Assembly: GCF_000010425.1 (NCBI RefSeq) | Contig: NC_008618.1 | Span: 1,047,946-1,111,945, forward strand | Reading direction: 5' to 3' | DNA length: 64,000 bases | Origin: Bifidobacterium adolescentis ATCC 15703 | GTDB taxonomy: Bacteria > Actinomycetota > Actinomycetes > Actinomycetales > Bifidobacteriaceae | In this document: piece by piece, positions 1 through 64,000 of the stretch | Numbering within the stretch: the first letter of the stretch is position 1 | Layout: each line of letters starts with the position of its first letter | Made by a program: the position numbers and the translations under genes | The notes under the pieces: generated by a model | The model's database searches: none | Told to the model about the DNA's origin: nothing | Seen by the model: the letters and a program-made list of their open reading frames with translations, nothing else

Positions 1-1016
1 TCTTCGACTCGCTCCACACTCCAGTTACGTTCGCCGCGAATTAATCCGGACCGCACGAAGAACGCGTGCACGCTGGCTTCAAGCTCGTCGGACGCGATGC
101 CGAACACGTCGGCGTCGACATCCGAATCGAACACGACGGCGTTCTGCTGGACCACGGTCCCGAGCATTTGGATCTGATCGCGCAGCCGGGCCGCCTTCTC
201 GAATTCCAGTTCGGCGCTCGCCTGCTTCATGTCGCGGGTCAGTTGGGCGATATACGATTTGCCGATTCGGCCGGTCATCACGCCGACAAGCTGCTCGCAC
301 ATCCTGCGATGCTCGTCAGCGCCGATACGGTTCACGCATGGAGCGGAGCATTTGCCGATCGATGCCAACAGGCATGGACGGCCCGTCAACTGCGCCTTGT
401 GGAACACGTTCTTCGAGCATGTGCGCACGGGAAACGTCTTCAGCAACGCGTCGAGGCTGTGCCGAAGATCCCATACCTTGGCGTACGGGCCGAAATATCT
501 GGTATCGCGACGTTTGCGGCTGCGAGTCACCCATACGCGTGGGATGCGTTCGCCTGATGAGATGGCCAGATACGGGTAGGTCTTGTCATCGCGGAACACC
601 ACGTTGAATCGTGGGTCGAACTCCTTGATCCACGTGTATTCGAGTGTGAGCGACTCCAGTTCCGTACCCACTACCGTCCATTCGAGGCTGCGAGCCGTCA
701 ACACCATGGTCTGGGTGCGTGGATGCAGCTGGTAGAGCGGCTGGAAGTAGTTCGTCAGCCGGTTGCGCAGGTTCTTGGCCTTGCCAACGTAGATGACGCG
801 CCCCTCGCCGTCACGCCACTTGTATACGCCCGGCTGCGCGGGAATGTCGGAGGTTTTCGGACGGAACAGGTCGCGAGTATCCCCCAACAGGGGCGCGCCG
901 TTCTTGTTCACTCCCCTGCCGTCGGATTGGGTGCCGGCGTCCGATACTGCGGTTTCCCGTAACGCATCCGCCGTTTTGCGCCACACGTCCGGACTGTGTC
1001 GTTCGAAATCAGTCAC
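1..1016 (-). CDS. uvrC: UvrABC excinuclease subunit C, 3' end outside window
   Basis: This is the nucleotide excision repair nuclease that makes both incisions around a UvrA/UvrB-marked lesion. The GTG start at 1016-1014 shares bases with the uvrA stop (GTGA), so the two are translationally coupled. About 338 residues are visible. The GIY-YIG nuclease domain starts near residue 63 (GVYKW, then [13 protein letters not shown]), followed by the CSKNVF and GKCSAPC segments typical of UvrC and the UVR helix-pair region ([14 protein letters not shown]). About 50 extra residues precede the GIY-YIG domain. The UvrC C-terminal RNase H-like and HhH domains lie beyond position 1. Confidence 0.95.
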
Positions 1017-4000
1017 AGCATATCCCTAAGGAACTTGCCCGTCCACGACTGTTCGCATTGCGCGACCTGCTCCGGCGTGCCTTCGGTGACGATGGTGCCG
1101 CCGCCGTCACCGCCTTCCGGCCCCAGATCGATGATCCAATCCGCGGATTTGACCACGTCGAGATTGTGCTCGATGACGATGACGGTGTTGCCCTTGTCCA
1201 CCAATCCCTGCAATACGAGCAGCAGTTTGCGTACGTCCTCGAAATGCAGGCCGGTGGTCGGCTCGTCGAGGATGTACACGGTTTTGCCGGTGGAACGCCG
1301 TTGGAGTTCCGTCGCGAGTTTCACGCGCTGCGATTCGCCGCCGGACAGCGTCGGCGCCGGCTGGCCGAGCCGGATATAGCCGAGACCGACCTGCACCAGG
1401 GTGTCCAGGTAACGCGAGATGGACGGGTACGCCTTGAAGAACTGCGCGGCCTCCTCGATGGGCATGTTCAGCACGTCGGCGACCGATTTGCCGTTGTACT
1501 TCACTTCGAGAGTCTCGCGGTTGTAGCGCTGGCCGTGGCATTCCTCGCAGTCCACGTACACGTCCGGCAGGAAGTTCATTTCGATTTTCAACGTGCCGTC
1601 GCCGTGGCATGCCTCGCAGCGGCCTCCCTTGACGTTGAACGAGAACCGTCCGGGACCATAGCCGCGCACCTGCGCTTCGGGCGTCTTGGCGAACAGCGTG
1701 CGGATTTTGTCCCATACTCCCGTATAGGTGGCGGGATTGGAACGCGGAGTGCGGCCGATCGGATTCTGGTCGACGTGGATCACCTTGTCGCACTGGTCCA
1801 CGCCTTCCACGCGCGTGTGCTTGCCGGGCACGATGCGCGCGCCGTTCAGCTTGTCCGCAAGCACCGGATAAAGGATCTGGTTGACCAGCGTGGATTTGCC
1901 GGAACCGGACACGCCCGTCACGCAGGTGAACACGCCCAGCGGGAAATTGACGTTCAGGTTCTTGAGGTTGTTCTCGCGGGCTCCGACCACGCGCAGCTGC
2001 TTGGTCTTATGCGTCTTGCGGCGTGCGGCGGGCACTTCGATCTTCCGTCGGCCGGCGATGTAGTCGCCGGTGATGGAGCGTGGCGCTTCGGTGATTTTTC
2101 TGGCGGGGCCGGAATACACGACCTCGCCGCCATGTTCGCCGGCGCCCGGACCGATGTCGATGACCCAGTCCGCGTTTCTGATGGTGTCCTCGTCATGTTC
2201 GACGACGATCAGCGTGTTGCCGAGGTCGCGCAAATGATGCAATGTACCGATCAGCCGTTCGTTGTCACGCTGATGCAGGCCGATGGATGGTTCGTCCAGC
2301 ACATACATGACGCCCACCAGGCCGGAGCCGATCTGGGTGGCCAGTCGGATGCGCTGCGCCTCGCCGCCCGACAGGGTCTTCGCCGCACGCGACAACGTCA
2401 GATAGTTCAGGCCGACATCGTTGAGGAAGCCGAGGCGTGCGCGGATCTCCTTGACGACTTCGCCGGCTATCTGCGCGGCCGAGCCTTCGAGTTCTAGGCC
2501 GTTGATCCATGCGAGGCTCCGTTCGGCGGACATGTCGCACACGTCCGCGATGGACTCGTCGTCCACGGTGACGGCAAGCACTTCCGGACGCAGACGCCGC
2601 CCATGGCACGCCTGGCATGGCACCTCGCGCATGTACGACTCGTAATACTGCTTCATCTGGTCGGAATCGGTTTCGTCATGCCGGCGCATCAACGTGCGCA
2701 CCACGCCTTCGAAACCGGTGGAATACTCGCGCATGCGACCCCAACGGTTGCGGTACGAGACCTGCACCTTGAAATCGCGGCCATACATGATGGCGTCGCG
2801 CGCGTCCTTGGGCAGATCCTTCCAAGGCGTGTCCAGGTCGAAGCCCATCTCATCGCCGAGTCCCTCAAGCACATGGCGGTAGTATTCGCCGGTGCCTTTG
2901 GTCATGCCCCACGGTTCGATGGCGTTCTCGTTCAGCGTCTTGTCCGGATCGGGAATGACCAGTTCGGGGTCGATTTCCAGCTTGTATCCGATACCCGTGC
3001 ATTCAGGGCAGGCGCCATACGGCGCGTTGAAGGAGAAGGTGCGCGGTTCGATCTCGTCGAGTTCCAGCTGATGGCCGTTCGGGCAGGCGCGTTTCTCGGA
3101 GAACGGCTTGCGACGGTCCGGATCCTTCTCGTCCAAATCGACGAAATCGGCGACGACCACGCCTTTGGAAAGCTTCAACGCCGTTTCGATGGAATCGGTC
3201 AGACGCTGGCGGATACCGTCCTTGACCACCAGACGATCCACCACCACTTCGATGGTGTGCTTCTTCTGCTTGGCGAGCTTGATGTCATCGGACAATTGCC
3301 GCATCTCACCGTCGATCAGCGCACGCGCGTAACCATCGCCACGCAGCAGTTCGAGCAGATCCTCGAATTCGCCCTTGCGGCCGCGCACGACCGGCGCGAG
3401 AATCTGGAAACGCGTGCGTTCCGGATACTTCAGCAACGTGTCCACCATCTGCTGCGGTGTTTGCGCGCTTACCAGGGCGCCGCATTCCGGACAATGCGGA
3501 ATGCCGGTGCGGGCGAACAGCAGTCGCAGATAATCATAGATCTCGGTGATTGTGCCGACCGTCGAACGCGGATTGCGGTTCGTGGTCTTCTGGTCGATCG
3601 AAACCGCGGGGCTCAGCCCCTCGATGAAGTCGACGTCCGGCTTGTCCATCTGCCCCAGAAACTGGCGCGCGTACGCCGACAGCGATTCGACATACCTGCG
3701 CTGGCCCTCGGCGAACAGCGTATCGAACGCCAACGAGGATTTGCCCGAACCCGACAGGCCGGTGAACACCACCATGCGGTTGCGAGGAAACTCCAAGTCC
3801 ACGTTCTTGAGATTGTGCTCGCGAGCGCCTTGGATGGTGATTTTGAGGTCGTTGGGTAGGTGTGTGAGGTCTGCTATGAGTGAGTCGCCTGTTGTTTTCA
3901 TGGGGGCTTTTTTGATTTCGCGTGTGAGGAATGCGTCGCTGGTGAGTACGTGTTCGACCACGACTTCGTTGTGTGTCGTGTTGTTGCGTTTGGTTGTCAT
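1013..4000 (-). CDS. uvrA: UvrABC excinuclease subunit A
   Basis: DNA damage sensor ATPase of nucleotide excision repair, 995 aa. First Walker [10 protein letters not shown] at about residues 81-89, second GVSGSGKST in the C-terminal half, two [19 protein letters not shown] signatures, and zinc-binding CxxC pairs (CPEC, CPEC, CEAC/CEEC). The N-terminus is about 50 residues longer than usual. An internal ATG (M34) would shorten it, but GGAAG lies 8 bases before the longer start, so I keep that one. The first 150 coding bases (plus strand 3845-4000) are strikingly poor in A and C on the plus strand, unlike the rest of the gene, and continue the composition of jetD upstream. It is followed by uvrC with a 4-base overlap. 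Confidence 0.97.
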
Positions 4001-4075
4001 GGTGTTCTTCCGCTTGGTGTTGCCTGTTCTGTTGTATAGGATAGCGTATTTTTGTTGTGGTTTCGAACAGGTGTT

Positions 4076-5310
4076 CTATTTGGTGTTGTTGTTTGGTATG
4101 TCGTTGCCGGGTATGTCGATTGGCCAGTGGTGTTGGTCGTGCAGGATGGTTGTGGCGTCGCGTATGGGGATGCGTTCCTGTTCGATGCGTAGGTATTGGA
4201 TGTCTGTTCCTGTGCAGAGTGTTTCGTAGAGTTTGCGTTCTTCGGTGGTGAGTCCGGGTGTGGGTTGTGGGGTTTGTGTGGTGAGGGGTTTGTTTTTGGC
4301 GTCGAGTTGGGTGCCGTATTGTTCGTATGTCCGGTATGCGGTGGTGTCCATCAGTATGGATGTGCATGGGATGCCGGTGGCGCGTAGTTTGGAGAGGATG
4401 TCGAGTCCGTTGGCGTCCATGTCGCCCCAGTAGATGATGTTGGGGATGGTGGTGAGCCATGGCAGGAGTGTTGTGATGTGTGATGTTGCGGCGTATCCGT
4501 TGCCGAGGATGCAGATGGCGTGTTCGACGGTGGGCATGGCCTGGTAGGTGTCTTTGTTTTCGATGATGATGGCGTGTTCGATGTCGGTTGGCTGGCTGCG
4601 GACCCATGGTTGGGTGACGATGAGGTCGGGTTGGTCGTGGTGTTCGGCGTCCATGAGGCGTAGTCGGAGTTCGTTCGGGCGTTCCTGGAAGGTGAGGTTG
4701 TCTTGTCCGGTGAGCTGGCATATCGCTTTGCGGCGTTGGGAGTTGGGTGTGCCGAGCCATTTGGCGCTGAATCCTGGGATGGGCGCCATGCGTGGGGTCA
4801 TGGTGTGGCAGTCGTGGTTTGCGAAGTAGTGGGCGGCTTGGATGACGAGGTGGAAGTCGGTGTCGTCGTGGTCTTTGAGGGTTTTGGCGACGTTCATGGC
4901 GTTCTCCGGTTCGAGGCCGAATTCTTTGGCGAGCGCGCTCATGCGGTCGTGTTCGCGTAGGTAGCGTTCGCGGGTTTGTTTGGTGGCGATGCGGAGGGCG
5001 GTGTCGAGGTCGGGTATGGTCACGGAGTCGATGAGCGGGCTTTTTGTTGGATGAGTCCGCTGGAGACGATTTTGGTTTTTTCGCTGGTTTCGCAGTGGTG
5101 TTGCCGCGCCCAGTCGCGGATGGTTTCGTTTTGGGCGCGGATTTGGTTGTAGTGCTGCTCTAGTTCGGCTTGTTTGGGCAGTCGGATGGTTTTGCGCAGC
5201 GGCCAAGATTCGTCGGTGTCGTACATGTGCCTGGTGAGGTGGGCGTCGACGTATTCGTCGAGTTTCCGGCGGATGTCCGTTTCGCTTGTGGTGTTTCTGG
5301 CCGCTGCCAT
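4076..5310 (-). pseudogene. jetD: Wadjet JetD nuclease subunit (DUF3322-DUF2220), split by a frameshift
   Basis: JetD is the Toprim-like nuclease of Wadjet that cleaves plasmids the SMC complex has recognised. Two reading frames together give the expected length of about 411 aa. Frame one runs 5310-5020 (MAAARNTTSETDIRRKLDEY, DUF3322-like). Frame two resumes near 5040 (SPLIDSVTIPDLDTAL) and runs to 4076. They would join if the A-run at 5041-5045 (T5 on the plus strand) had one more A, or if the ribosome slipped -1 on AAA. Frame two keeps Toprim-like motifs: HAIIIENKDTY with the acidic Glu and YWGDMDANGLDI with the DxD pair. The start lies one base after the jetC stop. A true mutation, an assembly error or recoding cannot be told apart here. 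Coding-strand third positions are nearly all A or C. Confidence 0.85.
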
Positions 5311-5311
5311 A

Positions 5312-8300
5312 TTATGCCTCCGTCGCGGGTTGCGTCTGTTCGACGGTGGCGTCTTGTGTTTCGGCTTGCGTTGCCGGCTCGCGGTCGAGCTCCTGCAGGT
5401 ACGAGTTGCCGGTTGCGGGATCCTTGTATGCCACGTACGCTTTGTCTGCGATGCTGAGGATTTCGGCGGTTTTGCTTTCCGGCGCGGATACGATGATCTG
5501 GAAGCCGAGGCGCGGCAGCACGGTCAGCGCGCGTTTCGTGTAGCGTCCGTCGGCTTTGATGAGGGCTTCGTCCAGGAACAGTGTGGTGTAGGTGGGCTTG
5601 CCGGTCAGGTCGCCGCCGAGCAGGTAGATCAGGGCCGCGCCGTAGACGAACGAGGTGAGTTCCTGCAACGCGCCGCCGGACTTGCCGCCGGTGGAGCTGA
5701 TGCGTTCGTCGGGCAGATCGTTATGGTGCACGATCGCGTAGAACGAGCTGCGCACGCGTGGATCGAGGTTGCGCGCACCGTATTCCTTGATGCCGTTCGT
5801 GTCGCGGATCTGGCCGAGTTCCGCCTGGAGCCTGCCGATGAACGTTTCGCAGCCTGCGAACGCCTTGCGCGTCTCCATGGGATTGCTGCGCGCGTTGCGT
5901 GTCCAATCGTCGAGCTTCGACATGATGCGGCCCAACGAGGATTTGAACTGCCGGTCGATCGGGTGGAAGTCCACGTGGAGCGAGAGCCTGCCGCCGCGGG
6001 GGCCGAACTGTTGGCCTTTGAGCATGCCGTTGATGCGGTCGAGCTGCTCCCTGACGTTCTCCTCGTCGGTGTTGAACGCGCGGTTGAGCTGTTGGAAGCT
6101 CATATACAGCTTTTCGACGCTGTTCGCATACTCCTCGTCGGTCGCGGCGCGGGTGACGAGCATGTTGAGGTTCTTGAGCTCGTCAAGGAAATACGGATAG
6201 TCCTCCACGCTCGCCATGACGGTGTCGCCCTCCGTGGAATGGTGCTTCAGATAGTCGCCCATGGCGCGTTCCGTGTCGGCGCGCAATTGGACGGCACGCT
6301 CGTCGATCTGCTGGAGTCTCGCACGCACGGTGTTGCCGATTCTGCGCAGCACGCGCACGTCGAACGGCGCCGTCCCCTCACGGTCGAAACCGCCGGCGAT
6401 GCGCTGCGGCCGTTCCTGCGGACGCGACGTGTCGAAACAGGTCTCATACGTGTCGGCCAGCAGATTCGACACCATGTCGGACAATGCGGCATCGTCGAAA
6501 TCGGAGTCGCCATGCATGTCGAGCCATGCCTGTTCGGCCTGGACGGCATGCTGCGCGTTTTCCAATTCCGCTTCGGCACGGTACCTGGTCTTGCCCTCGT
6601 CGTCCTTCTGCCGTAGCAGCTGTTTCAACTCGTCCTGCAATTGTGCCAGTTCCGGATCGCTTTCGATCCGTTCGATCTGCAGACGGATCCGTTCCGCCTT
6701 CGTCTCGAGCCCGTCCACGTCGATCTTGCCCCATGGCAGATCCGCGACGGTCAATGCGAGCTCATGCTCGTCCTGCAGCAGAGTCATGGCGTTGGCCATC
6801 TGCCTGCCGCGGCGGTCGGCGTCCTCCAACGCCCGTTCCGCCCCGTCAAGCTGGCGTTCCAATTCGGCCAGATACCGTTCGTTCACGAAGCCGATGACCT
6901 GACGCAGGCCTTTGACGCCATGGAATCCATGGTCGCCGGATTTGATCTGCCCGTCGACCTGCACCTGCCGTTCGGCCCGGTCCATGTCGTCGATCGCCTC
7001 CACGCAACGCGCGTCGAACCGTTGCGACGCGGTCTGCTCCTTCAACCATCCGACGAACGGCGAATCCTCCTTGTACCGCAGCTTCGACGACATCCACCCC
7101 TCGTTGCAGGCCGAATCGTATTGCGCGTCGGTATCGACGAAACGCCAGGCACGCCGCGTCATACGCGTCGGATCGATCGCGCTGACCTTCGCGGCGAACC
7201 CCTGCTCATGCCGCTTGTCCACGAGAATGGTCTGCGCGATGGGCGCGTACGTGACGTCCATCGCCAGACGCCATTGCTCGTCCCCCTCGTCCACGTCCAT
7301 CAGTTCGGCCACGTACGGCAGTTCCGTCTCGTCCAAGCCCGTCGCCCGTGCGATGAGCGTGCGCGCATGGTCCATGTCGTCGCTGATGCGCGTCCTGTGT
7401 TCGATCTTGCGCCGGTAATCCTGCCTCAACAGGTCGCGTTCGCCCTGCCGGGCGTGACGTTCCACCACCATCCGCTGGTATTCGGATCGCGCGTCTTCCA
7501 AACGCTTGTCGTACGTGTCGAGCGACAAGGCGAGCGCGGCGCGTTTGGCGTTCCATGTCTGCTCGTCGGCGGGGAGTCTGCCTTCGACGCGTTCGAACCG
7601 TTCGGCGATGGCGTGCCGTTGTCTGCGCGCCTCGTCGGCGTCCTGGCGTGCGCGTTCGAAGTCCTTGCCGAGTTGCTGCAGGCTGCCGCCGTCGATGCCG
7701 TTCATGCGTTCTTTGACGGCTTCGATTTGCGTGTCGAGTTCGTCGATGCGCTGCTGAGACCGGTCGATGGCGTCCTGGGATTCCTTGGCTTTGCGTTGCG
7801 CCGATGGCAGTCCGGCGCGTACTTCGCTGGCCATGCGCGACCATGTCCATGCGGCGAGCGTCGTCTCGCCTTGCTCGCGGTCGGGGTCGATGGGCGTGTA
7901 TTCGCGGCGTTCGCTGGCTTGTTTGGCGTATTCGCCGTAGCGGGCTTGTATGTCCTGCAGGATGGCGACGCGTTCCATTTTGTCTTCCATGCTGTGGAAG
8001 TTCTCACTGAACCGGTTGTAGTCGTCGACGGTTTCGCGGGCGAGCCGGATGGATTCGGGCACGTCGAGCACACCCTGTTTGAAGATGTCGTCGAGTTTGG
8101 AGGGCGCGTCGGCGGATTGGATCTTGTGCAGGAGCCTGCATGCTTCGGCGCTTAGGCCCATGTCCTGCCAGATGGAGGCGTGGAACGCCTGCGCGTTGAC
8201 GTGCGTCGTGCATCCTGGGTAGGTCTGTTCCATCAGTCCTCGCGTGAATGACGTGTCGCGGTGCCGGTCCATGAGGCGCGGGTCGATGGTCTGGTTCCAG

Positions 8301-8770
8301 GTGACGTATTGGCGGCGCAGTCCGTCCGGCCCGTCGCCTGCGGTCAGGTAGAGGAATTTTGCGCAGGACAACAGTCCTCCGTCGCTGCGGTTCGCGTATG
8401 TGTCGACGATCGCGCCCCAGATGTTCTGCGGGGTGCCGTCCGCGTCCCTGCCGCGCAGGAAGATCGGGGTCTCACCGTTTTCGCCGTCGCTGATGCCGAT
8501 CATGCCGCGCAGGTACGTGTAGTCGTTGCGTTCCGAACGTCCCGAATTCGACGCCTTATTGTAGGGGGTGCCGGATGGGTAGAGCAGCGAGATCTGCGCG
8601 TCGACGAGCGTGGATTTGCCCGATTCGCTCGCGCCGGCGAGCAGGGTCACCGGCATCGCATCGTCCATGGACGGGCGGAACACGTGGTAGCCGCCGTAGG
8701 AGCCCCAGTTGACGATCTGCCGGCTTTGCAGCATCCAACGGTCGGAAACGATTTTCATGCCGTCTTCCAT
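5312..8770 (-). CDS. jetC: Wadjet JetC, SMC-like ATPase
   Basis: The motor subunit of type I Wadjet, a condensin-like loop-extruding ATPase (also called MksB/EptC-like), 1152 aa. Walker A GASESGKS at residues 46-53. A long charged coiled-coil region covers roughly residues 270-900 with a hinge-like part in the middle (about 480-600). Near the C-terminus are a signature SSTGGKSGGALQEL and a Walker B LFLDEALIKAD. The jetB stop and jetC start overlap (TGATG), and jetD follows one base later, so the four genes form one operon read jetA-B-C-D. The ATPase motifs look intact, so loss of function in the locus would come from jetD, not from here. Confidence 0.93.
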   Translation of the reverse strand: MEDGMKIVSDRWMLQSRQIVNWGSYGGYHVFRPSMDDAMPVTLLAGASESGKSTLVDAQISLLYPSGTPYNKASNSGRSERNDYTYLRGMIGISDGENGETPIFLRGRDADGTPQNIWGAIVDTYANRSDGGLLSCAKFLYLTAGDGPDGLRRQYVTWNQTIDPRLMDRHRDTSFTRGLMEQTYPGCTTHVNAQAFHASIWQDMGLSAEACRLLHKIQSADAPSKLDDIFKQGVLDVPESIRLARETVDDYNRFSENFHSMEDKMERVAILQDIQARYGEYAKQASERREYTPIDPDREQGETTLAAWTWSRMASEVRAGLPSAQRKAKESQDAIDRSQQRIDELDTQIEAVKERMNGIDGGSLQQLGKDFERARQDADEARRQRHAIAERFERVEGRLPADEQTWNAKRAALALSLDTYDKRLEDARSEYQRMVVERHARQGERDLLRQDYRRKIEHRTRISDDMDHARTLIARATGLDETELPYVAELMDVDEGDEQWRLAMDVTYAPIAQTILVDKRHEQGFAAKVSAIDPTRMTRRAWRFVDTDAQYDSACNEGWMSSKLRYKEDSPFVGWLKEQTASQRFDARCVEAIDDMDRAERQVQVDGQIKSGDHGFHGVKGLRQVIGFVNERYLAELERQLDGAERALEDADRRGRQMANAMTLLQDEHELALTVADLPWGKIDVDGLETKAERIRLQIERIESDPELAQLQDELKQLLRQKDDEGKTRYRAEAELENAQHAVQAEQAWLDMHGDSDFDDAALSDMVSNLLADTYETCFDTSRPQERPQRIAGGFDREGTAPFDVRVLRRIGNTVRARLQQIDERAVQLRADTERAMGDYLKHHSTEGDTVMASVEDYPYFLDELKNLNMLVTRAATDEEYANSVEKLYMSFQQLNRAFNTDEENVREQLDRINGMLKGQQFGPRGGRLSLHVDFHPIDRQFKSSLGRIMSKLDDWTRNARSNPMETRKAFAGCETFIGRLQAELGQIRDTNGIKEYGARNLDPRVRSSFYAIVHHNDLPDERISSTGGKSGGALQELTSFVYGAALIYLLGGDLTGKPTYTTLFLDEALIKADGRYTKRALTVLPRLGFQIIVSAPESKTAEILSIADKAYVAYKDPATGNSYLQELDREPATQAETQDATVEQTQPATEA

Positions 8771-9615
8771 CAGTGTTTCCCCCCATCAAAAGCGTCATCG
8801 GCCGAATCGAAATCGAACGCGTCCTGCTCGACGCCGGACGAAACCGTCCCGGTCGAATCGGAAGTATCGCCACCATCCGCGCCGATGGACGAATCGTCAT
8901 AACCATCGCCATCCGCGTCTTTCATACCATCGCCGTCCGTATCATCGGAGCCGAGCCACCGGTCGGCGAGCTTCTGGTCGAGCACCATCGGCACCAATGG
9001 CGTGAGCACGTACATGTTCTCGTCCCCCGTTTCCGCGAGATACCCGTAGGTGCGCATGCGCGAGATGACGGACGTGATCTTCTTCGCCGTGCCCTCCTCG
9101 TCGTTGCTGGCCGTGAGGAAGCCCGCTCCCGTGGCGAGCAGCGCGCGGATGTCGTCGAAGCTGATGAGCCAGTCGCCCGGCTTCGTCTTCTGGTTCTCGT
9201 ACTCCAGCACCTTGATGCGCAGGGCCGCGAGCGTGGCGGCCTCCTCGCGGGTGAGGCTCACACGCGTCTTCAACGAGCGGATGTTCGTCTCCGCGTCCGT
9301 GACCGGCGACGCGTACATGATCCGGTATTTCGTGTTGTCGACCAGTCTGAGCATGTCGTTGTTCAACGACCGTTCCACGGCCTCACGGTACTGGCACGCC
9401 CTGTCGTACAGGCTGCCGTCGATGTAGCGTTCGCGTTTCAGCGCGATCGCGGCCATACGCGCCTCAAGAGGCATGTCTCCCGTATCCCCGTCGAACAATG
9501 CCGGCCTGTCCCTCGTCATATCCGGCCCTTCGGACGGCATGCCGGATTCCGGGCCTGTCTCCTCTTCGATGCCGATGCCAGTGTCGAATCCGTCGGTGTT
9601 GTCCGTCATGCTCAT
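8770..9615 (-). CDS. jetB: Wadjet JetB (DUF4194, KITE-type subunit)
   Basis: Small regulatory subunit of the Wadjet condensin-like complex, the equivalent of MksE, 281 aa. The middle (about residues 60-210) has the winged-helix, DUF4194-like pattern with [21 protein letters not shown] and [11 protein letters not shown]. Both ends are strongly acidic and low-complexity: an Asp/Gly/Glu-rich N-terminus and an Asp/Ser/Gly-rich C-terminus. The start overlaps the jetA stop by 4 bases (ATGA) and the stop touches the jetC start. Assignment rests on the fixed gene order as well as the sequence. Confidence 0.88.
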
Positions 9616-11129
9616 CCCTCCTCGATGATCTCGTCAAGCGCCGCCTCGGTGGTGAGGATCGGCCTGGTGCGCCACACGCGCTCGCCTCCGTCGATGGATA
9701 CGCAATGCCATGCCACGGTTGCCGGTCCGTCCTGCGTGCGTAGGGCGCTTAGGAAGCCGATCAGCTCGCTTTCGCGCCGTTCCTCCTGGGGCAGCCGGTT
9801 GAAGCTCGCCGCGAAATCCACGAACCTGCCGTCCGCCGTTTTGACCGGATCGCGCCTGATGAGTCCGATCATGTGCGTCAGCCGCGGGCCGCACATCTCG
9901 ACCATGGCCTTCAGGTCCGGCGCGTCGACGTTCGTCGAAGGCGCGTCGTCCAATCCGGCCGTGGCCGCGCGCGCCATCGATTTCGCCGGCCTGGACGGCA
10001 ATGCCTGGAACTGCGCCGTACCGGTGTCCGTACGGTATGGGCGTTCGTCCGAGCCGGGGTGCGTCTTCGCATCGTCGCTGGCCCGCACGAACAGTCTGTG
10101 GAGCTTGTCGAGCATGGTGCGGTAATGCGTGTCGGTCTGCTGGCGCACCAGACGGCTCACCGCCTCGTCGGATATGCGGATCTGCCGGCGCACGTCCTCG
10201 ATGCCCTCGTAGATGCGTTTGAGTTCGGCGCGTACCTGGGCGAGCAGGATGCCAGGCTCGCCCTCGAGATACGGGTTCTGGGCGATGTCTCGCACCGCCT
10301 CGTCGATTTCGCGGCGTCCCTCGTCGGTGACGATCACCTGGAACGCGTCCTCGAAACGCCGGCCGCTGTCGGATTCGTGGAACGACCTGTGGTATTCGTC
10401 ATGGTAGGTGCCGAGCGCCTGCTCCACGCTGATGGAGCCCGACTGCATGCTTCGGCGCAGATTGTCGCCGTTGTCGCGTTCCTCGAGCGCCAGTTCGCGC
10501 AGGTCGATCGGCACGCCGCGCAGCGTGTTGTGGATGACGCCGATGATGTCGCCCACCTGCTGGGAGGTGAGCCTGTCCAACGTGTCGCTGTGCTTCAATT
10601 CGTCGATCTGCTTTTGCCGCTCCTCGATGTCGCGTTCAAGCAGGCGGATGCGTTCGCGGGGATCGACGGTCAGCTGCATGCGCGCATGCTCGATCTCCAT
10701 GATGATGCTGTTGGCCTGCGCTCCGGACAGCGCTTTCGTGGTGTCCTCGAGCCGGTCGAGCGCCTCGATCGCACGGTGGGCGCGCGCCGTGAGACGGTAC
10801 AGGTAGCGGTGGGCTGCGACGTCGAGCGAATTGGCGAGCCAGGCGTAGTCGCCTTCGCCTTCCTTCGTCAGCTGCTGCAGGATCGTGTGCGCGGCTTCCG
10901 CGGACGTCTGCCCTTCCTTGGGCGTGTAATCGCCCGTTTCCGCAAGTCGGGTCAGACTGCGGGAGAACCGTTCCTCGACGATCTCGCGTGGCAGCTCGCC
11001 GGTGAGCGGGTCGAACGTGGAGCGCAGCAGCGCGACGTACAGCATGGAATTGCCGCGCAGCAGCAATCGCAGCACCCCGGTCTCATACACGGGCCGGAGC
11101 CGTTCCATTTCCCGTCTTACATCCGCCAA
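9612..11129 (-). CDS. jetA: Wadjet JetA (DUF3375, kleisin-like subunit)
   Basis: First gene of the Wadjet operon, 505 aa, equivalent to MksF, the kleisin that bridges the SMC heads. It opens with an N-terminal segment ([23 protein letters not shown]) and a helix-rich region. A central coiled coil follows (about residues 165-215, [17 protein letters not shown]) and a C-terminal globular part. Length and order match type I Wadjet. Upstream is a 107-base gap to the GtrA-like gene, which must hold the operon promoter, though I cannot name a clear -35/-10 pair. Confidence 0.9.
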
Positions 11130-11236
11130 CGGCGTCCCGTCCTTCCCTTAGCCACAAGTTTCCCGATGCGCATCCATTGTAAGATAGCATGTCCGTTTTC
11201 CCGTGATCGCGGCGGGAAAACCGTCCGGCGCGAACG

Positions 11237-11632
11237 TCATTTGAAGATGACGTAGCGGCACAGCAGGAAGCCCCAGACCGCCTGCATGCCCATGGTGACG
11301 ATCTTGACCGCCATGGTGGGCCAGCCGAGCAGTCCGGGGATCCAGGCCATCATCAGGTTGGAGAACAGCAGGTTCCAGCAGTACATGGCCACGAACATGG
11401 CTATCGAACGCGCGTAGTTCGACGAGGATTTGAATGTGACGTTGCGGTTCATGACGTAGTTGAATGAGCCGGAGCAGAAGACGGCCACGGCATTCGCCAG
11501 ACGGAACGGCAGGCCGGCCAGCTGAAGCACGGCGAACACGCCGAATTCCACGAAGGTCTGCATGGCCGAAACGCCGCCATAGCTGAACAATTGTCTGACG
11601 ATGCCGTTTTTCGGTTTTCCGTCCGTCGGCAT
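11237..11632 (-). CDS. GtrA-like small membrane protein
   Basis: 131 aa with four predicted membrane segments, typical of the GtrA/DPMS family. These proteins are thought to move or help flip polyprenyl-linked sugars in cell-envelope glycosylation. Family signs are the opening RQLFSYGGVSAMQTFVEFGVF, the central FNYVMNRNVTFKS and the C-terminal VWGFLLCRYVIFK. The start at 11632 is preferred over 11656 because GGGAGGAG lies 6 bases upstream of it. No glycosyltransferase is adjacent, so the substrate is unknown. Confidence 0.85.
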   Translation of the reverse strand: MPTDGKPKNGIVRQLFSYGGVSAMQTFVEFGVFAVLQLAGLPFRLANAVAVFCSGSFNYVMNRNVTFKSSSNYARSIAMFVAMYCWNLLFSNLMMAWIPGLLGWPTMAVKIVTMGMQAVWGFLLCRYVIFK

Positions 11633-11729
11633 GCGGTCTCCTCCCGGTCGTCTCAAACGCTACGGCTGGAAAGCATAGTCACACATGTGGCTACGGACGC
11701 GCCGGAGGCGTTTCGGCCCGGCGGAATGA

Positions 11730-11774
11730 AAAAACGGAAGGACGCCCCTTCCGGAGTTTCCGGAAGAGGCGTCC
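11730..11774 (-). terminator. Rho-independent terminator of the 41-aa ORF
   Basis: The arms GGACGCC (11740-11746) and GGCGTCC (11768-11774) enclose a further CTTCCGG/CCGGAAG stem. On the minus strand the hairpin is followed by CCGTTTTTTC. It sits 25 bases after the stop of the small ORF at 11799-11924, which supports that ORF being transcribed as its own unit. Confidence 0.8.
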
Positions 11775-11798
11775 CCCACGTTTTCGGATCGTGTCCGC

Positions 11799-11924
11799 TC
11801 AGATGCTCATCGCCATGAGCTGGGCCGCATACTCCTCCACAAGCTCGCTGTCGCGCTCCGTCCAGGAATGGCTGGCGGAATCGTCCGGCACGAAAGTGGT
11901 GTCGATGTCGATGTTCTCGTTCAT
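11799..11924 (-). CDS. Orphan 41-residue acidic peptide
   Basis: Encodes an acidic peptide, starting MNENIDIDTTFVPDDSAS and ending EEYAAQLMAMSI. It has no cysteine and no signal peptide. Support for a real gene is a ribosome site (GGAGG about 12 bases upstream, and AAGGA closer) and a strong terminator just after the stop. The acidic ELVEEYAAQLM stretch resembles leader regions of ribosomally made peptides, but no modifying enzyme or exporter is adjacent. Function unknown. Confidence 0.6.
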   Translation of the reverse strand: MNENIDIDTTFVPDDSASHSWTERDSELVEEYAAQLMAMSI

Positions 11925-12132
11925 TTCCTTAATACCTCCGTTCGTCCCACTTGCCCCCGGCGACATTGCCGACTTTCATGGAACAGGCAAAAGTCTGGAC
12001 CATAAACGCGTTCGATGCAAGAGTGTGTTCACATCGTGATCAAACGTTTTTCCTCCACGCGTACATGCCGTGTCTCCGGCGTGAAGACGATACGATGGAG
12101 GCATCCCTGCCACCAACCAAAGAAGGACGATG

Positions 12133-12498
12133 ATGAGCGACGAACGCAATGAGGCCGAACCGATCGAACTGGGATACATCGAGGACCTCGGGGACATGAT
12201 TTCCGTTCAGGAGGGGTCCACCGTGTCCCGCACCGTCATGCAGAAGGCCGGAGGCAACGTGGTGCTGTTCTCCTTCGACACGGGCGAGGAGCTCAGCGAG
12301 CATACGGCCGCGATGCCGGTGTTCGTGCAGACGCTGAAGGGACGGCTTAAGGTGACGGGCAACGGCAGGACCGTGGAGCTTGTTCCGGGAGGCCTGGCCT
12401 ACTTTCCCACCCGCATCCCGCACGCGATATACGCCGAGGAGCCGTCCGTCATGATGCTGACGATGGTCACGCCGGCACGCGACAACATCGGCGACTGA
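12133..12498 (+). CDS. Cupin-domain protein
   Basis: About 121 aa forming one small beta-barrel cupin. The two cupin motifs are partly visible: G-E-E-L-S-E-H-T in motif 1 and P-G-G-L-A-Y-F-P-T-R-I-P-H-A in motif 2, with His and Glu as possible metal ligands. Proteins of this kind act as small sugar/acid-binding enzymes or stress proteins; the substrate cannot be read from the sequence. AAGGA sits 5-6 bases before the second of two adjacent ATG codons, so I start at 12133 rather than 12130. It stands alone between minus-strand genes. Confidence 0.85.
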   Translation: MSDERNEAEPIELGYIEDLGDMISVQEGSTVSRTVMQKAGGNVVLFSFDTGEELSEHTAAMPVFVQTLKGRLKVTGNGRTVELVPGGLAYFPTRIPHAIYAEEPSVMMLTMVTPARDNIGD

Positions 12499-12566
12499 AA
12501 AAACAAGACCGCCGGCATCGGATTCCATTGGATTCGCCGGTGCCGGCGACTGCCGGAAATACAAGA

Positions 12567-12594
12567 AAAGCTCCCTCCCAGGAGCTTTCGTTTT
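12567..12594. terminator. Bidirectional terminator between cupin gene and tRNA-Gly
   Basis: AAAGCTCC (12567-12574) pairs with GGAGCTTT (12581-12588). A CGTTTT tail follows on the plus strand, and TTTTCTTG follows on the minus strand. A second GC-rich hairpin without a T-run lies at 12511-12547. Confidence 0.75.
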
Positions 12595-12595
12595 G

Positions 12596-12671
12596 TGGAG
12601 CGGACAACGGGACTCGGACCCGCGGTCTCAACCTTGGCAAGGTTGCGCTTTACCAACTAAGCTATGTCCGC
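12596..12671 (-). tRNA. tRNA-Gly (GCC)
   Basis: The 76-base minus-strand sequence folds as a cloverleaf. Acceptor GCGGACA pairs with TGTCCGC, the D arm is AGCTTAGTTGGTAAAGC, the anticodon stem is CAACC/GGTTG with loop TTGCCAA (anticodon GCC), and the T arm contains GGGTCCGAGTCCC. The 3' CCA is encoded. Confidence 0.95.
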
Positions 12672-12786
12672 ATGTTTTCCACCTTGGTGGGCAACGAGTT
12701 GAAAATATACAGGAGCGTCCGCCATCGCGCAAGCCCGGCGTGTCGCGTTTTTGCGGCGCCGGACTCGCGGCAGCTCCGCACGACGG

Positions 12787-13797
12787 TCAGACATAGTCGT
12801 ACGGCATGCGCTTTTTAACGCGCCAGAACACGATAAGCGCGATGTCGAAGAGCAGCGCGTAGAAGCCACGGTCCGTCCACAATCCGTAGACCGCGCAATA
12901 CAACACCAACGCGCGTAACGTATAGAACACGATCCTGCGCATGCCGGAACGTTCCCTGGTCTCCACCGTCATGCGCGTGAAACCGCCGCCCAACGTGCGG
13001 CCGGCGCGCCTCCACGGAATGATCCCTTCGAACAGGACGAACATGACGATGGTGGCCACGGCGGAGACGGCCGCATTGACGTTGTTCGCGCGGTTCACAT
13101 CGAACAGCACGCCAACCAGATAGATAAGCGCCGTGACGGACAGCGACGCCGTTTCGACAAGGAACAGGTCGATCGCGAGCGCCACGCAGCGGCGCACGAA
13201 GCCTGGCTCGGTGGTGATGGCGTCTTCGTCGATGCGCTGTTGGGGTAGGAAGTGGGTGACAATGCTTCCCATGGCGTAGCCGAGTATGCCGCCGAGGGTG
13301 TTGGTGATGAGGTCGTCGACGTCGAATAGGCGGTAGGCGCATGGATAGATGCCCCAGATGCCGGTCAGCTGGGTGGTTTCGATGAGCAGCGAGGTGAGGA
13401 ACATGGCCGGCAACGCCGTGGCGAATTTCCAGCGGAAGACGCGTTTCATGAAGTAGCCGAGCGGTAGGAAGAACACGACGTTCATGGCCAGTTGCATGAC
13501 GCCTGTGATGCCGTCGGTTCGGATGTCGTGGATGAATTCGAATGGGTTGAGTTGTGGCCTGAGATGGTGGGCGGCGCAGTAGGTGGCCGGGTTTTCTGGC
13601 ATTGGGTACATGGTGAAGCATGCGAGCGCGATGAGGTAGAGCACCACGAGATATGCGGTCAGTGCGGAGGTGAAGCGTAGCCGGTTGTCGCGGTGGTAGA
13701 GCAGTGCGAGCACGGGCAGGGTGAGTAGGAGTGAGAGGAATGGCCAGATTGCGATGGCGAGCGCGAATGGCTTGCTGAAGTAGAGGACGTATGACAT
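12787..13797 (-). CDS. VanZ-family membrane protein fused to an RDD domain
   Basis: 336 aa. The N-terminal half has about five membrane segments with the VanZ pattern: LNPFEF, MNVVFFLPLGYF, LTSLLIETTQL, and RLFDVDDLITNTLGGILGY. The C-terminal half (from about residue 195) is an RDD-type domain, GFVRRCVALAIDLFLVE with R and D in membrane segments and a late WRRAGRTLGGGFTRM. VanZ relatives give low-level glycopeptide tolerance in some bacteria, but most bifidobacterial copies have no proven role. GGAAA precedes the ATG. The 5' part and the upstream DNA are GT-rich on the plus strand. Confidence 0.88.
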   Translation of the reverse strand: MSYVLYFSKPFALAIAIWPFLSLLLTLPVLALLYHRDNRLRFTSALTAYLVVLYLIALACFTMYPMPENPATYCAAHHLRPQLNPFEFIHDIRTDGITGVMQLAMNVVFFLPLGYFMKRVFRWKFATALPAMFLTSLLIETTQLTGIWGIYPCAYRLFDVDDLITNTLGGILGYAMGSIVTHFLPQQRIDEDAITTEPGFVRRCVALAIDLFLVETASLSVTALIYLVGVLFDVNRANNVNAAVSAVATIVMFVLFEGIIPWRRAGRTLGGGFTRMTVETRERSGMRRIVFYTLRALVLYCAVYGLWTDRGFYALLFDIALIVFWRVKKRMPYDYV

Positions 13798-13960
13798 GGC
13801 CGGTTTCCTTTGCTGGGCGTGTGGGATACGCGTGGTGTGTGTGCGTGGGTTTCGTTTCCGTTGTTGGTTTCAACGGTAGTACGGCTGGTCGTGTCCGTGG
13901 CATCGTCCGTCGTATTCATTCCTTGGCGTAAATGTTGGGGTGACTCATCCTCTGGTATGA

Positions 13961-14116
13961 GATGGCCCGGCGTGTTTCTTCGTGTCTTTTTCCTCTTGCT
14001 TTTTCCGTTGGATTGCTTGGCGTCTGATCCGCGCGGAACCGATTTCGGACATCGTCTTCGCCGTCACCGCGGGAATCCTGTTCATGGCGTTCACGCCGAA
14101 ACTGCTCAGCGAATAA
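13961..14116 (+). pseudogene. Possible C-terminal remnant of a membrane protein
   Basis: An open frame without a start codon. It ends with a hydrophobic segment (DIVFAVTAGILFMAFTPKLLSE) and a TAA at 14114-14116, and a strong hairpin follows 5 bases later. This is what a 5'-deleted membrane protein gene would look like. The hydrophobic stretch could arise by chance, so this is tentative. Nothing else convincing is seen between 13798 and 14185. Confidence 0.3.
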
Positions 14117-14120
14117 CGGA

Positions 14121-14161
14121 AGCTCCCGCCTTCCACGCGGAAGGCGGGAAAGGCGGGAGCT
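14121..14161. terminator. Strong GC hairpin
   Basis: CCCGCCTTCC, loop ACGC, GGAAGGCGGG forms a perfect 10-bp stem. An alternative longer pairing joins AGCTCCCGCCTT to AAGGCGGGAGCT. It sits directly after the remnant above. No long T-run follows on either strand. Confidence 0.55.
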
Positions 14162-14185
14162 CTTATGGGAAGACTAAGGCGGATT

Positions 14186-14440
14186 TTAAATCCGAGGAAT
14201 AGTCACCTTTTTGGCACCGGTCATGTAATGCCAGAAATCTTCCGTCCCCGGAATAAGGTCATGCAGAACGCCTGATGTTTTTTCGACCGCTACGCTCGGT
14301 GTGCCCGGCACCGGATGGTCATCTGTTGAAGACGCGAAATCGAGTCCGATGATTCACGCATCGGCACTCTCCGCGGCACCAATCGCCTTCATTCCAGGAT
14401 ATTCGGCGAGAACGAGATTGATGGCATCGGCCAATATCAT
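14186..14440 (-). pseudogene. Small unknown gene interrupted by one in-frame TGA
   Basis: AAGGAGGGTCAG precedes an ATG at 14440. The frame reads MILADAINLVLAEYPGMKAI and on to SADA, then TGA at 14356-14354. It then continues in the same frame for 55 codons (IIGLDFASSTDD... HDLIPGTEDFWHYMTGAKKV) to TAA at 14188-14186. The downstream half has amino-acid content typical of a folded protein, so the TGA looks like a recent nonsense change, possibly from TGG (Trp). The family is unknown; size and style resemble small immunity-like proteins, which is only a guess. Confidence 0.5.
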
Positions 14441-14699
14441 CTGACCCTCCTTGCAGCATTCCAGTACTGATTCGTCGGATTCGGCTTTATACGCTTTATA
14501 CGCGTCAAAACGTCACCGTCCATATTCAAATACCATGAGTCGTTTGCCGATCTCGTTTGCGGAGCGGGGGAATCATTCCGCCTGTTTGACGCGTTCCATC
14601 GTAGTATCCGTTGAAGGGCGTTCTTGTTGGTCTTGGTATCCATTCCTCTTATCACGTTTCCGCTGTATGCTTTAGGGAAAGCTGTTATGTGGGAGGATC

Positions 14700-15188
14700 A
14701 TGCGGACCACGAAAAGCAAGAAACCCATCACCGTCGTATCGGTATGCGTCGCCGCCGTGGCATGCGCTGTCGGCGCGTACCGGTTCGTCTACCTGCCACT
14801 CCGGCCTGCCGATGTCAGTCATGCTCGGATCAGCATCAACGCGACGGGCAAGTTCGACGAATCCCAGATCGACGGCGCGGTGAAGGCGGATCTTGCCAGG
14901 CTGAAATCCTGGAACGGTTGCCGCGTGGATGCCGTCCGATATGACGCAAAGCGTTCGGCCACGCTGCTTGCAGCCGAACACGACGTCACGGCTTCCGGTG
15001 GCAGTTCTTCGATTTCCACGGCCATTGACGAATACGGGATGGACAATGTGATTTACCTGTCCAATGACATCTCTTGCCGTGCGGGCTCGCAGAACTCGTC
15101 CCAAGATGGCTGGGGAAGCTGGTACGCGTGGAATCCCGGTTCCGCGCGGGCGGAACACGGATGGATCTTCATCGACGAGGGATATTAA
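14700..15188 (+). CDS. Membrane-anchored or secreted protein of unknown function
   Basis: 162 aa with a lysine-rich N-terminus and one hydrophobic segment at about residues 10-27 (VVSVCVAAVACAVGAYRFVY), so it is likely anchored outside the cell. The rest is hydrophilic with two cysteines (WNGCRV, NDISC) that could form a disulfide, and a Trp-rich C-terminus (DGWGSWYAWNP). GGGAGG lies 5 bases before the ATG. I do not recognise the family. It stands alone between degraded genes. Confidence 0.65.
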   Translation: MRTTKSKKPITVVSVCVAAVACAVGAYRFVYLPLRPADVSHARISINATGKFDESQIDGAVKADLARLKSWNGCRVDAVRYDAKRSATLLAAEHDVTASGGSSSISTAIDEYGMDNVIYLSNDISCRAGSQNSSQDGWGSWYAWNPGSARAEHGWIFIDEGY

Positions 15189-15266
15189 AGTTCAACGGAA
15201 TACCGTGCACCATGCCATGATGTCGAAACCATACGATGACGATTGGCTTTAGTACAGCATTGATAA

Positions 15267-15312
15267 AAAGCGGGCCTACGCGTCCTGATCACGCGGAACG
15301 CAAACCCGCTTT
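15267..15312 (-). terminator. Terminator-like hairpin at the end of the ABC-F remnant
   Basis: AAAGCGGG (15267-15274) pairs with CCCGCTTT (15305-15312), with an inner CGCGT/ACGCG stem. On the minus strand a TTTATC tail follows. It overlaps the last codons of the remnant gene at 15289. Confidence 0.5.
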
Positions 15313-16175
15313 CGATGGCATAGTCATCGCTTGGCTTATCTGACTACTTGGTGGTGGCCACTCATCATGACTGGCCACCACCAATGCTCCCGGATAGTCG
15401 GCAAGACATCTTGCCAGAGCCACCTTGGACTCTAAGTCAAGATAGTTCGCCGGCTCGTCCATGACAATCAACTGAGGCCGGTCAAGAATGCCCAAGCACA
15501 ACATGAGCTTGCGCAGTTCGCCCGGAGACGGCGCTTCGTTAGAAAGCAGCTTATCCGGATCGGCGTTGAGCTGGGCGAAGGCGGCCAGCACCTGCGAGCG
15601 TTCCTTACCCTGCAATGCGGCGAGTCGTCTCATGGTTTGAGAAAGCGCGGCTTCTCCCGTTTGCTGCTGGACGATCAGATGCGGCAAGTCTTCCGGCATG
15701 CTGTCCAGCAATGCGTTCATCACGGTTGTTTTGCCGAGTCCGTTGGCACCGGTCAGTCCGATATGGTCTTGCTGTCCGATGCTGAGTTTTGGTATGGCGA
15801 CGCCTGGCATCCGTGGTTTTTCACCACTCATCCCTGGATTATGCGCGACCTTCCATTGATGTCCGTCGGCATGCAGTATGGATTGTGTTGGCGTTCTCGC
15901 GGCATCGTTCGAGCTGGTCATCCTGCCGCTGCCGAATATGATAATACCTTCCGTGAGATGCAGGAGCTCCTTTCTGTTGCTTGGCCGTATGTCGATCCAG
16001 ATGTCGCCGTCGTAGCGTTTGGCCGCTACGGTTAGTGAATCTAGTGTGCGCTGTGCTCGTTCAAGACGCTTGTTCATTTGTCGGTATGCGGCGCCCGAAG
16101 CGGTATCGGTCTGTTTTTCGATCCATTTGTGGTGATCGAGGGCGCTGTGATCTTTGCGGTCGATTTTCCACTCCC
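15289..16175 (-). pseudogene. ABC-F ATPase, C-terminal half only
   Basis: The readable part starts in the linker between the two ATPase domains (KIDRKDHSALDHHKW) and includes the second Walker A GANGLGKTT, a signature-like APSPGELRKLMLC and Walker B QLIVMDEPANYLDLES. The first ATPase domain is missing. The frame after SHDE no longer looks like an ABC-F tail. The upstream end coincides with the start of homology of another broken gene on the opposite strand (about 16166), so one deletion or recombination event probably cut both. ABC-F proteins of this type protect ribosomes or act in translation; this copy cannot be functional. Confidence 0.75.
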
Positions 16176-16516
16176 GTTTGCACGAGATGTCGCATGGCGA
16201 AGGTTTTCTGGAGATTCTCCTGTCCCACACGGGAAAGGGTCTCTATCTTATGGACGAACCCGAATCCGCGCTCTCGACACAGCGGCAATTGACTCTGCTG
16301 GAGCACATGTACCGAATGGCAAACGACGGATCGCAATTCATCATCGCAACCCATTCGCCGATTCTGCTCGGTCTGCCGGATGCGGAAATCCTGTCATTCG
16401 ACGAAAACGGCGTCCATCCCTGCGATTATGAGGATACGGACAGCTATCAAATCACCAGGGTCTTCATCAACCACCGCGAATCACTGCTCCGGCATCTGCT
16501 TGGAAATGAAACGTGA
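16166..16516 (+). pseudogene. AAA ATPase (AAA_15/AAA_21-like), C-terminal remnant
   Basis: It reads FHSRLHEMSHGEGFLEIL, then Walker B GLYLMDEPESALS, then the sensor QFIIATHSPILLGLPDAEIL, and ends in ESLLRHLLGNET. This is the C-terminal third of a standalone AAA ATPase of the SMC/ABC-like predicted ATPase group. Walker A and the N-terminal two thirds are absent. Homology begins abruptly at about 16166 against the ABC-F remnant. Confidence 0.7.
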
Positions 16517-16598
16517 GATGAGGTGAAACGGTTGCGGGTGTTCGCTATGATGTTCGATTGGCGTTTGAAGGAACACGAAAGACTAGAGGTATCACGGC

Positions 16599-18200
16599 AT
16601 GGCGATTGAGGCGCAGGGACTTGAGATTCAGATCGGTGCGCGCACGTTGCTGCATCCCACCAACTTCCACGTTGCCAAGGGGGACAAGATCGGTCTGGTC
16701 GGACGCAATGGAGCAGGCAAGACCACGCTGACCCGTGTGATCACCGGCGATATGCTGCCGACCGCCGGCAAGGTACGTGTCTCCGGCAAACTCGGCTATT
16801 TGCCACAGGACACGCATGCCGCCGACCCGGAGCAGACCGCACTGGACCGCATGATGAGCGCGCGAGACATCGCCAGCATCATCAAACGCATACGCAAGGC
16901 CGAAAAGGACATGACCGATCCGGATCCGGATGTCATGACCAAGGCGATGAACCGCTACGACAAGGCCATGCAGGATTTCGAAAAGGCCGGAGGCTATGCC
17001 GCACAGTCCGAAGCGACCGCGATGGCGGCCAGTCTCGGCCTGCCGCAGGACGTGATGGGCCAGCAGTTGGGTACGCTTTCCGGCGGTCAACGCCGCCGTA
17101 TCGAACTGGCGCGCATCCTGTTCTCCGATGCGGATACGCTGATCCTTGACGAGCCGACCAACCATTTGGACGCGGATTCCATCGAATGGCTGCGCGGCTA
17201 TCTGAAAAAATACGAGGGCGGTTTCCTGGTCATCTCCCACTCCACCGAACTGCTTGACGAAGTGGTGAACAAGGTGTGGCATCTGGACGCACAGCTCGGC
17301 CAGATCGACATGTACTCGCTCGGCTGGAAGGCCTACCTGCACCAACGCGTGGTCGACGAGGAACGTCGCCGCCGCGAACGTGAAGTCGCAGAGAAGAAGG
17401 CCGAACGTCTGATGCAGCAGGGCATCCGCCTGCACGCGAAAGCCACCAAGGCCGTGGCCGCGCAGAACATGATGCGCCGCGCGGAGAAACTGCTGGAGAA
17501 CACGTCCGAAGCACAGAAGAAGGAGAAGGTGGCGGACATCCGCTTCCCCGAGCCGGCACCTTGCGGACGTACGCCGATCATGGCGAAGGACATCTCCAAA
17601 GCGTATGGTTCGAACATCGTGTTCGCAGGCGTGAATCTGGCGATCGACAAAGGTTCACGTGTGGTGATTCTGGGCTATAACGGCGCGGGCAAGACCACCA
17701 CGCTGCGTCTGCTCGCCCATCTGGAGGATCCCGACACCGGATCCGTGGAATATGGACATGGCTGCAAAATCGGCTATTTCGCACAGGAACACGACACATT
17801 GGACCTTGACGCCACCGTGTTGCAGAATCTGATTCACGTGGCACCGGAACTTGACGACACACAGGCACGTTCCATCCTTGGGTCGTTCCTGTTCTCCGGC
17901 GATGACGCGCTGAAACCGGCACGAGTGCTTTCCGGCGGCGAGAAGACCCGTCTGGCGTTGGCCACGCTGGTGACGAGCCGCGCGAACGTGCTACTGCTTG
18001 ATGAACCGACCAACAATCTGGATCCGGCGTCCCGCGACGAGATTCTGAAGGCCATCGCCAAATACGAGGGCGCGATTGTGCTGGTCACCCACGACGAGGG
18101 CGCGGTCGAGGCGTTGAATCCGGAACGCGTGCTGCTCATGCCCGACGGCGACGAGGACCTGTGGAACGACTCCTACCTGGATCTGGTGGCCGAGGAATAA
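16599..18200 (+). CDS. ABC-F family ATPase
   Basis: 533 aa, soluble, with two ABC domains and no membrane segments. Walker A GRNGAGKTT and GYNGAGKTT, signatures LSGGQRRR and LSGGEKTR, Walker B LILDEPTNHLD and LLLDEPTNNLD. A basic coiled-coil linker lies between them (about residues 240-310, EERRRREREVAEKKAERLMQQ). ABC-F proteins bind the ribosomal E site and ease stalled or inhibited translation. The exact subfamily is unclear. An AGAGG site lies 11 bases before the ATG, and a strong bidirectional terminator follows. Confidence 0.92.
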   Translation: MAIEAQGLEIQIGARTLLHPTNFHVAKGDKIGLVGRNGAGKTTLTRVITGDMLPTAGKVRVSGKLGYLPQDTHAADPEQTALDRMMSARDIASIIKRIRKAEKDMTDPDPDVMTKAMNRYDKAMQDFEKAGGYAAQSEATAMAASLGLPQDVMGQQLGTLSGGQRRRIELARILFSDADTLILDEPTNHLDADSIEWLRGYLKKYEGGFLVISHSTELLDEVVNKVWHLDAQLGQIDMYSLGWKAYLHQRVVDEERRRREREVAEKKAERLMQQGIRLHAKATKAVAAQNMMRRAEKLLENTSEAQKKEKVADIRFPEPAPCGRTPIMAKDISKAYGSNIVFAGVNLAIDKGSRVVILGYNGAGKTTTLRLLAHLEDPDTGSVEYGHGCKIGYFAQEHDTLDLDATVLQNLIHVAPELDDTQARSILGSFLFSGDDALKPARVLSGGEKTRLALATLVTSRANVLLLDEPTNNLDPASRDEILKAIAKYEGAIVLVTHDEGAVEALNPERVLLMPDGDEDLWNDSYLDLVAEE

Positions 18201-18227
18201 TCCCACTTCCACCATTTCCGACACGCA

Positions 18228-18271
18228 TATGGGAAAGCCCGGACGAATCAGATCGTCCGGGCTTTCCCATA
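18228..18271. terminator. Bidirectional terminator between convergent genes
   Basis: TATGGGAAAGCCCGGACGA pairs with TCGTCCGGGCTTTCCCATA in a stem of about 19 bp with loop ATCAGA. It lies between the convergent ABC-F and cation transporter genes. No U-tract is obvious. Confidence 0.8.
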
Positions 18272-18300
18272 TTGAACGGTTCCTGTTACGCGGGAACCGG

Positions 18301-19326
18301 TTACGCGTGCACGTGTTTGGCGCTGTAGATGTCCGGCTCGACGTAGATCTCGAAATTGTACCAGGGCAACGCGGTGCGCACGGCCTTCTCGATCTTGTCG
18401 ACGGTTTCCACGTCATAGTCGCGGTCGAGCTTGCTGGTCTGCACTTTGACGCACAGGAGGATGTCGTCCTCCGACATGTGCACGGTCTGCATGTTCAGCA
18501 ATCGTTCGACGCCCGGCGTGGTGGTAACCGCCTCGACGATCTTCCCGCGCGTATCGGAATCCACGGCTTCGCCGATCAGCAGCGAACCGGATTTGAACGC
18601 CAGTAGAAGCGAACCGACGATCAGGACCAGACCGACCATAAGACCGCCCAACGCGTCGAACACCTCGTCGTCGAGCGCGATAGCAAGACCGATGCCGAGG
18701 CCTGCGAACGCCAGGCCGATCAAAGCGAGCGTGTCCTCCATGATCACCGAAGCCAATTCGGCGGACTTGGTGCGCCTCCAGAAACGGAACACGCCCATAC
18801 GCGGCGTGTTCGTGCGTTCCATACGCTCGTTGGCCTCCTTGATGCTCTGGTGCAGGCCGAATCCTTCCAGGCATGCGCTGATGACGACCACGATGAACGC
18901 GACAAGCAGTTCCATCCTGTTCACGTCACGCAATGCCGGATCGGCGCTGATCGCGACAAGCTTCTTCACCGCTTCGGACGTCGAGAAGAAACCGCCGACG
19001 AAGAACAGCAGCGTGGCCACGACGAACGAGGCGAGATACTTCGCACGGTACAGGCCGAACGGATGGTCGCCGTCCGTCTTGCGCTTGGAGAAACGTCCAC
19101 CCACCATCAATACGATTTCGTTGGAGCAATCCGCGATGGAATGTACCGACTCGGAAAGCATGGCGGACGATCCGGTGAAGAACGCCGCGAGCAGCTTCGC
19201 GATGGCGACACCAATGTTCGCACCCAACGCCGCCTTGACGGCCGCGCCCTGATGTTCGGCTTCCCGCACCTCCCCCATGTTGTTCGTGGTCGTACTGTCG
19301 CCTGCGGGATCGCGCGATTCGCTCAT
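18301..19326 (-). CDS. Cation diffusion facilitator transporter
   Basis: 341 aa, six predicted membrane segments, a divalent-cation/proton antiporter that exports Zn, Fe, Mn or Co. Family marks are ALGANIGVAIAKLLAAFFTGSSAMLSESVHSIADCSNE (segments 1-2, with S-x-H-S-x-x-D metal ligands), the HPFGLYRAKY motif and a cytoplasmic C-terminal ferredoxin-like domain (from about residue 255, VEAVTTTPGVERLLNMQTVHMSEDDI). The metal cannot be assigned from this. The start is at 19326 with a GGAAGG site close by. Divergent from the MetE-like gene. Confidence 0.92.
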   Translation of the reverse strand: MSESRDPAGDSTTTNNMGEVREAEHQGAAVKAALGANIGVAIAKLLAAFFTGSSAMLSESVHSIADCSNEIVLMVGGRFSKRKTDGDHPFGLYRAKYLASFVVATLLFFVGGFFSTSEAVKKLVAISADPALRDVNRMELLVAFIVVVISACLEGFGLHQSIKEANERMERTNTPRMGVFRFWRRTKSAELASVIMEDTLALIGLAFAGLGIGLAIALDDEVFDALGGLMVGLVLIVGSLLLAFKSGSLLIGEAVDSDTRGKIVEAVTTTPGVERLLNMQTVHMSEDDILLCVKVQTSKLDRDYDVETVDKIEKAVRTALPWYNFEIYVEPDIYSAKHVHA

Positions 19327-19470
19327 TGCCTTCCATTCTCGAATGTGTAACGGATAACATCATCCATTCAAGCACGAATACTGGCCGAGAAGCCGTGTGC
19401 GCCCGTGTTTCGGGACGTGCGTGTAACCTTCACTAGGTATTTGTCGCTTTCCCAAAAAAAGGGGTATTCA

Positions 19471-20592
19471 ATGGTATACTCGCATAACGCGCCGTTCCGC
19501 GCCGACGTGGTCGGCTCCTATCTCCGCCCGGCCGAGCTCAAGGCCGCGCGTGAGGATTTCGCCGCCGGCAAAATCGATGCCGCAGCGCTCAAGGCGGTCG
19601 AGGACAAGGCCATCACCGAACTCGTCGCCAAGCAGAAGGCCGCCGGCCTGCATGTGATCACCGACGGCGAATTCCGCCGCGGCTGGTGGCATTTCGACTT
19701 CATGTGGGGCTTCAACGGCGTGGACCATGCCGCCGCAGCCCACCGCGTCGCCTTCCACGACGAGGTGACCCCGGCCGACACCGCCACCGTGACCGGAAGA
19801 ATCTCCGGCGAGAACCATCCGTTCGTCGAACATTTCAAGTTCGTCAAGCAGTTCGAGGACGAGAACACCGTGGCCCGCCAGACCATGCCCTCCCCCGCGC
19901 AGACCCGCTTCGTGCTCACCGGCAACGCGGCCGCCTACCCGTATGACGAGTTCTACAAGAACGACGACGAGCTGACCGCCGACATCGTCGCCGCCTACCG
20001 CCAAGTCATCGCCGACCTGTATGCCGCCGGCTGCCGCAACGTGCAGTTCGACGACTGCACCTGGACCCGCCTGTGCGATGCGAGCGTACGCGAACGTCTC
20101 GGCTGGAGCGACGAGGACGCGCTACGCCTGCAGCAGGAGAACCTCGACGTCATCAACGCCGTGATCTCCGACCAGCCGGACGACCTGGTCATCAACACCC
20201 ACGTGTGCCGCGGCAACTTCCACTCCACCTGGCTTTCCTCCGGAGGTTACGCGCCGGTCGCGGCCAAACTGTTCGGCGAGGAGAACGTGGACGCCTACTA
20301 CCTCGAGTTCGACGACGACCGTTCCGGCGATTTCGCGCCGCTCGCCGAAGTCTCCGGCGACAAGAAGGTCGTGCTCGGCCTGATCACCTCCAAGAAGCCC
20401 GACCTTGAGGATCCGGACACCATCAAGGCCCGCATCCAGGAAGCCGCCCAGTACATTCCGCTCGACCGCCTGTGCCTGTCCACCCAGTGCGGCTTCGCCT
20501 CCACCCAGGAAGGCAACAAGCTCACCGAAGACCAGCAGTGGGCCAAGATCGCACTCGTCCAATCCATCGCCAAGGACGTGTGGGGCGAGTAA
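19471..20592 (+). CDS. Cobalamin-independent methionine synthase-like methyltransferase (MetE C-terminal family)
   Basis: 373 aa from the ATG at 19471 (FRADVVGSYLRP opening), the single-domain relative of the MetE catalytic half. Possible Zn ligands are seen in INTHVCRGNF and the late LCLSTQCGF, plus the acidic QFDDCTW. Such enzymes transfer methyl groups from small donors to homocysteine or related thiols; the donor here is unknown. The start at 19471 is preferred to 19405 because AAAGGGG lies a few bases upstream. No SAM riboswitch pattern is seen in the leader. Confidence 0.88.
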   Translation: MVYSHNAPFRADVVGSYLRPAELKAAREDFAAGKIDAAALKAVEDKAITELVAKQKAAGLHVITDGEFRRGWWHFDFMWGFNGVDHAAAAHRVAFHDEVTPADTATVTGRISGENHPFVEHFKFVKQFEDENTVARQTMPSPAQTRFVLTGNAAAYPYDEFYKNDDELTADIVAAYRQVIADLYAAGCRNVQFDDCTWTRLCDASVRERLGWSDEDALRLQQENLDVINAVISDQPDDLVINTHVCRGNFHSTWLSSGGYAPVAAKLFGEENVDAYYLEFDDDRSGDFAPLAEVSGDKKVVLGLITSKKPDLEDPDTIKARIQEAAQYIPLDRLCLSTQCGFASTQEGNKLTEDQQWAKIALVQSIAKDVWGE

Positions 20593-20624
20593 ACACAGCA
20601 CGCCATCCACAATCAGCTATAAGG

Positions 20625-20665
20625 AAGGGCTATCCGTCTTGTTCGGCGGATAGCCCTTTGTTTGT
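20625..20665. terminator. Terminator between convergent genes
   Basis: AAGGGCTATCCG (20625-20636) pairs with CGGATAGCCCTT (20647-20658), followed by TGTTTGTTTG on the plus strand. It serves the MetE-like gene and probably also the convergent gene at 20690. Confidence 0.85.
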
Positions 20666-20689
20666 TTGCCGGCGTTTTTAACGGGCAGG

Positions 20690-21448
20690 TCAGCCCTTCA
20701 CAGCCTCATCGATGCAACGAATCGCGTTCAACGTACGCGGATAGCCGATATACGGCATGCACTGCGAGACCACCGCGATTAGAAACGCCTTCTCATTGCC
20801 AACGACCATATTCGCCTTGGCATGCGCCGTAAGCTGCGGTTCGCAACCACCCTGCGCGGCCAGGAAACACAACGTGACCATTTCGCGCTCGCGGGTGTCG
20901 AGTCCGCCGCGAGTGTAGTAGTCGCCGAAGCAGTTGTCGGCCAGCCACTTGTTGATGTGCCGGGTCTCCTCCGGTCCGGATTGCGCGAATCCGCGCATGT
21001 TCTCGCCGAAGATCTCGACCTGCTTGTCCTCTCCGGCCTGCGCGCGGGTCTCCGACGTGGTCGTGCCCTGCGGCTCCAGCGGCAGATGCACGTTCGCGGC
21101 TCCAAGGAAAACGTTGAGCTTCTTCAGGAACGGCAGGGTTCTCCCGAATCCGCAGTATGCGGTGGCTTGGTAGATCATCTCCTTGATGGCCACGGACGTC
21201 AGTCCTGTCTCGTAGGCGACCGGCAGCATCATTTCGAACGCGTCGAGACCCTGGCAGCCGACCAGAGCCGCGAGGATCGCCAGGGAGCGGGTCTGGTCGT
21301 CCAGATCGGGATGGTTCGCGCCCGGCTCGTTCACCACTTCCCCGTAAGCGAAGTCGGAAAACAGCTTGACATATTCCGGATCGGTCTGCGACAGCGTCCT
21401 GTCGTTGTTCCAGAACGCGTTCATCTTCCTATGCAGTTCCTCGAACAT
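20690..21448 (-). CDS. Carboxymuconolactone decarboxylase-family protein (double domain)
   Basis: 252 aa with two CMD/AhpD-like halves. The first has SLAILAALVGCQGLDAFEMMLPVAYETGLTSVAIKEMIYQATAYCGFGR; the second has EMVTLCFLAAQGGCEPQLTAHAKAN followed by a late QCMPYIGYPR. These proteins are small decarboxylases or peroxidase-like thiol enzymes. Cysteines are present in both halves, but the classic ExxCxxH proton relay is not clear. The start at 21448 is preferred over 21493 because AAAGGA precedes it. A MerR regulator lies 97 bases upstream on the same strand and probably controls it. Confidence 0.87.
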   Translation of the reverse strand: MFEELHRKMNAFWNNDRTLSQTDPEYVKLFSDFAYGEVVNEPGANHPDLDDQTRSLAILAALVGCQGLDAFEMMLPVAYETGLTSVAIKEMIYQATAYCGFGRTLPFLKKLNVFLGAANVHLPLEPQGTTTSETRAQAGEDKQVEIFGENMRGFAQSGPEETRHINKWLADNCFGDYYTRGGLDTREREMVTLCFLAAQGGCEPQLTAHAKANMVVGNEKAFLIAVVSQCMPYIGYPRTLNAIRCIDEAVKG

Positions 21449-21544
21449 GGCTTCCTTTCCATTCGATGTCTTCGCGCCGCATGCCGCGTTCATTCTATCG
21501 TCGGAAATGTTGCGTGCGGATAGCGGCCATCGTCGTCTGAATGT

Positions 21545-22018
21545 TCAGCGTGCGATCGCGCCCTTGCCGGGCTGTTTCTTGACGTTTTCGATGACGTCTT
21601 TGTTTTCCTCGAGAATTCGGTTGGCCTCATCCTCGTGTCCTTCGGCGATGGCGCGCCAATAGAGCGATTTGAGCGACACGTACGCCTGCTGGATGCGCAG
21701 GGCCTCGGCGTTCGCGGCCAGACGCAGCGATTGCGCGTCGAGCAGTTCGATCTGCCGTCGGGCGCCTTCCGGACCGTCGAAACGGTTCTTCAGGTATTCG
21801 CGCATCGATTCAAGCGGCATGCCCGTCGCCGCCAGGCATGCGATGGTGGTCAGCGATTCGATGTCCTTGTCCGAATAGACTCGGTGGCCTGAACTCGGAT
21901 CGCGGGCGATCGGATCGATGATGCCGATCTGCTCGTAATAACGCAACGTCGATTCGGGCAGTCCGGAAATCATGGACGCCTCACGGATCGAGTGCCAGGT
22001 GGTCGTCGTATTGCTCAT
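21545..22018 (-). CDS. MerR-family transcriptional regulator
   Basis: 157 aa. The N-terminal winged helix has SIREASMISGLPESTLRYYEQIGIIDP and HRVYSDKDIESLTTIACLAATGMPLESMREYL, then a coiled-coil dimer helix (RRQIELLDAQSLRLAANAEALRIQQAYV). No cysteines are set out as in metal sensors. The layout resembles the AdhR-like subgroup that responds to aldehydes or electrophiles; that is an inference. It is read towards the CMD protein, a common pairing. A start at 22027 (GTG) is also possible. Confidence 0.9.
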   Translation of the reverse strand: MSNTTTTWHSIREASMISGLPESTLRYYEQIGIIDPIARDPSSGHRVYSDKDIESLTTIACLAATGMPLESMREYLKNRFDGPEGARRQIELLDAQSLRLAANAEALRIQQAYVSLKSLYWRAIAEGHEDEANRILEENKDVIENVKKQPGKGAIAR

Positions 22019-22176
22019 ACCCCGCACTCTAAAAACTTAAAGTGCTCGAAGTCCATATTCCGGCGTGTCGTATTGGTCCGACGTCAAACGGCATTGAGCG
22101 GGCAATGGAAGAGCCGGTATCCGAAAAGTGGATCTGTCGCACGACTCCATTTTTATGTCCGTTTCGGCAATCGTGC

Positions 22177-22220
22177 GGCTTTTTCGTCCGTCTGTATGGG
22201 AACCGACGGACGAAAAAGCC
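22177..22220 (-). terminator. Terminator at the end of the bile salt hydrolase gene
   Basis: GGCTTTTTCGTCCGTC (22177-22192) pairs with GACGGACGAAAAAGCC (22205-22220), a near-perfect 16-bp stem that starts 10 bases beyond the bsh stop. Confidence 0.8.
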
Positions 22221-22229
22221 CACGCATGC

Positions 22230-23180
22230 TCAGGCGGCGGTGATCAGCTCCGAGGAATCCATGTCGAAATCGGCCATCGCGTAGGAGCGGATGGCGGGAT
22301 CATCATACGTGTTCATGTAGTACGTGTTGGTCTTGGACGAATATCCGCTGGTGAACAGCGTGCGTTCGAACTGGCCGTTGCTCATCTTCGCCATGCCGTC
22401 AACCATCTGCACGGAACCAAGGGTGTGGAACAGGCGAGACACGTTGGCCGCCTCGCCTTCCTGCTGCGGATAATGCGTGTTGGCATAAGCCACACGCACG
22501 AAACGCGACGGGGAGCTCACATCGCCCGGAATGCCATGCATGCTCACACCCGCGCCCCAAGCGGACAGGGACGCCTTGCCCCACGTGGCCGGCTCGGCCA
22601 TCTCGTTGCCGACGCACATGTAGTTGCGCAGATTCTCCATATGGAAGCCAAACGTCGGCTGGTTGGTCAGCACGTCTACGTCGTCATGGTGCACATGCAT
22701 GCCGTCCGCCATCTGTTCGACGACGATGCTGCGCTCGCTGTCGCCGATGATCCAATGCAGCAGCGACTCCTGCTGGCCGGGCACGATCTGGGAGACGAGG
22801 GTCACGTTCTTCAACGCCTCCTCGACTTCGTCGACGGAATCGAAATTGCGTGCCACCCACAGCGGGAATTCGAAGGTCGCGACGTTGTCGGTGCCTTCGA
22901 CCGGCTCATGCACGAACTCCGCGTAGCCGGGGAAATTCAATCCCGCGATGGCCAGACCATGCTCGTTGGCGCAGTCGAAATACATCGGACGGTCGGCCAT
23001 GACCACGCCCACGCCGATCACCGCGTTCGGCGTGGCTTTGCCGCTCGCGCCGAACACGTTGTCGTAGTGGTAGCCGCGTGGAGTGGCCAGGATGCTTTCG
23101 CCGTATGAGAAGCTCCAGTCGAGGTTGCGGCCGAAATACATGTTTCCCTCTTCGTCGGAGAAACGAACGCCAGTGCACAT
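22230..23180 (-). CDS. bsh: Bile salt hydrolase (conjugated bile acid hydrolase)
   Basis: 316 aa, Ntn-hydrolase that cleaves glycine or taurine from conjugated bile salts in the cytoplasm. The start at 23180 gives MCTGVRF, so removal of Met exposes the nucleophile Cys2. A start at 23273 would bury it and is rejected. Other active-site residues are in place: Arg18 and Asp21 (GRNLDWS), an Asn in ANEHGLAIAGLN, an Asn in VDVLTNQPTF, and an Arg in SSPSRFVR. Length and sequence match bifidobacterial Bsh rather than penicillin V acylases. It is a single gene with its own terminator. Confidence 0.96.
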   Translation of the reverse strand: MCTGVRFSDEEGNMYFGRNLDWSFSYGESILATPRGYHYDNVFGASGKATPNAVIGVGVVMADRPMYFDCANEHGLAIAGLNFPGYAEFVHEPVEGTDNVATFEFPLWVARNFDSVDEVEEALKNVTLVSQIVPGQQESLLHWIIGDSERSIVVEQMADGMHVHHDDVDVLTNQPTFGFHMENLRNYMCVGNEMAEPATWGKASLSAWGAGVSMHGIPGDVSSPSRFVRVAYANTHYPQQEGEAANVSRLFHTLGSVQMVDGMAKMSNGQFERTLFTSGYSSKTNTYYMNTYDDPAIRSYAMADFDMDSSELITAA

Positions 23181-23310
23181 GATGGACTTCCTTCCTTTGT
23201 TTGATTGACCCGATGCGTTCATCATACGCATGGACGGCTGGACGAACCACGGCTTCCGCCGACGGATAAACATGAAGGGTGGCCAAAAATGCCAAGAGTC
23301 GTTGAAAATG

Positions 23311-23342
23311 AAAAAATCCCCTTGTTTCCAAGGGGATTTTTT
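23311..23342 (-). terminator. Terminator of tRNA-Asn
   Basis: AAAAAATCCCCTTG pairs with CAAGGGGATTTTTT around GAAA on the minus strand, directly after the tRNA 3' end. Confidence 0.9.
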
Positions 23343-23345
23343 GAA

Positions 23346-23421
<76 letters not shown>

Positions 23422-23509
23422 ATGCGCTGTGCACAAGACATGAATCATACGCGGTAAAACGCAAAATGCAAATCCCGCGCGTGTCTCCCCTGCTGCGGCG
23501 GGACTACCG

Positions 23510-24553
23510 TCACATGCTGATCTTCGTCAACGGCATGGCGGAATCGATTGCGAAATCCGGTTCGGACGGTTTCACGCCGCTCTCCACCAGGTTCACGCCC
23601 AGCATGGCCACCATAGCGCCATTATCGGTGCACAGTTTGATTTGCGGGATACGCACTTCGACGCCATGCTTGGCTCCGACCTCCAACAGTTTGGCGCGCA
23701 GTTGGGAGTTCGCGGAGAAGCCGCCGCCAACGATCAGGGTCTTCGAACCGTACTGCTCGCAACCGCGCATCGCCTTCCTGGCGAGCACCGTCGCGACGGA
23801 ATCGGCCAGCGACGCGCACACGTCGTCGATGGGAATCTCATTGCCTTCCGCCTGCTGCTGTTCGATCCAACGCGCCACGGCCGTCTTCACGCCGGAGAAA
23901 CTGAAATCGTACGGATGCTGCTGCCCCGCCTTGCCTTGTGTAAGGCCCTGAGGCACTTTGATGGCATGTGGGTTGCCCAGCTGCGCGTGACGGTCGATGT
24001 GCGGGCCGCCGGGATACGGGAAACCAAGCAGACGCGCCACCTTGTCGAAGCATTCGCCGGCAGCGTCGTCGAGCGTGGTGCCGACCACGTCGATATGCCG
24101 CGCCACGTCTTCGACATGCAGCAGCGAAGTGTGCCCGCCCGACACAATCAACGCAAGCGTGTCCTTGGGGAACGGTCCGAACTGCAGCTGCGTCACCGCG
24201 ATATGTCCGATGACGTGGTTGATGCCGTAGATCGGCTTGTTCGCGGCCCATGCCAACGATTTCGCGCCGGACACGCCGACCGCGAGACAGCCGGCGAGGC
24301 CGGGTCCCGCGGATACGGCGATCGCGTCGACGTCGGACAGCGTCATGTTCGCGTCGGCCAGAGCTTTGGAGACGCATGGCACGAACGCTTCGGCGTGCGC
24401 GCGAGAGGCGATTTCGGGAATCACGCCGCCGTAGCGGGCGTGCTCGTCCATGGAGGACGCGACCACGTTGGAAATGAGGGTGCGTCCCTGTACCACGGCC
24501 GCCGCCGTTTCGTCACAGGTCGATTCGATGCCGAGTACGATTGGTTCGCTCAT
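23510..24553 (-). CDS. tsaD: tRNA N6-threonylcarbamoyladenosine transferase TsaD
   Basis: 347 aa, the catalytic subunit that transfers threonylcarbamoyl to A37 of ANN-decoding tRNAs, working with TsaB and TsaE. ASKHA-fold marks: LGIESTCDETAAAVV at the start, metal-binding NHVIGH (NHxxxH), the phosphate loop IVSGGHTSLL, SFSGVKTAV and GGGFSANSQLR. It overlaps rimI by 4 bases (ATGA). All three partner genes lie in the same run. Confidence 0.97.
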   Translation of the reverse strand: MSEPIVLGIESTCDETAAAVVQGRTLISNVVASSMDEHARYGGVIPEIASRAHAEAFVPCVSKALADANMTLSDVDAIAVSAGPGLAGCLAVGVSGAKSLAWAANKPIYGINHVIGHIAVTQLQFGPFPKDTLALIVSGGHTSLLHVEDVARHIDVVGTTLDDAAGECFDKVARLLGFPYPGGPHIDRHAQLGNPHAIKVPQGLTQGKAGQQHPYDFSFSGVKTAVARWIEQQQAEGNEIPIDDVCASLADSVATVLARKAMRGCEQYGSKTLIVGGGFSANSQLRAKLLEVGAKHGVEVRIPQIKLCTDNGAMVAMLGVNLVESGVKPSEPDFAIDSAMPLTKISM

Positions 24554-25092
24554 TGCTGCTCCGTTGTGTGTGTTGCTGAAGTGTGCTCTGTATCCGCTGT
24601 TGCGCTGAAGCCGACGACGCGCGGCTCCAAGTCGAGGCTCATGGTGTACGCGTCGATGCCTTCTGGCTGGTAGTAGCGTTTGCGCAATCCCATCCGCGTG
24701 AAGCCGAACCTTTCGTACAACGCCAATGCCGGCACGTTGTCGACGCGGACTTCCAGAAGCATGCGTTTGGCGCCCTGCCGACGCGCCGAGACGATCAGTG
24801 TTTCGAGAAGCGCCGCCGCTATCCCCTGCCGTTGGTATGGTCTGCCGACGCCGATCGTCATGATTTCCGCGTCGTCGCCGTCGTACCAGTAGCCTGCGTA
24901 GCCTCGGACGACGGGATCCGCCGTCTGTACGGCATCGCCTTCAATGTCGAGCAGATACGTGCGTGCCGGAGCGTGGAATTCCTGCCGTACGGACTGTTCG
25001 CTCCACGCGCCGCGGCCGAACAGGTCCTTTTCCAATGCGGCGATCTGTCCGACGGCGGTGTCTTCCGGAATCTGGGAATGGTCGACAATCAT
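24550..25092 (-). CDS. rimI: Ribosomal protein S18-alanine N-acetyltransferase RimI
   Basis: GNAT enzyme of about 180 aa. The acetyl-CoA site is visible as IMTIGVGRPYQRQGIAAALLETLI (Q/RxxGxG/A loop), followed by RMLLEVRVDNVPALALYERFGF and RKRYY. The start at 25092 (MIVDHSQIP) sits at the beginning of the GNAT fold; the upstream open frame is low-complexity Ser/Arg and not coding. Target S18 is inferred from the fixed tsaD-rimI-tsaB order. Confidence 0.92.
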   Translation of the reverse strand: MIVDHSQIPEDTAVGQIAALEKDLFGRGAWSEQSVRQEFHAPARTYLLDIEGDAVQTADPVVRGYAGYWYDGDDAEIMTIGVGRPYQRQGIAAALLETLIVSARRQGAKRMLLEVRVDNVPALALYERFGFTRMGLRKRYYQPEGIDAYTMSLDLEPRVVGFSATADTEHTSATHTTEQQ

Positions 25093-25102
25093 GGGCGTGC
25101 CG

Positions 25103-25873
25103 TCACTCCGTTCGTTCGGCGCCGGCATGGTTGAGCACATGCTTGAGCGGGTTGGGCACTGACACGTCCGGACGACGCAGATATAACGGTTCGACGGGGG
25201 TCGGTTCTGCCAACGCCTGTTCGCTGGTGGTGAAGGCCGCGAATCGCGCCAATCCTTCCGCGCCTTCGTCGAGCAGAGCATGGTCGTCGACTTCGCCGAG
25301 GGAGGCAATCGCATTCCACGACTGCGCGTATTTGACCGCACCATGGCCGATGACGTCGACGACGTACGGCTTGCCCGTGTCGGCGAGCTTCGTAAGAACG
25401 TCATTGACGCGCATCGTGATGGAATCCGGATAGTCGATGTCCATGTCGATCAACGTTATGGGCGATTGTCCGACGCCGTCCGCAACGGTGCCGCCGTCAT
25501 ACAGCGCGAAATACAGTTGCCGGCGACGCGCGTCGTTGACGGCAAGCGTCAGATGGCGGCGATCGTCCGTAGCTTGAGTATGTGCCAGGCATTGCGGCGC
25601 GAGCACGTCCTGTCCGACCAGTTGCGCGCCTGTGGCGAAGGCCAATGCCTTGGCCGCGACGATGCCGGCGCGCAGGCCGGTGAATGGCGCCGGTCCGACG
25701 CCGACGACGATGCGGGTGATGTCCGACGCCTGCAGTCCAGCCTGTTCGACGGCTTGCGCGATGTTCACCTGCAGTTTCTCGACATGGGTGCGCGAATCCG
25801 TTTCGACGATGGGTTCATGTCCGACCACGCCTACGGTCGAACCATATGAGGTGTCAATCACCAGTGTCTGCAT
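25103..25873 (-). CDS. tsaB: tRNA t6A biosynthesis subunit TsaB
   Basis: 256 aa, inactive paralogue of TsaD that scaffolds the t6A complex. Starts MQTLVIDTSYGSTVGVV, with VGVGPAPFTGLRAGIVAAKALAFATG typical of the family. The start at 25873 fits the family N-terminus; an upstream start at 25933 adds unrelated residues. The rimI start lies 10 bases after its stop. Confidence 0.94.
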   Translation of the reverse strand: MQTLVIDTSYGSTVGVVGHEPIVETDSRTHVEKLQVNIAQAVEQAGLQASDITRIVVGVGPAPFTGLRAGIVAAKALAFATGAQLVGQDVLAPQCLAHTQATDDRRHLTLAVNDARRRQLYFALYDGGTVADGVGQSPITLIDMDIDYPDSITMRVNDVLTKLADTGKPYVVDVIGHGAVKYAQSWNAIASLGEVDDHALLDEGAEGLARFAAFTTSEQALAEPTPVEPLYLRRPDVSVPNPLKHVLNHAGAERTE

Positions 25874-25977
25874 ATGCTTGAAAACTCCTTGTGCCAAACT
25901 GCCAACCACTGTACAACCGGCGCTGGAAGCCACGGCATGCGGTGCGGTCGGCCACGTCGGATGCGTCTTAGACAGGG

Positions 25978-26550
25978 TCAGCGTTTTCCCGCGGTGAAAT
26001 CGAACGAATCCCAGGCAGCGCCCACCGGCACCAACGTCACCGTGCGTGCGCCCGCGCTGGTCAGCTCGCCGTCCGCGGTCACGGCGGGCGCGTCAAGCGG
26101 ACGGTCGATGTGGATTTCAAGCCGTTCCGGAGCCAATGCGGCGGCCATCTGCTCGCCCCATTCCATCAGGATGACGGTATGCTCGCCCGGATCCTCCAAT
26201 TCCTCGTCCAAGCCGAGCGATTCCAATTCGTCCAATAGCCGTCCGACCGTGTCCTGTCCGGGCGCGTAGGCGTTGCCGCCGAGCCTGTAGGCGTCGACGT
26301 GCACCAGATGCGCCGGCGAACCGTCCGCGAACCGTCCCTCAAGCTCGCGTGCGATGGTGAAGGTCGGCGAGACGATGGGCTCTCCGATGCCAAGTCCCGC
26401 GCCGAACCCTTGCGCGAACGTGGTCTTGCCGGCGCCAAGCGGACCGGACAGCAACAGCACGTCGCCTCCACGGGCAAGCTTCGCCAAACGCTCCCCCAAC
26501 GCCTGCATGTCCTCGCCGGTGGCGGCTGTGATGGTAATGGTGTTGCTCAT
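25978..26550 (-). CDS. tsaE: tRNA t6A biosynthesis ATPase TsaE
   Basis: 190 aa. P-loop GPLGAGKTTFAQGFGAGLGI, switch region SPTFTIARELEG, HVDAYRLGG and Walker B-like VILMEWGEQM. TsaE cycles ATP to reset the TsaBD complex. The start at 26550 overlaps the holA stop by 4 bases. Confidence 0.95.
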   Translation of the reverse strand: MSNTITITAATGEDMQALGERLAKLARGGDVLLLSGPLGAGKTTFAQGFGAGLGIGEPIVSPTFTIARELEGRFADGSPAHLVHVDAYRLGGNAYAPGQDTVGRLLDELESLGLDEELEDPGEHTVILMEWGEQMAAALAPERLEIHIDRPLDAPAVTADGELTSAGARTVTLVPVGAAWDSFDFTAGKR

Positions 26551-27566
26551 GCGGCACGTCCTTTGCGGCTGATCAGTTCGATGGACCGTTCCAAAGCATA
26601 GACCGGGTCCGAGCCATTGGTTTTGCTTTGCTCGTCGGCCCATGCGAGCATCTGGATGCATGCGCTCATGCCGCTTGACGTCCATCCGGATAGTTGCCGG
26701 GTCGCGTTCTTCAACACCCAGGGGTTCGTTTTCGCCTCGGCCGTGGAAATGGTGCCCGCACGCACCGCCGACGCCTTCGCCATCGTCCGCAGCTTCATGG
26801 CCAGCGCGCCGATAAGCGCGATCGGAGCGGTGCCCTGTTCCACGGACGATCGCATGGCGATGATCGCGTCCGCCGTACGTCCCGACAACGCGAGGTCGGC
26901 GACACGGAAGCCATCCACCTGCGGATTGGAGGTGAGATATTGGTTGACGCGGTCGAGCGTCATGGGATTGTCGTCGAAATCGAAGCATAACTGGCCGACC
27001 ATGGCCGCAAGCTCGCCGGTCCTATCCCCCAACACGGCCACGAGTTGCTGCGCGGCCATCGGCTCGACGCGGCGTTTGCGCCGTTCGAAGCATTGCATGA
27101 CGAAGTTGAGTTTGGCCTCGGGCTTCTTCAGGTCGGCGACAGCGTCCTTGTACGCTCCGGCCTTGGTGAGCTGCTCCACCAGACGTTTGCCCTTCACACC
27201 GCCCTCATGCTGGCAGATGACGATGCACGCGTCCGCCGGCTCCTTGCACGCCTGTCTGCAGTAAGAGACCATGGCGTCGCCCAGTTTTTCGTCCGCGTTC
27301 TGCAGGTTGGTGACGATGACGATGGCGCGATCCGCAAGCAATGATGGGCTTACCGCTTCGTCGAAGGTGTAATGGTCGGCGTTTGCCGCGTCGAGTTCGA
27401 TGGTTTCCGCGTCGGGATACCGGCGTTGCGCCTCGTGTTTGAGGTCGCGCACCGTCTGGTCGTTCAGGTACGAGTCGCCTCCGTACACGAGGTGGAAGGG
27501 CGTGGTGGCTGCGGATGGTTTCGGCATACCATTCAATCTCGCTGTATCGGTGGACAAAACCGGCAT
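26547..27566 (-). CDS. holA: DNA polymerase III delta subunit
   Basis: 339 aa, clamp-loader wrench that opens the beta clamp. Family pattern: FHLVYGGDSYLNDQTVRDLK at the N-terminus, ADRAIVIVTNLQNAD in the AAA-like domain, and C-terminal collar helices (LALSGRTADAIIAMR). It starts 3 bases after the comEC stop, between competence genes and the t6A genes, the usual actinobacterial arrangement. An alternative start is M14 at 27527. Confidence 0.93.
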   Translation of the reverse strand: MPVLSTDTARLNGMPKPSAATTPFHLVYGGDSYLNDQTVRDLKHEAQRRYPDAETIELDAANADHYTFDEAVSPSLLADRAIVIVTNLQNADEKLGDAMVSYCRQACKEPADACIVICQHEGGVKGKRLVEQLTKAGAYKDAVADLKKPEAKLNFVMQCFERRKRRVEPMAAQQLVAVLGDRTGELAAMVGQLCFDFDDNPMTLDRVNQYLTSNPQVDGFRVADLALSGRTADAIIAMRSSVEQGTAPIALIGALAMKLRTMAKASAVRAGTISTAEAKTNPWVLKNATRQLSGWTSSGMSACIQMLAWADEQSKTNGSDPVYALERSIELISRKGRAA

Positions 27567-27569
27567 GGC

Positions 27570-29291
27570 CTATTCCTCCCATTGCAGTTCGCGCAATGCC
27601 TTCCGAGTACGTTCCATCCACATGCGCAGCCGTTCCACAGGGTTGGCTATCAGACGTTTTCCGGGCAGATCGGGTTCCTGGACCATCATTTGTCCAAACA
27701 GCCGGTGCGTCATGATCGCGGCGGCCGCGCAGGCGGCTTCCACCACGCAGACGAGGACCGCTCCCCCGACGCCTCCGGCCCACGGTATCGTGGCCTGGTT
27801 GCCGGAACCCAGTTCAAGGGCGGTCAGTTCCATGACCGCGGTGCCCCAGGAGGCCGCACGGGCCAGTTGCAGGCCGAGCCACGGAATCAGCCATGAGACG
27901 GCAAGACTGGCCAGGCCGGCCAATGTGGCGAAACCCACGAACGGCGCCACCATCAGATTCGCCGGTATGGAGAACACCGGCAGTTCCGGTTCGATGAGCA
28001 CCTGGATCGGCAGGGTGAACACTTGCGCCGCTATGGTCATGGACAGAGCCTCGGCCACGAACCGTGGCAGGACCGGTTCCATCCATGCGTTGAGGGTGTC
28101 GGCGAACAGCACGATGCCGAGCACCGCGGCGCAGGACAGGGCGAATCCGAAGCTTTGCGACATGTGCGGGCATGCCATCAGCATAGCCAATGTGGTCCAG
28201 CTCAACGACGCCATCGCCTGGCCTCGTCTGCCGATGAACAGGCATGCCGCGCCGGACAATCCCATCAAAAGCGCGCGGGATACCGAATCCGACGGAAACA
28301 CGCATGCCGACAGCATGATGTACGACATGGCGACCAGCAGTGCGGTGAATCGTCGCGGCAGAAGGAAGAACGAGCAGACGGAACGCACCAATGCGGCGGT
28401 CACGGCCAGATGGCCGCCGCTGACCGCCATGAGATGCACGATTCCGGACCTTTGGAACGCGTCCTCCACCTGTGCGGCGTATGTGGAATCGATGTCGGTG
28501 CCATCGCCTTCGGCCGGCACATAGTCCTGTCCGAGAACACCCAATGTCAGTCCGGGGACGAGCACTTTCCCTTGGTCGGAAAGACGTGCGGTTTGGACGA
28601 AGAACGCCTCCTGCATCATGCCGATGGCGCGCATCGGCAGGTTTGGCGGCCTGACGTGTTCGACTGTCGTGACGTCGGTCAGCCACAACGGCATGGCACC
28701 GTATCGCGCTTTGGAGATGCGGCCCGCGATCTTGTAGGTGCCGTCCTGTTTGAGTTTGCCGCATTCAGGCCGGTCCGCGTATATACGCGCTCGTGCCGAA
28801 CTGGTTTGCCGTACGCCGTCGATGGTGACCGATGTGATGCGCGCGTCGGCACGGCAGTCGTTCGACCGTCTGTCGGAGATGACGGTCGGCGAGGTGGCGC
28901 GCGCCGTGACGACGACGGAAGCGTCGCCTTCCGCGGCCGCCCGAGAAGCCGGGTCGCGCCATTGCAGCAAATCATAGGTCAACGCGCTTGCCGCGCAAAC
29001 CATCGCAGCGATCGCGCAGACCGTGACGCTCGCATGCCAGAGCGTTATCCGTCGTCGAACGGACGCCGGCAATCGTGGGAAGGGCAGTCCCGCCAGGACC
29101 GCCAGCGGTATCATGCAGGTGAGAACGGCCGGCAAAGCGCCGAGCATGCCGTCATGCGACATGCAATATGCGAAGCCGGCGTGCGCGGCCAGACTGGCCG
29201 CCCAACCGCATATTGCGGCCGGCAGCAGTCTCCAGTCTCGGCTCCCGCGCTCCCTGGTCAGCCAATCGCGTGTGCCCGTCATCTCACGCAC
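27570..29291 (-). CDS. comEC: ComEC/Rec2 DNA-uptake channel protein
   Basis: 573 aa polytopic membrane protein. It has an N-terminal hydrophobic block, a soluble OB-like part (about residues 120-215), then the Competence domain with IVHLMAVSGGHLAVTAALV and SDSVSRALLMG. The C-terminal metallo-beta-lactamase nuclease domain found in many ComEC proteins is absent: the protein ends in a basic cytoplasmic tail. ComEC moves single-stranded DNA across the membrane in transformation. It overlaps comEA upstream by 13 bases and abuts holA. Confidence 0.92.
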   Translation of the reverse strand: MREMTGTRDWLTRERGSRDWRLLPAAICGWAASLAAHAGFAYCMSHDGMLGALPAVLTCMIPLAVLAGLPFPRLPASVRRRITLWHASVTVCAIAAMVCAASALTYDLLQWRDPASRAAAEGDASVVVTARATSPTVISDRRSNDCRADARITSVTIDGVRQTSSARARIYADRPECGKLKQDGTYKIAGRISKARYGAMPLWLTDVTTVEHVRPPNLPMRAIGMMQEAFFVQTARLSDQGKVLVPGLTLGVLGQDYVPAEGDGTDIDSTYAAQVEDAFQRSGIVHLMAVSGGHLAVTAALVRSVCSFFLLPRRFTALLVAMSYIMLSACVFPSDSVSRALLMGLSGAACLFIGRRGQAMASLSWTTLAMLMACPHMSQSFGFALSCAAVLGIVLFADTLNAWMEPVLPRFVAEALSMTIAAQVFTLPIQVLIEPELPVFSIPANLMVAPFVGFATLAGLASLAVSWLIPWLGLQLARAASWGTAVMELTALELGSGNQATIPWAGGVGGAVLVCVVEAACAAAAIMTHRLFGQMMVQEPDLPGKRLIANPVERLRMWMERTRKALRELQWEE

Positions 29292-29935
29292 ACTTGGTCA
29301 CGGAACTTCGCCAGAGTCTTCGAACCGATGCCCTTGACTTCCAGAAGCTGGTCGACGTTGTCGAACCGTCCTATCTGCGTTCGATAGTCGAGGATGCGCT
29401 GCGCGGTGACCGGTCCGACGCCTTTGAGGGTCTGCAATTCGCCTAGGTCTGCGGTGTTGAGGTCAAGCTGGTTCGATTGCTGCGCTCCGTCTTGCCCGTC
29501 ATGGCTGTCCGGTGTGGACGCGTCCTGCGTCGGCCCGTTTTCTTGCGGTGCCGGCGTTTGTTCCGTTTGCGGGGCCTGTTGCGGCTGCTGTTGGGCCTGT
29601 GAGCGTATCTGCGACCGTGAATGCTGCAGTTCGCTGTAGTGGATCGTCTGTTGGACGAGCATGGTCAGGCTCGCGCACAGCGCGCACGACAAAGTGAGGA
29701 TCGCCATGAGCGCGTGGAACGGGCGGAACGCCAATCGTGGCCTGTCGCGTTTCGGCCGCTCCCCCTCGTCGGGTTTGTCCGTCGGCCGGACGCCGGCGAG
29801 CTCCGCCAATGTCGGTTTCGCGTCATGCGTCTTCCGCTGCGGCATCGGTCGTGCGGGTTCGTGTGATGCGGACGGTTCGTCCGATTGCGCCTCCATGGCC
29901 GTAAGGCTGTTGGGTCGGGACGGTTTTTCGGGCAT
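29279..29935 (-). CDS. comEA: ComEA-like DNA receptor with helix-hairpin-helix
   Basis: About 218 aa from the start at 29935. An N-terminal cytoplasmic region rich in charged residues is followed by one membrane segment (FHALMAILTLSCALCASLTMLV), a Gln/Pro-rich linker outside the cell, and two HhH motifs (LDLNTADLGELQTLKGVGPVTAQRILDYR and VDQLLEVKGIGSKTLAKF). It binds double-stranded DNA for uptake. The start is uncertain: 29971 or a GTG at 30118 are open. GGGGA precedes 29935. Confidence 0.88.
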   Translation of the reverse strand: MPEKPSRPNSLTAMEAQSDEPSASHEPARPMPQRKTHDAKPTLAELAGVRPTDKPDEGERPKRDRPRLAFRPFHALMAILTLSCALCASLTMLVQQTIHYSELQHSRSQIRSQAQQQPQQAPQTEQTPAPQENGPTQDASTPDSHDGQDGAQQSNQLDLNTADLGELQTLKGVGPVTAQRILDYRTQIGRFDNVDQLLEVKGIGSKTLAKFRDQVCVR

Positions 29936-30031
29936 GCCCAATCCCCGCAGCCGCTTCGTGGCGGCCGGCATGCCAGTGCCGCCGTCCGCCGTGTGGATGG
30001 CACAGATGGGGTGAGTGCCGCAAAATGCAAA

Positions 30032-30070
30032 TATGCCCATGCATCCAACATTGGAGGATGCATGGGCATA
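30032..30070 (-). terminator. Terminator between leuS and comEA
   Basis: TATGCCCATGCATCC (30032-30046) pairs perfectly with GGATGCATGGGCATA (30056-30070). On the minus strand a TTTGCATTTTGC tail follows. It lies about 115 bases beyond the leuS stop. Confidence 0.75.
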
Positions 30071-30185
30071 CTGTCCAGCCGAAACGGCTCCTGTGGTCGG
30101 AGAACGCGGGTTATCCACATTCCTGGCGTGTCGCCATGGTGCGGAAGAACCCGCGTCCTCTTATGCGGGCCGTCTCGTCAGAAGA

Positions 30186-33158
<2,973 letters not shown>

Positions 33159-33230
33159 AGTGCATGAAATTAGCCGCGCAACTGGACACTTCGCAAGGAA
33201 TCAACCACTATTCAGGCACGTGCGCCGCCG

Positions 33231-34112
33231 TTATTTTTCCGATGCCGCGGACGCGCCGGAGGACGGGGCCTTGGCCGTTGCCTTCGGCGGATTCATGGAC
33301 GCGTCGGGCGTGTATCCGATCGACTTGCCCATGTCGGCCGCGGCCTTCTGCCACGAGCCGTCCTTGACCATGGCGCGCAATGCGGCGTCGATTTGCCCGA
33401 CCAGCTCGTCCTGTCCTGATTTGACGGCGATGCCGTAGGACCAGGTGGTGTCGGGAACGTCGACGATCTTCAGATGGTCGCCTGTGTTGTTCGACGCCAG
33501 TCCGGCCGAGATCGCGTCGTCGGCGGCGACGGCGTCGGCCTCGCCGATCATCAGCGCCGTCATGCATTGCGGATACGTGTCGCGTTCCGCCACCGTCGTG
33601 CGGGTGTTTTTCGTGCGGTTGCGGATGTTGTCGTCCGCCGCGCTTCCAGCGACCGCGCATACGGTTTTATCGGACAGGCTGTCGGTCCCGGTGATTTCGG
33701 ATGCGCTGTCGGAGCGGACGAGCAGCGCCTCCCGGACCGTCAGATATGGTCCGGCGACGTCGGCCTCACCATCGTGGGTCCCGTCCATGGAGAAGGAATC
33801 CACGACCATGTCCACCGTGCCGTCGGTGAGCGCGGAGGCTCGCATGGCCGGGGACAGCTGTTTGAACACGATCTGCTTTTCCGCGTATCCGAGGGTTTTC
33901 GCCACGTATTTGGCCACGTCGATGTCGAAACCGGAGTATTCGCCTCCATGCAGGTATCCAAGCCCCGGCTGGTCGGCGGCCACTCCTATCGCGATTGTCG
34001 GCCCCTGCGCCGCGCCTTCGGTCACCACGGAAACCGATGTGCCGCACGCGCCGGCGCCGGCCGCAAGTAATGCCGCGCATGCCGCCGCGGCCACGTATCG
34101 CGCTTTTCCCAT
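33231..34112 (-). CDS. Polar amino-acid ABC transporter substrate-binding lipoprotein
   Basis: About 293 aa. A lipoprotein signal peptide (YVAAAACAALLAAGAGAC, lipobox LAAGAGAC) anchors it to the membrane. Family 3 solute-binding fold marks: YSGFDIDVAKYVAKTLGY, DMVVDSFSMDG, LSDKTVCAVAGSAADDNI, and DAVAADDAISAGL. The likely ligand is an acidic or polar amino acid such as glutamate. Two adjacent ATG codons (34115, 34112) are possible starts. No permease or ATPase gene is beside it, so its transporter lies elsewhere or it acts alone. It begins just inside or after the corA stop. Confidence 0.86.
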   Translation of the reverse strand: MGKARYVAAAACAALLAAGAGACGTSVSVVTEGAAQGPTIAIGVAADQPGLGYLHGGEYSGFDIDVAKYVAKTLGYAEKQIVFKQLSPAMRASALTDGTVDMVVDSFSMDGTHDGEADVAGPYLTVREALLVRSDSASEITGTDSLSDKTVCAVAGSAADDNIRNRTKNTRTTVAERDTYPQCMTALMIGEADAVAADDAISAGLASNNTGDHLKIVDVPDTTWSYGIAVKSGQDELVGQIDAALRAMVKDGSWQKAAADMGKSIGYTPDASMNPPKATAKAPSSGASAASEK

Positions 34113-34120
34113 CATGGACG

Positions 34121-35071
34121 TCACTTGAACATGCGCGACCGGGTGAGGAACCAGGTGACGATCGCCGAAAGGACCAGTGAGATGCCGATGATCACCGCGA
34201 AGCCCCATGGCTTGTCCGTGAGGGGCATGCCGAGCATGCCTTCCTGGAAGTTCATGCCGTACATGGAGAAGATCAGGGTCGGAATCGACAGGGTGATGGA
34301 GATGATGGTGAAGATGCGCATCACGTTGTTCAGGTTGTTCGACACGATCGATGCGAACGCGTCGGTCATGTTGGCGAGAACGCCGCTGTAGATGTTGGCC
34401 ATCTCGATTGCCTGCTTGTTTTCCGTGATGACGTCGTCGAGCAGGTCCTCATCCTCCGGATACTGCTTGAGCCTCGGCAGCGTGGTCAGCTTCTCCATGA
34501 CGATTTCGTTCGATTTGAGGGATGTGGTGAAGTAGACCAATGTCTTGCTCAGTTCCAGCAGCATGAGGATCTCTCGGTTCTGCATGGAGTGGCGCAGCTT
34601 CAGTTCGAGCTTGTCGCTTTCGCGGTCGATGATGCGCAGGTAACGCAGGTACATGGTGGCGTTGCGGTACAGGATCTGCAGGATGAACCGGGTCTTCATG
34701 TATGTGTTGAAGCCGCGGATGGTGCCTTCCATGAACGGGTGCAGCACGGGCGTGTCCTGCATGCAGACGGTGATGATGGCGGACTGGGTGATGATGATCG
34801 ACAACGGGATGGTCTCGTACCAGTCGCGGCCGCCGCGTTCCTCCACGGTAGGAATGTCCACGATGATCATCGTGTAGTCGTCCTCGACGTCGACGCGCGA
34901 GCGTTCCTCGTCATCCAGAGGGGCGCGCAGGTCGGCCAGGTCGATGCCGGTTTCCATGGACACGTTGGCGAGCTCCACGTCGGTGGGCGCCGAGAGACAT
35001 AACCAGGAGCCGTTCTCCGGTTTTTGGATTTGCTCCACCTGGCCGTTAATCGTTCTGAACATTCTCAACAT
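34121..35071 (-). CDS. corA: CorA-family magnesium/divalent cation channel
   Basis: About 316 aa. A soluble N-terminal alpha/beta domain is followed by a long stalk helix (MLLELSKTLVYFTTSLKSNEIVMEKL). Two C-terminal membrane segments carry the pore-mouth signature YGMNF (GMN) and a basic end (FLTRSRMFK). The start is set at 35071 because AAAGGCGGG lies 8 bases upstream; a GTG at 35080 is also open. The lipoprotein gene follows with almost no gap. Confidence 0.94.
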   Translation of the reverse strand: MLRMFRTINGQVEQIQKPENGSWLCLSAPTDVELANVSMETGIDLADLRAPLDDEERSRVDVEDDYTMIIVDIPTVEERGGRDWYETIPLSIIITQSAIITVCMQDTPVLHPFMEGTIRGFNTYMKTRFILQILYRNATMYLRYLRIIDRESDKLELKLRHSMQNREILMLLELSKTLVYFTTSLKSNEIVMEKLTTLPRLKQYPEDEDLLDDVITENKQAIEMANIYSGVLANMTDAFASIVSNNLNNVMRIFTIISITLSIPTLIFSMYGMNFQEGMLGMPLTDKPWGFAVIIGISLVLSAIVTWFLTRSRMFK

Positions 35072-35284
35072 GTCTCTCACCCGCCTTTCGCGCTTTCCAA
35101 CGTTCTATCGCTGTACGGAAGCCCGATCCGCATGCGGAACGATCGCCGGATTCCCGGCTCGCCGCATGGTCGGGCAAACAACCTCATTAAGGATAGTCCC
35201 ACCGTGAGAATTTGCCGTACGGACGGCGGTGATTCCATCAAGAGTTCACTTTGGATGATGTTTTCGGCGCCGTGTATTGGATGC

Positions 35285-36121
35285 TTATTGGATGATCGGC
35301 TTCCACAGCGGCATGCCGGGCGCGCGCAACGATTCGGGACCGTTCTCCCAGTCGGCGAATGATGCGATGGCGGGGCCTTGGTTGAATTCCTCAAGCTTCC
35401 AAGTGGGACGGTCCGCGTTCCTGGGGTCGGTGTGCGGGGTCATGCGCGTCCAGAAGGCGTTGCGCATCGCGCCGACGTTGTTGAGATCGTCGGGGTCCAT
35501 GTCGAGCAGCACCGCCACGGTGGCCACGATCCATGAGCCGTGGCCGACGAGAAGCAATGTGGTAGGCATTGTCTCGTCATGGTGTTTGGCGACGATGTCG
35601 CGCACGGCTTCCGCGCCGCGTCGGCCCGTATGGATGCGGCTTTCCACGCCATGCTTGGTTTCGCCTCCCGTGTGGGCGCGCCAGGAATGGTAGTCGTCGG
35701 CGTAATGCTCGCAGATCTCCTCGCGGGTCATGCCCTCCCATTCGCCGAAGCTGCGTTCGCGCAGACGCGGGTCGAGTTCCACGTCCAGCCCCATGAGGTC
35801 GGCGAAGGCGTGCGCGGTCTGCTGCGCGCGGAACAGATCCGATGAGACGACGAGCATGCGGCGGGCCGTGGCGGGCGCGTTGTTGATTTCGCTGATGTCT
35901 GCGAGATGCGCGCCTTCATACGTGGGTTGCGCGAGCTGGTCGTTATGTTCGGCGAGATGCGCGACTTTCGCCCAATAGTAGGTTTTGGCGAGTTCGTACG
36001 CGCTTTGGTCCGCCTGCCACCGTCCGACGATGTCGAGGGGAATGTCGATTTGTCCTTGCAGCCGTCTGGCGAGATTGTATGCGGTGCGTCCGTGGCGCAG
36101 GAACAGTACTTCGTCGATCAT
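35285..36121 (-). CDS. Histidine phosphatase superfamily protein (first copy)
   Basis: 278 aa with the phosphoglycerate-mutase-like RHG motif at the N-terminus (VLFLRHGRTAYNLARRLQGQIDIPL), ELDPRLRERSFGEWEGMT and the late LLLVGHGSWIVATVAVLL. The catalytic His (RHG), second His (GHG) and Glu are kept, so it is likely an active phosphatase. The substrate is unknown. A clear paralogue lies at 37594-38325, separated by tRNA-Ala and a membrane protein, which suggests an old tandem duplication. Confidence 0.88.
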   Translation of the reverse strand: MIDEVLFLRHGRTAYNLARRLQGQIDIPLDIVGRWQADQSAYELAKTYYWAKVAHLAEHNDQLAQPTYEGAHLADISEINNAPATARRMLVVSSDLFRAQQTAHAFADLMGLDVELDPRLRERSFGEWEGMTREEICEHYADDYHSWRAHTGGETKHGVESRIHTGRRGAEAVRDIVAKHHDETMPTTLLLVGHGSWIVATVAVLLDMDPDDLNNVGAMRNAFWTRMTPHTDPRNADRPTWKLEEFNQGPAIASFADWENGPESLRAPGMPLWKPIIQ

Positions 36122-36192
36122 GGTTCTCGCTTTCTTGGTTTTCGCATCCGATCAGCGGATTGCCCGGAAGCCGACGGGAAACGGTAAAGAAA

Positions 36193-36220
36193 AAGGCTTC
36201 CGAATCTCTCCGGAAGCCTT
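36193..36220 (-). terminator. Terminator of tRNA-Ala
   Basis: AAGGCTTCCG (36193-36202) pairs with CGGAAGCCTT (36211-36220). On the minus strand a TTTTTCTTT tail follows. Confidence 0.88.
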
Positions 36221-36227
36221 CCAATCG

Positions 36228-36300
36228 TGGAGCTAAGGGGATTCGAACCCCTGACCCTCTCCATGCCATGGAGATGCGCTACCAGCTGCGCCATAGCCCC
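36228..36300 (-). tRNA. tRNA-Ala (GGC)
   Basis: 73-base minus-strand cloverleaf. Acceptor GGGGCTA/TAGCTCC with one G-T pair, D arm GCGCAGCTGGTAGCGC, anticodon stem TCTCC/GGAGA with loop ATGGCAT (anticodon GGC), T arm AGGGGTTCGAATCCCCT. Discriminator A is followed by CGA, so CCA is not encoded. Confidence 0.95.
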
Positions 36301-36409
36301 AATATCTGCTCTGCAAACCTTGTATAAGATACAACACAGAGCAGAATCATGCAATTCGCGGCGTGTCGGGCACGTGGTCGAGGAAAGCCCCGGACACATG
36401 CCTCATAGG

Positions 36410-37486
36410 CTATTTCGAAGTGTCCGTCCCATTGCCTGACGTGCCGGATGACGTGCCATTGGGATTCGAACCGTTCGGCGTCGGATTCTGGTTCGTGGAT
36501 GCCGAACCATTCGGCGTGGTGGTCGTCCCCGTACCCGACTGTCCCGAATTGTTGGTGCCTGACGTCGATCCGTCGGATGGCGTAGTGGAGTCCGTGGACG
36601 AATCCGTCTTGTTCGAATCGTCTCCGGTGTCGGTGGACGAGTCCGAGCCGTCGGTGGACGTTCCGGTGCCGCCGGTTGTGGAATCCGTCTTCTTCCCGGT
36701 GTCCTTGCCGTTGTTCCTGTCGGAGTTCGTGGTGGAATCCTTATCGGTGTCCGTCGTGCCGGACTGGTTCTGCATATTGTCCTGCGTGCCGTTGTTTCCG
36801 CTGCCGTAGGTGGAATCGCCGGCATTGTCATCCGACGGCGTCTGCTTGCTGTTGACCATGTCACGCACCACGGTATCGGTTCCATGTCCGCCCGTGAACG
36901 CGAGGATCAGTCCGGCGCTCACGGCCACGCCGATAAGCGCGCTGACGATCGCGATGACGATCGGCGCACGCTTGCCATGCAGCCAAGCGTCAAACGACGC
37001 CCGGCGTCCAGCATGCTGGATACTTCCGCCGGCATTGTCCGGAAGCATGTTCGATTCGCGTCCTCCGGCCTGCGTGGAGGAAATGACACGGCCTGACGTT
37101 GCGGGCATCGCCGCGGTCGTATCCCCGTCCACGGACGTCATGACCGTGGTCTCATCGGATTCCTCCGCGGACAGCGTCTTGGTCTGCTCGCCCTCGGATT
37201 CGGCGGGAGCGATCACCGTGGTGGCGTCATCGCCGCTCTTGCCGGCACCGTCCGTACCGTCCTTGTCGTTGGTCACGAACGGTACGGCGTTTTGCAGCTT
37301 CTCCCCCGACGCCTTGAGCACGTTCTTGTACACCTGCGTCGCAACGGCCGAGACGATGGAACCGGCGGCGACGCCAATCACCGATCCCGCGATGCCGATT
37401 TTTGCGGACAGCAGGAACGAGGTCACCGCGGCAAGCGCGCCCGCGAAAATCGATGAAAACGATATGCCCTTGAAAAAATTCTTCAC
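36410..37486 (-). CDS. Membrane protein with a long Ser/Thr/Asn/Gly/Asp-rich extracellular tail
   Basis: 358 aa. Residues 1-55 are hydrophobic and glycine-rich (FSSIFAGALAAVTSFLLSAKIGIAGSVIG), then a charged Thr/Glu/Asp-rich cytoplasmic stretch, one membrane segment at about 175-200 (RAPIVIAIVSALIGVAVSAGLILAF), and about 155 residues of low complexity in Ser, Thr, Asn, Gly, Asp and Lys with no folded domain. It resembles stalk-like cell-surface proteins. GTG start; no strong ribosome site. The family is not recognised. Confidence 0.7.
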   Translation of the reverse strand: MKNFFKGISFSSIFAGALAAVTSFLLSAKIGIAGSVIGVAAGSIVSAVATQVYKNVLKASGEKLQNAVPFVTNDKDGTDGAGKSGDDATTVIAPAESEGEQTKTLSAEESDETTVMTSVDGDTTAAMPATSGRVISSTQAGGRESNMLPDNAGGSIQHAGRRASFDAWLHGKRAPIVIAIVSALIGVAVSAGLILAFTGGHGTDTVVRDMVNSKQTPSDDNAGDSTYGSGNNGTQDNMQNQSGTTDTDKDSTTNSDRNNGKDTGKKTDSTTGGTGTSTDGSDSSTDTGDDSNKTDSSTDSTTPSDGSTSGTNNSGQSGTGTTTTPNGSASTNQNPTPNGSNPNGTSSGTSGNGTDTSK

Positions 37487-37593
37487 AGAGCATGACGGTA
37501 GCCGATTACGCTTTGAAAAAACTTGCGATTCTGTGAAAAGCTTGGAAAAAACTTGGGAACGGGACGCGCGTCATCCCCCGTTTTCGTCGGCGG

Positions 37594-38325
37594 CTATAGC
37601 TGCGGATGCTCCCACTGCTCGGTGTCGGCGATCGCCGGACCATGGTTGTAGTCGACCAGACGCCACCGCAGCGCGCCCTGTAGTTCCAACGGCGCCAGCC
37701 GCACCCAATGCGCGTTGCGCATCGACAGAATGTCGGCGAAATCGCCATGCACTTCGCTCAATCCCAGCAGCGTCTGCAACGTCTGCGAGATCCAGGCACC
37801 ATGCGAGAACACGTACAGGTCGGTATCGGAGCCGGCCTTCGACGCCCAATCGTTCAACGCCTCGACGCCACGCCTGCCGACGTTCTGCTTCGGTTCTGCG
37901 CCATACTTGAGCTCGCCGCCGCGGAACTGGGCCCATGACAGATAATCCTCGGGGAACCGTTTGGCGAGCTCTTCGACGGCGATGCCTTCCCAATCGCCGA
38001 AGCTGCGTTCTCGCACACGGACGTCGGGATGCACGTCGAGTCCGAGCGGGTCGGCGAACGCGTGGGCGGTGGCGGCCGCGCGTTTGAGATCGGAGCAGAC
38101 GACCAGCTGGCATGCCGCTTCGGGATGACGGTCCACGTACAGTTCACGCAATGCGGACGCGGTCTGGCGAACCTGCCACATACCCACTTCGTCGAGCGGA
38201 ATGTCGATCTGTCCCTGCAGCCTGTGCTGCGCGTTGTATGCGGTGCGTCCGTGGCGCACCAGTGTGATGGAACGCACGTGTGGCGTCATGGTCTCATCAT
38301 GGTCGAGTTCGACGTTTCTGGGCAT
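37594..38325 (-). CDS. Histidine phosphatase superfamily protein (second copy)
   Basis: 243 aa. ITLVRHGRTAYNAQHRLQGQIDIPLDEVG, VRVRERSFGDWEGIA and the late LYVFSHGAWISQTLQTLLG carry the catalytic RHG, Glu and SHG residues. It shares the block HGRTAYN..RLQGQIDIPL and the RERSFG.WEG block with the copy at 35285-36121. GGGGAGAGG lies directly before the ATG. Substrate unknown. Confidence 0.88.
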   Translation of the reverse strand: MPRNVELDHDETMTPHVRSITLVRHGRTAYNAQHRLQGQIDIPLDEVGMWQVRQTASALRELYVDRHPEAACQLVVCSDLKRAAATAHAFADPLGLDVHPDVRVRERSFGDWEGIAVEELAKRFPEDYLSWAQFRGGELKYGAEPKQNVGRRGVEALNDWASKAGSDTDLYVFSHGAWISQTLQTLLGLSEVHGDFADILSMRNAHWVRLAPLELQGALRWRLVDYNHGPAIADTEQWEHPQL

Positions 38326-38407
38326 GCCTCTCCCCTATCTGCCGGTTGTCTTTCCGATTTATTGCCTGTCTGCCGTCGTATTCGGATTGCTGGGACGGCG
38401 CATACCA

Positions 38408-38445
38408 AAACGTGCCTTCCGCAGGATTTTCGGGAAGGCACGTTT
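38408..38445 (-). terminator. Terminator at the end of the glmU-rsfS operon
   Basis: AAACGTGCCTTCC (38408-38420) pairs with GGAAGGCACGTTT (38433-38445), 17 bases past the rsfS stop. Confidence 0.8.
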
Positions 38446-38462
38446 CGATGATGGATGAAAAA

Positions 38463-38870
38463 TCACGCTTCGCTGGAAGCCGTCGGCTCCTGCTCGCCCT
38501 CGGCGTGTTCGAGCTGCAGATCGATGCTCGGGCAGTCCTTCCACAACCGTTCGAGACGGTAGTATTCGCGGGATTCCTGGTGCATGACGTGGATGACGAA
38601 ATCACCGTAGTCGAGCAGCACCCACTGGCCTTCGGTCAGGCCTTCGCGGGAGCGCGGCTGGCGTTTGCCGGCCTTGAGGTACAGGTCCTTCTCGATTTCC
38701 TCGGCGACGGCGAGCACCTGGCGTTCGTTCGAGGCGCTGGCGATGAGCATCGCGTCGGTGATGGCCAATGGTTCGGTAACGTCGAACGCCACGATGTCGG
38801 TGGCCTTCATGCGGTCGGCCGCGGCTGCGGCGATGCGGATGGCGTCGATGGAATCTTGCAATGCAGGCAT
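38463..38870 (-). CDS. rsfS: Ribosome silencing factor RsfS
   Basis: 135 aa, binds ribosomal protein L14 and blocks joining of the 30S subunit in starvation. Family marks: DIVAFDVTEPLAITDAMLIASASNERQV, EGLTEGQWVLLDYGDFVIHVM and SREYYRLERLW. GGGAG lies about 10 bases before the ATG at 38870, so that start is preferred to 38885. It directly follows glmU (2-base gap) on the same transcript. Confidence 0.94.
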   Translation of the reverse strand: MPALQDSIDAIRIAAAAADRMKATDIVAFDVTEPLAITDAMLIASASNERQVLAVAEEIEKDLYLKAGKRQPRSREGLTEGQWVLLDYGDFVIHVMHQESREYYRLERLWKDCPSIDLQLEHAEGEQEPTASSEA

Positions 38871-38872
38871 GT

Positions 38873-40255
38873 TCAGCGCTCCCATTCGGGCTTCCAGCCC
38901 TCTACTACGTGTTGCGTGTTTTCGGAATAGACCATGGAGTCGGACGGGACGTCGTGGCGGACCACGGAGCCGGCTCCGGTGGTGACGCCGTCGCCGACGG
39001 TGACGGGGGCGACGAACAGGTTGCCCGCGCCGACGTGCACGTTCGATCCGATGGTGGTGTGGTGCTTGTGCACGCCGTCATAGTTGGCGGTGATGGTGCC
39101 GCCGCCGATGTTGGTGTGCTCGCCCAGGTCGGCGTCGCCGACATAGCTCAGGTGCGGCACCTTCGTGCCGTTGCCGATGTGCGCCTTCTTCATTTCCACG
39201 AACGCGCCGGCCTTGCTTCCCTCGCCGAGCTCGTTGCCCGGACGCAGATACGTCCACGGGCCGATGTTGGCCGCGCGGCCGATGTGCGTCTCCTGCACGC
39301 GGGAGCGTTCCACATGCGCTTCGGCGTCGATGGTGGCGCCGATCAGCGTGGTGTACGGGCCGACTTCGGCGGCTTCGCCGATCACCGTATGGCCTTGGAG
39401 GAAGCAGCCGGGCAGGATCACCGCGTCGCGTGCGATCTGCACGTCGTCCTCGATCCACGTGGTGTCCGGGTCGAGGATGGTGACGCCTTCGCGCATCCAA
39501 TGCTCGCACACGCGCTTGTTGTGCGCCTTGGCGAGCGCGGCGAGCTGCACGCGGTCGTTGACGCCTTCCACGCTTAGCGGGTCGGGGGCGGCGAAAGCGC
39601 CGACGGCTCCATTGGCTTTGGCGGCTTCGAGCGCGTCGGTCAGGTAGAATTCGCCCTGCGCGTTGTTGGATTTGAGGTTGGCGATGGCTTCGGCGAGCAG
39701 TTTGGCGTCGAACACGTATACGGAGGTGTTCACTTCGCGTACGGCGAGTTCGCTGCTGTTGGCGTCCTTTTGTTCGACGATGCGCAGCACGTTGCCTTCG
39801 CTGTCGCGGATGATGCGGCCGTAGCCGGTCGGATCGTCGAGGATGGTGGTGAGCACGGTCGCGCCGTTGCCGCTTTTCTCGTGGAAGGCGAGCAGCTGGT
39901 CGAGCGTGTCGGTGTCGAGCAGCGGCATGTCGGATGCGGCGATCAGCACGGCGCCGTCCAGATCGTCCTTCTGCGTGAGCTGCGCCATCGCGCATTGCAC
40001 GGCGCGGCCGGTTCCGGGGATGTCGTCCTGTTCGACGATGGTGACGTGCTCGTTGTAGGAGCGTGCGGCTTCGGCGACGCGTTCGGCCTGGTAGTGGACC
40101 ACCACGGCGAGCGTATCGGGGTCAAGGGCCGCCACGGAGTCCATGACACGGTTCAGGAACGTTTTGCCGGCCAAGGTGTGCAGCACCTTCGGTTTGTTGG
40201 AACGCATGCGGGTGCCTTCGCCCGCGGCAAGGATGATTGCGGCGCTCAGTGCCAT
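38873..40255 (-). CDS. glmU: Bifunctional N-acetylglucosamine-1-phosphate uridyltransferase / glucosamine-1-phosphate acetyltransferase
   Basis: 460 aa. The N-terminal pyrophosphorylase domain (LAAGEGTRMRSNKPKVLHTLAGK, then EQDDIPGTGRAVQCA) is followed by a C-terminal left-handed beta-helix acetyltransferase with hexapeptide repeats (GPYTTLIGATIDAEAHV, VPHLSYVGDADLG, NIGGGTITANYDG). It makes UDP-GlcNAc for peptidoglycan. The start at 40255 has GGAAGG 9 bases upstream and matches the family; the frame upstream is not coding. Confidence 0.96.
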   Translation of the reverse strand: MALSAAIILAAGEGTRMRSNKPKVLHTLAGKTFLNRVMDSVAALDPDTLAVVVHYQAERVAEAARSYNEHVTIVEQDDIPGTGRAVQCAMAQLTQKDDLDGAVLIAASDMPLLDTDTLDQLLAFHEKSGNGATVLTTILDDPTGYGRIIRDSEGNVLRIVEQKDANSSELAVREVNTSVYVFDAKLLAEAIANLKSNNAQGEFYLTDALEAAKANGAVGAFAAPDPLSVEGVNDRVQLAALAKAHNKRVCEHWMREGVTILDPDTTWIEDDVQIARDAVILPGCFLQGHTVIGEAAEVGPYTTLIGATIDAEAHVERSRVQETHIGRAANIGPWTYLRPGNELGEGSKAGAFVEMKKAHIGNGTKVPHLSYVGDADLGEHTNIGGGTITANYDGVHKHHTTIGSNVHVGAGNLFVAPVTVGDGVTTGAGSVVRHDVPSDSMVYSENTQHVVEGWKPEWER

Positions 40256-40389
40256 CTTTCGCCTTCCGTTTTGCTGGTTTTCGCGGGAAACGTCCATTCC
40301 AGACGGATTAGTGGAGGACGCTTCGGATTTCAACGCAACCGTGATTGTATAAATAGGGTTCGGACAATGCCGCAGCCGTCGGAAACGCC

Positions 40390-40929
40390 TTACGACGCCT
40401 GCGAAACGGAGCGTGCGACGCATCCGTACGCTTCGACGAGTCCGGGCAGGTCGGCTTTGGCGTTCGCCGGACTGGTGGATGGCAGCTGCGTCATCGGCAT
40501 GCCGTCCAATCCATGCGCCCGAAGCAGCGGAACGCAGAGCTTACGGTACAGTTGCGCGGCTTTCGCGCCAGTGGTGAAGACATGGGCGATTTTCGATCGC
40601 ATGATTATCGGGGAAAGATCATTGGGCACCGCATTACGGATACTGGCATCGCTCGCTCCATCGATGTCGCACGACTCAATCACATCCCATAACGCCATAT
40701 GGTGACGCAAAGCGAAATCCCTACGCAACCCCACAATCTGGTCCGGGTCCCGGCACTCGCGCAGACAACCGTCATCATGGAAAACAGCCGCCATGACCGG
40801 CCAGAAACGATTGCGCGGATGACCATAATAAAACCGCATCTCACGCGACTTCGGACTTGGCACGGAACCCAACACCAACACGCGCGATCCGGCATCCCAA
40901 ACCGGACCGAATCCATGTTCCACACGCAT
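40390..40929 (-). CDS. Uracil-DNA-glycosylase-superfamily protein, deoxyinosine glycosylase type
   Basis: 179 aa. The fold is indicated by RVLVLGSVPSPKSREMRFYYGHPRNRFWPVM near the N-terminus, HHMALWDVIESCDIDGASD and the late LPSTSPANA. This matches the group annotated as DNA-deoxyinosine glycosylase, which removes hypoxanthine (and in some members uracil) from DNA. The start at 40929 has AGGAG 11 bases upstream. It diverges from the aldo-keto reductase gene, so the 130 bases between hold both promoters. Confidence 0.85.
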   Translation of the reverse strand: MRVEHGFGPVWDAGSRVLVLGSVPSPKSREMRFYYGHPRNRFWPVMAAVFHDDGCLRECRDPDQIVGLRRDFALRHHMALWDVIESCDIDGASDASIRNAVPNDLSPIIMRSKIAHVFTTGAKAAQLYRKLCVPLLRAHGLDGMPMTQLPSTSPANAKADLPGLVEAYGCVARSVSQAS

Positions 40930-41059
40930 GGGCCACTCTCCTACCACCGCATCGAATACCGCGATGCGCCTTATTGTATTGCGCAATGTTGCGGCACGAC
41001 AAACGGACGTGTATGTTGATTGCGGATACGACATGAGCAGCATATTCAAAGGAGAAAAC

Positions 41060-42067
41060 ATGCTCGAACCGACCACCGTCTATACGCCATCGCCAAACCG
41101 ATACGACAGCATGACCTACAACCATGCCGGCGAAAGCGGCCTCAAACTGCCGGCCATATCCCTCGGCTTCTGGCACAACTTCGGCGACACCACCCCATAC
41201 GACACCATGCGCCGCATCGTGTTCACCGCATTCGACAACGGCATCACCCACTTCGACCTGGCCAACAACTACGGCCCCGAACCCGGATCGGCCGAAAAAA
41301 ACTGCGGACGACTCCTGCACGAATACTTCCACCACCACCGCGACGAACTCATCATCAGCACCAAAGCCGGCTACGAAATGTGGACCGGCCCCTACGGCGA
41401 CCTCGGCAGCCGCAAATACCTGCTCGCCTCACTCGACCAAAGCCTCAAACGCCTCAACCTCGACTACGTGGACATCTTCTACCACCACCACATGGATCCA
41501 TCCACACCACTCGAAGAGACCATGGGCGCGCTCGCCACGGCCGTGAACAGCGGCAAGGCGCTGTATGTGGGCCTGTCCAATTATGATGGCCCCACACTCG
41601 AGAAGGCCACCGCCATTTTGGATGAGATGCATGTGCCGTTCATCATCAACCAGAACCGTTACAACATCTTCGACCGCACCGTGGAACGCAATGGGCTCAA
41701 GGAGACCGCGCACCGTCTTGGCAAGGGACTCATCACTTTCTCCCCGCTCGCCCAGGGACTGTTGACCAACCGGTATCTGAACGGCGTTCCGGCGGACAGC
41801 AGAATCGCACATGACGGACGATTCCTGCAGCAGAGCGCGTTGACGCCGGAACGGCTTCAGCAGATTCGCGACCTGAACGATCTGGCCGCCGAGCGTGGAC
41901 AGACGCTCGCCGAAATGTCGCTGGCTTGGCTGCTGCACGACGGCATGGTGGCTTCGGTGCTGGTCGGAGCGTCCCGTCCACAGCAGCTGATCGACAACAT
42001 CGGTGCGCTTAGAAACACTTCGTTCAGCGACGAGGAGCTCCGGCGTATCGACAAGATTTCACTGTAG
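41060..42067 (+). CDS. Aldo/keto reductase, L-glyceraldehyde-3-phosphate reductase type
   Basis: 335 aa TIM barrel, NADPH-dependent. Catalytic tetrad visible: Asp and Tyr in HFDLANNYGP, Lys in IISTKAGYEM, His in DIFYHHHMD. C-terminal nucleotide-binding part in SVLVGASRPQQLIDNI. Closest in style to the YghZ/KCNAB group, which reduces small aldehydes. AAAGGAG precedes the ATG. The first 480 bases have third codon positions almost only C or A, and the rest are normal; the change near 41525 is abrupt. A strong terminator follows. Confidence 0.92.
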   Translation: MLEPTTVYTPSPNRYDSMTYNHAGESGLKLPAISLGFWHNFGDTTPYDTMRRIVFTAFDNGITHFDLANNYGPEPGSAEKNCGRLLHEYFHHHRDELIISTKAGYEMWTGPYGDLGSRKYLLASLDQSLKRLNLDYVDIFYHHHMDPSTPLEETMGALATAVNSGKALYVGLSNYDGPTLEKATAILDEMHVPFIINQNRYNIFDRTVERNGLKETAHRLGKGLITFSPLAQGLLTNRYLNGVPADSRIAHDGRFLQQSALTPERLQQIRDLNDLAAERGQTLAEMSLAWLLHDGMVASVLVGASRPQQLIDNIGALRNTSFSDEELRRIDKISL

Positions 42068-42130
42068 CCGGGCCGCCCCCGCGCGGCAGCCGCGCACGAG
42101 GAAGCCGGGCTCCGGACGGAACCGCAACAA

Positions 42131-42174
42131 ATGAGCCGGGCGCGTACGACATCGATCGTACGCGCCCGGCTCAT
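42131..42174. terminator. Terminator between convergent genes
   Basis: ATGAGCCGGGCGCGTACGA (42131-42149) pairs with TCGTACGCGCCCGGCTCAT (42156-42174), a perfect 19-bp stem with a 6-base loop between the aldo-keto reductase gene and tenA. Confidence 0.85.
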
Positions 42175-42200
42175 GGCTTATGCGGTCGTGGATCGCAGGC

Positions 42201-42902
42201 TCACTCCTGCGGGTAGGAGTCGTCGAAGAAGCGGCGCTCCAGATGCACGATGGTGCGGAACACTTCGGCTTCCGGACCATCGATGGAGCAGTATTCGTTG
42301 ACCAGGGAGATGAGGTCGCCGACCCACTTGCGGAAGTGCGCGCCTTCATGCAGGTCGACCCAGCCCTTGTGCGCCGGCACCTGCTGGATGACGTCGGCGT
42401 CGACGGTGCGCTTGGCCCATGCGAGGTACAGCCATTCCATGCAGCAGATCGCGGTGATCAGTTCCGGCCAGCTCTTGTCGGACAGGCTGTCGAGGTATGC
42501 GCCGTACTCCTTGTTGGCCGGGGTCGGTTCGGTCGCGTCGTATTCCTCCTGGCTGACGTGATAGGCCTCGAGGAAGTGCTCGAAGTAGGTGGCCTCGTTG
42601 TCGGCGAACCACTGCGATTGCGCCGCGAGCATGTCCTTGGTCTCCTGACGTGGGGCGAGTTTGATGAGACGCGCCATCATGCCGTTGTTATAGAACTTGA
42701 AATCCTGGATCAGGTACGCCTTGAGGATGGATTCCGGCAAGGTGTCGTCAAGCAGCTCGCTGACGAAACGCGAGTTGATGGCGTCGTACCAGTCCTCGGT
42801 GTTGAGCATGTACATGAGGTCGGCGACGGAGCCGGCTTCCGCGCCCAGCCAGGCGTAGTCTCCACTGGCGGGTTTCGTTGCTTCTGGAACGTGGTTGGTC
42901 AT
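42201..42902 (-). CDS. tenA: TenA-family thiaminase II / aminopyrimidine aminohydrolase
   Basis: 233 aa, all-helical. TenA salvages thiamine breakdown products by releasing hydroxymethyl-aminopyrimidine from its precursor. Marks: LIQDFKFYNNGMMARL with the substrate-binding Asp and Tyr, an AICCMEWLYLAWAK segment where the catalytic Cys and Glu are expected, and the late HFRKWVGDLISLVNEY. It lies downstream of ykoE and a TPP riboswitch, so it is repressed when thiamine pyrophosphate is high. Confidence 0.92.
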   Translation of the reverse strand: MTNHVPEATKPASGDYAWLGAEAGSVADLMYMLNTEDWYDAINSRFVSELLDDTLPESILKAYLIQDFKFYNNGMMARLIKLAPRQETKDMLAAQSQWFADNEATYFEHFLEAYHVSQEEYDATEPTPANKEYGAYLDSLSDKSWPELITAICCMEWLYLAWAKRTVDADVIQQVPAHKGWVDLHEGAHFRKWVGDLISLVNEYCSIDGPEAEVFRTIVHLERRFFDDSYPQE

Positions 42903-42981
42903 GATTTTCTCTTTTCTTGGATACGCCGGCGGACGGCCGGCATGTTTTCTGTGTTTGTTGTTGGATTGTGAGTTGCGTGGT

Positions 42982-43596
42982 TCAGGCCACGACGTCGGCC
43001 TTGCCTGATTCGAAGCGGTCGAGCACACCGGTTTTGGCGAGCGCCTTCTGTACGAACCACATGAGCGCTCCGCCGAATACGGCTCCGGAGATGACGCAGC
43101 AGACGGTGAACACAACGCCTTGCAGTGTCGACCAGCCGGCGGTGACGACCCACTCGTACAGGCCATTGGATAGGCCGGTCAACGCGCCGGCCAGGGTCAC
43201 GGTGAGCAGGTTCCACTTGCGGTATGCGAAGACCGCGAAGCCGATTTCGGCGCCGAGTCCTTGGGCCATGCCGATCAGCAGTGCGTGCGTCACGCCGAAT
43301 GGATTGCCCAGCAGCGTTTCGATGACCGCGGCGATGGTTTCGCCGAAGAAGGCCGCGCCGGGCTTGCGGATGATGATGGCCACGAGCGGGCCGGCGAACA
43401 GCCACATGAAATGGAAGAGTCCGCCCAGTCCCGGGGTGAGGCTGTCGAACAGGGCGGTCGGGACGGCGTAGATGAAGTCCCAGGCCCAGAAGATCACGCC
43501 GGATGCGACGGCAACAATCGCGGCCACGACGATGTCGACCACACGCCATTTGACGTTGGGTTTGCGAACTGCGGAAGACTGGTTTTCTTCAGTCAT
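42982..43596 (-). CDS. ykoE: ECF transporter substrate-binding component YkoE (thiamine precursor uptake)
   Basis: 204 aa membrane protein with about six hydrophobic segments. YkoE-type features: WRVVDIVVAAIVAVASGVIFWAWDF, LTPGLGGLFHFMWLFAGPLVAIIIRKPGAAFFGE and ALLIGMAQGLGAEIGFA. It is the specificity subunit for hydroxymethylpyrimidine or thiamine and needs an ATPase and coupling protein encoded elsewhere. The start at 43596 follows the riboswitch; an AAAGG site is a little distant. Confidence 0.92.
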   Translation of the reverse strand: MTEENQSSAVRKPNVKWRVVDIVVAAIVAVASGVIFWAWDFIYAVPTALFDSLTPGLGGLFHFMWLFAGPLVAIIIRKPGAAFFGETIAAVIETLLGNPFGVTHALLIGMAQGLGAEIGFAVFAYRKWNLLTVTLAGALTGLSNGLYEWVVTAGWSTLQGVVFTVCCVISGAVFGGALMWFVQKALAKTGVLDRFESGKADVVA

Positions 43597-43639
43597 AAAG
43601 GTATGTGCCTTTCTCTTATGCAAAGGCACGGGAAGTAGA

Positions 43640-43730
43640 GAGACGTCCGTGCGCCGGCATTATCCGGTATACGTTCATACGGTTGAAGCGGTCGCTTCCT
43701 CTCAGCCATAATGGCCCCCGTGTCCGCAAG
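43640..43730 (-). promoter_or_regulatory. TPP (THI-box) riboswitch upstream of ykoE-tenA
   Basis: The minus strand holds the conserved THI elements in order: ACACGGGGG, the GGCTGAGAGG core, then CCGTATGAAC, ACCGGATAATGCCGGCGC and a closing ACGGACGT. It lies about 45-130 bases before the ykoE start. Bound thiamine pyrophosphate should reduce expression of ykoE and tenA. A CGTGCC/GGCACG pair between it and the gene could sequester the ribosome site. Confidence 0.93.
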
Positions 43731-43803
43731 CGATATTACATGGTTCGGCGCGTTTCCAGGCTGGTATTCCACATGTCGGCCAAAAGTCTCGTGAAATGGA
43801 AAA

Positions 43804-43858
43804 ATGGGTTCCGTGTTTTCCCGAAAGTCCTGGGCCTTCGGAAAAACACGGAACCCAT
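43804..43858 (-). terminator. Terminator of the isochorismatase gene
   Basis: ATGGGTTCCGTGTTTTCC pairs with GGAAAAACACGGAACCCAT with a CGAAAG/CTTCGG inner stem. On the minus strand TTTTTCCATTTC follows. It isolates this gene from the riboswitch operon downstream. Confidence 0.88.
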
Positions 43859-43883
43859 CGATATGCGGGAAAGCCGCTGTCGG

Positions 43884-44444
43884 CTATGCCAGGATCGACG
43901 CCGTGTCGGTTACCGTGATCAGCGGTTCGAACAAGCGCATCGTGTTGAGCGCCAGTTCCTGGTTCTCCGGGGTGCTGCCGGCGCAGGCGTCGGCCGGAAC
44001 GCGCACGGCCACGCCGTTATCGGCCGCGGCGAGCACGGTGGTGAGCACGCAGCAGTCGGTGGCCACGCCGCAGACCGTGATTTTCTTGGCTCCGCCGATC
44101 GCGTCGATCAGCTGTTGTCCCCATTTGCCGAATGTGGTGCGGTCCACCACCTGATGGCCTTCGGCGAGGGCGGCGGTCTCGTCGGTCAGGTCGTACATCG
44201 GGTCGTCCGGCGGTACCAGGAACTGCGGCCAGTCCTTGAAGTAGTCGACCCAGGCGTCCTTTGGCGGAATCGGCGCGACGTAGCGCGTGTAGACCACGCG
44301 GTCGCCGAACGCCTTGGCCAGTTTTGCGAACGCTTCGTTGGTGTCGTAGTAGGTTCCGTCGGCGCAGGCCCAAGCGGACCATTCGCTTTCGGCGAATACT
44401 TTCTGACGGTCGATGACGACCAGCCACTCATCTTCAGCGATCAT
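43884..44444 (-). CDS. Isochorismatase-family cysteine hydrolase
   Basis: 186 aa. Catalytic triad positions of the family: Asp in LVVIDRQKVF, Lys in RTTFGKWG, Cys in ITVCGVATDCCVLTT. Members hydrolyse amides or vinyl ethers (nicotinamidase, pyrazinamidase, carbamoyl hydrolases), and the substrate is uncertain. AGGAAGGAA lies before the ATG. It follows a truncated permease gene by 33 bases, so the pair probably once imported and hydrolysed the same compound. Confidence 0.87.
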   Translation of the reverse strand: MIAEDEWLVVIDRQKVFAESEWSAWACADGTYYDTNEAFAKLAKAFGDRVVYTRYVAPIPPKDAWVDYFKDWPQFLVPPDDPMYDLTDETAALAEGHQVVDRTTFGKWGQQLIDAIGGAKKITVCGVATDCCVLTTVLAAADNGVAVRVPADACAGSTPENQELALNTMRLFEPLITVTDTASILA

Positions 44445-44477
44445 CGTATGTTCCTTCCTGTGCGATCGCGCCGTTCG

Positions 44478-44723
44478 TCACTTGGCTTCGATGGCATCCG
44501 CCGTTTCGGATGCCGGCAGGTCGGCCTCCTGCTTGGCGATGTCTCCACGCTGGAACGCCAACGCGCCGAACAGGCCGACAAGCAGCGCCACGATCACGCC
44601 GAGGTTGGCGGATGCCCAGCTGCCGTCCTTGCCGCCGATCAGGAAGAGGAGGTAGCCCTGCCAGGTCAGCCAGTTCGCGGCGGTGTTGACCACGAGGCCC
44701 CATACGGCGTGGATACCCCCCAA
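44478..44723 (-). pseudogene. C-terminal remnant of an NCS1-type nucleobase/vitamin permease
   Basis: Only about 81 residues are readable: GGIHAVWGLVVNTAANWLTWQGYLLFLIGG, then ASANLGVIVALLVGLFGALAFQ, ending in a charged tail. This looks like the last two membrane segments and cytoplasmic end of a cytosine/purine/thiamine-type permease of more than 400 aa. The rest is missing: at about 44724 the sequence changes to the AC-rich gene on the other strand. The family assignment is moderate. Confidence 0.6.
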
Positions 44724-44726
44724 GAG

Positions 44727-45638
44727 ATGAAAAGCGCGCCATGGCTCGAAGGCACCCTGTTCATCGATATGACCACCAAACGAATCGTCTGGGCCGAAGA
44801 AAGCGAAGGCTGCTACCTTCCCCGGCTCATCAACGCCCTGATCGAACTGACATGGCCAGGATGGACCGCAATCTGGTCCCCCGAAGACACACGCGGCACA
44901 TTACGCGCCACCGGAGCCGACACAGACATCATCTACACCGATCATTCGTTCAAAGACCTCGGCGACTTCGACGCCGCATCGGATATGGCCCCATGGACCA
45001 TATCCAACGAAACCGACGCATTCTCCTGCACAACAGAAAACAACAAAACAATCACTTGGGGAAACTACATCGACCTCGAAAACATAGCCCTACTCGGCCC
45101 CAACAAAATGCATACGCTCGTCAACAAAGTCATCCAAGGCTGCAACGAAGGCAAACCCTGGCAATGGAACCTCCAAACACACAACAAACAACCCGAAAAA
45201 GGCATCCACATCGACTACATAAACAAAACAATAAAATGGTGGTCCATCTACGAAGACGACTGGGCCATCAACCCATTCAACGCACTATGGCCCGGATGGA
45301 CGCTACATTCAAAAGGCGACAACTACGAATGGCACGAAAACATCACCGGATATAAGATGCGCGACTGGAAACAAAACGTCGCACAATGCAAAAACTCACT
45401 CACACAAACCATCAAACAAGGCATAAGAACCAACCCCATCGAACGACTGACAGGAGCGCTCGCAAAACAGGGAGTTGACATGCGGATTCGTCCCGCCACG
45501 TTCCAATTCGTCCCTTCAAGAATGGAGCAACCGCCGGAACGCATCTTCGCGTATCTGGACCGCTTGGAGTCGGACGAGCCTCTGTCACCGGCGCGTTTCA
45601 TCAACAGAGATGGCGAAATCATCCCGGCGTGCCAGTAG
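44727..45638 (+). CDS. Unknown protein with a duplicated Ile-Asp/W-P-G-W domain
   Basis: 303 aa from the ATG at 44727, which lacks a ribosome site, so the true 5' end may have been lost at the junction with the permease remnant. Two copies of one short domain are visible: LFIDMTTKRIVWAEE followed by ELTWPGWTAIWS, and IHIDYINKTIKWWSI followed by ALWPGWTLHSKG. The C-terminal 60 residues are of normal composition, but codons from 44740 to 45470 are extremely rich in A and C. I do not recognise a named family. Likely acquired by transfer. Confidence 0.55.
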   Translation: MKSAPWLEGTLFIDMTTKRIVWAEESEGCYLPRLINALIELTWPGWTAIWSPEDTRGTLRATGADTDIIYTDHSFKDLGDFDAASDMAPWTISNETDAFSCTTENNKTITWGNYIDLENIALLGPNKMHTLVNKVIQGCNEGKPWQWNLQTHNKQPEKGIHIDYINKTIKWWSIYEDDWAINPFNALWPGWTLHSKGDNYEWHENITGYKMRDWKQNVAQCKNSLTQTIKQGIRTNPIERLTGALAKQGVDMRIRPATFQFVPSRMEQPPERIFAYLDRLESDEPLSPARFINRDGEIIPACQ

Positions 45639-45685
45639 ACGCGCCTCTATGCACGGCCAAATCTAATAAATCCATCACGGTTTTC

Positions 45686-45883
45686 TTATTTGAACAGGTC
45701 AAACAGGCTGAAAGTGGTCTTCCGGTAGACGGTGTTGTACAGCTTGCGCTTGGGATGCAGCCAGCCCATGCCCTTTTTGCCGTATCCTGGAATCAGCGCC
45801 TTTTTGACAGCACGCGTCGCGCGACCTTTCGTACGTGCCGACAGGCTCTTTTTTCAACTTGGCTTCCTCATACCGTATTTCAT
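45686..45883 (-). pseudogene. Small lysine-rich phage-type protein with an in-frame TGA at codon 10
   Basis: AAGGAAATGGGGTCGA precedes the ATG. It reads MKYGMRKPS, then TGA (45856-45854), then 55 codons in the same frame: KKSLSARTKGRATRAVKKAL, IPGYGKKGMGWLHPKRKLYN and TVYRKTTFSLFDLFK. From memory, related small proteins of phages and Gram-positive bacteria have Leu at the TGA site and are otherwise alike. The ATGA overlap with the DUF4429-like gene is intact. Nonsense mutation or recoding cannot be separated here. Confidence 0.6.
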
Positions 45884-46470
45884 TTCGACCCCATTTCCTT
45901 CCTATGCTGTTTCGATTCCGCTATCGACGCGAGCTGTCGCATGTAAAGGCTTTCCGGCGTCTGGTCGTACGCGACCGGCAGAGGATCGACGGACAGCATC
46001 GATTCCACCGCGTCACACAGCCGTCGGAAATCCTTCTCCTGCTTTTTCGTGTAGATCGCGCAGTACGGCGACTTGCGGGACTCGGACGCGCTGCCCAGCA
46101 TCGGCGTATCTCCGTCCAACGTGCGCACGGACAGGCAGAACAGGCCGTTCGCGAAGACCGTCGCCTTGCCGGGTGCCACGTCCACGATGCTGCCGACCGG
46201 TATCTCGGTCCGCGCGAACCCGTACATGGACGCGACGATTCCGCCGCGTTCGATGGTGACCACACCATCACACAGCGTGACCGTGTACCCATAGCCCCTC
46301 GCGCATATTGGCTCAAATCCGACGCCGGCTCTTACCATTTCCTCCGTCATACCCCCATTATCGCTCGGGCCGACGGGTGAAGTGGTGCATGGCAAGTCAG
46401 GCATGACCGTCACGCGTTCTTCGCGTATCTCCATGTCATGCCCCGTCCGTTTAAGGCTGGGATTGCTCAT
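45880..46470 (-). CDS. DUF4429/PH-like domain protein
   Basis: About 196 aa. The middle (GYTVTLCDGVVTIERGG, then ARTEIPVGSIVDVAPGKATVFANGLFCLSV) matches the beta-rich DUF4429/bacterial-PH pattern often seen in phage and plasmid proteins. The C-terminus is helical (DFRRLCDAVESMLS, ESLYMRQLASIAESKQHRKE). The start at 46470 is chosen because its ATG overlaps the upstream stop as ATGA; the stop overlaps the next small gene the same way. Function unknown. Confidence 0.65.
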   Translation of the reverse strand: MSNPSLKRTGHDMEIREERVTVMPDLPCTTSPVGPSDNGGMTEEMVRAGVGFEPICARGYGYTVTLCDGVVTIERGGIVASMYGFARTEIPVGSIVDVAPGKATVFANGLFCLSVRTLDGDTPMLGSASESRKSPYCAIYTKKQEKDFRRLCDAVESMLSVDPLPVAYDQTPESLYMRQLASIAESKQHRKEMGSK

Positions 46471-47084
46471 AGGTCGGATGCCGTCCCGCATGCGGATTCC
46501 CCTTCGCTTTCGATGTCCACGCTCCCCTGCTTGCTTTCATTGGGGCTTGGATCGAGTAGTGGCTGCCGGCTTTTCCTTCCCGCGTCCTTCAGGACCTTCA
46601 CCAGCTCCTTGTTGGCGCGTTTCATGTATTTAAGGCTGCGATTGAGTATCTTGAGCATCTTTTTGGGACTGGCCTTCCCGTCGCCGTCCCCGTCCGCCCC
46701 ACCGTCGCGTATGCCGCGTCTGACCGCTTCGGTTCTTGCCTCGAGTTCGATTATCCGCCTGTTGAGCGCGACGTTGATCCCATACGCGGACGCGAGGTCG
46801 CCATACCGTTTGACGAGCACGTCCTTGCAGAACGCGGTCAGTTTCGCGCATTCCTCCAACACGTAGTCGCCATTCGTGGCCATCGCCATCGACGCCGCCG
46901 CGGACATTCCCGCGCCGCCGGCCGCGCCCAACACGGCCCCGCCGCCGACGATGAGCATCGTCCCGCCGGCCATTCCCGCGCCACCGGCTATGAGGGAACC
47001 ACCGCCAAGGAACGCGAGGCTCGCGCTGGTGAGCGCCGCCCCGTACAATCCGGCGGCCTCGAAGCCGAAGGCGGCGGCGAACAC
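46467..47084 (-). pseudogene. Glycine-rich membrane-region protein, N-terminus removed at an IS21 element
   Basis: 205 readable residues. The first 70 are Gly/Ala-rich and hydrophobic (FLGGGSLIAGGAGMAGGTMLIVGGGAVLGAAGGAGMS), then a helical region (LEECAKLTAFCKDVLVKRYGD, NRRIIELEARTEAVRR), then a charged tail. The reading frame meets a stop just at the IS boundary near 47090, and the Gly-rich part usually sits mid-protein in related proteins, so the gene is 5'-truncated. It is coupled (ATGA) to the DUF4429-like gene. Confidence 0.55.
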
Positions 47085-47266
47085 CGGTGTTTATGGTCAA
47101 ATAAACGTGTACGGCGTCACCACCAAATCTGAACGGCATAAGCGTTCATATTGGACACGGACGGCGGACGGAAATGGCATCGGCGGAAGAAAAGCGCCGG
47201 TGCCGTACGGTTCCTGATAGATTCCCGAGTGCTAACAACCAACACATGGTCCTCGGGAGGAAAGGA

Positions 47267-48730
47267 ATGACGACACCGGTGCGTATTCAACAGAGTATCA
47301 GGCAGCTCGAGACGAAAGGCCTGACGCATACGCAGATAGCTAGGGAACTGGGCGTTTCGCGGACGACCGTGGTCAAGTACGCGACCCGCGATTATTCGCC
47401 CGTTCCGCCGACCGGGGGAACTGCGAGCCGTTCCCTGGTCGCGGGCGAGTACGCGCGCAAGGCCGACGAATGGCTCGAGGCCGACCGGCGCATGCCACGC
47501 AAACAGCGGCACACCGCCCGGCGCGTACACGAGCGGCTCGTGGAGGAATGCGGCTTCGAGGGCAGTTATTCGTCGGTGCAGCGATGGGTCAAGCGCTGGC
47601 GCCAACGCCACCGCGGCGAGGCCGAGGGGTTCAGTGAGCTGGAATGGGCGCCGGGCAGCGCGCAGGTCGATTTCGGCCAGGCCCTGGCCGTGGTCGCCGG
47701 CGTGGAACGGACCGTGCATTTCCTGGTGGTCTCGTTCCCGTACTCGAACATGAGATACGTGGCCGCGCTGCCGGGAGAGACCGCGGAATGCGTGTGCCAT
47801 GGTCTGAACAAGGTGTTCTCCCATGCCGGCATGGTCCCCCGCGTGCTAGTGTTCGACAACGCCACCGGGGTCGGCCACCGCAGGGCCGACGGGACCGTCA
47901 CCCAGACGAGGCTGTTCTCGCTGTTCTGCGCGCACTACGGCTTCGAGACGAGGTTCTGCAACCCCTATTCCGGCTGGGAGAAGGGAAGCACGGAGAACGC
48001 GGTCGGTTTCCTGCGCCGCAACCTGATGGTGCCGACGCCGTCCGCGGAGGGATGGGACCGGCTCACGGACGCGTGGTTGGAACGCTGCGACGAGATCGCG
48101 CGCGGCGTCCACTACCGCGAGGACGTGCCGATCCGGGACCTGTTCGAGACGGACCTCGACCACATGCTCCCGCTGCCGCCGTCCATGTTCGACGCGTGCG
48201 ACTGGCGCGGGGTGAAGGCCGACAGGACCGGAACGGTCACGATCGACTCGAACCGCTACCTCGCGGGCCCGAAATGGCATTCCATGCGTCTCATGGCCGG
48301 CGTGCGGGCCCTGCGGGTCGAGCTGCGTTCCATGGACGGCGAGCCGATCGTCACGTTGGAGCGCAGGTGGGGGCGCAGCCCCGACACCGCGATGGACCCG
48401 CTGTCGCTGCTCGCCATCATCGCACGCAAGCCGCGTTCGTGGGGCGAGAGTCCCATACGCTCCGACTTCCCGGAGGAGACGCGCGTGCTGCTCGACCGGA
48501 TGGAGCCGCGCGAACGCGGCCTGCTGGTCGACGACATCCGCCACGCGGCCGTGGTGAGTGGCTTCCGTGCGGCCGTCATGGCCGTCGTCGAGATCGTCGC
48601 CGCGGGCAGAAGGCCCGACAGGGCCGCGATCGACCAGACGGCCAGGCGGATCGCGCAGGGCGACGGTCCCGAATCGAGGGCCAGGCTCGACACGTACAGC
48701 AGGTTCATGAGGGAGGACGGCGATGAGTGA
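47267..48730 (+). CDS. istA: IS21 transposase IstA
   Basis: 487 aa. N-terminal helix-turn-helix (LETKGLTHTQIARELGVSRTTVVKYA) and an RNase H-like DDE core: Asp in GSAQVDFGQALA, Asp in VLVFDNATGVG, Glu in SGWEKGSTENAVGFLRRN. The start at 47267 has GGAGGAAAGGA just upstream; 47174 is an unlikely earlier start. It overlaps istB by 8 bases. Confidence 0.93.
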   Translation: MTTPVRIQQSIRQLETKGLTHTQIARELGVSRTTVVKYATRDYSPVPPTGGTASRSLVAGEYARKADEWLEADRRMPRKQRHTARRVHERLVEECGFEGSYSSVQRWVKRWRQRHRGEAEGFSELEWAPGSAQVDFGQALAVVAGVERTVHFLVVSFPYSNMRYVAALPGETAECVCHGLNKVFSHAGMVPRVLVFDNATGVGHRRADGTVTQTRLFSLFCAHYGFETRFCNPYSGWEKGSTENAVGFLRRNLMVPTPSAEGWDRLTDAWLERCDEIARGVHYREDVPIRDLFETDLDHMLPLPPSMFDACDWRGVKADRTGTVTIDSNRYLAGPKWHSMRLMAGVRALRVELRSMDGEPIVTLERRWGRSPDTAMDPLSLLAIIARKPRSWGESPIRSDFPEETRVLLDRMEPRERGLLVDDIRHAAVVSGFRAAVMAVVEIVAAGRRPDRAAIDQTARRIAQGDGPESRARLDTYSRFMREDGDE

Positions 48731-49505
48731 GTCGACGGACGCCGCGGCGGGCGGACGCAGGGGCGGGCGGACCGTGAGCAAGTCCACCCCGGACGAGGTC
48801 ATGGAGCTCGCATGCGGGCTGCCGTTGACCAGGAGCGTGCTGCGTTCCGTGGTCGCGGGCGCCACGCCCGGCCAGCTCGGCGTGCTGGCCGACCTGTTCA
48901 GGGCCGAGAACGCCAGCCGGACGGAATCCAGGCGCGCCAGGCTGATCAGGAACGCGGGATTCCCGTGCGTCAAGGGCTTCGACGGATACGACTGGGGCAT
49001 GGCGTCGTTCCCCGCCGACTGGGGGCGCGAGCAGCTCATGGACCTCGGTTTCGTGGACCGGGCCGAGGACCTCGTGCTCTACGGCGACGTGGGATGCGGC
49101 AAGACGCACATGGCGATCGCCACGGGCATGCTGGCGTGCGAGAGGGGCATGCCGGTGAGGTTCTTCACCGCGTCGTCGCTGGTGATGCGTTTGCGGCGGG
49201 CGAGGGACGAGAACCGGCTCGACGCGGAACTGCGCGCGATAGGCCGCGCCAGGCTGCTGGTCATCGACGAGCTGGGCTACCTGCCGATCGACATCGACGG
49301 GGCCAGGCTCCTGTTCCAGGTCGTCGCGGATTCCTACGAGAAGCGGAGCGTGGTGTTCACCACGAACCTGGAGTTCGGACGGTGGGGCGAGGTGTTCGGA
49401 GACGGCGACATGGCCGCCGCGGTCATCGACCGCATCGTGCACCACGGAAGGATCGTCAGGTTCCGTGGCGAGTCATACCGCAACAGCCACTCCCTGATGA
49501 AATAA
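48723..49505 (+). CDS. istB: IS21 helper ATPase IstB
   Basis: 260 aa AAA+ ATPase of the DnaC/IstB type. Walker A YGDVGCGKTHMA, Walker B LLVIDELGYLPID, sensor SVVFTTNLEFGRWGEVF. It assembles on target DNA and activates IstA. The overlap with istA by 8 bases is usual for the family. Confidence 0.93.
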   Translation: MSESTDAAAGGRRGGRTVSKSTPDEVMELACGLPLTRSVLRSVVAGATPGQLGVLADLFRAENASRTESRRARLIRNAGFPCVKGFDGYDWGMASFPADWGREQLMDLGFVDRAEDLVLYGDVGCGKTHMAIATGMLACERGMPVRFFTASSLVMRLRRARDENRLDAELRAIGRARLLVIDELGYLPIDIDGARLLFQVVADSYEKRSVVFTTNLEFGRWGEVFGDGDMAAAVIDRIVHHGRIVRFRGESYRNSHSLMK

Positions 49506-49595
49506 ACGAAAAGAGCGGAACCAACCCGGCCGCCGGTGACGGTGTCCATTTTGAACGCCGATGGTGTTCAGATTAACTGGTGACGACACGCAGAT

Positions 49596-51287
49596 TTATT
49601 TGACGAAAGACATTTGGCAGAAGACGTCGCCGATGTAGTCCGAACGGGCTTTAAGGCTTTTATACTCCTTGTCGTTGTCTCCATGCAGAGGGAAATAGGG
49701 TTTGAACATGACAAGCTCCAAAGCCACGAGCCAGAGCCATTCGCCATTGCCGGCCCCGACGGTCCCGTTGATCTCGTCATACAGGGATTTTCCGTCGAGG
49801 AAGTACCCGTCCCCTTCAACGCCGATGGTCTGCGTGATCCGCCGCGACCACTCATCAAGCCATTTCCCCTTCCTCTCGGCGTGCCTGTCGTGTTTCTCCC
49901 GTTCGATGTCGTACAGGACCTTCTGTCGCATGAGGGAATGGAGCACGCGCGCCTTTTGGGGGTCAAGTTCCAGACAATCAAGGTCCGCCAGCTCGTGTTC
50001 GATGGCGTCCCTCTCGCGCTCCGCATCGTCCTTCCACCTTTCCGCCATCACAGCTTTCGCGTCCACGACGCAGGACACCACGAAAGTTGCGATTCCGACG
50101 TAGTTGACACGCAGCAGGAACACCCGCGCCTTGTCTTCGCCCGCCATCGCGTGCACGGCGGCGTCGGCGATGTCGACACCCACGAACACGCCGCTGGACA
50201 CGGTCAGCATGCGGCGCATGGCCGGGGTTCCCCACGGAAGGACATCCTCGGGGGCGATACGTCCGAGATCCCCAACGCCGCCGATGCCGAGGGCGTCGAT
50301 CTCGCGGGAGAGCCTGCGGCAGAAGTAGAAGGCGCGCGTGACGCACTGGTTGATGACGACGGGCATCGACTGCCTGCCGATCTCGCCCAGGACACCGATC
50401 TCCATACGCAGGTCGAACCGGCGTTCCGTGCCTTTGATGATCCTCCCGTCCGCGTCATGCTCCGCCAGGAACGTCCCGTTGAACATTTTGGACAGCCACA
50501 GTCTGAAGCCCATGCCGTCGGTTCCGGAATCCCTGAAGAACGGCAGGACGGACAGTTCCTTCATGAACGAGAGCAACGGTCCGGGAATTCCCGTCCCCGC
50601 GCCGGCGTTACCGCTCGAACCGGCCATGTCGCTCACCATGTGGAAGAACCATTCGACGGTTCCGAAGACGAGTTTTTCGGGAACGTCCCTGCCCAGATAC
50701 CGCCTATGGTCCTCGGGAATCCGCACGACGACCAGCCTTCCGGCCGTGTCGGTTCCGATCGACAGTCCGGTGAACTGCGTGAAGATCGACGCGGCCAAAC
50801 CACCGATGCCGAAATGGTGGGCGAAATCCCTCAAATGGTGCTGCCGTCCCCCTCCGAAATCCGGAGTGTTCCCGTCCGCCGCCAGCGGATGGACCTTCTC
50901 GAGGTTTCTTATAGCCTCCTTGAGGGAATCGCCTTTGTATCCCTCGGCACAAGCGATTCCGACGACCAGGCGTTCAACCGTTTTGGAACCCCATTCCCCG
51001 GCGCGGTCCAAGGAGAGCTCGCCTACGAACAGGGAATCGACCAGACCGGCGACGACGCCGCTGGCCGCCGCGACGGCATAGTCGACCCTGTCCGCCAGAT
51101 CCAACCGGGGATCCCATTCGATATGGTCGGACAACCGTTCTGGCGTGTCCTGTTCCGTCTGGTCCGGAAATCCATGCGCAGAACTGGTGCCTCCGGATAC
51201 GGGCAGGAGCCGTCGCCGGTCCGGGAACACCAAATCGTAACTGACGATCGGCATGTCTTCATCACCATAATCAAACCGCTGTGCCAT
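49596..51287 (-). CDS. Large conserved protein of unknown function, 3' end cut by IS21
   Basis: 563 aa, of which the last few codons and the stop lie inside the IS end, so the natural C-terminus is lost. Blocks that look conserved: DRVDYAVAAASGVVAGLVDSLFVGELS (a possible membrane or amphipathic segment), GGGRQHHLRDFAHHFGIGG, FTQFTGLSIGTDTAGRLVV, VSDMAGSSGNAGAGTGIPGPLLS and WLSKMFNGT. The second half has helical charged segments. I recall similar uncharacterised proteins in Firmicutes; no catalytic motif is evident. It heads a minus-strand cluster with the genes at 45686-47084. Confidence 0.6.
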   Translation of the reverse strand: MAQRFDYGDEDMPIVSYDLVFPDRRRLLPVSGGTSSAHGFPDQTEQDTPERLSDHIEWDPRLDLADRVDYAVAAASGVVAGLVDSLFVGELSLDRAGEWGSKTVERLVVGIACAEGYKGDSLKEAIRNLEKVHPLAADGNTPDFGGGRQHHLRDFAHHFGIGGLAASIFTQFTGLSIGTDTAGRLVVVRIPEDHRRYLGRDVPEKLVFGTVEWFFHMVSDMAGSSGNAGAGTGIPGPLLSFMKELSVLPFFRDSGTDGMGFRLWLSKMFNGTFLAEHDADGRIIKGTERRFDLRMEIGVLGEIGRQSMPVVINQCVTRAFYFCRRLSREIDALGIGGVGDLGRIAPEDVLPWGTPAMRRMLTVSSGVFVGVDIADAAVHAMAGEDKARVFLLRVNYVGIATFVVSCVVDAKAVMAERWKDDAERERDAIEHELADLDCLELDPQKARVLHSLMRQKVLYDIEREKHDRHAERKGKWLDEWSRRITQTIGVEGDGYFLDGKSLYDEINGTVGAGNGEWLWLVALELVMFKPYFPLHGDNDKEYKSLKARSDYIGDVFCQMSFVK

Positions 51288-51517
51288 GCAATAACATCCT
51301 CCACGTCGCTGCGTATCAAGCCCAGAGAGAAAGCGTTACTTTCAACGATACTCGCAGAAGACTGAATTGATGGGTTCTAGCAAGCCGACATGAGCACTAT
51401 CAGGAATTAGTTCGACCTCAACCACACGGAAGTTGACAAAATCTCGTAATTATGTTGGGAACCAAAAAGGAAACTGCCGACGCTTCCAAGCTCATTCGAT
51501 TCAGGACAAATGCATGA

Positions 51518-51569
51518 CAAAAAACGTTGTGATGGCGATGTCCATTGCTGATTCATCACCATCACAACG
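51518..51569 (-). terminator. Terminator after the restriction subunit remnant
   Basis: CGTTGTGATGG (51525-51535) pairs with CCATCACAACG (51559-51569). A TTTTTTGTC tail follows on the minus strand, 12 bases beyond the stop at 51581. Confidence 0.8.
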
Positions 51570-51580
51570 ATTTCCCTTTA

Positions 51581-52195
51581 TCACTGCAGGGCTTTCACCT
51601 CGTCGAGTAGGGTCTGGTAGGTTGTCGCCTGCTCGTAGCGGGCTCCGTCGGCGAGGTCCAGGTCGTTGAACGGGCGCTTCGTGCAGGCGATCTTGCTGTT
51701 CTCGATTCCACGCAGGTCGAACGACTCCAAGGTGCCCTTGGTCTCGGCGACGAAGAACAGACGCTTAAGGCCACTGTCGTCGCGGAACGCCACCGCCCAG
51801 TCGGGCGCGTAGTTGCCCACGGGGGTCGGTATCTGGAATCCTCGAGGCAGCTTCGCATACACCGCGACCTCCGCGACGCCGGCGAATTCTAGGCCGAATT
51901 CGCCGTGCGTGCGCAGGTTATCGTGGATGACGATGCAGCCGAACACGGCATGATCGCCTTGCAGTATTCTTCCCGGTGTGAGACCGGGATGTCTTTCCTC
52001 GAGTTCCGTCCAGATGCCGGCTCGGTCTGCAAGGTCGCGCAGTGACTGGCTGTCCTCCGTCAGAAGCGTCACGTTGCAACCTCGCCCGCTTCTGGTGTCG
52101 TAGATGTCGGAGAATATCAGGATGTTTCCGCTGTTCTCCATGTAGCCGATGGTTTGTTCTAGATGCCTCGGCACCAGTATGCCCGCCAATCCCAC
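51581..52195 (-). pseudogene. C-terminal remnant of a type III restriction endonuclease (Res subunit)
   Basis: The last 110 residues are clear: NLRTHGEFGLEFAGVAEVAVYAKLPRGF, IPTPVGNYAPDWAVAF and LFFVAETKGTLES. PDW plus ETK is the PD-(D/E)xK nuclease centre of type III Res proteins. The helicase part (more than 600 residues) is absent. The upstream 90 residues (NSGNILIFSDIYDTRSGRG...) do not look like Res; the frame stays open further 5' to about 52250 without a clear start. No Mod methylase is present. It kept a terminator, which points to 5' loss. Confidence 0.7.
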
Positions 52196-52381
52196 GTTCG
52201 GCGATGACAGGATGATCCGCTCGTGTCCCAGCCGTTTTTCCGGAGTTGGACATAGAGGGAAAACGGTGGCACTGTCGTTCAGAAGTAGATTGGCAGCAAA
52301 GCTCTGTTTGTTGGCGAGCGCGCATTATATCGCGCACTCGCAATGCCAATTCGCGCACTGTCGCGCATTGGAGAGCGAATC

Positions 52382-52450
52382 GCGTCGTAATCGCGTCTTC
52401 ACGAAACAAGCCGCGTCGTAATCGCGTCGTGTTTGCGTCGTAATCGCGTC
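52382..52450. repeat. Three direct copies of a 16-bp GC-rich repeat
   Basis: GCGTCGTAATCGCGTC occurs at 52382-52397, 52413-52428 and 52435-52450. The nearby 52320-52380 region is rich in related GCGCACT/TCGCGCA words. The 52196-52531 interval has no gene I can support; the repeats could be a regulator or replication binding site, or debris. Confidence 0.7.
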
Positions 52451-52462
52451 TTCGGAAAACGC

Positions 52463-52496
52463 GCAATGCTCTGCGGAGAAGTCCGAAGAGCATTGC
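52463..52496 (-). terminator. Terminator after the DivIVA-like/DUF4839 gene
   Basis: GCAATGCTCT (52463-52472) pairs with AGAGCATTGC (52487-52496); GCGTTTTCC follows on the minus strand, about 70 bases past the stop. Confidence 0.65.
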
Positions 52497-52531
52497 TGTT
52501 TGCCAACCGCTGCGGCACAATGCCTGATTTG

Positions 52532-54628
52532 TCAGCGTTCGGTCATTTCGACGAGGTCCAGTTTGAAAATGCCGTTGTCAGGATTGTATTTGTCCACTGT
52601 TGCTTTGATGTGGACGTTCTGTCCTTCGCGCACGAAGGCGGGAATGCCGACCGAACCGTCGTGGAAATCGCTCCAAGTGATTCCTTCGAATCTGAAACTT
52701 GGTCCATTAACGCTTTCCGTGCTGTAATCACCTGCGTATACCAGCGTATCGTCAAACAGGTAACGTGGATGCTTATCGTTGGGTATAATGCTTGCAATGT
52801 TGCCGTCGAATTCAATAGTGCGTCCCTTGTATTTTTCGGCGAATGCGGCAACGGACGAATCGAAAGGATCTTTCACTCCAAGCAGAGCAGCGAATTCCGG
52901 ATTGTTGGCAGCGGTGATGATGCCGTTGCTGTCGGCCTGCTGCGGTTTTTGCTGTTGTGCAGGTTCCTTTTCCCGGACGGTCAGGGTGACTTCGCCATCC
53001 GTCATGGACTGGTTGGCTTCGGTGACGGTCCATTCCTCACCATTCTGTACAGCGGTTTTCACTGTTGCCGTCTGGTCGCTGCCGTCTCCCCCGTCAACCA
53101 AGAACTTGTAAGACAGACTCTTCCCATCAAGTTCCGATGTCACCTCTTTCACGGAACGGTTCTTCAGCGAATTCGTGTTGACCTTCTCGAACGAAGGCGT
53201 GGACGGCTTGTTGTTATCTGCAGAATCGTCGGAATCGGTCGTATGCGAATATGACGGGGTGGTCGCCGGTTTGTCGTTCTTCGAATCTTCGGATGACAGG
53301 CTCATGCAGAATAAGGCAATGAGAAGCAGCACAAACGCGGCCACACAGCCGATAAGGATCGTACGTTTCCGCTTGTCCTCTAATAGGGCCGCAAAGCCAT
53401 CGGATGCCGTTGCCGTATGCGTTTCAACTTCATGGTGATCGGAATACCCGTCGGACTGTGCTTGTTTCTTATCGGAAGGCCAATGCGGTGTAGATGAAAC
53501 GGCGCTTTCCGTCATCGCGACGGTTGGTTCGGAATCGGCGTCATTCGGGGTAACGGGAATTGTGACCGTCGAAGCCGGTTCCTCCGTCCGCACTTCCGCC
53601 CGTTCTTTTGAAACGATTTCCGCGGCGGGTTCCGGTTCCGACGAAACGTTTTCTTTCGTGGACTCCGGTTCCGTCTTCTCCGGAACGATTCTCGTATCGG
53701 TAATCGAATCTGCCTTCTTTTCCGCGATTTCCGTCTGCTTATTCGATTCAGTATCCGAGCCAGCGTTCTTGCGATCGCCAGGGAACGTCATACGCGGCAT
53801 ATCTTCCGGAGGAATCGGCATGGTTCGCTGTGATGGGGAATCGTCGTACAACGGTTTGTTCCAAACCTGTGGCGTATGGGTGGCGTGCCTTTCAGAATCC
53901 TGTTCCTGCACCCGCTTCTTTTCCTCATATGCCGAGCGTGCCTCTTCGATTGAGTCTCCGAGATTTTGCGCGGCGCGACTGGCTTCGTTTTTCGCTTTGG
54001 ACAGTGCTTCTTTCGCCTTGGATTTACCGGTTTCGAGTTTGCCCTCCAAATCGTTATCTTTCGCGAACTTCTCAGCGTTTTTCCTGGCTTTGGAAAGAAG
54101 ACCACCCAACGTCGTCGGCTGCTGGACTGGATATTGAGGCATTGAATACTGTGGTGCCGGCTGGGCTTGCAACGGCATGGGCGCCGACGATTGCGGCGTT
54201 GCCGGATACGGTTGAGACGGCATCGGATATTGCGATTGAACCGGCTGGTTTTGAGGAGGCATGGCAGCAGGGAATTGCGATGCCGGCGGATACTGTTGAG
54301 ATGCCGGATATTGATTTGGCATAGGCTGCGCATACGGTTGCGCCGTAGGCATGGCCCGTCTGCCGGACGGCCGGTTTTTCAACGTCCAAGCTATACGGTC
54401 AAGCAGCAAATCCACGTCGCCTATAGCATATCCGCCCATATACGTAGAGGTGAAGGAGTGCCGCTCGACCTCTTCGGCAGACAACCCATATCCGTTACGT
54501 AAAGTGTCGGCGCATTTTCCGAGGAACACGTCCACTTCCGCCACTTTGTATCCTTCCGCGAAATTTACTACCGGAAGTTTGACTGACTGAAGCTCTTCAA
54601 TAGTAATCGTCCCAGTTGGATAAATCAT
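52532..54628 (-). CDS. DivIVA-like N-terminus, transmembrane segment and extracellular DUF4839 domain
   Basis: 698 aa. Residues 1-85 contain two DivIVA-like short domains (VNFAEGYKVAEVDVFLGKCADTL and the YAIGDVDLLLDRIAWTL segment). Then come a Pro/Gln/Met-rich stretch (about 95-175), a Lys/Ala/Glu helix (LLSKARKNAEKFAKDND...), a long acidic disordered region, one membrane segment at about 430-450 (TILIGCVAAFVLLLIALFCMS), a PASTA-like part (VKEVTSELDGKSLSYKF) and a C-terminal DUF4839 domain (NPEFAALLGVKDPFDSSVAAFAEKYKGRTIEFDG). Probably a surface protein tied to growth poles or septa. GAGGG precedes the ATG. Confidence 0.75.
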   Translation of the reverse strand: MIYPTGTITIEELQSVKLPVVNFAEGYKVAEVDVFLGKCADTLRNGYGLSAEEVERHSFTSTYMGGYAIGDVDLLLDRIAWTLKNRPSGRRAMPTAQPYAQPMPNQYPASQQYPPASQFPAAMPPQNQPVQSQYPMPSQPYPATPQSSAPMPLQAQPAPQYSMPQYPVQQPTTLGGLLSKARKNAEKFAKDNDLEGKLETGKSKAKEALSKAKNEASRAAQNLGDSIEEARSAYEEKKRVQEQDSERHATHTPQVWNKPLYDDSPSQRTMPIPPEDMPRMTFPGDRKNAGSDTESNKQTEIAEKKADSITDTRIVPEKTEPESTKENVSSEPEPAAEIVSKERAEVRTEEPASTVTIPVTPNDADSEPTVAMTESAVSSTPHWPSDKKQAQSDGYSDHHEVETHTATASDGFAALLEDKRKRTILIGCVAAFVLLLIALFCMSLSSEDSKNDKPATTPSYSHTTDSDDSADNNKPSTPSFEKVNTNSLKNRSVKEVTSELDGKSLSYKFLVDGGDGSDQTATVKTAVQNGEEWTVTEANQSMTDGEVTLTVREKEPAQQQKPQQADSNGIITAANNPEFAALLGVKDPFDSSVAAFAEKYKGRTIEFDGNIASIIPNDKHPRYLFDDTLVYAGDYSTESVNGPSFRFEGITWSDFHDGSVGIPAFVREGQNVHIKATVDKYNPDNGIFKLDLVEMTER

Positions 54629-54774
54629 ATCGGCACCCTCGTCTACTCTCTTGGAAACATGCCCTCATGCTACACCTTGACGAAAAAAATAATTCAGTTG
54701 AAGTGTCGCGAATGACGCAGCAGCACCCACCACGGATCCGAAGACAGGCACCTCCACATGACTTCTCGTTACAA

Positions 54775-57126
54775 TCAGTCTTCTGTATATCCGAAATGCT
54801 CTTTGACTTTCTGATATGTCGTTTTGTCGTTGAGCATGTAGGCAGCCAGCGGGACGGTTGTCATCCCTTTCTCCCAATAGCCATCATCAACATCCGTCAC
54901 ACTTCTCTTCCATGCAACGCCTATAAACACTTCTTTATTGGAATCGAGCTTCTGCTTTAGTTCTTCGGATTGCCATGATGCATCAGATACGGGTGTCGGA
55001 ATGCCATCGGCCATCACTTTGAAGTTCTTCATTGGCACCGCAGTGGACGTGCATTTTCCTATGCCAACGAATCCGCATCCGGCAATGTAGCAGTAAACCG
55101 TGTCTCCAACTTGAACGTTGTAGATCGATTTTCCGCTGCCGCCAAGGCTCGCGGACAAGAACCCGTATTTCAAGGCATCAGGCCAACTTCTTTCCGCGTA
55201 GCCAATCGTGAATTCGCGTCCTTTTTCGTTTTTGAAAAAAGCTTTTTCTTCATCGTCGTCCCAGCCGCCTGCAATATTCTTGATGTCATTCGGATTCCAA
55301 ATGTCACTGGCCATTTTCAAATAAATCTCAGCTCGGTCAACAATGCTCTGCCTATCGAAATCGGGAATATCTCGGAAGCCATATTTGGCAACGACTGTCG
55401 AAAGAAAACTCGGGTTTTTCGAGTATGCCGTACTACTCAATGCTTGAGCAAGAATGTTGTCTCCCGCATACTTTTGAACCTTCTCCGAGTATTTCATTGC
55501 CTGGTAGCTTCTGTTCTTGTCACGAGTGAGCAGAATCAGGTTCCCGATCAGATTGCGAGTGGACTCGAAATCCTCAAGATCCGCAAAACCATCTTTGTAA
55601 TCCTCGTATTTGTCGGGAAGAATATGTTCGATATCGTAAGTGTTTCCTTGTCGCTTACGGTCGACGTATTCTTCAAAGTGCGACGGATTGCCCATCAGCA
55701 CGTTCACATAGGAAGTGAAGCGTGCAAGAATGTGCAGCATATACCGTTTGGAGAACTGATTCAGACCAAAACGGGTGATTCCTTCAACGGACATGCCCAT
55801 ACGACGAAGCGCACGAACATAAACCATACCAATTGTTTTGCAATCTGCATTGCGAATGTCCTGCATTACATGGAACAACTGGTATTTATTCGTATTCCAG
55901 TTGGCCTTTTTGAAATTCAAAATTCGGATGGTAGCGAAGTCATCTACGAATTTCGCCGTCATCCGTATCTTCTTTTGTATTATGTCATCAGTGTCATCAT
56001 TTTTGATGGCGGCAATGGCGAGCATGGTTTGATAGGTCAAGTCCCGGTTTGCGTTATAGAAAACCTCTTCATATCCCGTCGTGAATTTACTGCCGTAATC
56101 CATCATTCGTAAATAGACGTCGGTAACACGCGTCATTTCGGTAAGAACAAAATTCTTGTAGTCATTCGGCTTGGCAAGCCCCATCACGGTACGGGCATTA
56201 TTGCTTACCCAAGCATGGAATTTGTCCCCAAGAAGCTCATAGTCCTCATCTTTGGCACCGCGTTTGGTATCGCGCATACGGTTGGCGTACTTTGCGCGAA
56301 GCCAGATGGAGACAAACTCCACATCCTGCGTGTTCACCATACCGCTCGTATCATAGGAGGACGCGTTCTTGATACGGCTGATATTGCTCTGCCACTCCTG
56401 GTTGACCTTAATGCGATCCTCTTCAGCAACATGCTGAATGACGAAGGCCTTCATCATTTCAGCACTATTCAAGCTCAATCCGCGGTCGTTCATAGTAAGG
56501 AATATGGTGTGCGCTTCGTCTTCAGATGGTGTGTCGATTTCTAGAAGAAGCACTTTCTCTATCAGCCAGTTAATAAAGTAAGGTAGCGCTTCTCCTTTCA
56601 ACTCATCCGGGAAAAGATCCTCAATATCCTGATATCGATCAAGCATATTCTGCACACTCTCACTCATGGGCAAGTAGGTTTGATCTTTCTGTAACAGAGC
56701 TTGCATGCAAGGCTTGCGATCCTCCACGTCGATATTGAAGCTTTTCTTACCGAAAGCCTTTGAAAAAATCATGTCATCCAACGGAACAATAAGATCCTCG
56801 TCCTCAACTGTTTCCTTCTGCAGGTTGTTCAAGTAAATGATGAGCAACGTCAACGAGGTCAGACGCTGCTGACCATCAATAAGCTTCTTTATGGATCCAC
56901 CGGTGCAAATGATGCAACCCATGTAATAAAACCCGTAGTCCATGACCTCTTCTGGCGTATCATGATCATCCGGTTTATAGAATTCCTCAAAAGTGTTTTG
57001 AAAGTCAGCAAGCATCTGCTCAATTTGCTTCCTTCCCCACCGATATTCCCTTTGGAAATAATCAATGGTGTACTTTCGGCCACTCAGAATCGTTCTAAGC
57101 GTGTCTGTTTTATCGATTTTCTCCAT
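54775..57126 (-). CDS. GmrSD-like DUF262-DUF1524 protein with PUA/EVE-like C-terminus
   Basis: 783 aa. DUF262 (ParB-like NTPase) shows FQREYRWG at residues 24-31 and IDGQQRLTSL at 83-92. DUF1524, the His-Me finger-like nuclease, shows YDIEHILPDKY near 497-507, STRNLIGNLILL and the Lys of DKNRSYQAMK. Beyond about residue 640 is a separate beta-rich domain (RSWPDALKYGFLSAS, VGDTVYCYIAGCGFVGIGKC) resembling PUA/EVE-like readers of modified bases. Proteins of this family restrict phages with modified DNA. The start at 57126 is preferred over 57237, where the frame does not resemble the family. Lower GC than core genes. Confidence 0.85.
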   Translation of the reverse strand: MEKIDKTDTLRTILSGRKYTIDYFQREYRWGRKQIEQMLADFQNTFEEFYKPDDHDTPEEVMDYGFYYMGCIICTGGSIKKLIDGQQRLTSLTLLIIYLNNLQKETVEDEDLIVPLDDMIFSKAFGKKSFNIDVEDRKPCMQALLQKDQTYLPMSESVQNMLDRYQDIEDLFPDELKGEALPYFINWLIEKVLLLEIDTPSEDEAHTIFLTMNDRGLSLNSAEMMKAFVIQHVAEEDRIKVNQEWQSNISRIKNASSYDTSGMVNTQDVEFVSIWLRAKYANRMRDTKRGAKDEDYELLGDKFHAWVSNNARTVMGLAKPNDYKNFVLTEMTRVTDVYLRMMDYGSKFTTGYEEVFYNANRDLTYQTMLAIAAIKNDDTDDIIQKKIRMTAKFVDDFATIRILNFKKANWNTNKYQLFHVMQDIRNADCKTIGMVYVRALRRMGMSVEGITRFGLNQFSKRYMLHILARFTSYVNVLMGNPSHFEEYVDRKRQGNTYDIEHILPDKYEDYKDGFADLEDFESTRNLIGNLILLTRDKNRSYQAMKYSEKVQKYAGDNILAQALSSTAYSKNPSFLSTVVAKYGFRDIPDFDRQSIVDRAEIYLKMASDIWNPNDIKNIAGGWDDDEEKAFFKNEKGREFTIGYAERSWPDALKYGFLSASLGGSGKSIYNVQVGDTVYCYIAGCGFVGIGKCTSTAVPMKNFKVMADGIPTPVSDASWQSEELKQKLDSNKEVFIGVAWKRSVTDVDDGYWEKGMTTVPLAAYMLNDKTTYQKVKEHFGYTED

Positions 57127-57560
57127 AACTCTTTGCCCCATCAATTTGTTTTTCGGCTTTAAAATCTTCGGTGAATTCAGCCGAATCCATATGACCTCGT
57201 CGCAGACATTGATACGACATCTGGAAGTCATATTCACGATTGTTTCCGGAAACTATTATCCTCCGGCTCAGCCCGATAAAGGGAAACGACACGATGGTAA
57301 TTCCGTCGCCGTTAGCAAACATCATACGGTTTTGCCATTTGCCAGCCAACGCTGCAGGGTTGCGGATTCCACTACAATGCAGCATTGGTTTCGTTCGATT
57401 GATACGGAAACGCGACCAACGACCGGCACACTGGCTCAGGGAGATGGGGTAAAGGATGACGAAGACTTCCAAGGATGCGGAAAACCTATGAGACCGGTCT
57501 CTCAATCGCCATTCATGCAAACCGGCGATTCAGTCCGCAGCACCATGCAAGCGGAATACA
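57127..57560. other. Region without a supported gene
   Basis: About 430 bases between the DUF262 gene and the acyltransferase gene. An open minus-strand frame (57520-57110) exists, but it overlaps the DUF262 start and shows no family pattern. No tRNA, repeat or clear terminator is seen. Confidence 0.5.
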
Positions 57561-58616
57561 TCAGGCTTCCCTTTTCGCCTTTCCCAGCCTCCTTGACAGT
57601 CTGGTAGCAGGCCGTTCCACGGCAAGATAGAACGCCTCCGCCACCAGAAGGCACAATGCAAACAAAACCACCGGGCGCAATAGACCCTGCACGGGAATGT
57701 ACGGCACAATCCAGTCGCGGACGGGAAGATGGGTCAGATACAGGCTGAATGAAATGCGCCCCAGCCAACGGACAGGTGGCGTGGAAAGCAGGTTGGATAC
57801 CACGTTGCAGGTAAGTGCGACCACCACCAATATCAGGCATCCGCACACGGCCAAAGGTTGGGCGACAATACCAGGCAGCAAACCGAAACCGCTTTGGCAA
57901 ACCAAGACGATGCCACACAGGGCGAGCGGTACGGCAACGACGTCGCGCATCGTCTCGCGCCCGTTGTCCGTAAGCCGTTTCGCCAACGCGACGCCAAGCG
58001 CGAACATGGCCATGTGACGCAACGGCGGCCACTGCGTCCACTCCGACAACAGCACGCATGCGAGCGCAATGGGTGCCACGAATCGCATGTCGGTGGCGAT
58101 GATGACGTATACGGGCAGGGCGAGGCTGAAAAGCAATTCCCAGCACATGCTCCATGATGGCAGGTCGACCATTGCCAATGTGGAACCGTCCACTCTGGTG
58201 CCGGCGGTGGTCATTGAAAGCATGTCGAGTTGGGTGAGCAGATTGTGGAGCCAGACTGATGGCGAGGATGTGCTGAACGCGTTTGCGTATTCTTCCGCTT
58301 TCCACCCCATATGCATGGCGATTGTGGAGACGATACAGCAGATCCCGATTACCGTGCAGGTGGGGATGGCGAGTCTGGCGATGCGACGCAGCTGGTAGCG
58401 AGGCCAGTTGTATGTGTCGATTCCGACGCGTAGCGGAACGATGGAAAGTACAAGTCCGCTGAGAATGAAGAATAGGGTGACGAATTGGGCGCCTGGCAAT
58501 AGTTGGCGGAGGGTGCCTCCCGTGTAATGGTATGCGACCACTGCCAGGGCCGCGAGTCCTCTGAGCCCGTCCAAAGCGTATATGCGTGTGTCGGAGTCCT
58601 TCTCTTTTTCGTTCAC
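57561..58616 (-). CDS. Acyltransferase family 3 membrane protein
   Basis: 351 aa with about ten membrane segments. Typical opening RIYALDGLRGLAALAVVAYHYTGG (R-G-L-A and the conserved His in segment 1), FFILSGLVLSI, the loop RYQLRRIARLAIP, and late WLGRISFSLYLTHLPV. Such proteins O-acetylate or acylate cell-surface sugars or peptidoglycan. The acceptor is unknown, and no polysaccharide genes lie beside it. Confidence 0.9.
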   Translation of the reverse strand: MNEKEKDSDTRIYALDGLRGLAALAVVAYHYTGGTLRQLLPGAQFVTLFFILSGLVLSIVPLRVGIDTYNWPRYQLRRIARLAIPTCTVIGICCIVSTIAMHMGWKAEEYANAFSTSSPSVWLHNLLTQLDMLSMTTAGTRVDGSTLAMVDLPSWSMCWELLFSLALPVYVIIATDMRFVAPIALACVLLSEWTQWPPLRHMAMFALGVALAKRLTDNGRETMRDVVAVPLALCGIVLVCQSGFGLLPGIVAQPLAVCGCLILVVVALTCNVVSNLLSTPPVRWLGRISFSLYLTHLPVRDWIVPYIPVQGLLRPVVLFALCLLVAEAFYLAVERPATRLSRRLGKAKREA

Positions 58617-58762
58617 GGGTGTACCCTATCACGTGCGCTGGCTGTCATACATCCGCCTACGTGCGTTTGGCGTGCGTTGTTCGGCGTGTGTTCGACAACA
58701 GTGCCATCGTCGAACACGACGCCACATAACTTCCATTCGTCTCTCTTCCCCGCCCGACTGTA

Positions 58763-59206
58763 GTGTCGGATCATATGGAGATCCGCGAATACGACATGAT
58801 GACGGACGAGGCGCGCGGCATCCGCACGGCGGTGTTCGTCGTGGAGAAGGATTATCGTCCGGAATTCGACGAATGGGATGAGCCGGGCCGAGCCACGCAT
58901 CTGCTGGCTTTTGGAAACGGCCGCGCCGTGGCGACATGCCGTCTCTACCCTGATCTCGACCATGCCGATCAACCCGGACGTTGGGTGATTGGTCGTTTGG
59001 CCGTGGTCGCCGACGAACGTGGCCATGGTATCGGCAAGACGGTGCTGGCCGAGGCGGAACGTCTCATCCGGAAGGCCGGTGGACATGTTGCCGCCGTACA
59101 CTCCGAAGATAAGAATTTCGCGATGTATGAACATCTTGGCTACCGCATCACCAGCGAGCTTTTCGACAACGGTACGCATGGTTGGCTAGTCAAGGCATTG
59201 AACTGA
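58763..59206 (+). CDS. GNAT acetyltransferase (ElaA-like)
   Basis: About 147 aa. Opening RTAVFVVEKDYRPEFDEWDEPGRATHLLAF, acetyl-CoA loop RWVIGRLAVVADERGHGIGKTVLAEAE, then AVHSEDKNFAMYEHLGYRITSELF. This is close to the ElaA/GNAT group. The substrate is unknown. GTG at 58763 or ATG at 58775 may be the start; neither has a strong ribosome site. Confidence 0.88.
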   Translation: MSDHMEIREYDMMTDEARGIRTAVFVVEKDYRPEFDEWDEPGRATHLLAFGNGRAVATCRLYPDLDHADQPGRWVIGRLAVVADERGHGIGKTVLAEAERLIRKAGGHVAAVHSEDKNFAMYEHLGYRITSELFDNGTHGWLVKALN

Positions 59207-59316
59207 ATCCGGAGGAAGCGGCCATCACCTGCGAAAGCGTCCGACACGCGGTATCAGGTGATGGCCGCATATGGCATAATAGACACTTGGCGGAAAACCT
59301 CGGGTTTTATCGCCGT

Positions 59317-59387
59317 TCCCCCATGGTGTAATGGCAGCACACGGGTCTTTGGAACCCTTTGTCTTGGTTCGAGTCCAGGTGGGGGAG
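59317..59387 (+). tRNA. tRNA-Gln (TTG)
   Basis: 71-base cloverleaf. Acceptor TCCCCCA/TGGGGGA, D arm GGTGTAATGGCAGC, anticodon stem GGGT/ACCC with loop CTTTGGA (anticodon TTG), T arm TTGGTTCGAGTCCAG. CCA is not encoded. Confidence 0.93.
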
Positions 59388-59398
59388 CAAAAAGGACT

Positions 59399-59431
59399 AT
59401 GTCTAGGGGGCTATTCCGACCCCCTAGACAT
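59399..59431. terminator. Symmetric hairpin downstream of tRNA-Gln
   Basis: ATGTCTAGGGGG (59399-59410) pairs with CCCCCTAGACAT (59420-59431), a perfect 12-bp stem with a 9-base loop. It lacks a T-run, so it may be a terminator acting without one or another protein-binding site next to a tRNA. Confidence 0.5.
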
Positions 59432-59662
59432 GACCGGTCCGAGTCCACCTATTCGTACTGGCACCCTCTCGGATACGGCTCGTCCGAATCCATCGCCTAC
59501 GACCGAAATCTTGCCGTGCGGACGGCCTTTTCTTCGTAATTTGCTTGATTCCACGGTGCAAGGCGGCAATAGGTTGTGTTGAGCCAATGGATTAGCGATT
59601 ATTCACAGATTGTGCATTGATTGCGCCTACCGTATGATTCGCAGTGTTGCAGATGACGGGGA

Positions 59663-60214
59663 TTAGCCTACCGTTTCGGACAATCTCCGTGCGAACAGCG
59701 GAAGGCGCAAGACGCGCAAATGCTCGATTTCCTCGCTCATGGTACGCGGCGGATGGCGTTTGGAGCTGACCAGTCTGCGCATGGCGTCCATCGCTTCTTC
59801 TGGATGTGCATCGAACACGGAGGTAAGGAAAACATCCGGCGATTGAGCGTGCAGTCCGTACCTGGAAAGTTCGTCTGCGGGGAAATCCTTGAGGTTGAAT
59901 GTAACGATGGTTTCCGCACCGGCCCGACGGGCGGCCGCGACCACATGCCCGTCGTTGGGGTCCGACAAATTCACGTCCGGTTCAAACCGCTCCCAATCCT
60001 CCGCCATGGTCATCGGAAAGGCCCTGCAGATCGCGTCAAGAAAACCGCGGGCCCGGACGTCGGGCACATGCCGCACTTCCATGATGGCCAAGCGTGCCTC
60101 GTCCATGACCCTCGCAGACCATGCTGGCTCGCGCAGACCAGCCTCGGCCAAGCTAAGCAGTGGGTCGATGATCCACGTAGGTACGAACAGGTTGGCGTCA
60201 AGCAGCGCAATCAT
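59663..60214 (-). CDS. PIN-domain ribonuclease (putative toxin)
   Basis: 183 aa. PIN-like acidic residues: Asp in MIALLDANLFV, Glu in the following helix, Asp pair in LSDPNDGHVVAAA, and TIVTFNLKDFP near the end of the domain. It is longer than a classic VapC. The upstream gene ends 9 bases before and encodes a DNA-binding protein, the layout of a toxin-antitoxin pair. RNA target unknown. Confidence 0.85.
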   Translation of the reverse strand: MIALLDANLFVPTWIIDPLLSLAEAGLREPAWSARVMDEARLAIMEVRHVPDVRARGFLDAICRAFPMTMAEDWERFEPDVNLSDPNDGHVVAAARRAGAETIVTFNLKDFPADELSRYGLHAQSPDVFLTSVFDAHPEEAMDAMRRLVSSKRHPPRTMSEEIEHLRVLRLPLFARRLSETVG

Positions 60215-60223
60215 AAGGGCACT

Positions 60224-60670
60224 CTACTTATCGAACCGGGACAGGTAATCCGAATAGTCGATGTCGTACGCGCCGTCCTCATCGGCGATGGAACGCATCT
60301 CATCCAACGCCTTGGATGTGGCCTCGTCGCGTCTGCGCTTGTAGTCGGTCACATCCGAAAGCCGCAAGAAACGGTAACTGCGCTCCCCCATGCGGGTGTA
60401 CGGAATCATGCCCGCATCCAGCATGCGTGTGAGCGTGCGTTGGGAGACCCCAAGAATACGCGCCGCCTCGCCAGTCGTGATACGCTCGTCATCCGCCACC
60501 GCCCGTTCCGGCTCCGCAAGCAGAAACTCCCTAACGCGCCTGTAGTCGTCCGGCGTCAACGGGATACGCGTGCCGTCCACCCCTTGCAGGAACGCTCCGG
60601 GAACTCCGCCAGCAGAGCGCCGTGCCTTAGACCTCGTCCTATGGACTTTGCCACCCATCATCATGGTCAT
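60224..60670 (-). CDS. Excisionase/MerR-type helix-turn-helix protein (putative antitoxin)
   Basis: About 148 aa. The helix-turn-helix reads ITTGEAARILGVSQRTLTRMLDAGMIPYTRMGERSYRFLRLSDV. An acidic C-terminus (DEDGAYDIDYSDYLSRFDK) could block the toxin. The basic N-terminus is KVHRTRSKARR. The start at 60670 is chosen because GGAGG lies 10 bases upstream, within the extension that a start at 60685 would add. Likely autoregulates the pair. Confidence 0.82.
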   Translation of the reverse strand: MTMMMGGKVHRTRSKARRSAGGVPGAFLQGVDGTRIPLTPDDYRRVREFLLAEPERAVADDERITTGEAARILGVSQRTLTRMLDAGMIPYTRMGERSYRFLRLSDVTDYKRRRDEATSKALDEMRSIADEDGAYDIDYSDYLSRFDK

Positions 60671-60748
60671 CGCAACCACCTCCATCCGTTTTCATCATAC
60701 GGCAAATGGACACAATGGACAATATGTGGATCGGGATAATCTAGACTG

Positions 60749-60960
60749 CTTTCAGGTTCACCGCGGCCACCTTGACCGATACTTCTCCTTCTTCGGCGAA
60801 TCCTCGTCGCCGTCGGCAATCGCGGTTTCGGAGGTCTTGCCGTTTCAGTAGCTCCAGTTGTTCCAATGCAGGCTCGCTCGGTCCGCGTTGTAGCCGAACG
60901 GAATCATGACGAACCGTTTTCGCGAGCGGCGAGAACGGCATTGCGAAGGTCCCTCGACCC
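60749..60960 (-). pseudogene. Possible protein-coding remnant
   Basis: On the minus strand an in-frame reading VMIPFGYNADRASLHWNNWSY, TGA, NGKTSETAIADGDEDSPKKEK passes through one stop and then shifts. No start and no family pattern are visible. It may be debris of a surface protein or chance. The rest of 60686-61172 holds nothing I can support. Confidence 0.2.
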
Positions 60961-61172
60961 TGCCAGCCCATGAATCGTCCCTCGCTTGGCATGTGCAGGT
61001 ATCGAAGACTCGCCAGATCCGTGCAGCATCATTGCCTTGCGATTCCGGCGAAACGTCAAATCGGCCATGAGCGGCCAAAACCTCTTGACGCAAAAAACAA
61101 CGCCGCCTTATAATCAGCCCATACTGCCGATAGATCGAATCGTCTGCAACCGAATCGAGAGGAGGCGAAATC

Positions 61173-61511
61173 ATGTATGACGAGATTCCGAGTCTGCTGT
61201 ATGTCGCCGGAGCTTTAATCACCGTGCTTTCATGGACTCTTTTCGCATTCTCGAAAACCATCCGTCCAGAAGGTCGAAGAGCCTTCATCCTGTGCCTCTC
61301 CGTTATCTGGATATTGTTCTTTGCGAGTTCGACACTGGCACTCGTGCCATATCCGCTTTTCGAGGCGTACTCAGGATTCATGGATCCCGATGTCCTCGAT
61401 TTCTATGACCAGCCGGTCATACGGCTATTGCCGGCGGTGACCTGCGGAGTGAACCTGTGCGTGTCGGCAGGCTGTTCCATGGTTCTTGTAGGCAAGCGTT
61501 CGAAGCGATAG
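61173..61511 (+). CDS. Small membrane protein of unknown function
   Basis: 112 aa with three hydrophobic segments (LLYVAGALITVLSWTLFAF, AFILCLSVIWILFFASSTLALV, LLPAVTCGVNLCVSAGCSMVLV). The loop between the second and third contains an acidic DPDVLDFYDQ. GAGAGGAGG lies 8 bases before the ATG. No named family is recognised. Confidence 0.7.
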   Translation: MYDEIPSLLYVAGALITVLSWTLFAFSKTIRPEGRRAFILCLSVIWILFFASSTLALVPYPLFEAYSGFMDPDVLDFYDQPVIRLLPAVTCGVNLCVSAGCSMVLVGKRSKR

Positions 61512-61578
61512 GCCTTCGCTCCGGATGCCGACGGAAGGTCAATCCCCACTGGTGCAGAAAAAGGCCGAGTCCGTCCAC

Positions 61579-61826
61579 GTCGAGACCGACAGAAATCCAT
61601 TGGTCTTTCCATTCAAAACGACGCAAAGTCTGCCGTTCGCGTTGAGACCGGCAGACGAGCCGCACTTCTTCTGCTTGAAACGACGCAAACCGGGCTGCCA
61701 GCGTTGAAATCAACAGAAAACCGTTGACTTTTCTGCTCGAAACGACGATAAAGCTACCATTTGCATCGAAACCAGCAGAACAATCGCACTTCATCTACCC
61801 AAAACGACGCTGCGGCAGGCTGCGCA
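61579..61826. repeat. Four tandem 62-bp degenerate repeats
   Basis: Units start at 61579, 61641, 61703 and 61765 and are each 62 bases. Each begins GTYGARAYC (ATCGAAACC in the last), has CRGCAGA at 8-15, CTTYYYCTGC-like text around 25-35 and AAAACGACG or GAAACGACG at 37-46. Units are about 60-75 percent alike by eye. A weaker partial copy lies just before 61579. The period is not a multiple of three, so this is not a protein repeat. The interval 61512-62049 has no other supported gene. Confidence 0.75.
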
Positions 61827-62049
61827 ACAGAATATATGACCGTTTTTTATTCTTTCTTTAAGATGAACCGATGAGTCTACAATAGAAATGGCGATTGCGG
61901 CATGACGTACGCATACTTTCCTGCCTATAGTGAAGGCACAACAGAAAAACAACAGAAGATACAGAGACAAGAAAACAACGAAGCGACGAGCCGCGCGACG
62001 CAGAAGAAGACAAAAGAAGAAGACAGGCGGCCGTCCGAAAGGAAACACC

Positions 62050-62172
62050 ATGAAGAACGACACCTTCAACCAGATCATCAACGCCAACCTCGCCTCCATC
62101 GACCCGGGCTTCGGCCAGTTCGCACTCGCCAAGGCCTCCTCCGACCTGATGAAGAAGGTCCTCAACAAGTAA
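62050..62172 (+). CDS. 40-residue orphan peptide
   Basis: Starts MKNDTFNQIINANLASIDPG and ends in SSDLMKKVLNK. GAAAGGAAACACC precedes the ATG, and the leader is purine-rich and long (from about 61860). The C-terminal 20 residues form a basic amphipathic helix. There is no cysteine and no signal peptide. An FtsX-like ABC permease starts 640 bases downstream, but transposase debris lies between. Could be a peptide signal, an antimicrobial, or a small regulator; none is shown. Confidence 0.5.
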   Translation: MKNDTFNQIINANLASIDPGFGQFALAKASSDLMKKVLNK

Positions 62173-62204
62173 GGCTTTCCCGATTCCAACGAATCACATG
62201 GCGG

Positions 62205-62385
62205 GCTGCCGCGTCTACCGCAGTGGTCGTGGGCGGCCGCCTGGGCTATCGGGCATATGAGGACCACAGGACGGCCATGGCGCGCGGAACGTGCGTGTCG
62301 GCGGCCGCCGATCTGGACAGGGCCGCCAAAGAGTGTAGGAATCTGCTCGGCGCGGACGCGACAAAGTCGGCAAGACCCTCGAGCA
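62205..62385 (+). pseudogene. Fragment of a membrane-anchored surface protein
   Basis: Reads STAVVVGGRLGYRAYEDHRTAMARGTCVSAAADLDRAAKECRNLLGADATKSA, which looks like the membrane segment and first helix of a secreted or cell-wall protein (one hydrophobic segment, alternating Ala/Leu helix). There is no start, and the frame passes directly into transposase-like sequence at about 62390. Confidence 0.35.
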
Positions 62386-62389
62386 TCAT

Positions 62390-62724
62390 ACAGATCGACC
62401 GGAACCTGCTCGAGACCAAGCTCGACCGCCTGGTCGCCGAGAAGGTCACCGAACCATTGAACGCGATGCCCGGCGCTTCAGGCCGACGAGATCGCCAACG
62501 CCGCCAGATACGAGCGCGCCGGGGAGCGGAAGGCGTACCGCGCCGGCCACTACGACCGGAGCCTGACCGCCAAGGCCGGCAGGCTCGGCCTGAAGGTGCC
62601 CAAGCTCAAGGGCGAGGTCTTCGAATCCGCGGTCATCGAGCGCCACAGACGGCGCGAGGAAAGCGTCGACCCGCCGCTATCTCGACAGGTCCCGGCTCGA
62701 TGACAAACTCGCGGAAGCGAACTG
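62390..62724 (+). mobile_element. Decayed IS256/Mutator-type transposase fragment
   Basis: QIDRNLLETKLDRLVAEKVTEPLNAM is followed after a frame change by LQADEIANAARYERAGERKAYRAGHYDR and AGRLGLKVPKLKGEVFESAVIERHRRREESV. This is the N-terminal region of an IS256-family transposase (Y.R....YR.G...R.L....G...L.VPK). The DDE catalytic core is missing. A second shift gives RYLDRSRLDDKLAEAN, probably the far C-terminus, so the middle has been deleted. Confidence 0.65.
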
Positions 62725-62809
62725 ATCATCGTGCCATGGACGGCCATGGTCCAAAGTGCACATCTTTTCGGGCACTACCGAGAAGGTCCCAGCTTTACAG
62801 GGGGTATTA

Positions 62810-64000
62810 ATGACCTTTATCTCACGGGCGGCGCGCTATGTGCTCAGAAAACGAGTGCGCACCGCGGTGCTGTTCATTGTGCTGACCATCATAACGGCGA
62901 GTATGCTGTCCGCAACCGCGGTTTCTCAGGCAGCTCAACATGAGGCCGGACAGATTGAAAAACAGGCGGTCGGCGGATTCGTGCTGGCCAGTAACCTGCA
63001 AGGCAGCATGCTGACGCCTCGCGGAGGCGGAATGGTTCGTCCCGCTGATGTGCAACGAATCTCGAAGCTGTCCGGGGTTGGCTCGTGCATGGTCAGGCAG
63101 AACGCCACCGCCGATCTCGTGGGAGCCAGCGTGGTGAAGGTCCCCGGCGGCGATGATTACGATGCGGAGAAAGAACAGCAGTTCGGCAATACGGCCAACG
63201 TCATAGGCACAAACGATTCGTCAAAACTCAATGTGTTCACGTCCCACACGCTCGGCATGGTCGAAGGACGTCATCTAAAGGCGTCCGATAAGCATATGTC
63301 GATGGTCCATGAGGATCTCGCCAAAACCAATGGGCTTAAAGTCGGCGATACCCTCACGCTCAAGGCCAATCCATATGATGCCGACAATGAGTCGCATTCG
63401 ACGGCAACTGTCAAAACCACCATCGTCGGAATATTCAAAGGGGACAGCGACAGAAAGGTATCCAGCCGCGCGGAACTCACCTCCAACACTGTGTACACCG
63501 ATTTGGACACTACAAGTACTCTGTACCAGTACAAGGCCGGCAAGGAAATATACCAGGATGCCACTTTCGTTCTGGACAGGGGTGTCGACGTGGAGAAAAC
63601 CATGGAAGCGGCGAAGAAGCTTCCGGTGGATTGGAACAACTACCAGATCACGCGCAATGACCAATATACGTCGAGCATGCTGAATGCCGCCCGAAGTGTG
63701 CGCTCCATGATGCGCGGCGCTTTGATCGGCGTGACCATCTCGGCAGTGATAGTCCTCAGCCTCATGCTCTTGCTGTGGATGAACGACCGACGTCAGGAGA
63801 TGGGCGTATTGGTGTCCCTCGGCATCGGCAAGCCATCCCTGATCGCCCAATATCTAACCGAGATGATTCTGATCGGCCTGCCGTCCCTGGTCCTCGGATG
63901 GCTGTGCGCACGGGGAGCGGCCCAATGGCTTGGCACCTCGGCCCTCCGTTCCGTGAACGCCTCCGCGGCGAAGGAACTGAGCAGCATGGGACAGGTCGGC
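62810..64000 (+). CDS. FtsX/MacB-like ABC transporter permease, 3' end outside window
   Basis: 397 residues are visible. N-terminal basic stretch and membrane segment (RYVLRKRVRTAVLFIVLTIITASML), an extracellular MacB-like domain to about residue 300, then RGALIGVTISAVIVLSLMLLLWMNDRRQEMGVLVSLGIGKPSLIAQYLTEM, the first pair of FtsX membrane helices. GGGGTATTA precedes the ATG. Relatives pump or sense peptides and lipids with an ATPase that is normally the next gene; that gene would lie beyond the edge. Confidence 0.88.
   Translation, partial: MTFISRAARYVLRKRVRTAVLFIVLTIITASMLSATAVSQAAQHEAGQIEKQAVGGFVLASNLQGSMLTPRGGGMVRPADVQRISKLSGVGSCMVRQNATADLVGASVVKVPGGDDYDAEKEQQFGNTANVIGTNDSSKLNVFTSHTLGMVEGRHLKASDKHMSMVHEDLAKTNGLKVGDTLTLKANPYDADNESHSTATVKTTIVGIFKGDSDRKVSSRAELTSNTVYTDLDTTSTLYQYKAGKEIYQDATFVLDRGVDVEKTMEAAKKLPVDWNNYQITRNDQYTSSMLNAARSVRSMMRGALIGVTISAVIVLSLMLLLWMNDRRQEMGVLVSLGIGKPSLIAQYLTEMILIGLPSLVLGWLCARGAAQWLGTSALRSVNASAAKELSSMGQVG

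What the first reader, a model, noticed from the sequence alone, without database searches (positions are those of the whole stretch)
45686..51287. Unknown four-gene cluster interrupted by an IS21 element
Four minus-strand genes lie in series: a 563-aa protein with conserved GGGRQHH and GSSGNAGAGTG blocks, a glycine-rich protein, a DUF4429/PH-like protein and a small lysine-rich protein. The last three are linked by ATGA overlaps, so they form one functional unit. I know relatives of some members only as uncharacterised phage- or island-type proteins. Their coupling, island location and neighbouring restriction-type genes make them a candidate undescribed defence or conflict module, here inactivated.
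Basis: inference. Interest (0 to 1): 0.6.

Follow-up and report, generated by a model that had tools for sequence, protein, structure and literature searches.

The report
Bunzi-like fusion gene broken by IS21
What looked like a new four-gene cluster is mainly one gene, a relative of a phage-defence protein joined to a membrane-type tail, which a jumping gene has cut in two; intact copies exist in other gut bacteria.

Summary
The ORFs are real, but they are not a four-gene unit. The 563-aa protein and the "glycine-rich protein" are the two ends of ONE gene: in 7 of 7 close congeneric relatives the same sequence is a single 781-814-aa ORF. Here IS21 (47088-49612, 2525 bp) splits it; about 57 codons are missing, there is no target duplication, and two further copies of the IS lie in the genome. 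The N-part matches BnzB of the Bunzi anti-phage system (PADLOC 2e-43). The C-part is a glycine-rich, membrane-type domain related to the separate PDC-M09A gene (99.1%, 7e-19). Of 80 loci fetched, 40 are such fusions; others pair a BnzB-like gene with separate partners. The PH-like gene (DUF4429-related) and the lysine-rich gene (prematurely stopped here) were found at none of the 80. So the defence guess is partly right, "undescribed four-gene module" is wrong, and this copy is broken. The confidently predicted BnzB-like domain had no significant match among solved structures. Function rests on homology and neighbourhood; nothing was tested at the bench.

The parts
49613..51287 (-). Native N-terminal part (558 codons and one base) of a one-gene BnzB-like/glycine-rich fusion; conserved GGGxQHHxRDFxHH and HMxSDMAGSSG motifs
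   Evidence: PADLOC BnzB 2e-43; same ORF as the C-part in 7 of 7 congeneric relatives; alignment
49596..49612 (-). End of the 563-aa ORF with its stop, supplied by the IS end, not native
   Evidence: IS edge by terminal inverted repeat and by comparison with two other copies
47088..49612 (+). IS21-family element, 2525 bp, one of three copies in this genome (identical over the 2491 bases searched); no target duplication here
   Evidence: NCBIfam hits, inverted repeats, copies, other copies with 5- and 6-bp target duplications
47174..48730 (+). istA transposase, 518 aa
   Evidence: NF033546 1e-82
48723..49505 (+). istB helper ATPase, 260 aa
   Evidence: NF038214 3.4e-72
46467..47087 (-). C-terminal part of the same gene: glycine-rich membrane-type domain plus tail; no native start
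   Evidence: PDC-M09A 0.0028 for the fragment and 1.4e-11 for the B. moukalabense protein
45880..46470 (-). DUF4429-like (PH-like) gene, ATGA-coupled to the fusion gene's tail; not found beside BnzB-like genes elsewhere
45686..45883 (-). Small lysine-rich gene with a premature in-frame stop; intact copies exist in this genome and in congeners
   Evidence: PHROG 10934 8.8e-24
51581..52195 (-). 204-aa frame with the C-terminal endonuclease domain of a type III restriction enzyme, probably a remnant
   Evidence: PF19778 8.4e-23; PADLOC REase_III positions 890-987 of 989
54775..57237 (-). GmrSD/DUF262-HNH type protein, 820 aa
   Evidence: PF03235 1.3e-28 and PF07510 1.3e-15

Best explanation
The locus is the remains of a single-gene member of the BnzB (Bunzi) superfamily. 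The intact protein (781-814 aa in congeners) joins an all-helical BnzB-like domain to a C-terminal glycine-rich membrane-type domain, the domain that relatives encode as a separate gene (PDC-M09A) and that canonical BnzA probably carries in its C-terminal half. Shown: the one-gene anatomy, the homologies, the break by IS21 with loss of about 57 codons, and a distribution consistent with horizontal transfer. Inferred: the protein acts as a self-contained anti-phage unit. The BnzB-like domain senses infection, or works as an enzyme on an unknown target (it has a conserved His/Asp-rich core), and releases the glycine-rich tail into the membrane, which arrests or kills the infected cell. The window copy cannot do this. 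The downstream DUF4429 and lysine-rich genes are co-located accessory cargo, not core parts.
For: Anatomy: (7 of 7 strong congeneric relatives carry both halves in one ORF). Against five relatives pN is 0.22-0.30 in the N-part and 0.20-0.26 in the C-part, pS 0.60-0.81 and 0.65-0.77, so both halves were under constraint until recently. Family: PADLOC BnzB 2e-43 for the window gene, 2.8e-46 for the B. moukalabense protein; blastp of Vibrio plasmid BnzB (PADLOC 1.3e-177) against the B. moukalabense fusion 28%, 1e-26. C-part: profile comparison with separate PDC-M09A-type genes 99.1%, 7e-19, 46 columns; with BnzA 89.9%, 1.7e-6. Gene layouts: fusion 40 of 80, separate glycine-rich gene 11 by strict motif, other partners; a TerB gene lies between in L120 and L126. 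Fusion label clustered on the tree: 4 changes, shuffled mean 26.2. Mobility: near-identical copies in Bifidobacterium pullorum and Olsenella profusa, of different families. Setting: a DUF262/GmrSD gene lies 14-15 bp upstream of the fusion in 5 of 80 loci, all five close relatives of each other.
Against: No function was tested. The best BnzB stretch covers about half of the model (150-375 of 504). No separate BnzA appears in the rows shown for the 7 window proteins scanned (for one of them 25 of 28 families are shown), and no TerB domain was found in the two fusions scanned; the BnzA genome search rang nowhere, controls included, so it is uninformative. BnzA against the separate glycine-rich genes gave no match (4.5%). 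The glycine-rich part is not modelled (pLDDT under 50 over 601-674 and 682-698), so membrane insertion is an inference from composition and hydrophobic stretches. The His/Asp core is absent from a two-gene Bifidobacterium homologue (P0002), so it cannot be essential to the whole superfamily. Its invariance in 71 rows is partly built in, since the scan that found them searched for those motifs. The B. pullorum copy could be a contaminant contig (the assembly that holds it has about 300 contigs and 3% contamination), which would weaken the transfer argument and leave 6 of 7 congeners.
Confidence: 0.6

Rival explanations
1. A defence or conflict operon in which the DUF4429 and lysine-rich proteins are working partners of the glycine-rich membrane protein.
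For: ATGA overlaps join the fusion's tail, the DUF4429 gene and the lysine-rich frame, which suggests co-translation in this lineage.
Against: Neither gene was found at any of 80 BnzB-like loci. The lysine-rich gene sits behind different genes in congeners and between repressor and integrase in two phages examined. The DUF4429 gene is rare.
Confidence: 0.12
2. The IS insertion has created a working two-gene form: the N-part and C-part are now separate proteins, as in relatives that encode the glycine-rich domain separately.
For: Separate-gene layouts exist naturally; the split falls between the two domains.
Against: About 57 codons are missing; they correspond to a piece that holds the only C-part stretch of the B. 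moukalabense protein above my hydropathy threshold (604-622). The C-part has no native start; the insertion looks young, with IS copies identical over 2491 bases.
Confidence: 0.05
3. The fusion is not defence but a general envelope-stress or membrane-maintenance protein that shares domains with Bunzi.
For: No bench test; TerB and glycine-rich membrane domains also occur outside defence (own knowledge); by eye, several one-gene loci lack an obvious defence neighbour.
Against: Patchy presence (13 of 112 congeneric genomes, own genome and weak matches included), near-identical copies in two families, more PADLOC families among its neighbours than in control regions (suggestive only).
Confidence: 0.2

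Closest known systems
Bunzi (BnzA + BnzB)
   Same: N-part is homologous to BnzB; the glycine-rich C-part resembles the C-terminal half of BnzA.
   Different: One gene, not two; no TerB domain found; the N-terminal part of BnzA and the first 140 or so positions of the BnzB model are not matched in the best stretch.
PDC-M09A/B (PADLOC phage defence candidate)
   Same: C-part matches PDC-M09A in six fusions scanned (3.2e-18 to 7e-7); two-gene Bifidobacterium (L023) and Lactiplantibacillus loci pair a BnzB-like gene with PDC-M09A.
   Different: No PDC-M09B match at E up to 1 in three fusions; both domains are in one chain.
GmrSD / DUF262-HNH type IV-like restriction proteins
   Same: Neighbours: in the window the 820-aa protein, and 14-15 bp upstream of the fusion in 5 of 80 loci.
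   Different: Not homologous to the fusion; the window's GmrSD is only 24-25% identical to those neighbours over 264-282 aa, and two frames lie between it and the fusion.
Phage lysogeny-module lysine-rich small proteins (PHROG 10934 and kin)
   Same: The fourth 'gene' belongs here (67 of 50,697 phage records).
   Different: Chromosomal, and prematurely stopped in the window.

Membership tests
Bunzi | BnzB homologue | tested here: met
   PADLOC PDLC03834 2e-43; B. moukalabense fusion against canonical Vibrio BnzB 28%, 1e-26. Best stretch covers 150-375 of 504 model positions.
Bunzi | Separate BnzA gene next to BnzB | tested here: not met
   No BnzA among the rows shown for 7 window proteins (for one, 25 of 28 families shown), while the same library recognises BnzA of Vibrio at 3.8e-177. 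The 13-genome search rang nowhere and shows nothing.
Bunzi | TerB domain in the system (listed for Bunzi in PMC10952713, passage seen) | tested here: inconclusive
   No Pfam TerB hit in the fusions P0001 and L063; TerB was found beside BnzB-like genes in L120 and L126. But the canonical Vibrio BnzA did not hit Pfam TerB either, so the test has no working positive control.
Bunzi | Protects against phages | not testable with these tools
   No bench data; the founding paper is not held.
PDC-M09 | PDC-M09A (glycine-rich) component | tested here: met
   Fusions 1.4e-11, 2.6e-9, 3.2e-18 and 5.4e-9, 3.6e-14, 7e-7; window fragment only 0.0028.
PDC-M09 | PDC-M09B component | tested here: not met
   No PDC-M09B match at E up to 1 for the window gene or three fusions; two-gene relatives match its C-terminal end weakly.
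IS21 family | istA and istB, terminal inverted repeats, short target duplication | tested here: met
   target duplications at the other two copies only.
DUF4429 | Pfam PF14472 match | tested here: inconclusive
   No direct Pfam hit; related to a DUF4429 protein.

The most novel reading that the evidence does not exclude
The BnzB-like domain is a new all-helical fold that serves as the shared core of a large, little-described family of membrane-acting phage defences. It is combined with interchangeable partners: a glycine-rich domain fused in one chain, a separate TerB plus glycine-rich pair, or a coiled-coil membrane protein. The one-gene form is a complete single-protein defence system.
Probability: 0.4. 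Interest if true: 0.62.

Novelty: new variant of a known kind. Interest (0 to 1): 0.42.

Why it matters
In the six papers whose Bunzi passages I saw it appears as an entry in lists, tables or surveys of defence systems; one lists its mechanism as unknown (PMC12926258). Natural one-chain fusions suggest which part of Bunzi-like systems works with which: the glycine-rich domain is the regular companion of the BnzB-like domain in this branch. A single protein of about 800 aa from a gut bacterium would be a simple object for testing whether BnzB-like proteins sense phage and whether the tail permeabilises the membrane. It also corrects the reading of this locus: the gene is a pseudogene by insertion, and an annotation that lists two proteins here would mislead.

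Tried and rejected
Rejected: four-gene unit; prophage structural origin; a metal-enzyme claim from the His/Asp core, left as a guess, because one two-gene homologue lacks it and I could not measure distances (no model files in the Python box).

Fold searches: whole fusion model (pLDDT 70.5) and the BnzB-like domain alone (pLDDT 89.8, pTM 0.79) gave no Foldseek match at E up to 0.001 in PDB; the domain gave none in BFVD. VIA-align best Z was 8.3 for the C-terminal helices and 6.2 for the domain, both within the range the tool calls common for helical models. A missing match does not prove a new fold.

PADLOC on neighbours: I listed neighbours for 20 of 34 one-gene loci (14 fell out through my own ORF filter) and gave 72 of the 75 listed ORFs (dropped: two that were the fusion itself and one more). 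For two of the 20 loci (L128, L130) the script had centred on a wrong ORF, so most of their 5 ORFs are not nearest neighbours. Result: 80 families at 1e-10, the commonest (DUF262-type) in 4 members. Control: 72 of 107 ORFs from 12 regions gave 5 families, one member each. Controls were Bifidobacterium only, and the tool does not give the number of members with any hit, so this is suggestive, not a test.

BnzA across 13 genomes: no hit, controls silent too. Paper searches for Bunzi, BnzA and BnzB, PDC-M09 and glycine zipper with TerB listed no title or abstract that describes a one-gene form; this covers only the open papers held. I saw passages of PMC10952713, PMC12926258, PMC13379101, PMC11206119, PMC11305592, PMC11514479 and PMC12482510, no whole text.
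Full report
Setting. The window is part of a one-contig 2,089,645-base genome, positions 1047946-1111945. From memory, that length is that of Bifidobacterium adolescentis ATCC 15703; no call names it. Around the finding lie a TenA-type protein, a DUF262/GmrSD protein, a protein with DUF4839 and DivIVA-type motifs, and the C-terminal fragment of a type III restriction endonuclease.

The observation. The four ORFs and the IS21 element exist, but the boundaries need correction. The IS is 2525 bp, 47088-49612, with terminal inverted repeats starting TGT. Two further copies, identical over the 2491 bases searched, lie elsewhere in the genome. They carry target duplications of 5 bp and 6 bp; the window copy carries none. 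The 563-aa ORF runs 17 bases into the IS, and the glycine-rich frame is open up to the other IS edge without a native start.

One gene, not two. A search of 112 congeneric genomes found matches in 13, the window's genome included. Seven others were strong; the remaining five were weaker. In all 7 strong ones, the 563-aa protein and the glycine-rich protein align with one ORF of 813, 811, 814, 814, 812, 804 and 781 aa (alignment). One of the seven (G065, about 300 contigs, 3% contamination) is near-identical to an Olsenella copy and might be a contaminant contig; six would remain. Compared with the B. moukalabense copy, residues 573-629, about 57 codons, are absent from the window. Missing DNA and no target duplication fit a deletion next to the IS, or recombination between two IS copies. 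Both remaining halves show constraint against five relatives, the C-part slightly more, with synonymous changes near saturation.

What the gene is. The N-part matches PADLOC's BnzB model at 2e-43; the B. moukalabense protein gives BnzB 2.8e-46 and PDC-M09A 1.4e-11. As a positive control I fetched a Vibrio plasmid locus whose two genes match BnzA and BnzB at 3.8e-177 and 1.3e-177; its BnzB aligns with the B. moukalabense fusion at 28%, 1e-26. The C-part profile matches the profile of separate glycine-rich genes at 99.1%, 7e-19, over 46 columns, and a small BnzA profile of four sequences at 89.9%, 1.7e-6. BnzA against the separate glycine-rich genes gave nothing (4.5%), and glycine-rich composition could inflate such scores, so the BnzA link is only probable.

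Layouts. A genome-collection scan with the congeneric alignment found 89 relatives and kept 80. The scan used two motif patterns, so it favours members with those motifs. My tally: 33 with the glycine-rich motif in the same ORF behind the BnzB-like domain (one of them, L096, with its frame broken further upstream); 6 with a long C-terminal tail without the strict motif, 5 of which match the C-part by blast; 1 fusion split by a frame break; 11 with a separate motif gene; 24 with another downstream gene; 2 without an intact ORF; 2 truncated by the contig; 1 short and alone. Four of the 24 (L111, L118, L125, L138) have the same layout of a 250-aa and a 330-345-aa gene, three of them with a blast hit to the separate glycine-rich protein, so 24 overstates the other-partner group. 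Five of the 24 printed (L094, L095, L101, L106, L113) look like coiled-coil proteins with a hydrophobic end, by eye. In L120 and L126 the gene between is TerB by Pfam (L099 weakly, below cut-off). In Bifidobacterium L023 and L024 a shorter BnzB-like gene is followed after 8 bases by a 468-aa glycine-rich gene; that of L023 matches PDC-M09A at 1.1e-74.

Tree. In a quick tree of 78 rows the window groups with B. moukalabense (support 96) inside a 12-row fusion set (100). The fusion label needs 4 changes against 26.2 in shuffles. Some rows are long-branched and the tool warns of two long branches meeting among the Bunzi rows, so the deep order is not used. Near-identical copies in B. pullorum (Bifidobacteriaceae) and Olsenella profusa (Atopobiaceae) point to transfer, unless one assembly is contaminated.

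Genes three and four. The PH-like gene is in 2 of 112 congeneric genomes and 2 of 394 class genomes, its own genome counted each time; it is related to DUF4429 through L142. The lysine-rich gene is in 21 of 112 congeneric genomes, with a second copy in the window's genome, behind differing genes, some DUF262-like by eye, and in 67 of 50,697 phage records. In phiEf11 and TPW22 it lies between repressor and integrase. The window copy is stopped at codon 10. Neither gene was found at any of the 80 loci, whose flanks reach at most 6 kb. The ATGA overlaps do show local coupling, which I count as evidence for the operon rival.

Structure. The BnzB-like domain, folded from the window's own sequence with 70 relatives, is mostly helical with pLDDT 89.8 and pTM 0.79. 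No library match was significant. Of 15 conserved positions counted, 13 are identical in all 71 rows, among them H150, H151, D154, H157, H158, H216 and D220 of the gene, with the selection caveat above. A two-gene homologue (P0002) lacks the corresponding residues, judged by eye.

Mechanism. I commit to a membrane-acting, abortive type of defence carried by one polypeptide: BnzB-like domain as sensor or enzyme, glycine-rich tail as membrane effector. Shown: homology, anatomy, and the break in the window; the distribution is consistent with mobility. Inferred: every step of action. Bunzi's mechanism is listed as unknown in a 2026 review (passage of PMC12926258). The founding Millman et al. 2022 paper is not held and was not read.

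Verdict. A real but corrected observation: a new architectural variant of a known defence family, broken in this genome.

Noticed in passing
L063, L064, L065, L068, L069 (upstream gene, 14-15 bp before the fusion): A DUF262/GmrSD-type gene directly precedes the fusion in 5 of 80 loci, all close relatives, suggesting a two-gene defence operon.
   Followed up: partly
L045, L048, L051, L052 (congeners); own genome C1:1212815-1212979: The small lysine-rich gene follows differing cargo genes; in these four loci the gene for D-Tyr-tRNA deacylase (tested in L045; by eye in the others) lies about 1.2 kb behind it: a possible integration hot spot in Bifidobacterium.
   Followed up: partly
L139:2177-4378: In an alphaproteobacterial MAG the BnzB-like gene is followed by a kinase-type gene matching PADLOC PD-T4-6 (6.1e-91).
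   Followed up: no
L162:3141-4529 (Citrobacter plasmid): A BnzB-like gene has an IS1 gene just upstream and no BnzA named in the incomplete gene table; 491 plasmid records hold a match to a related BnzB-like protein.
   Followed up: no
window 51581-52195: Probable remnant of a type III restriction endonuclease: only the C-terminal domain is left.
   Followed up: no
window 52532-54628: 698-aa protein with DivIVA-type motifs and a C-terminal DUF4839 domain, between the GmrSD gene and the restriction remnant.
   Followed up: no
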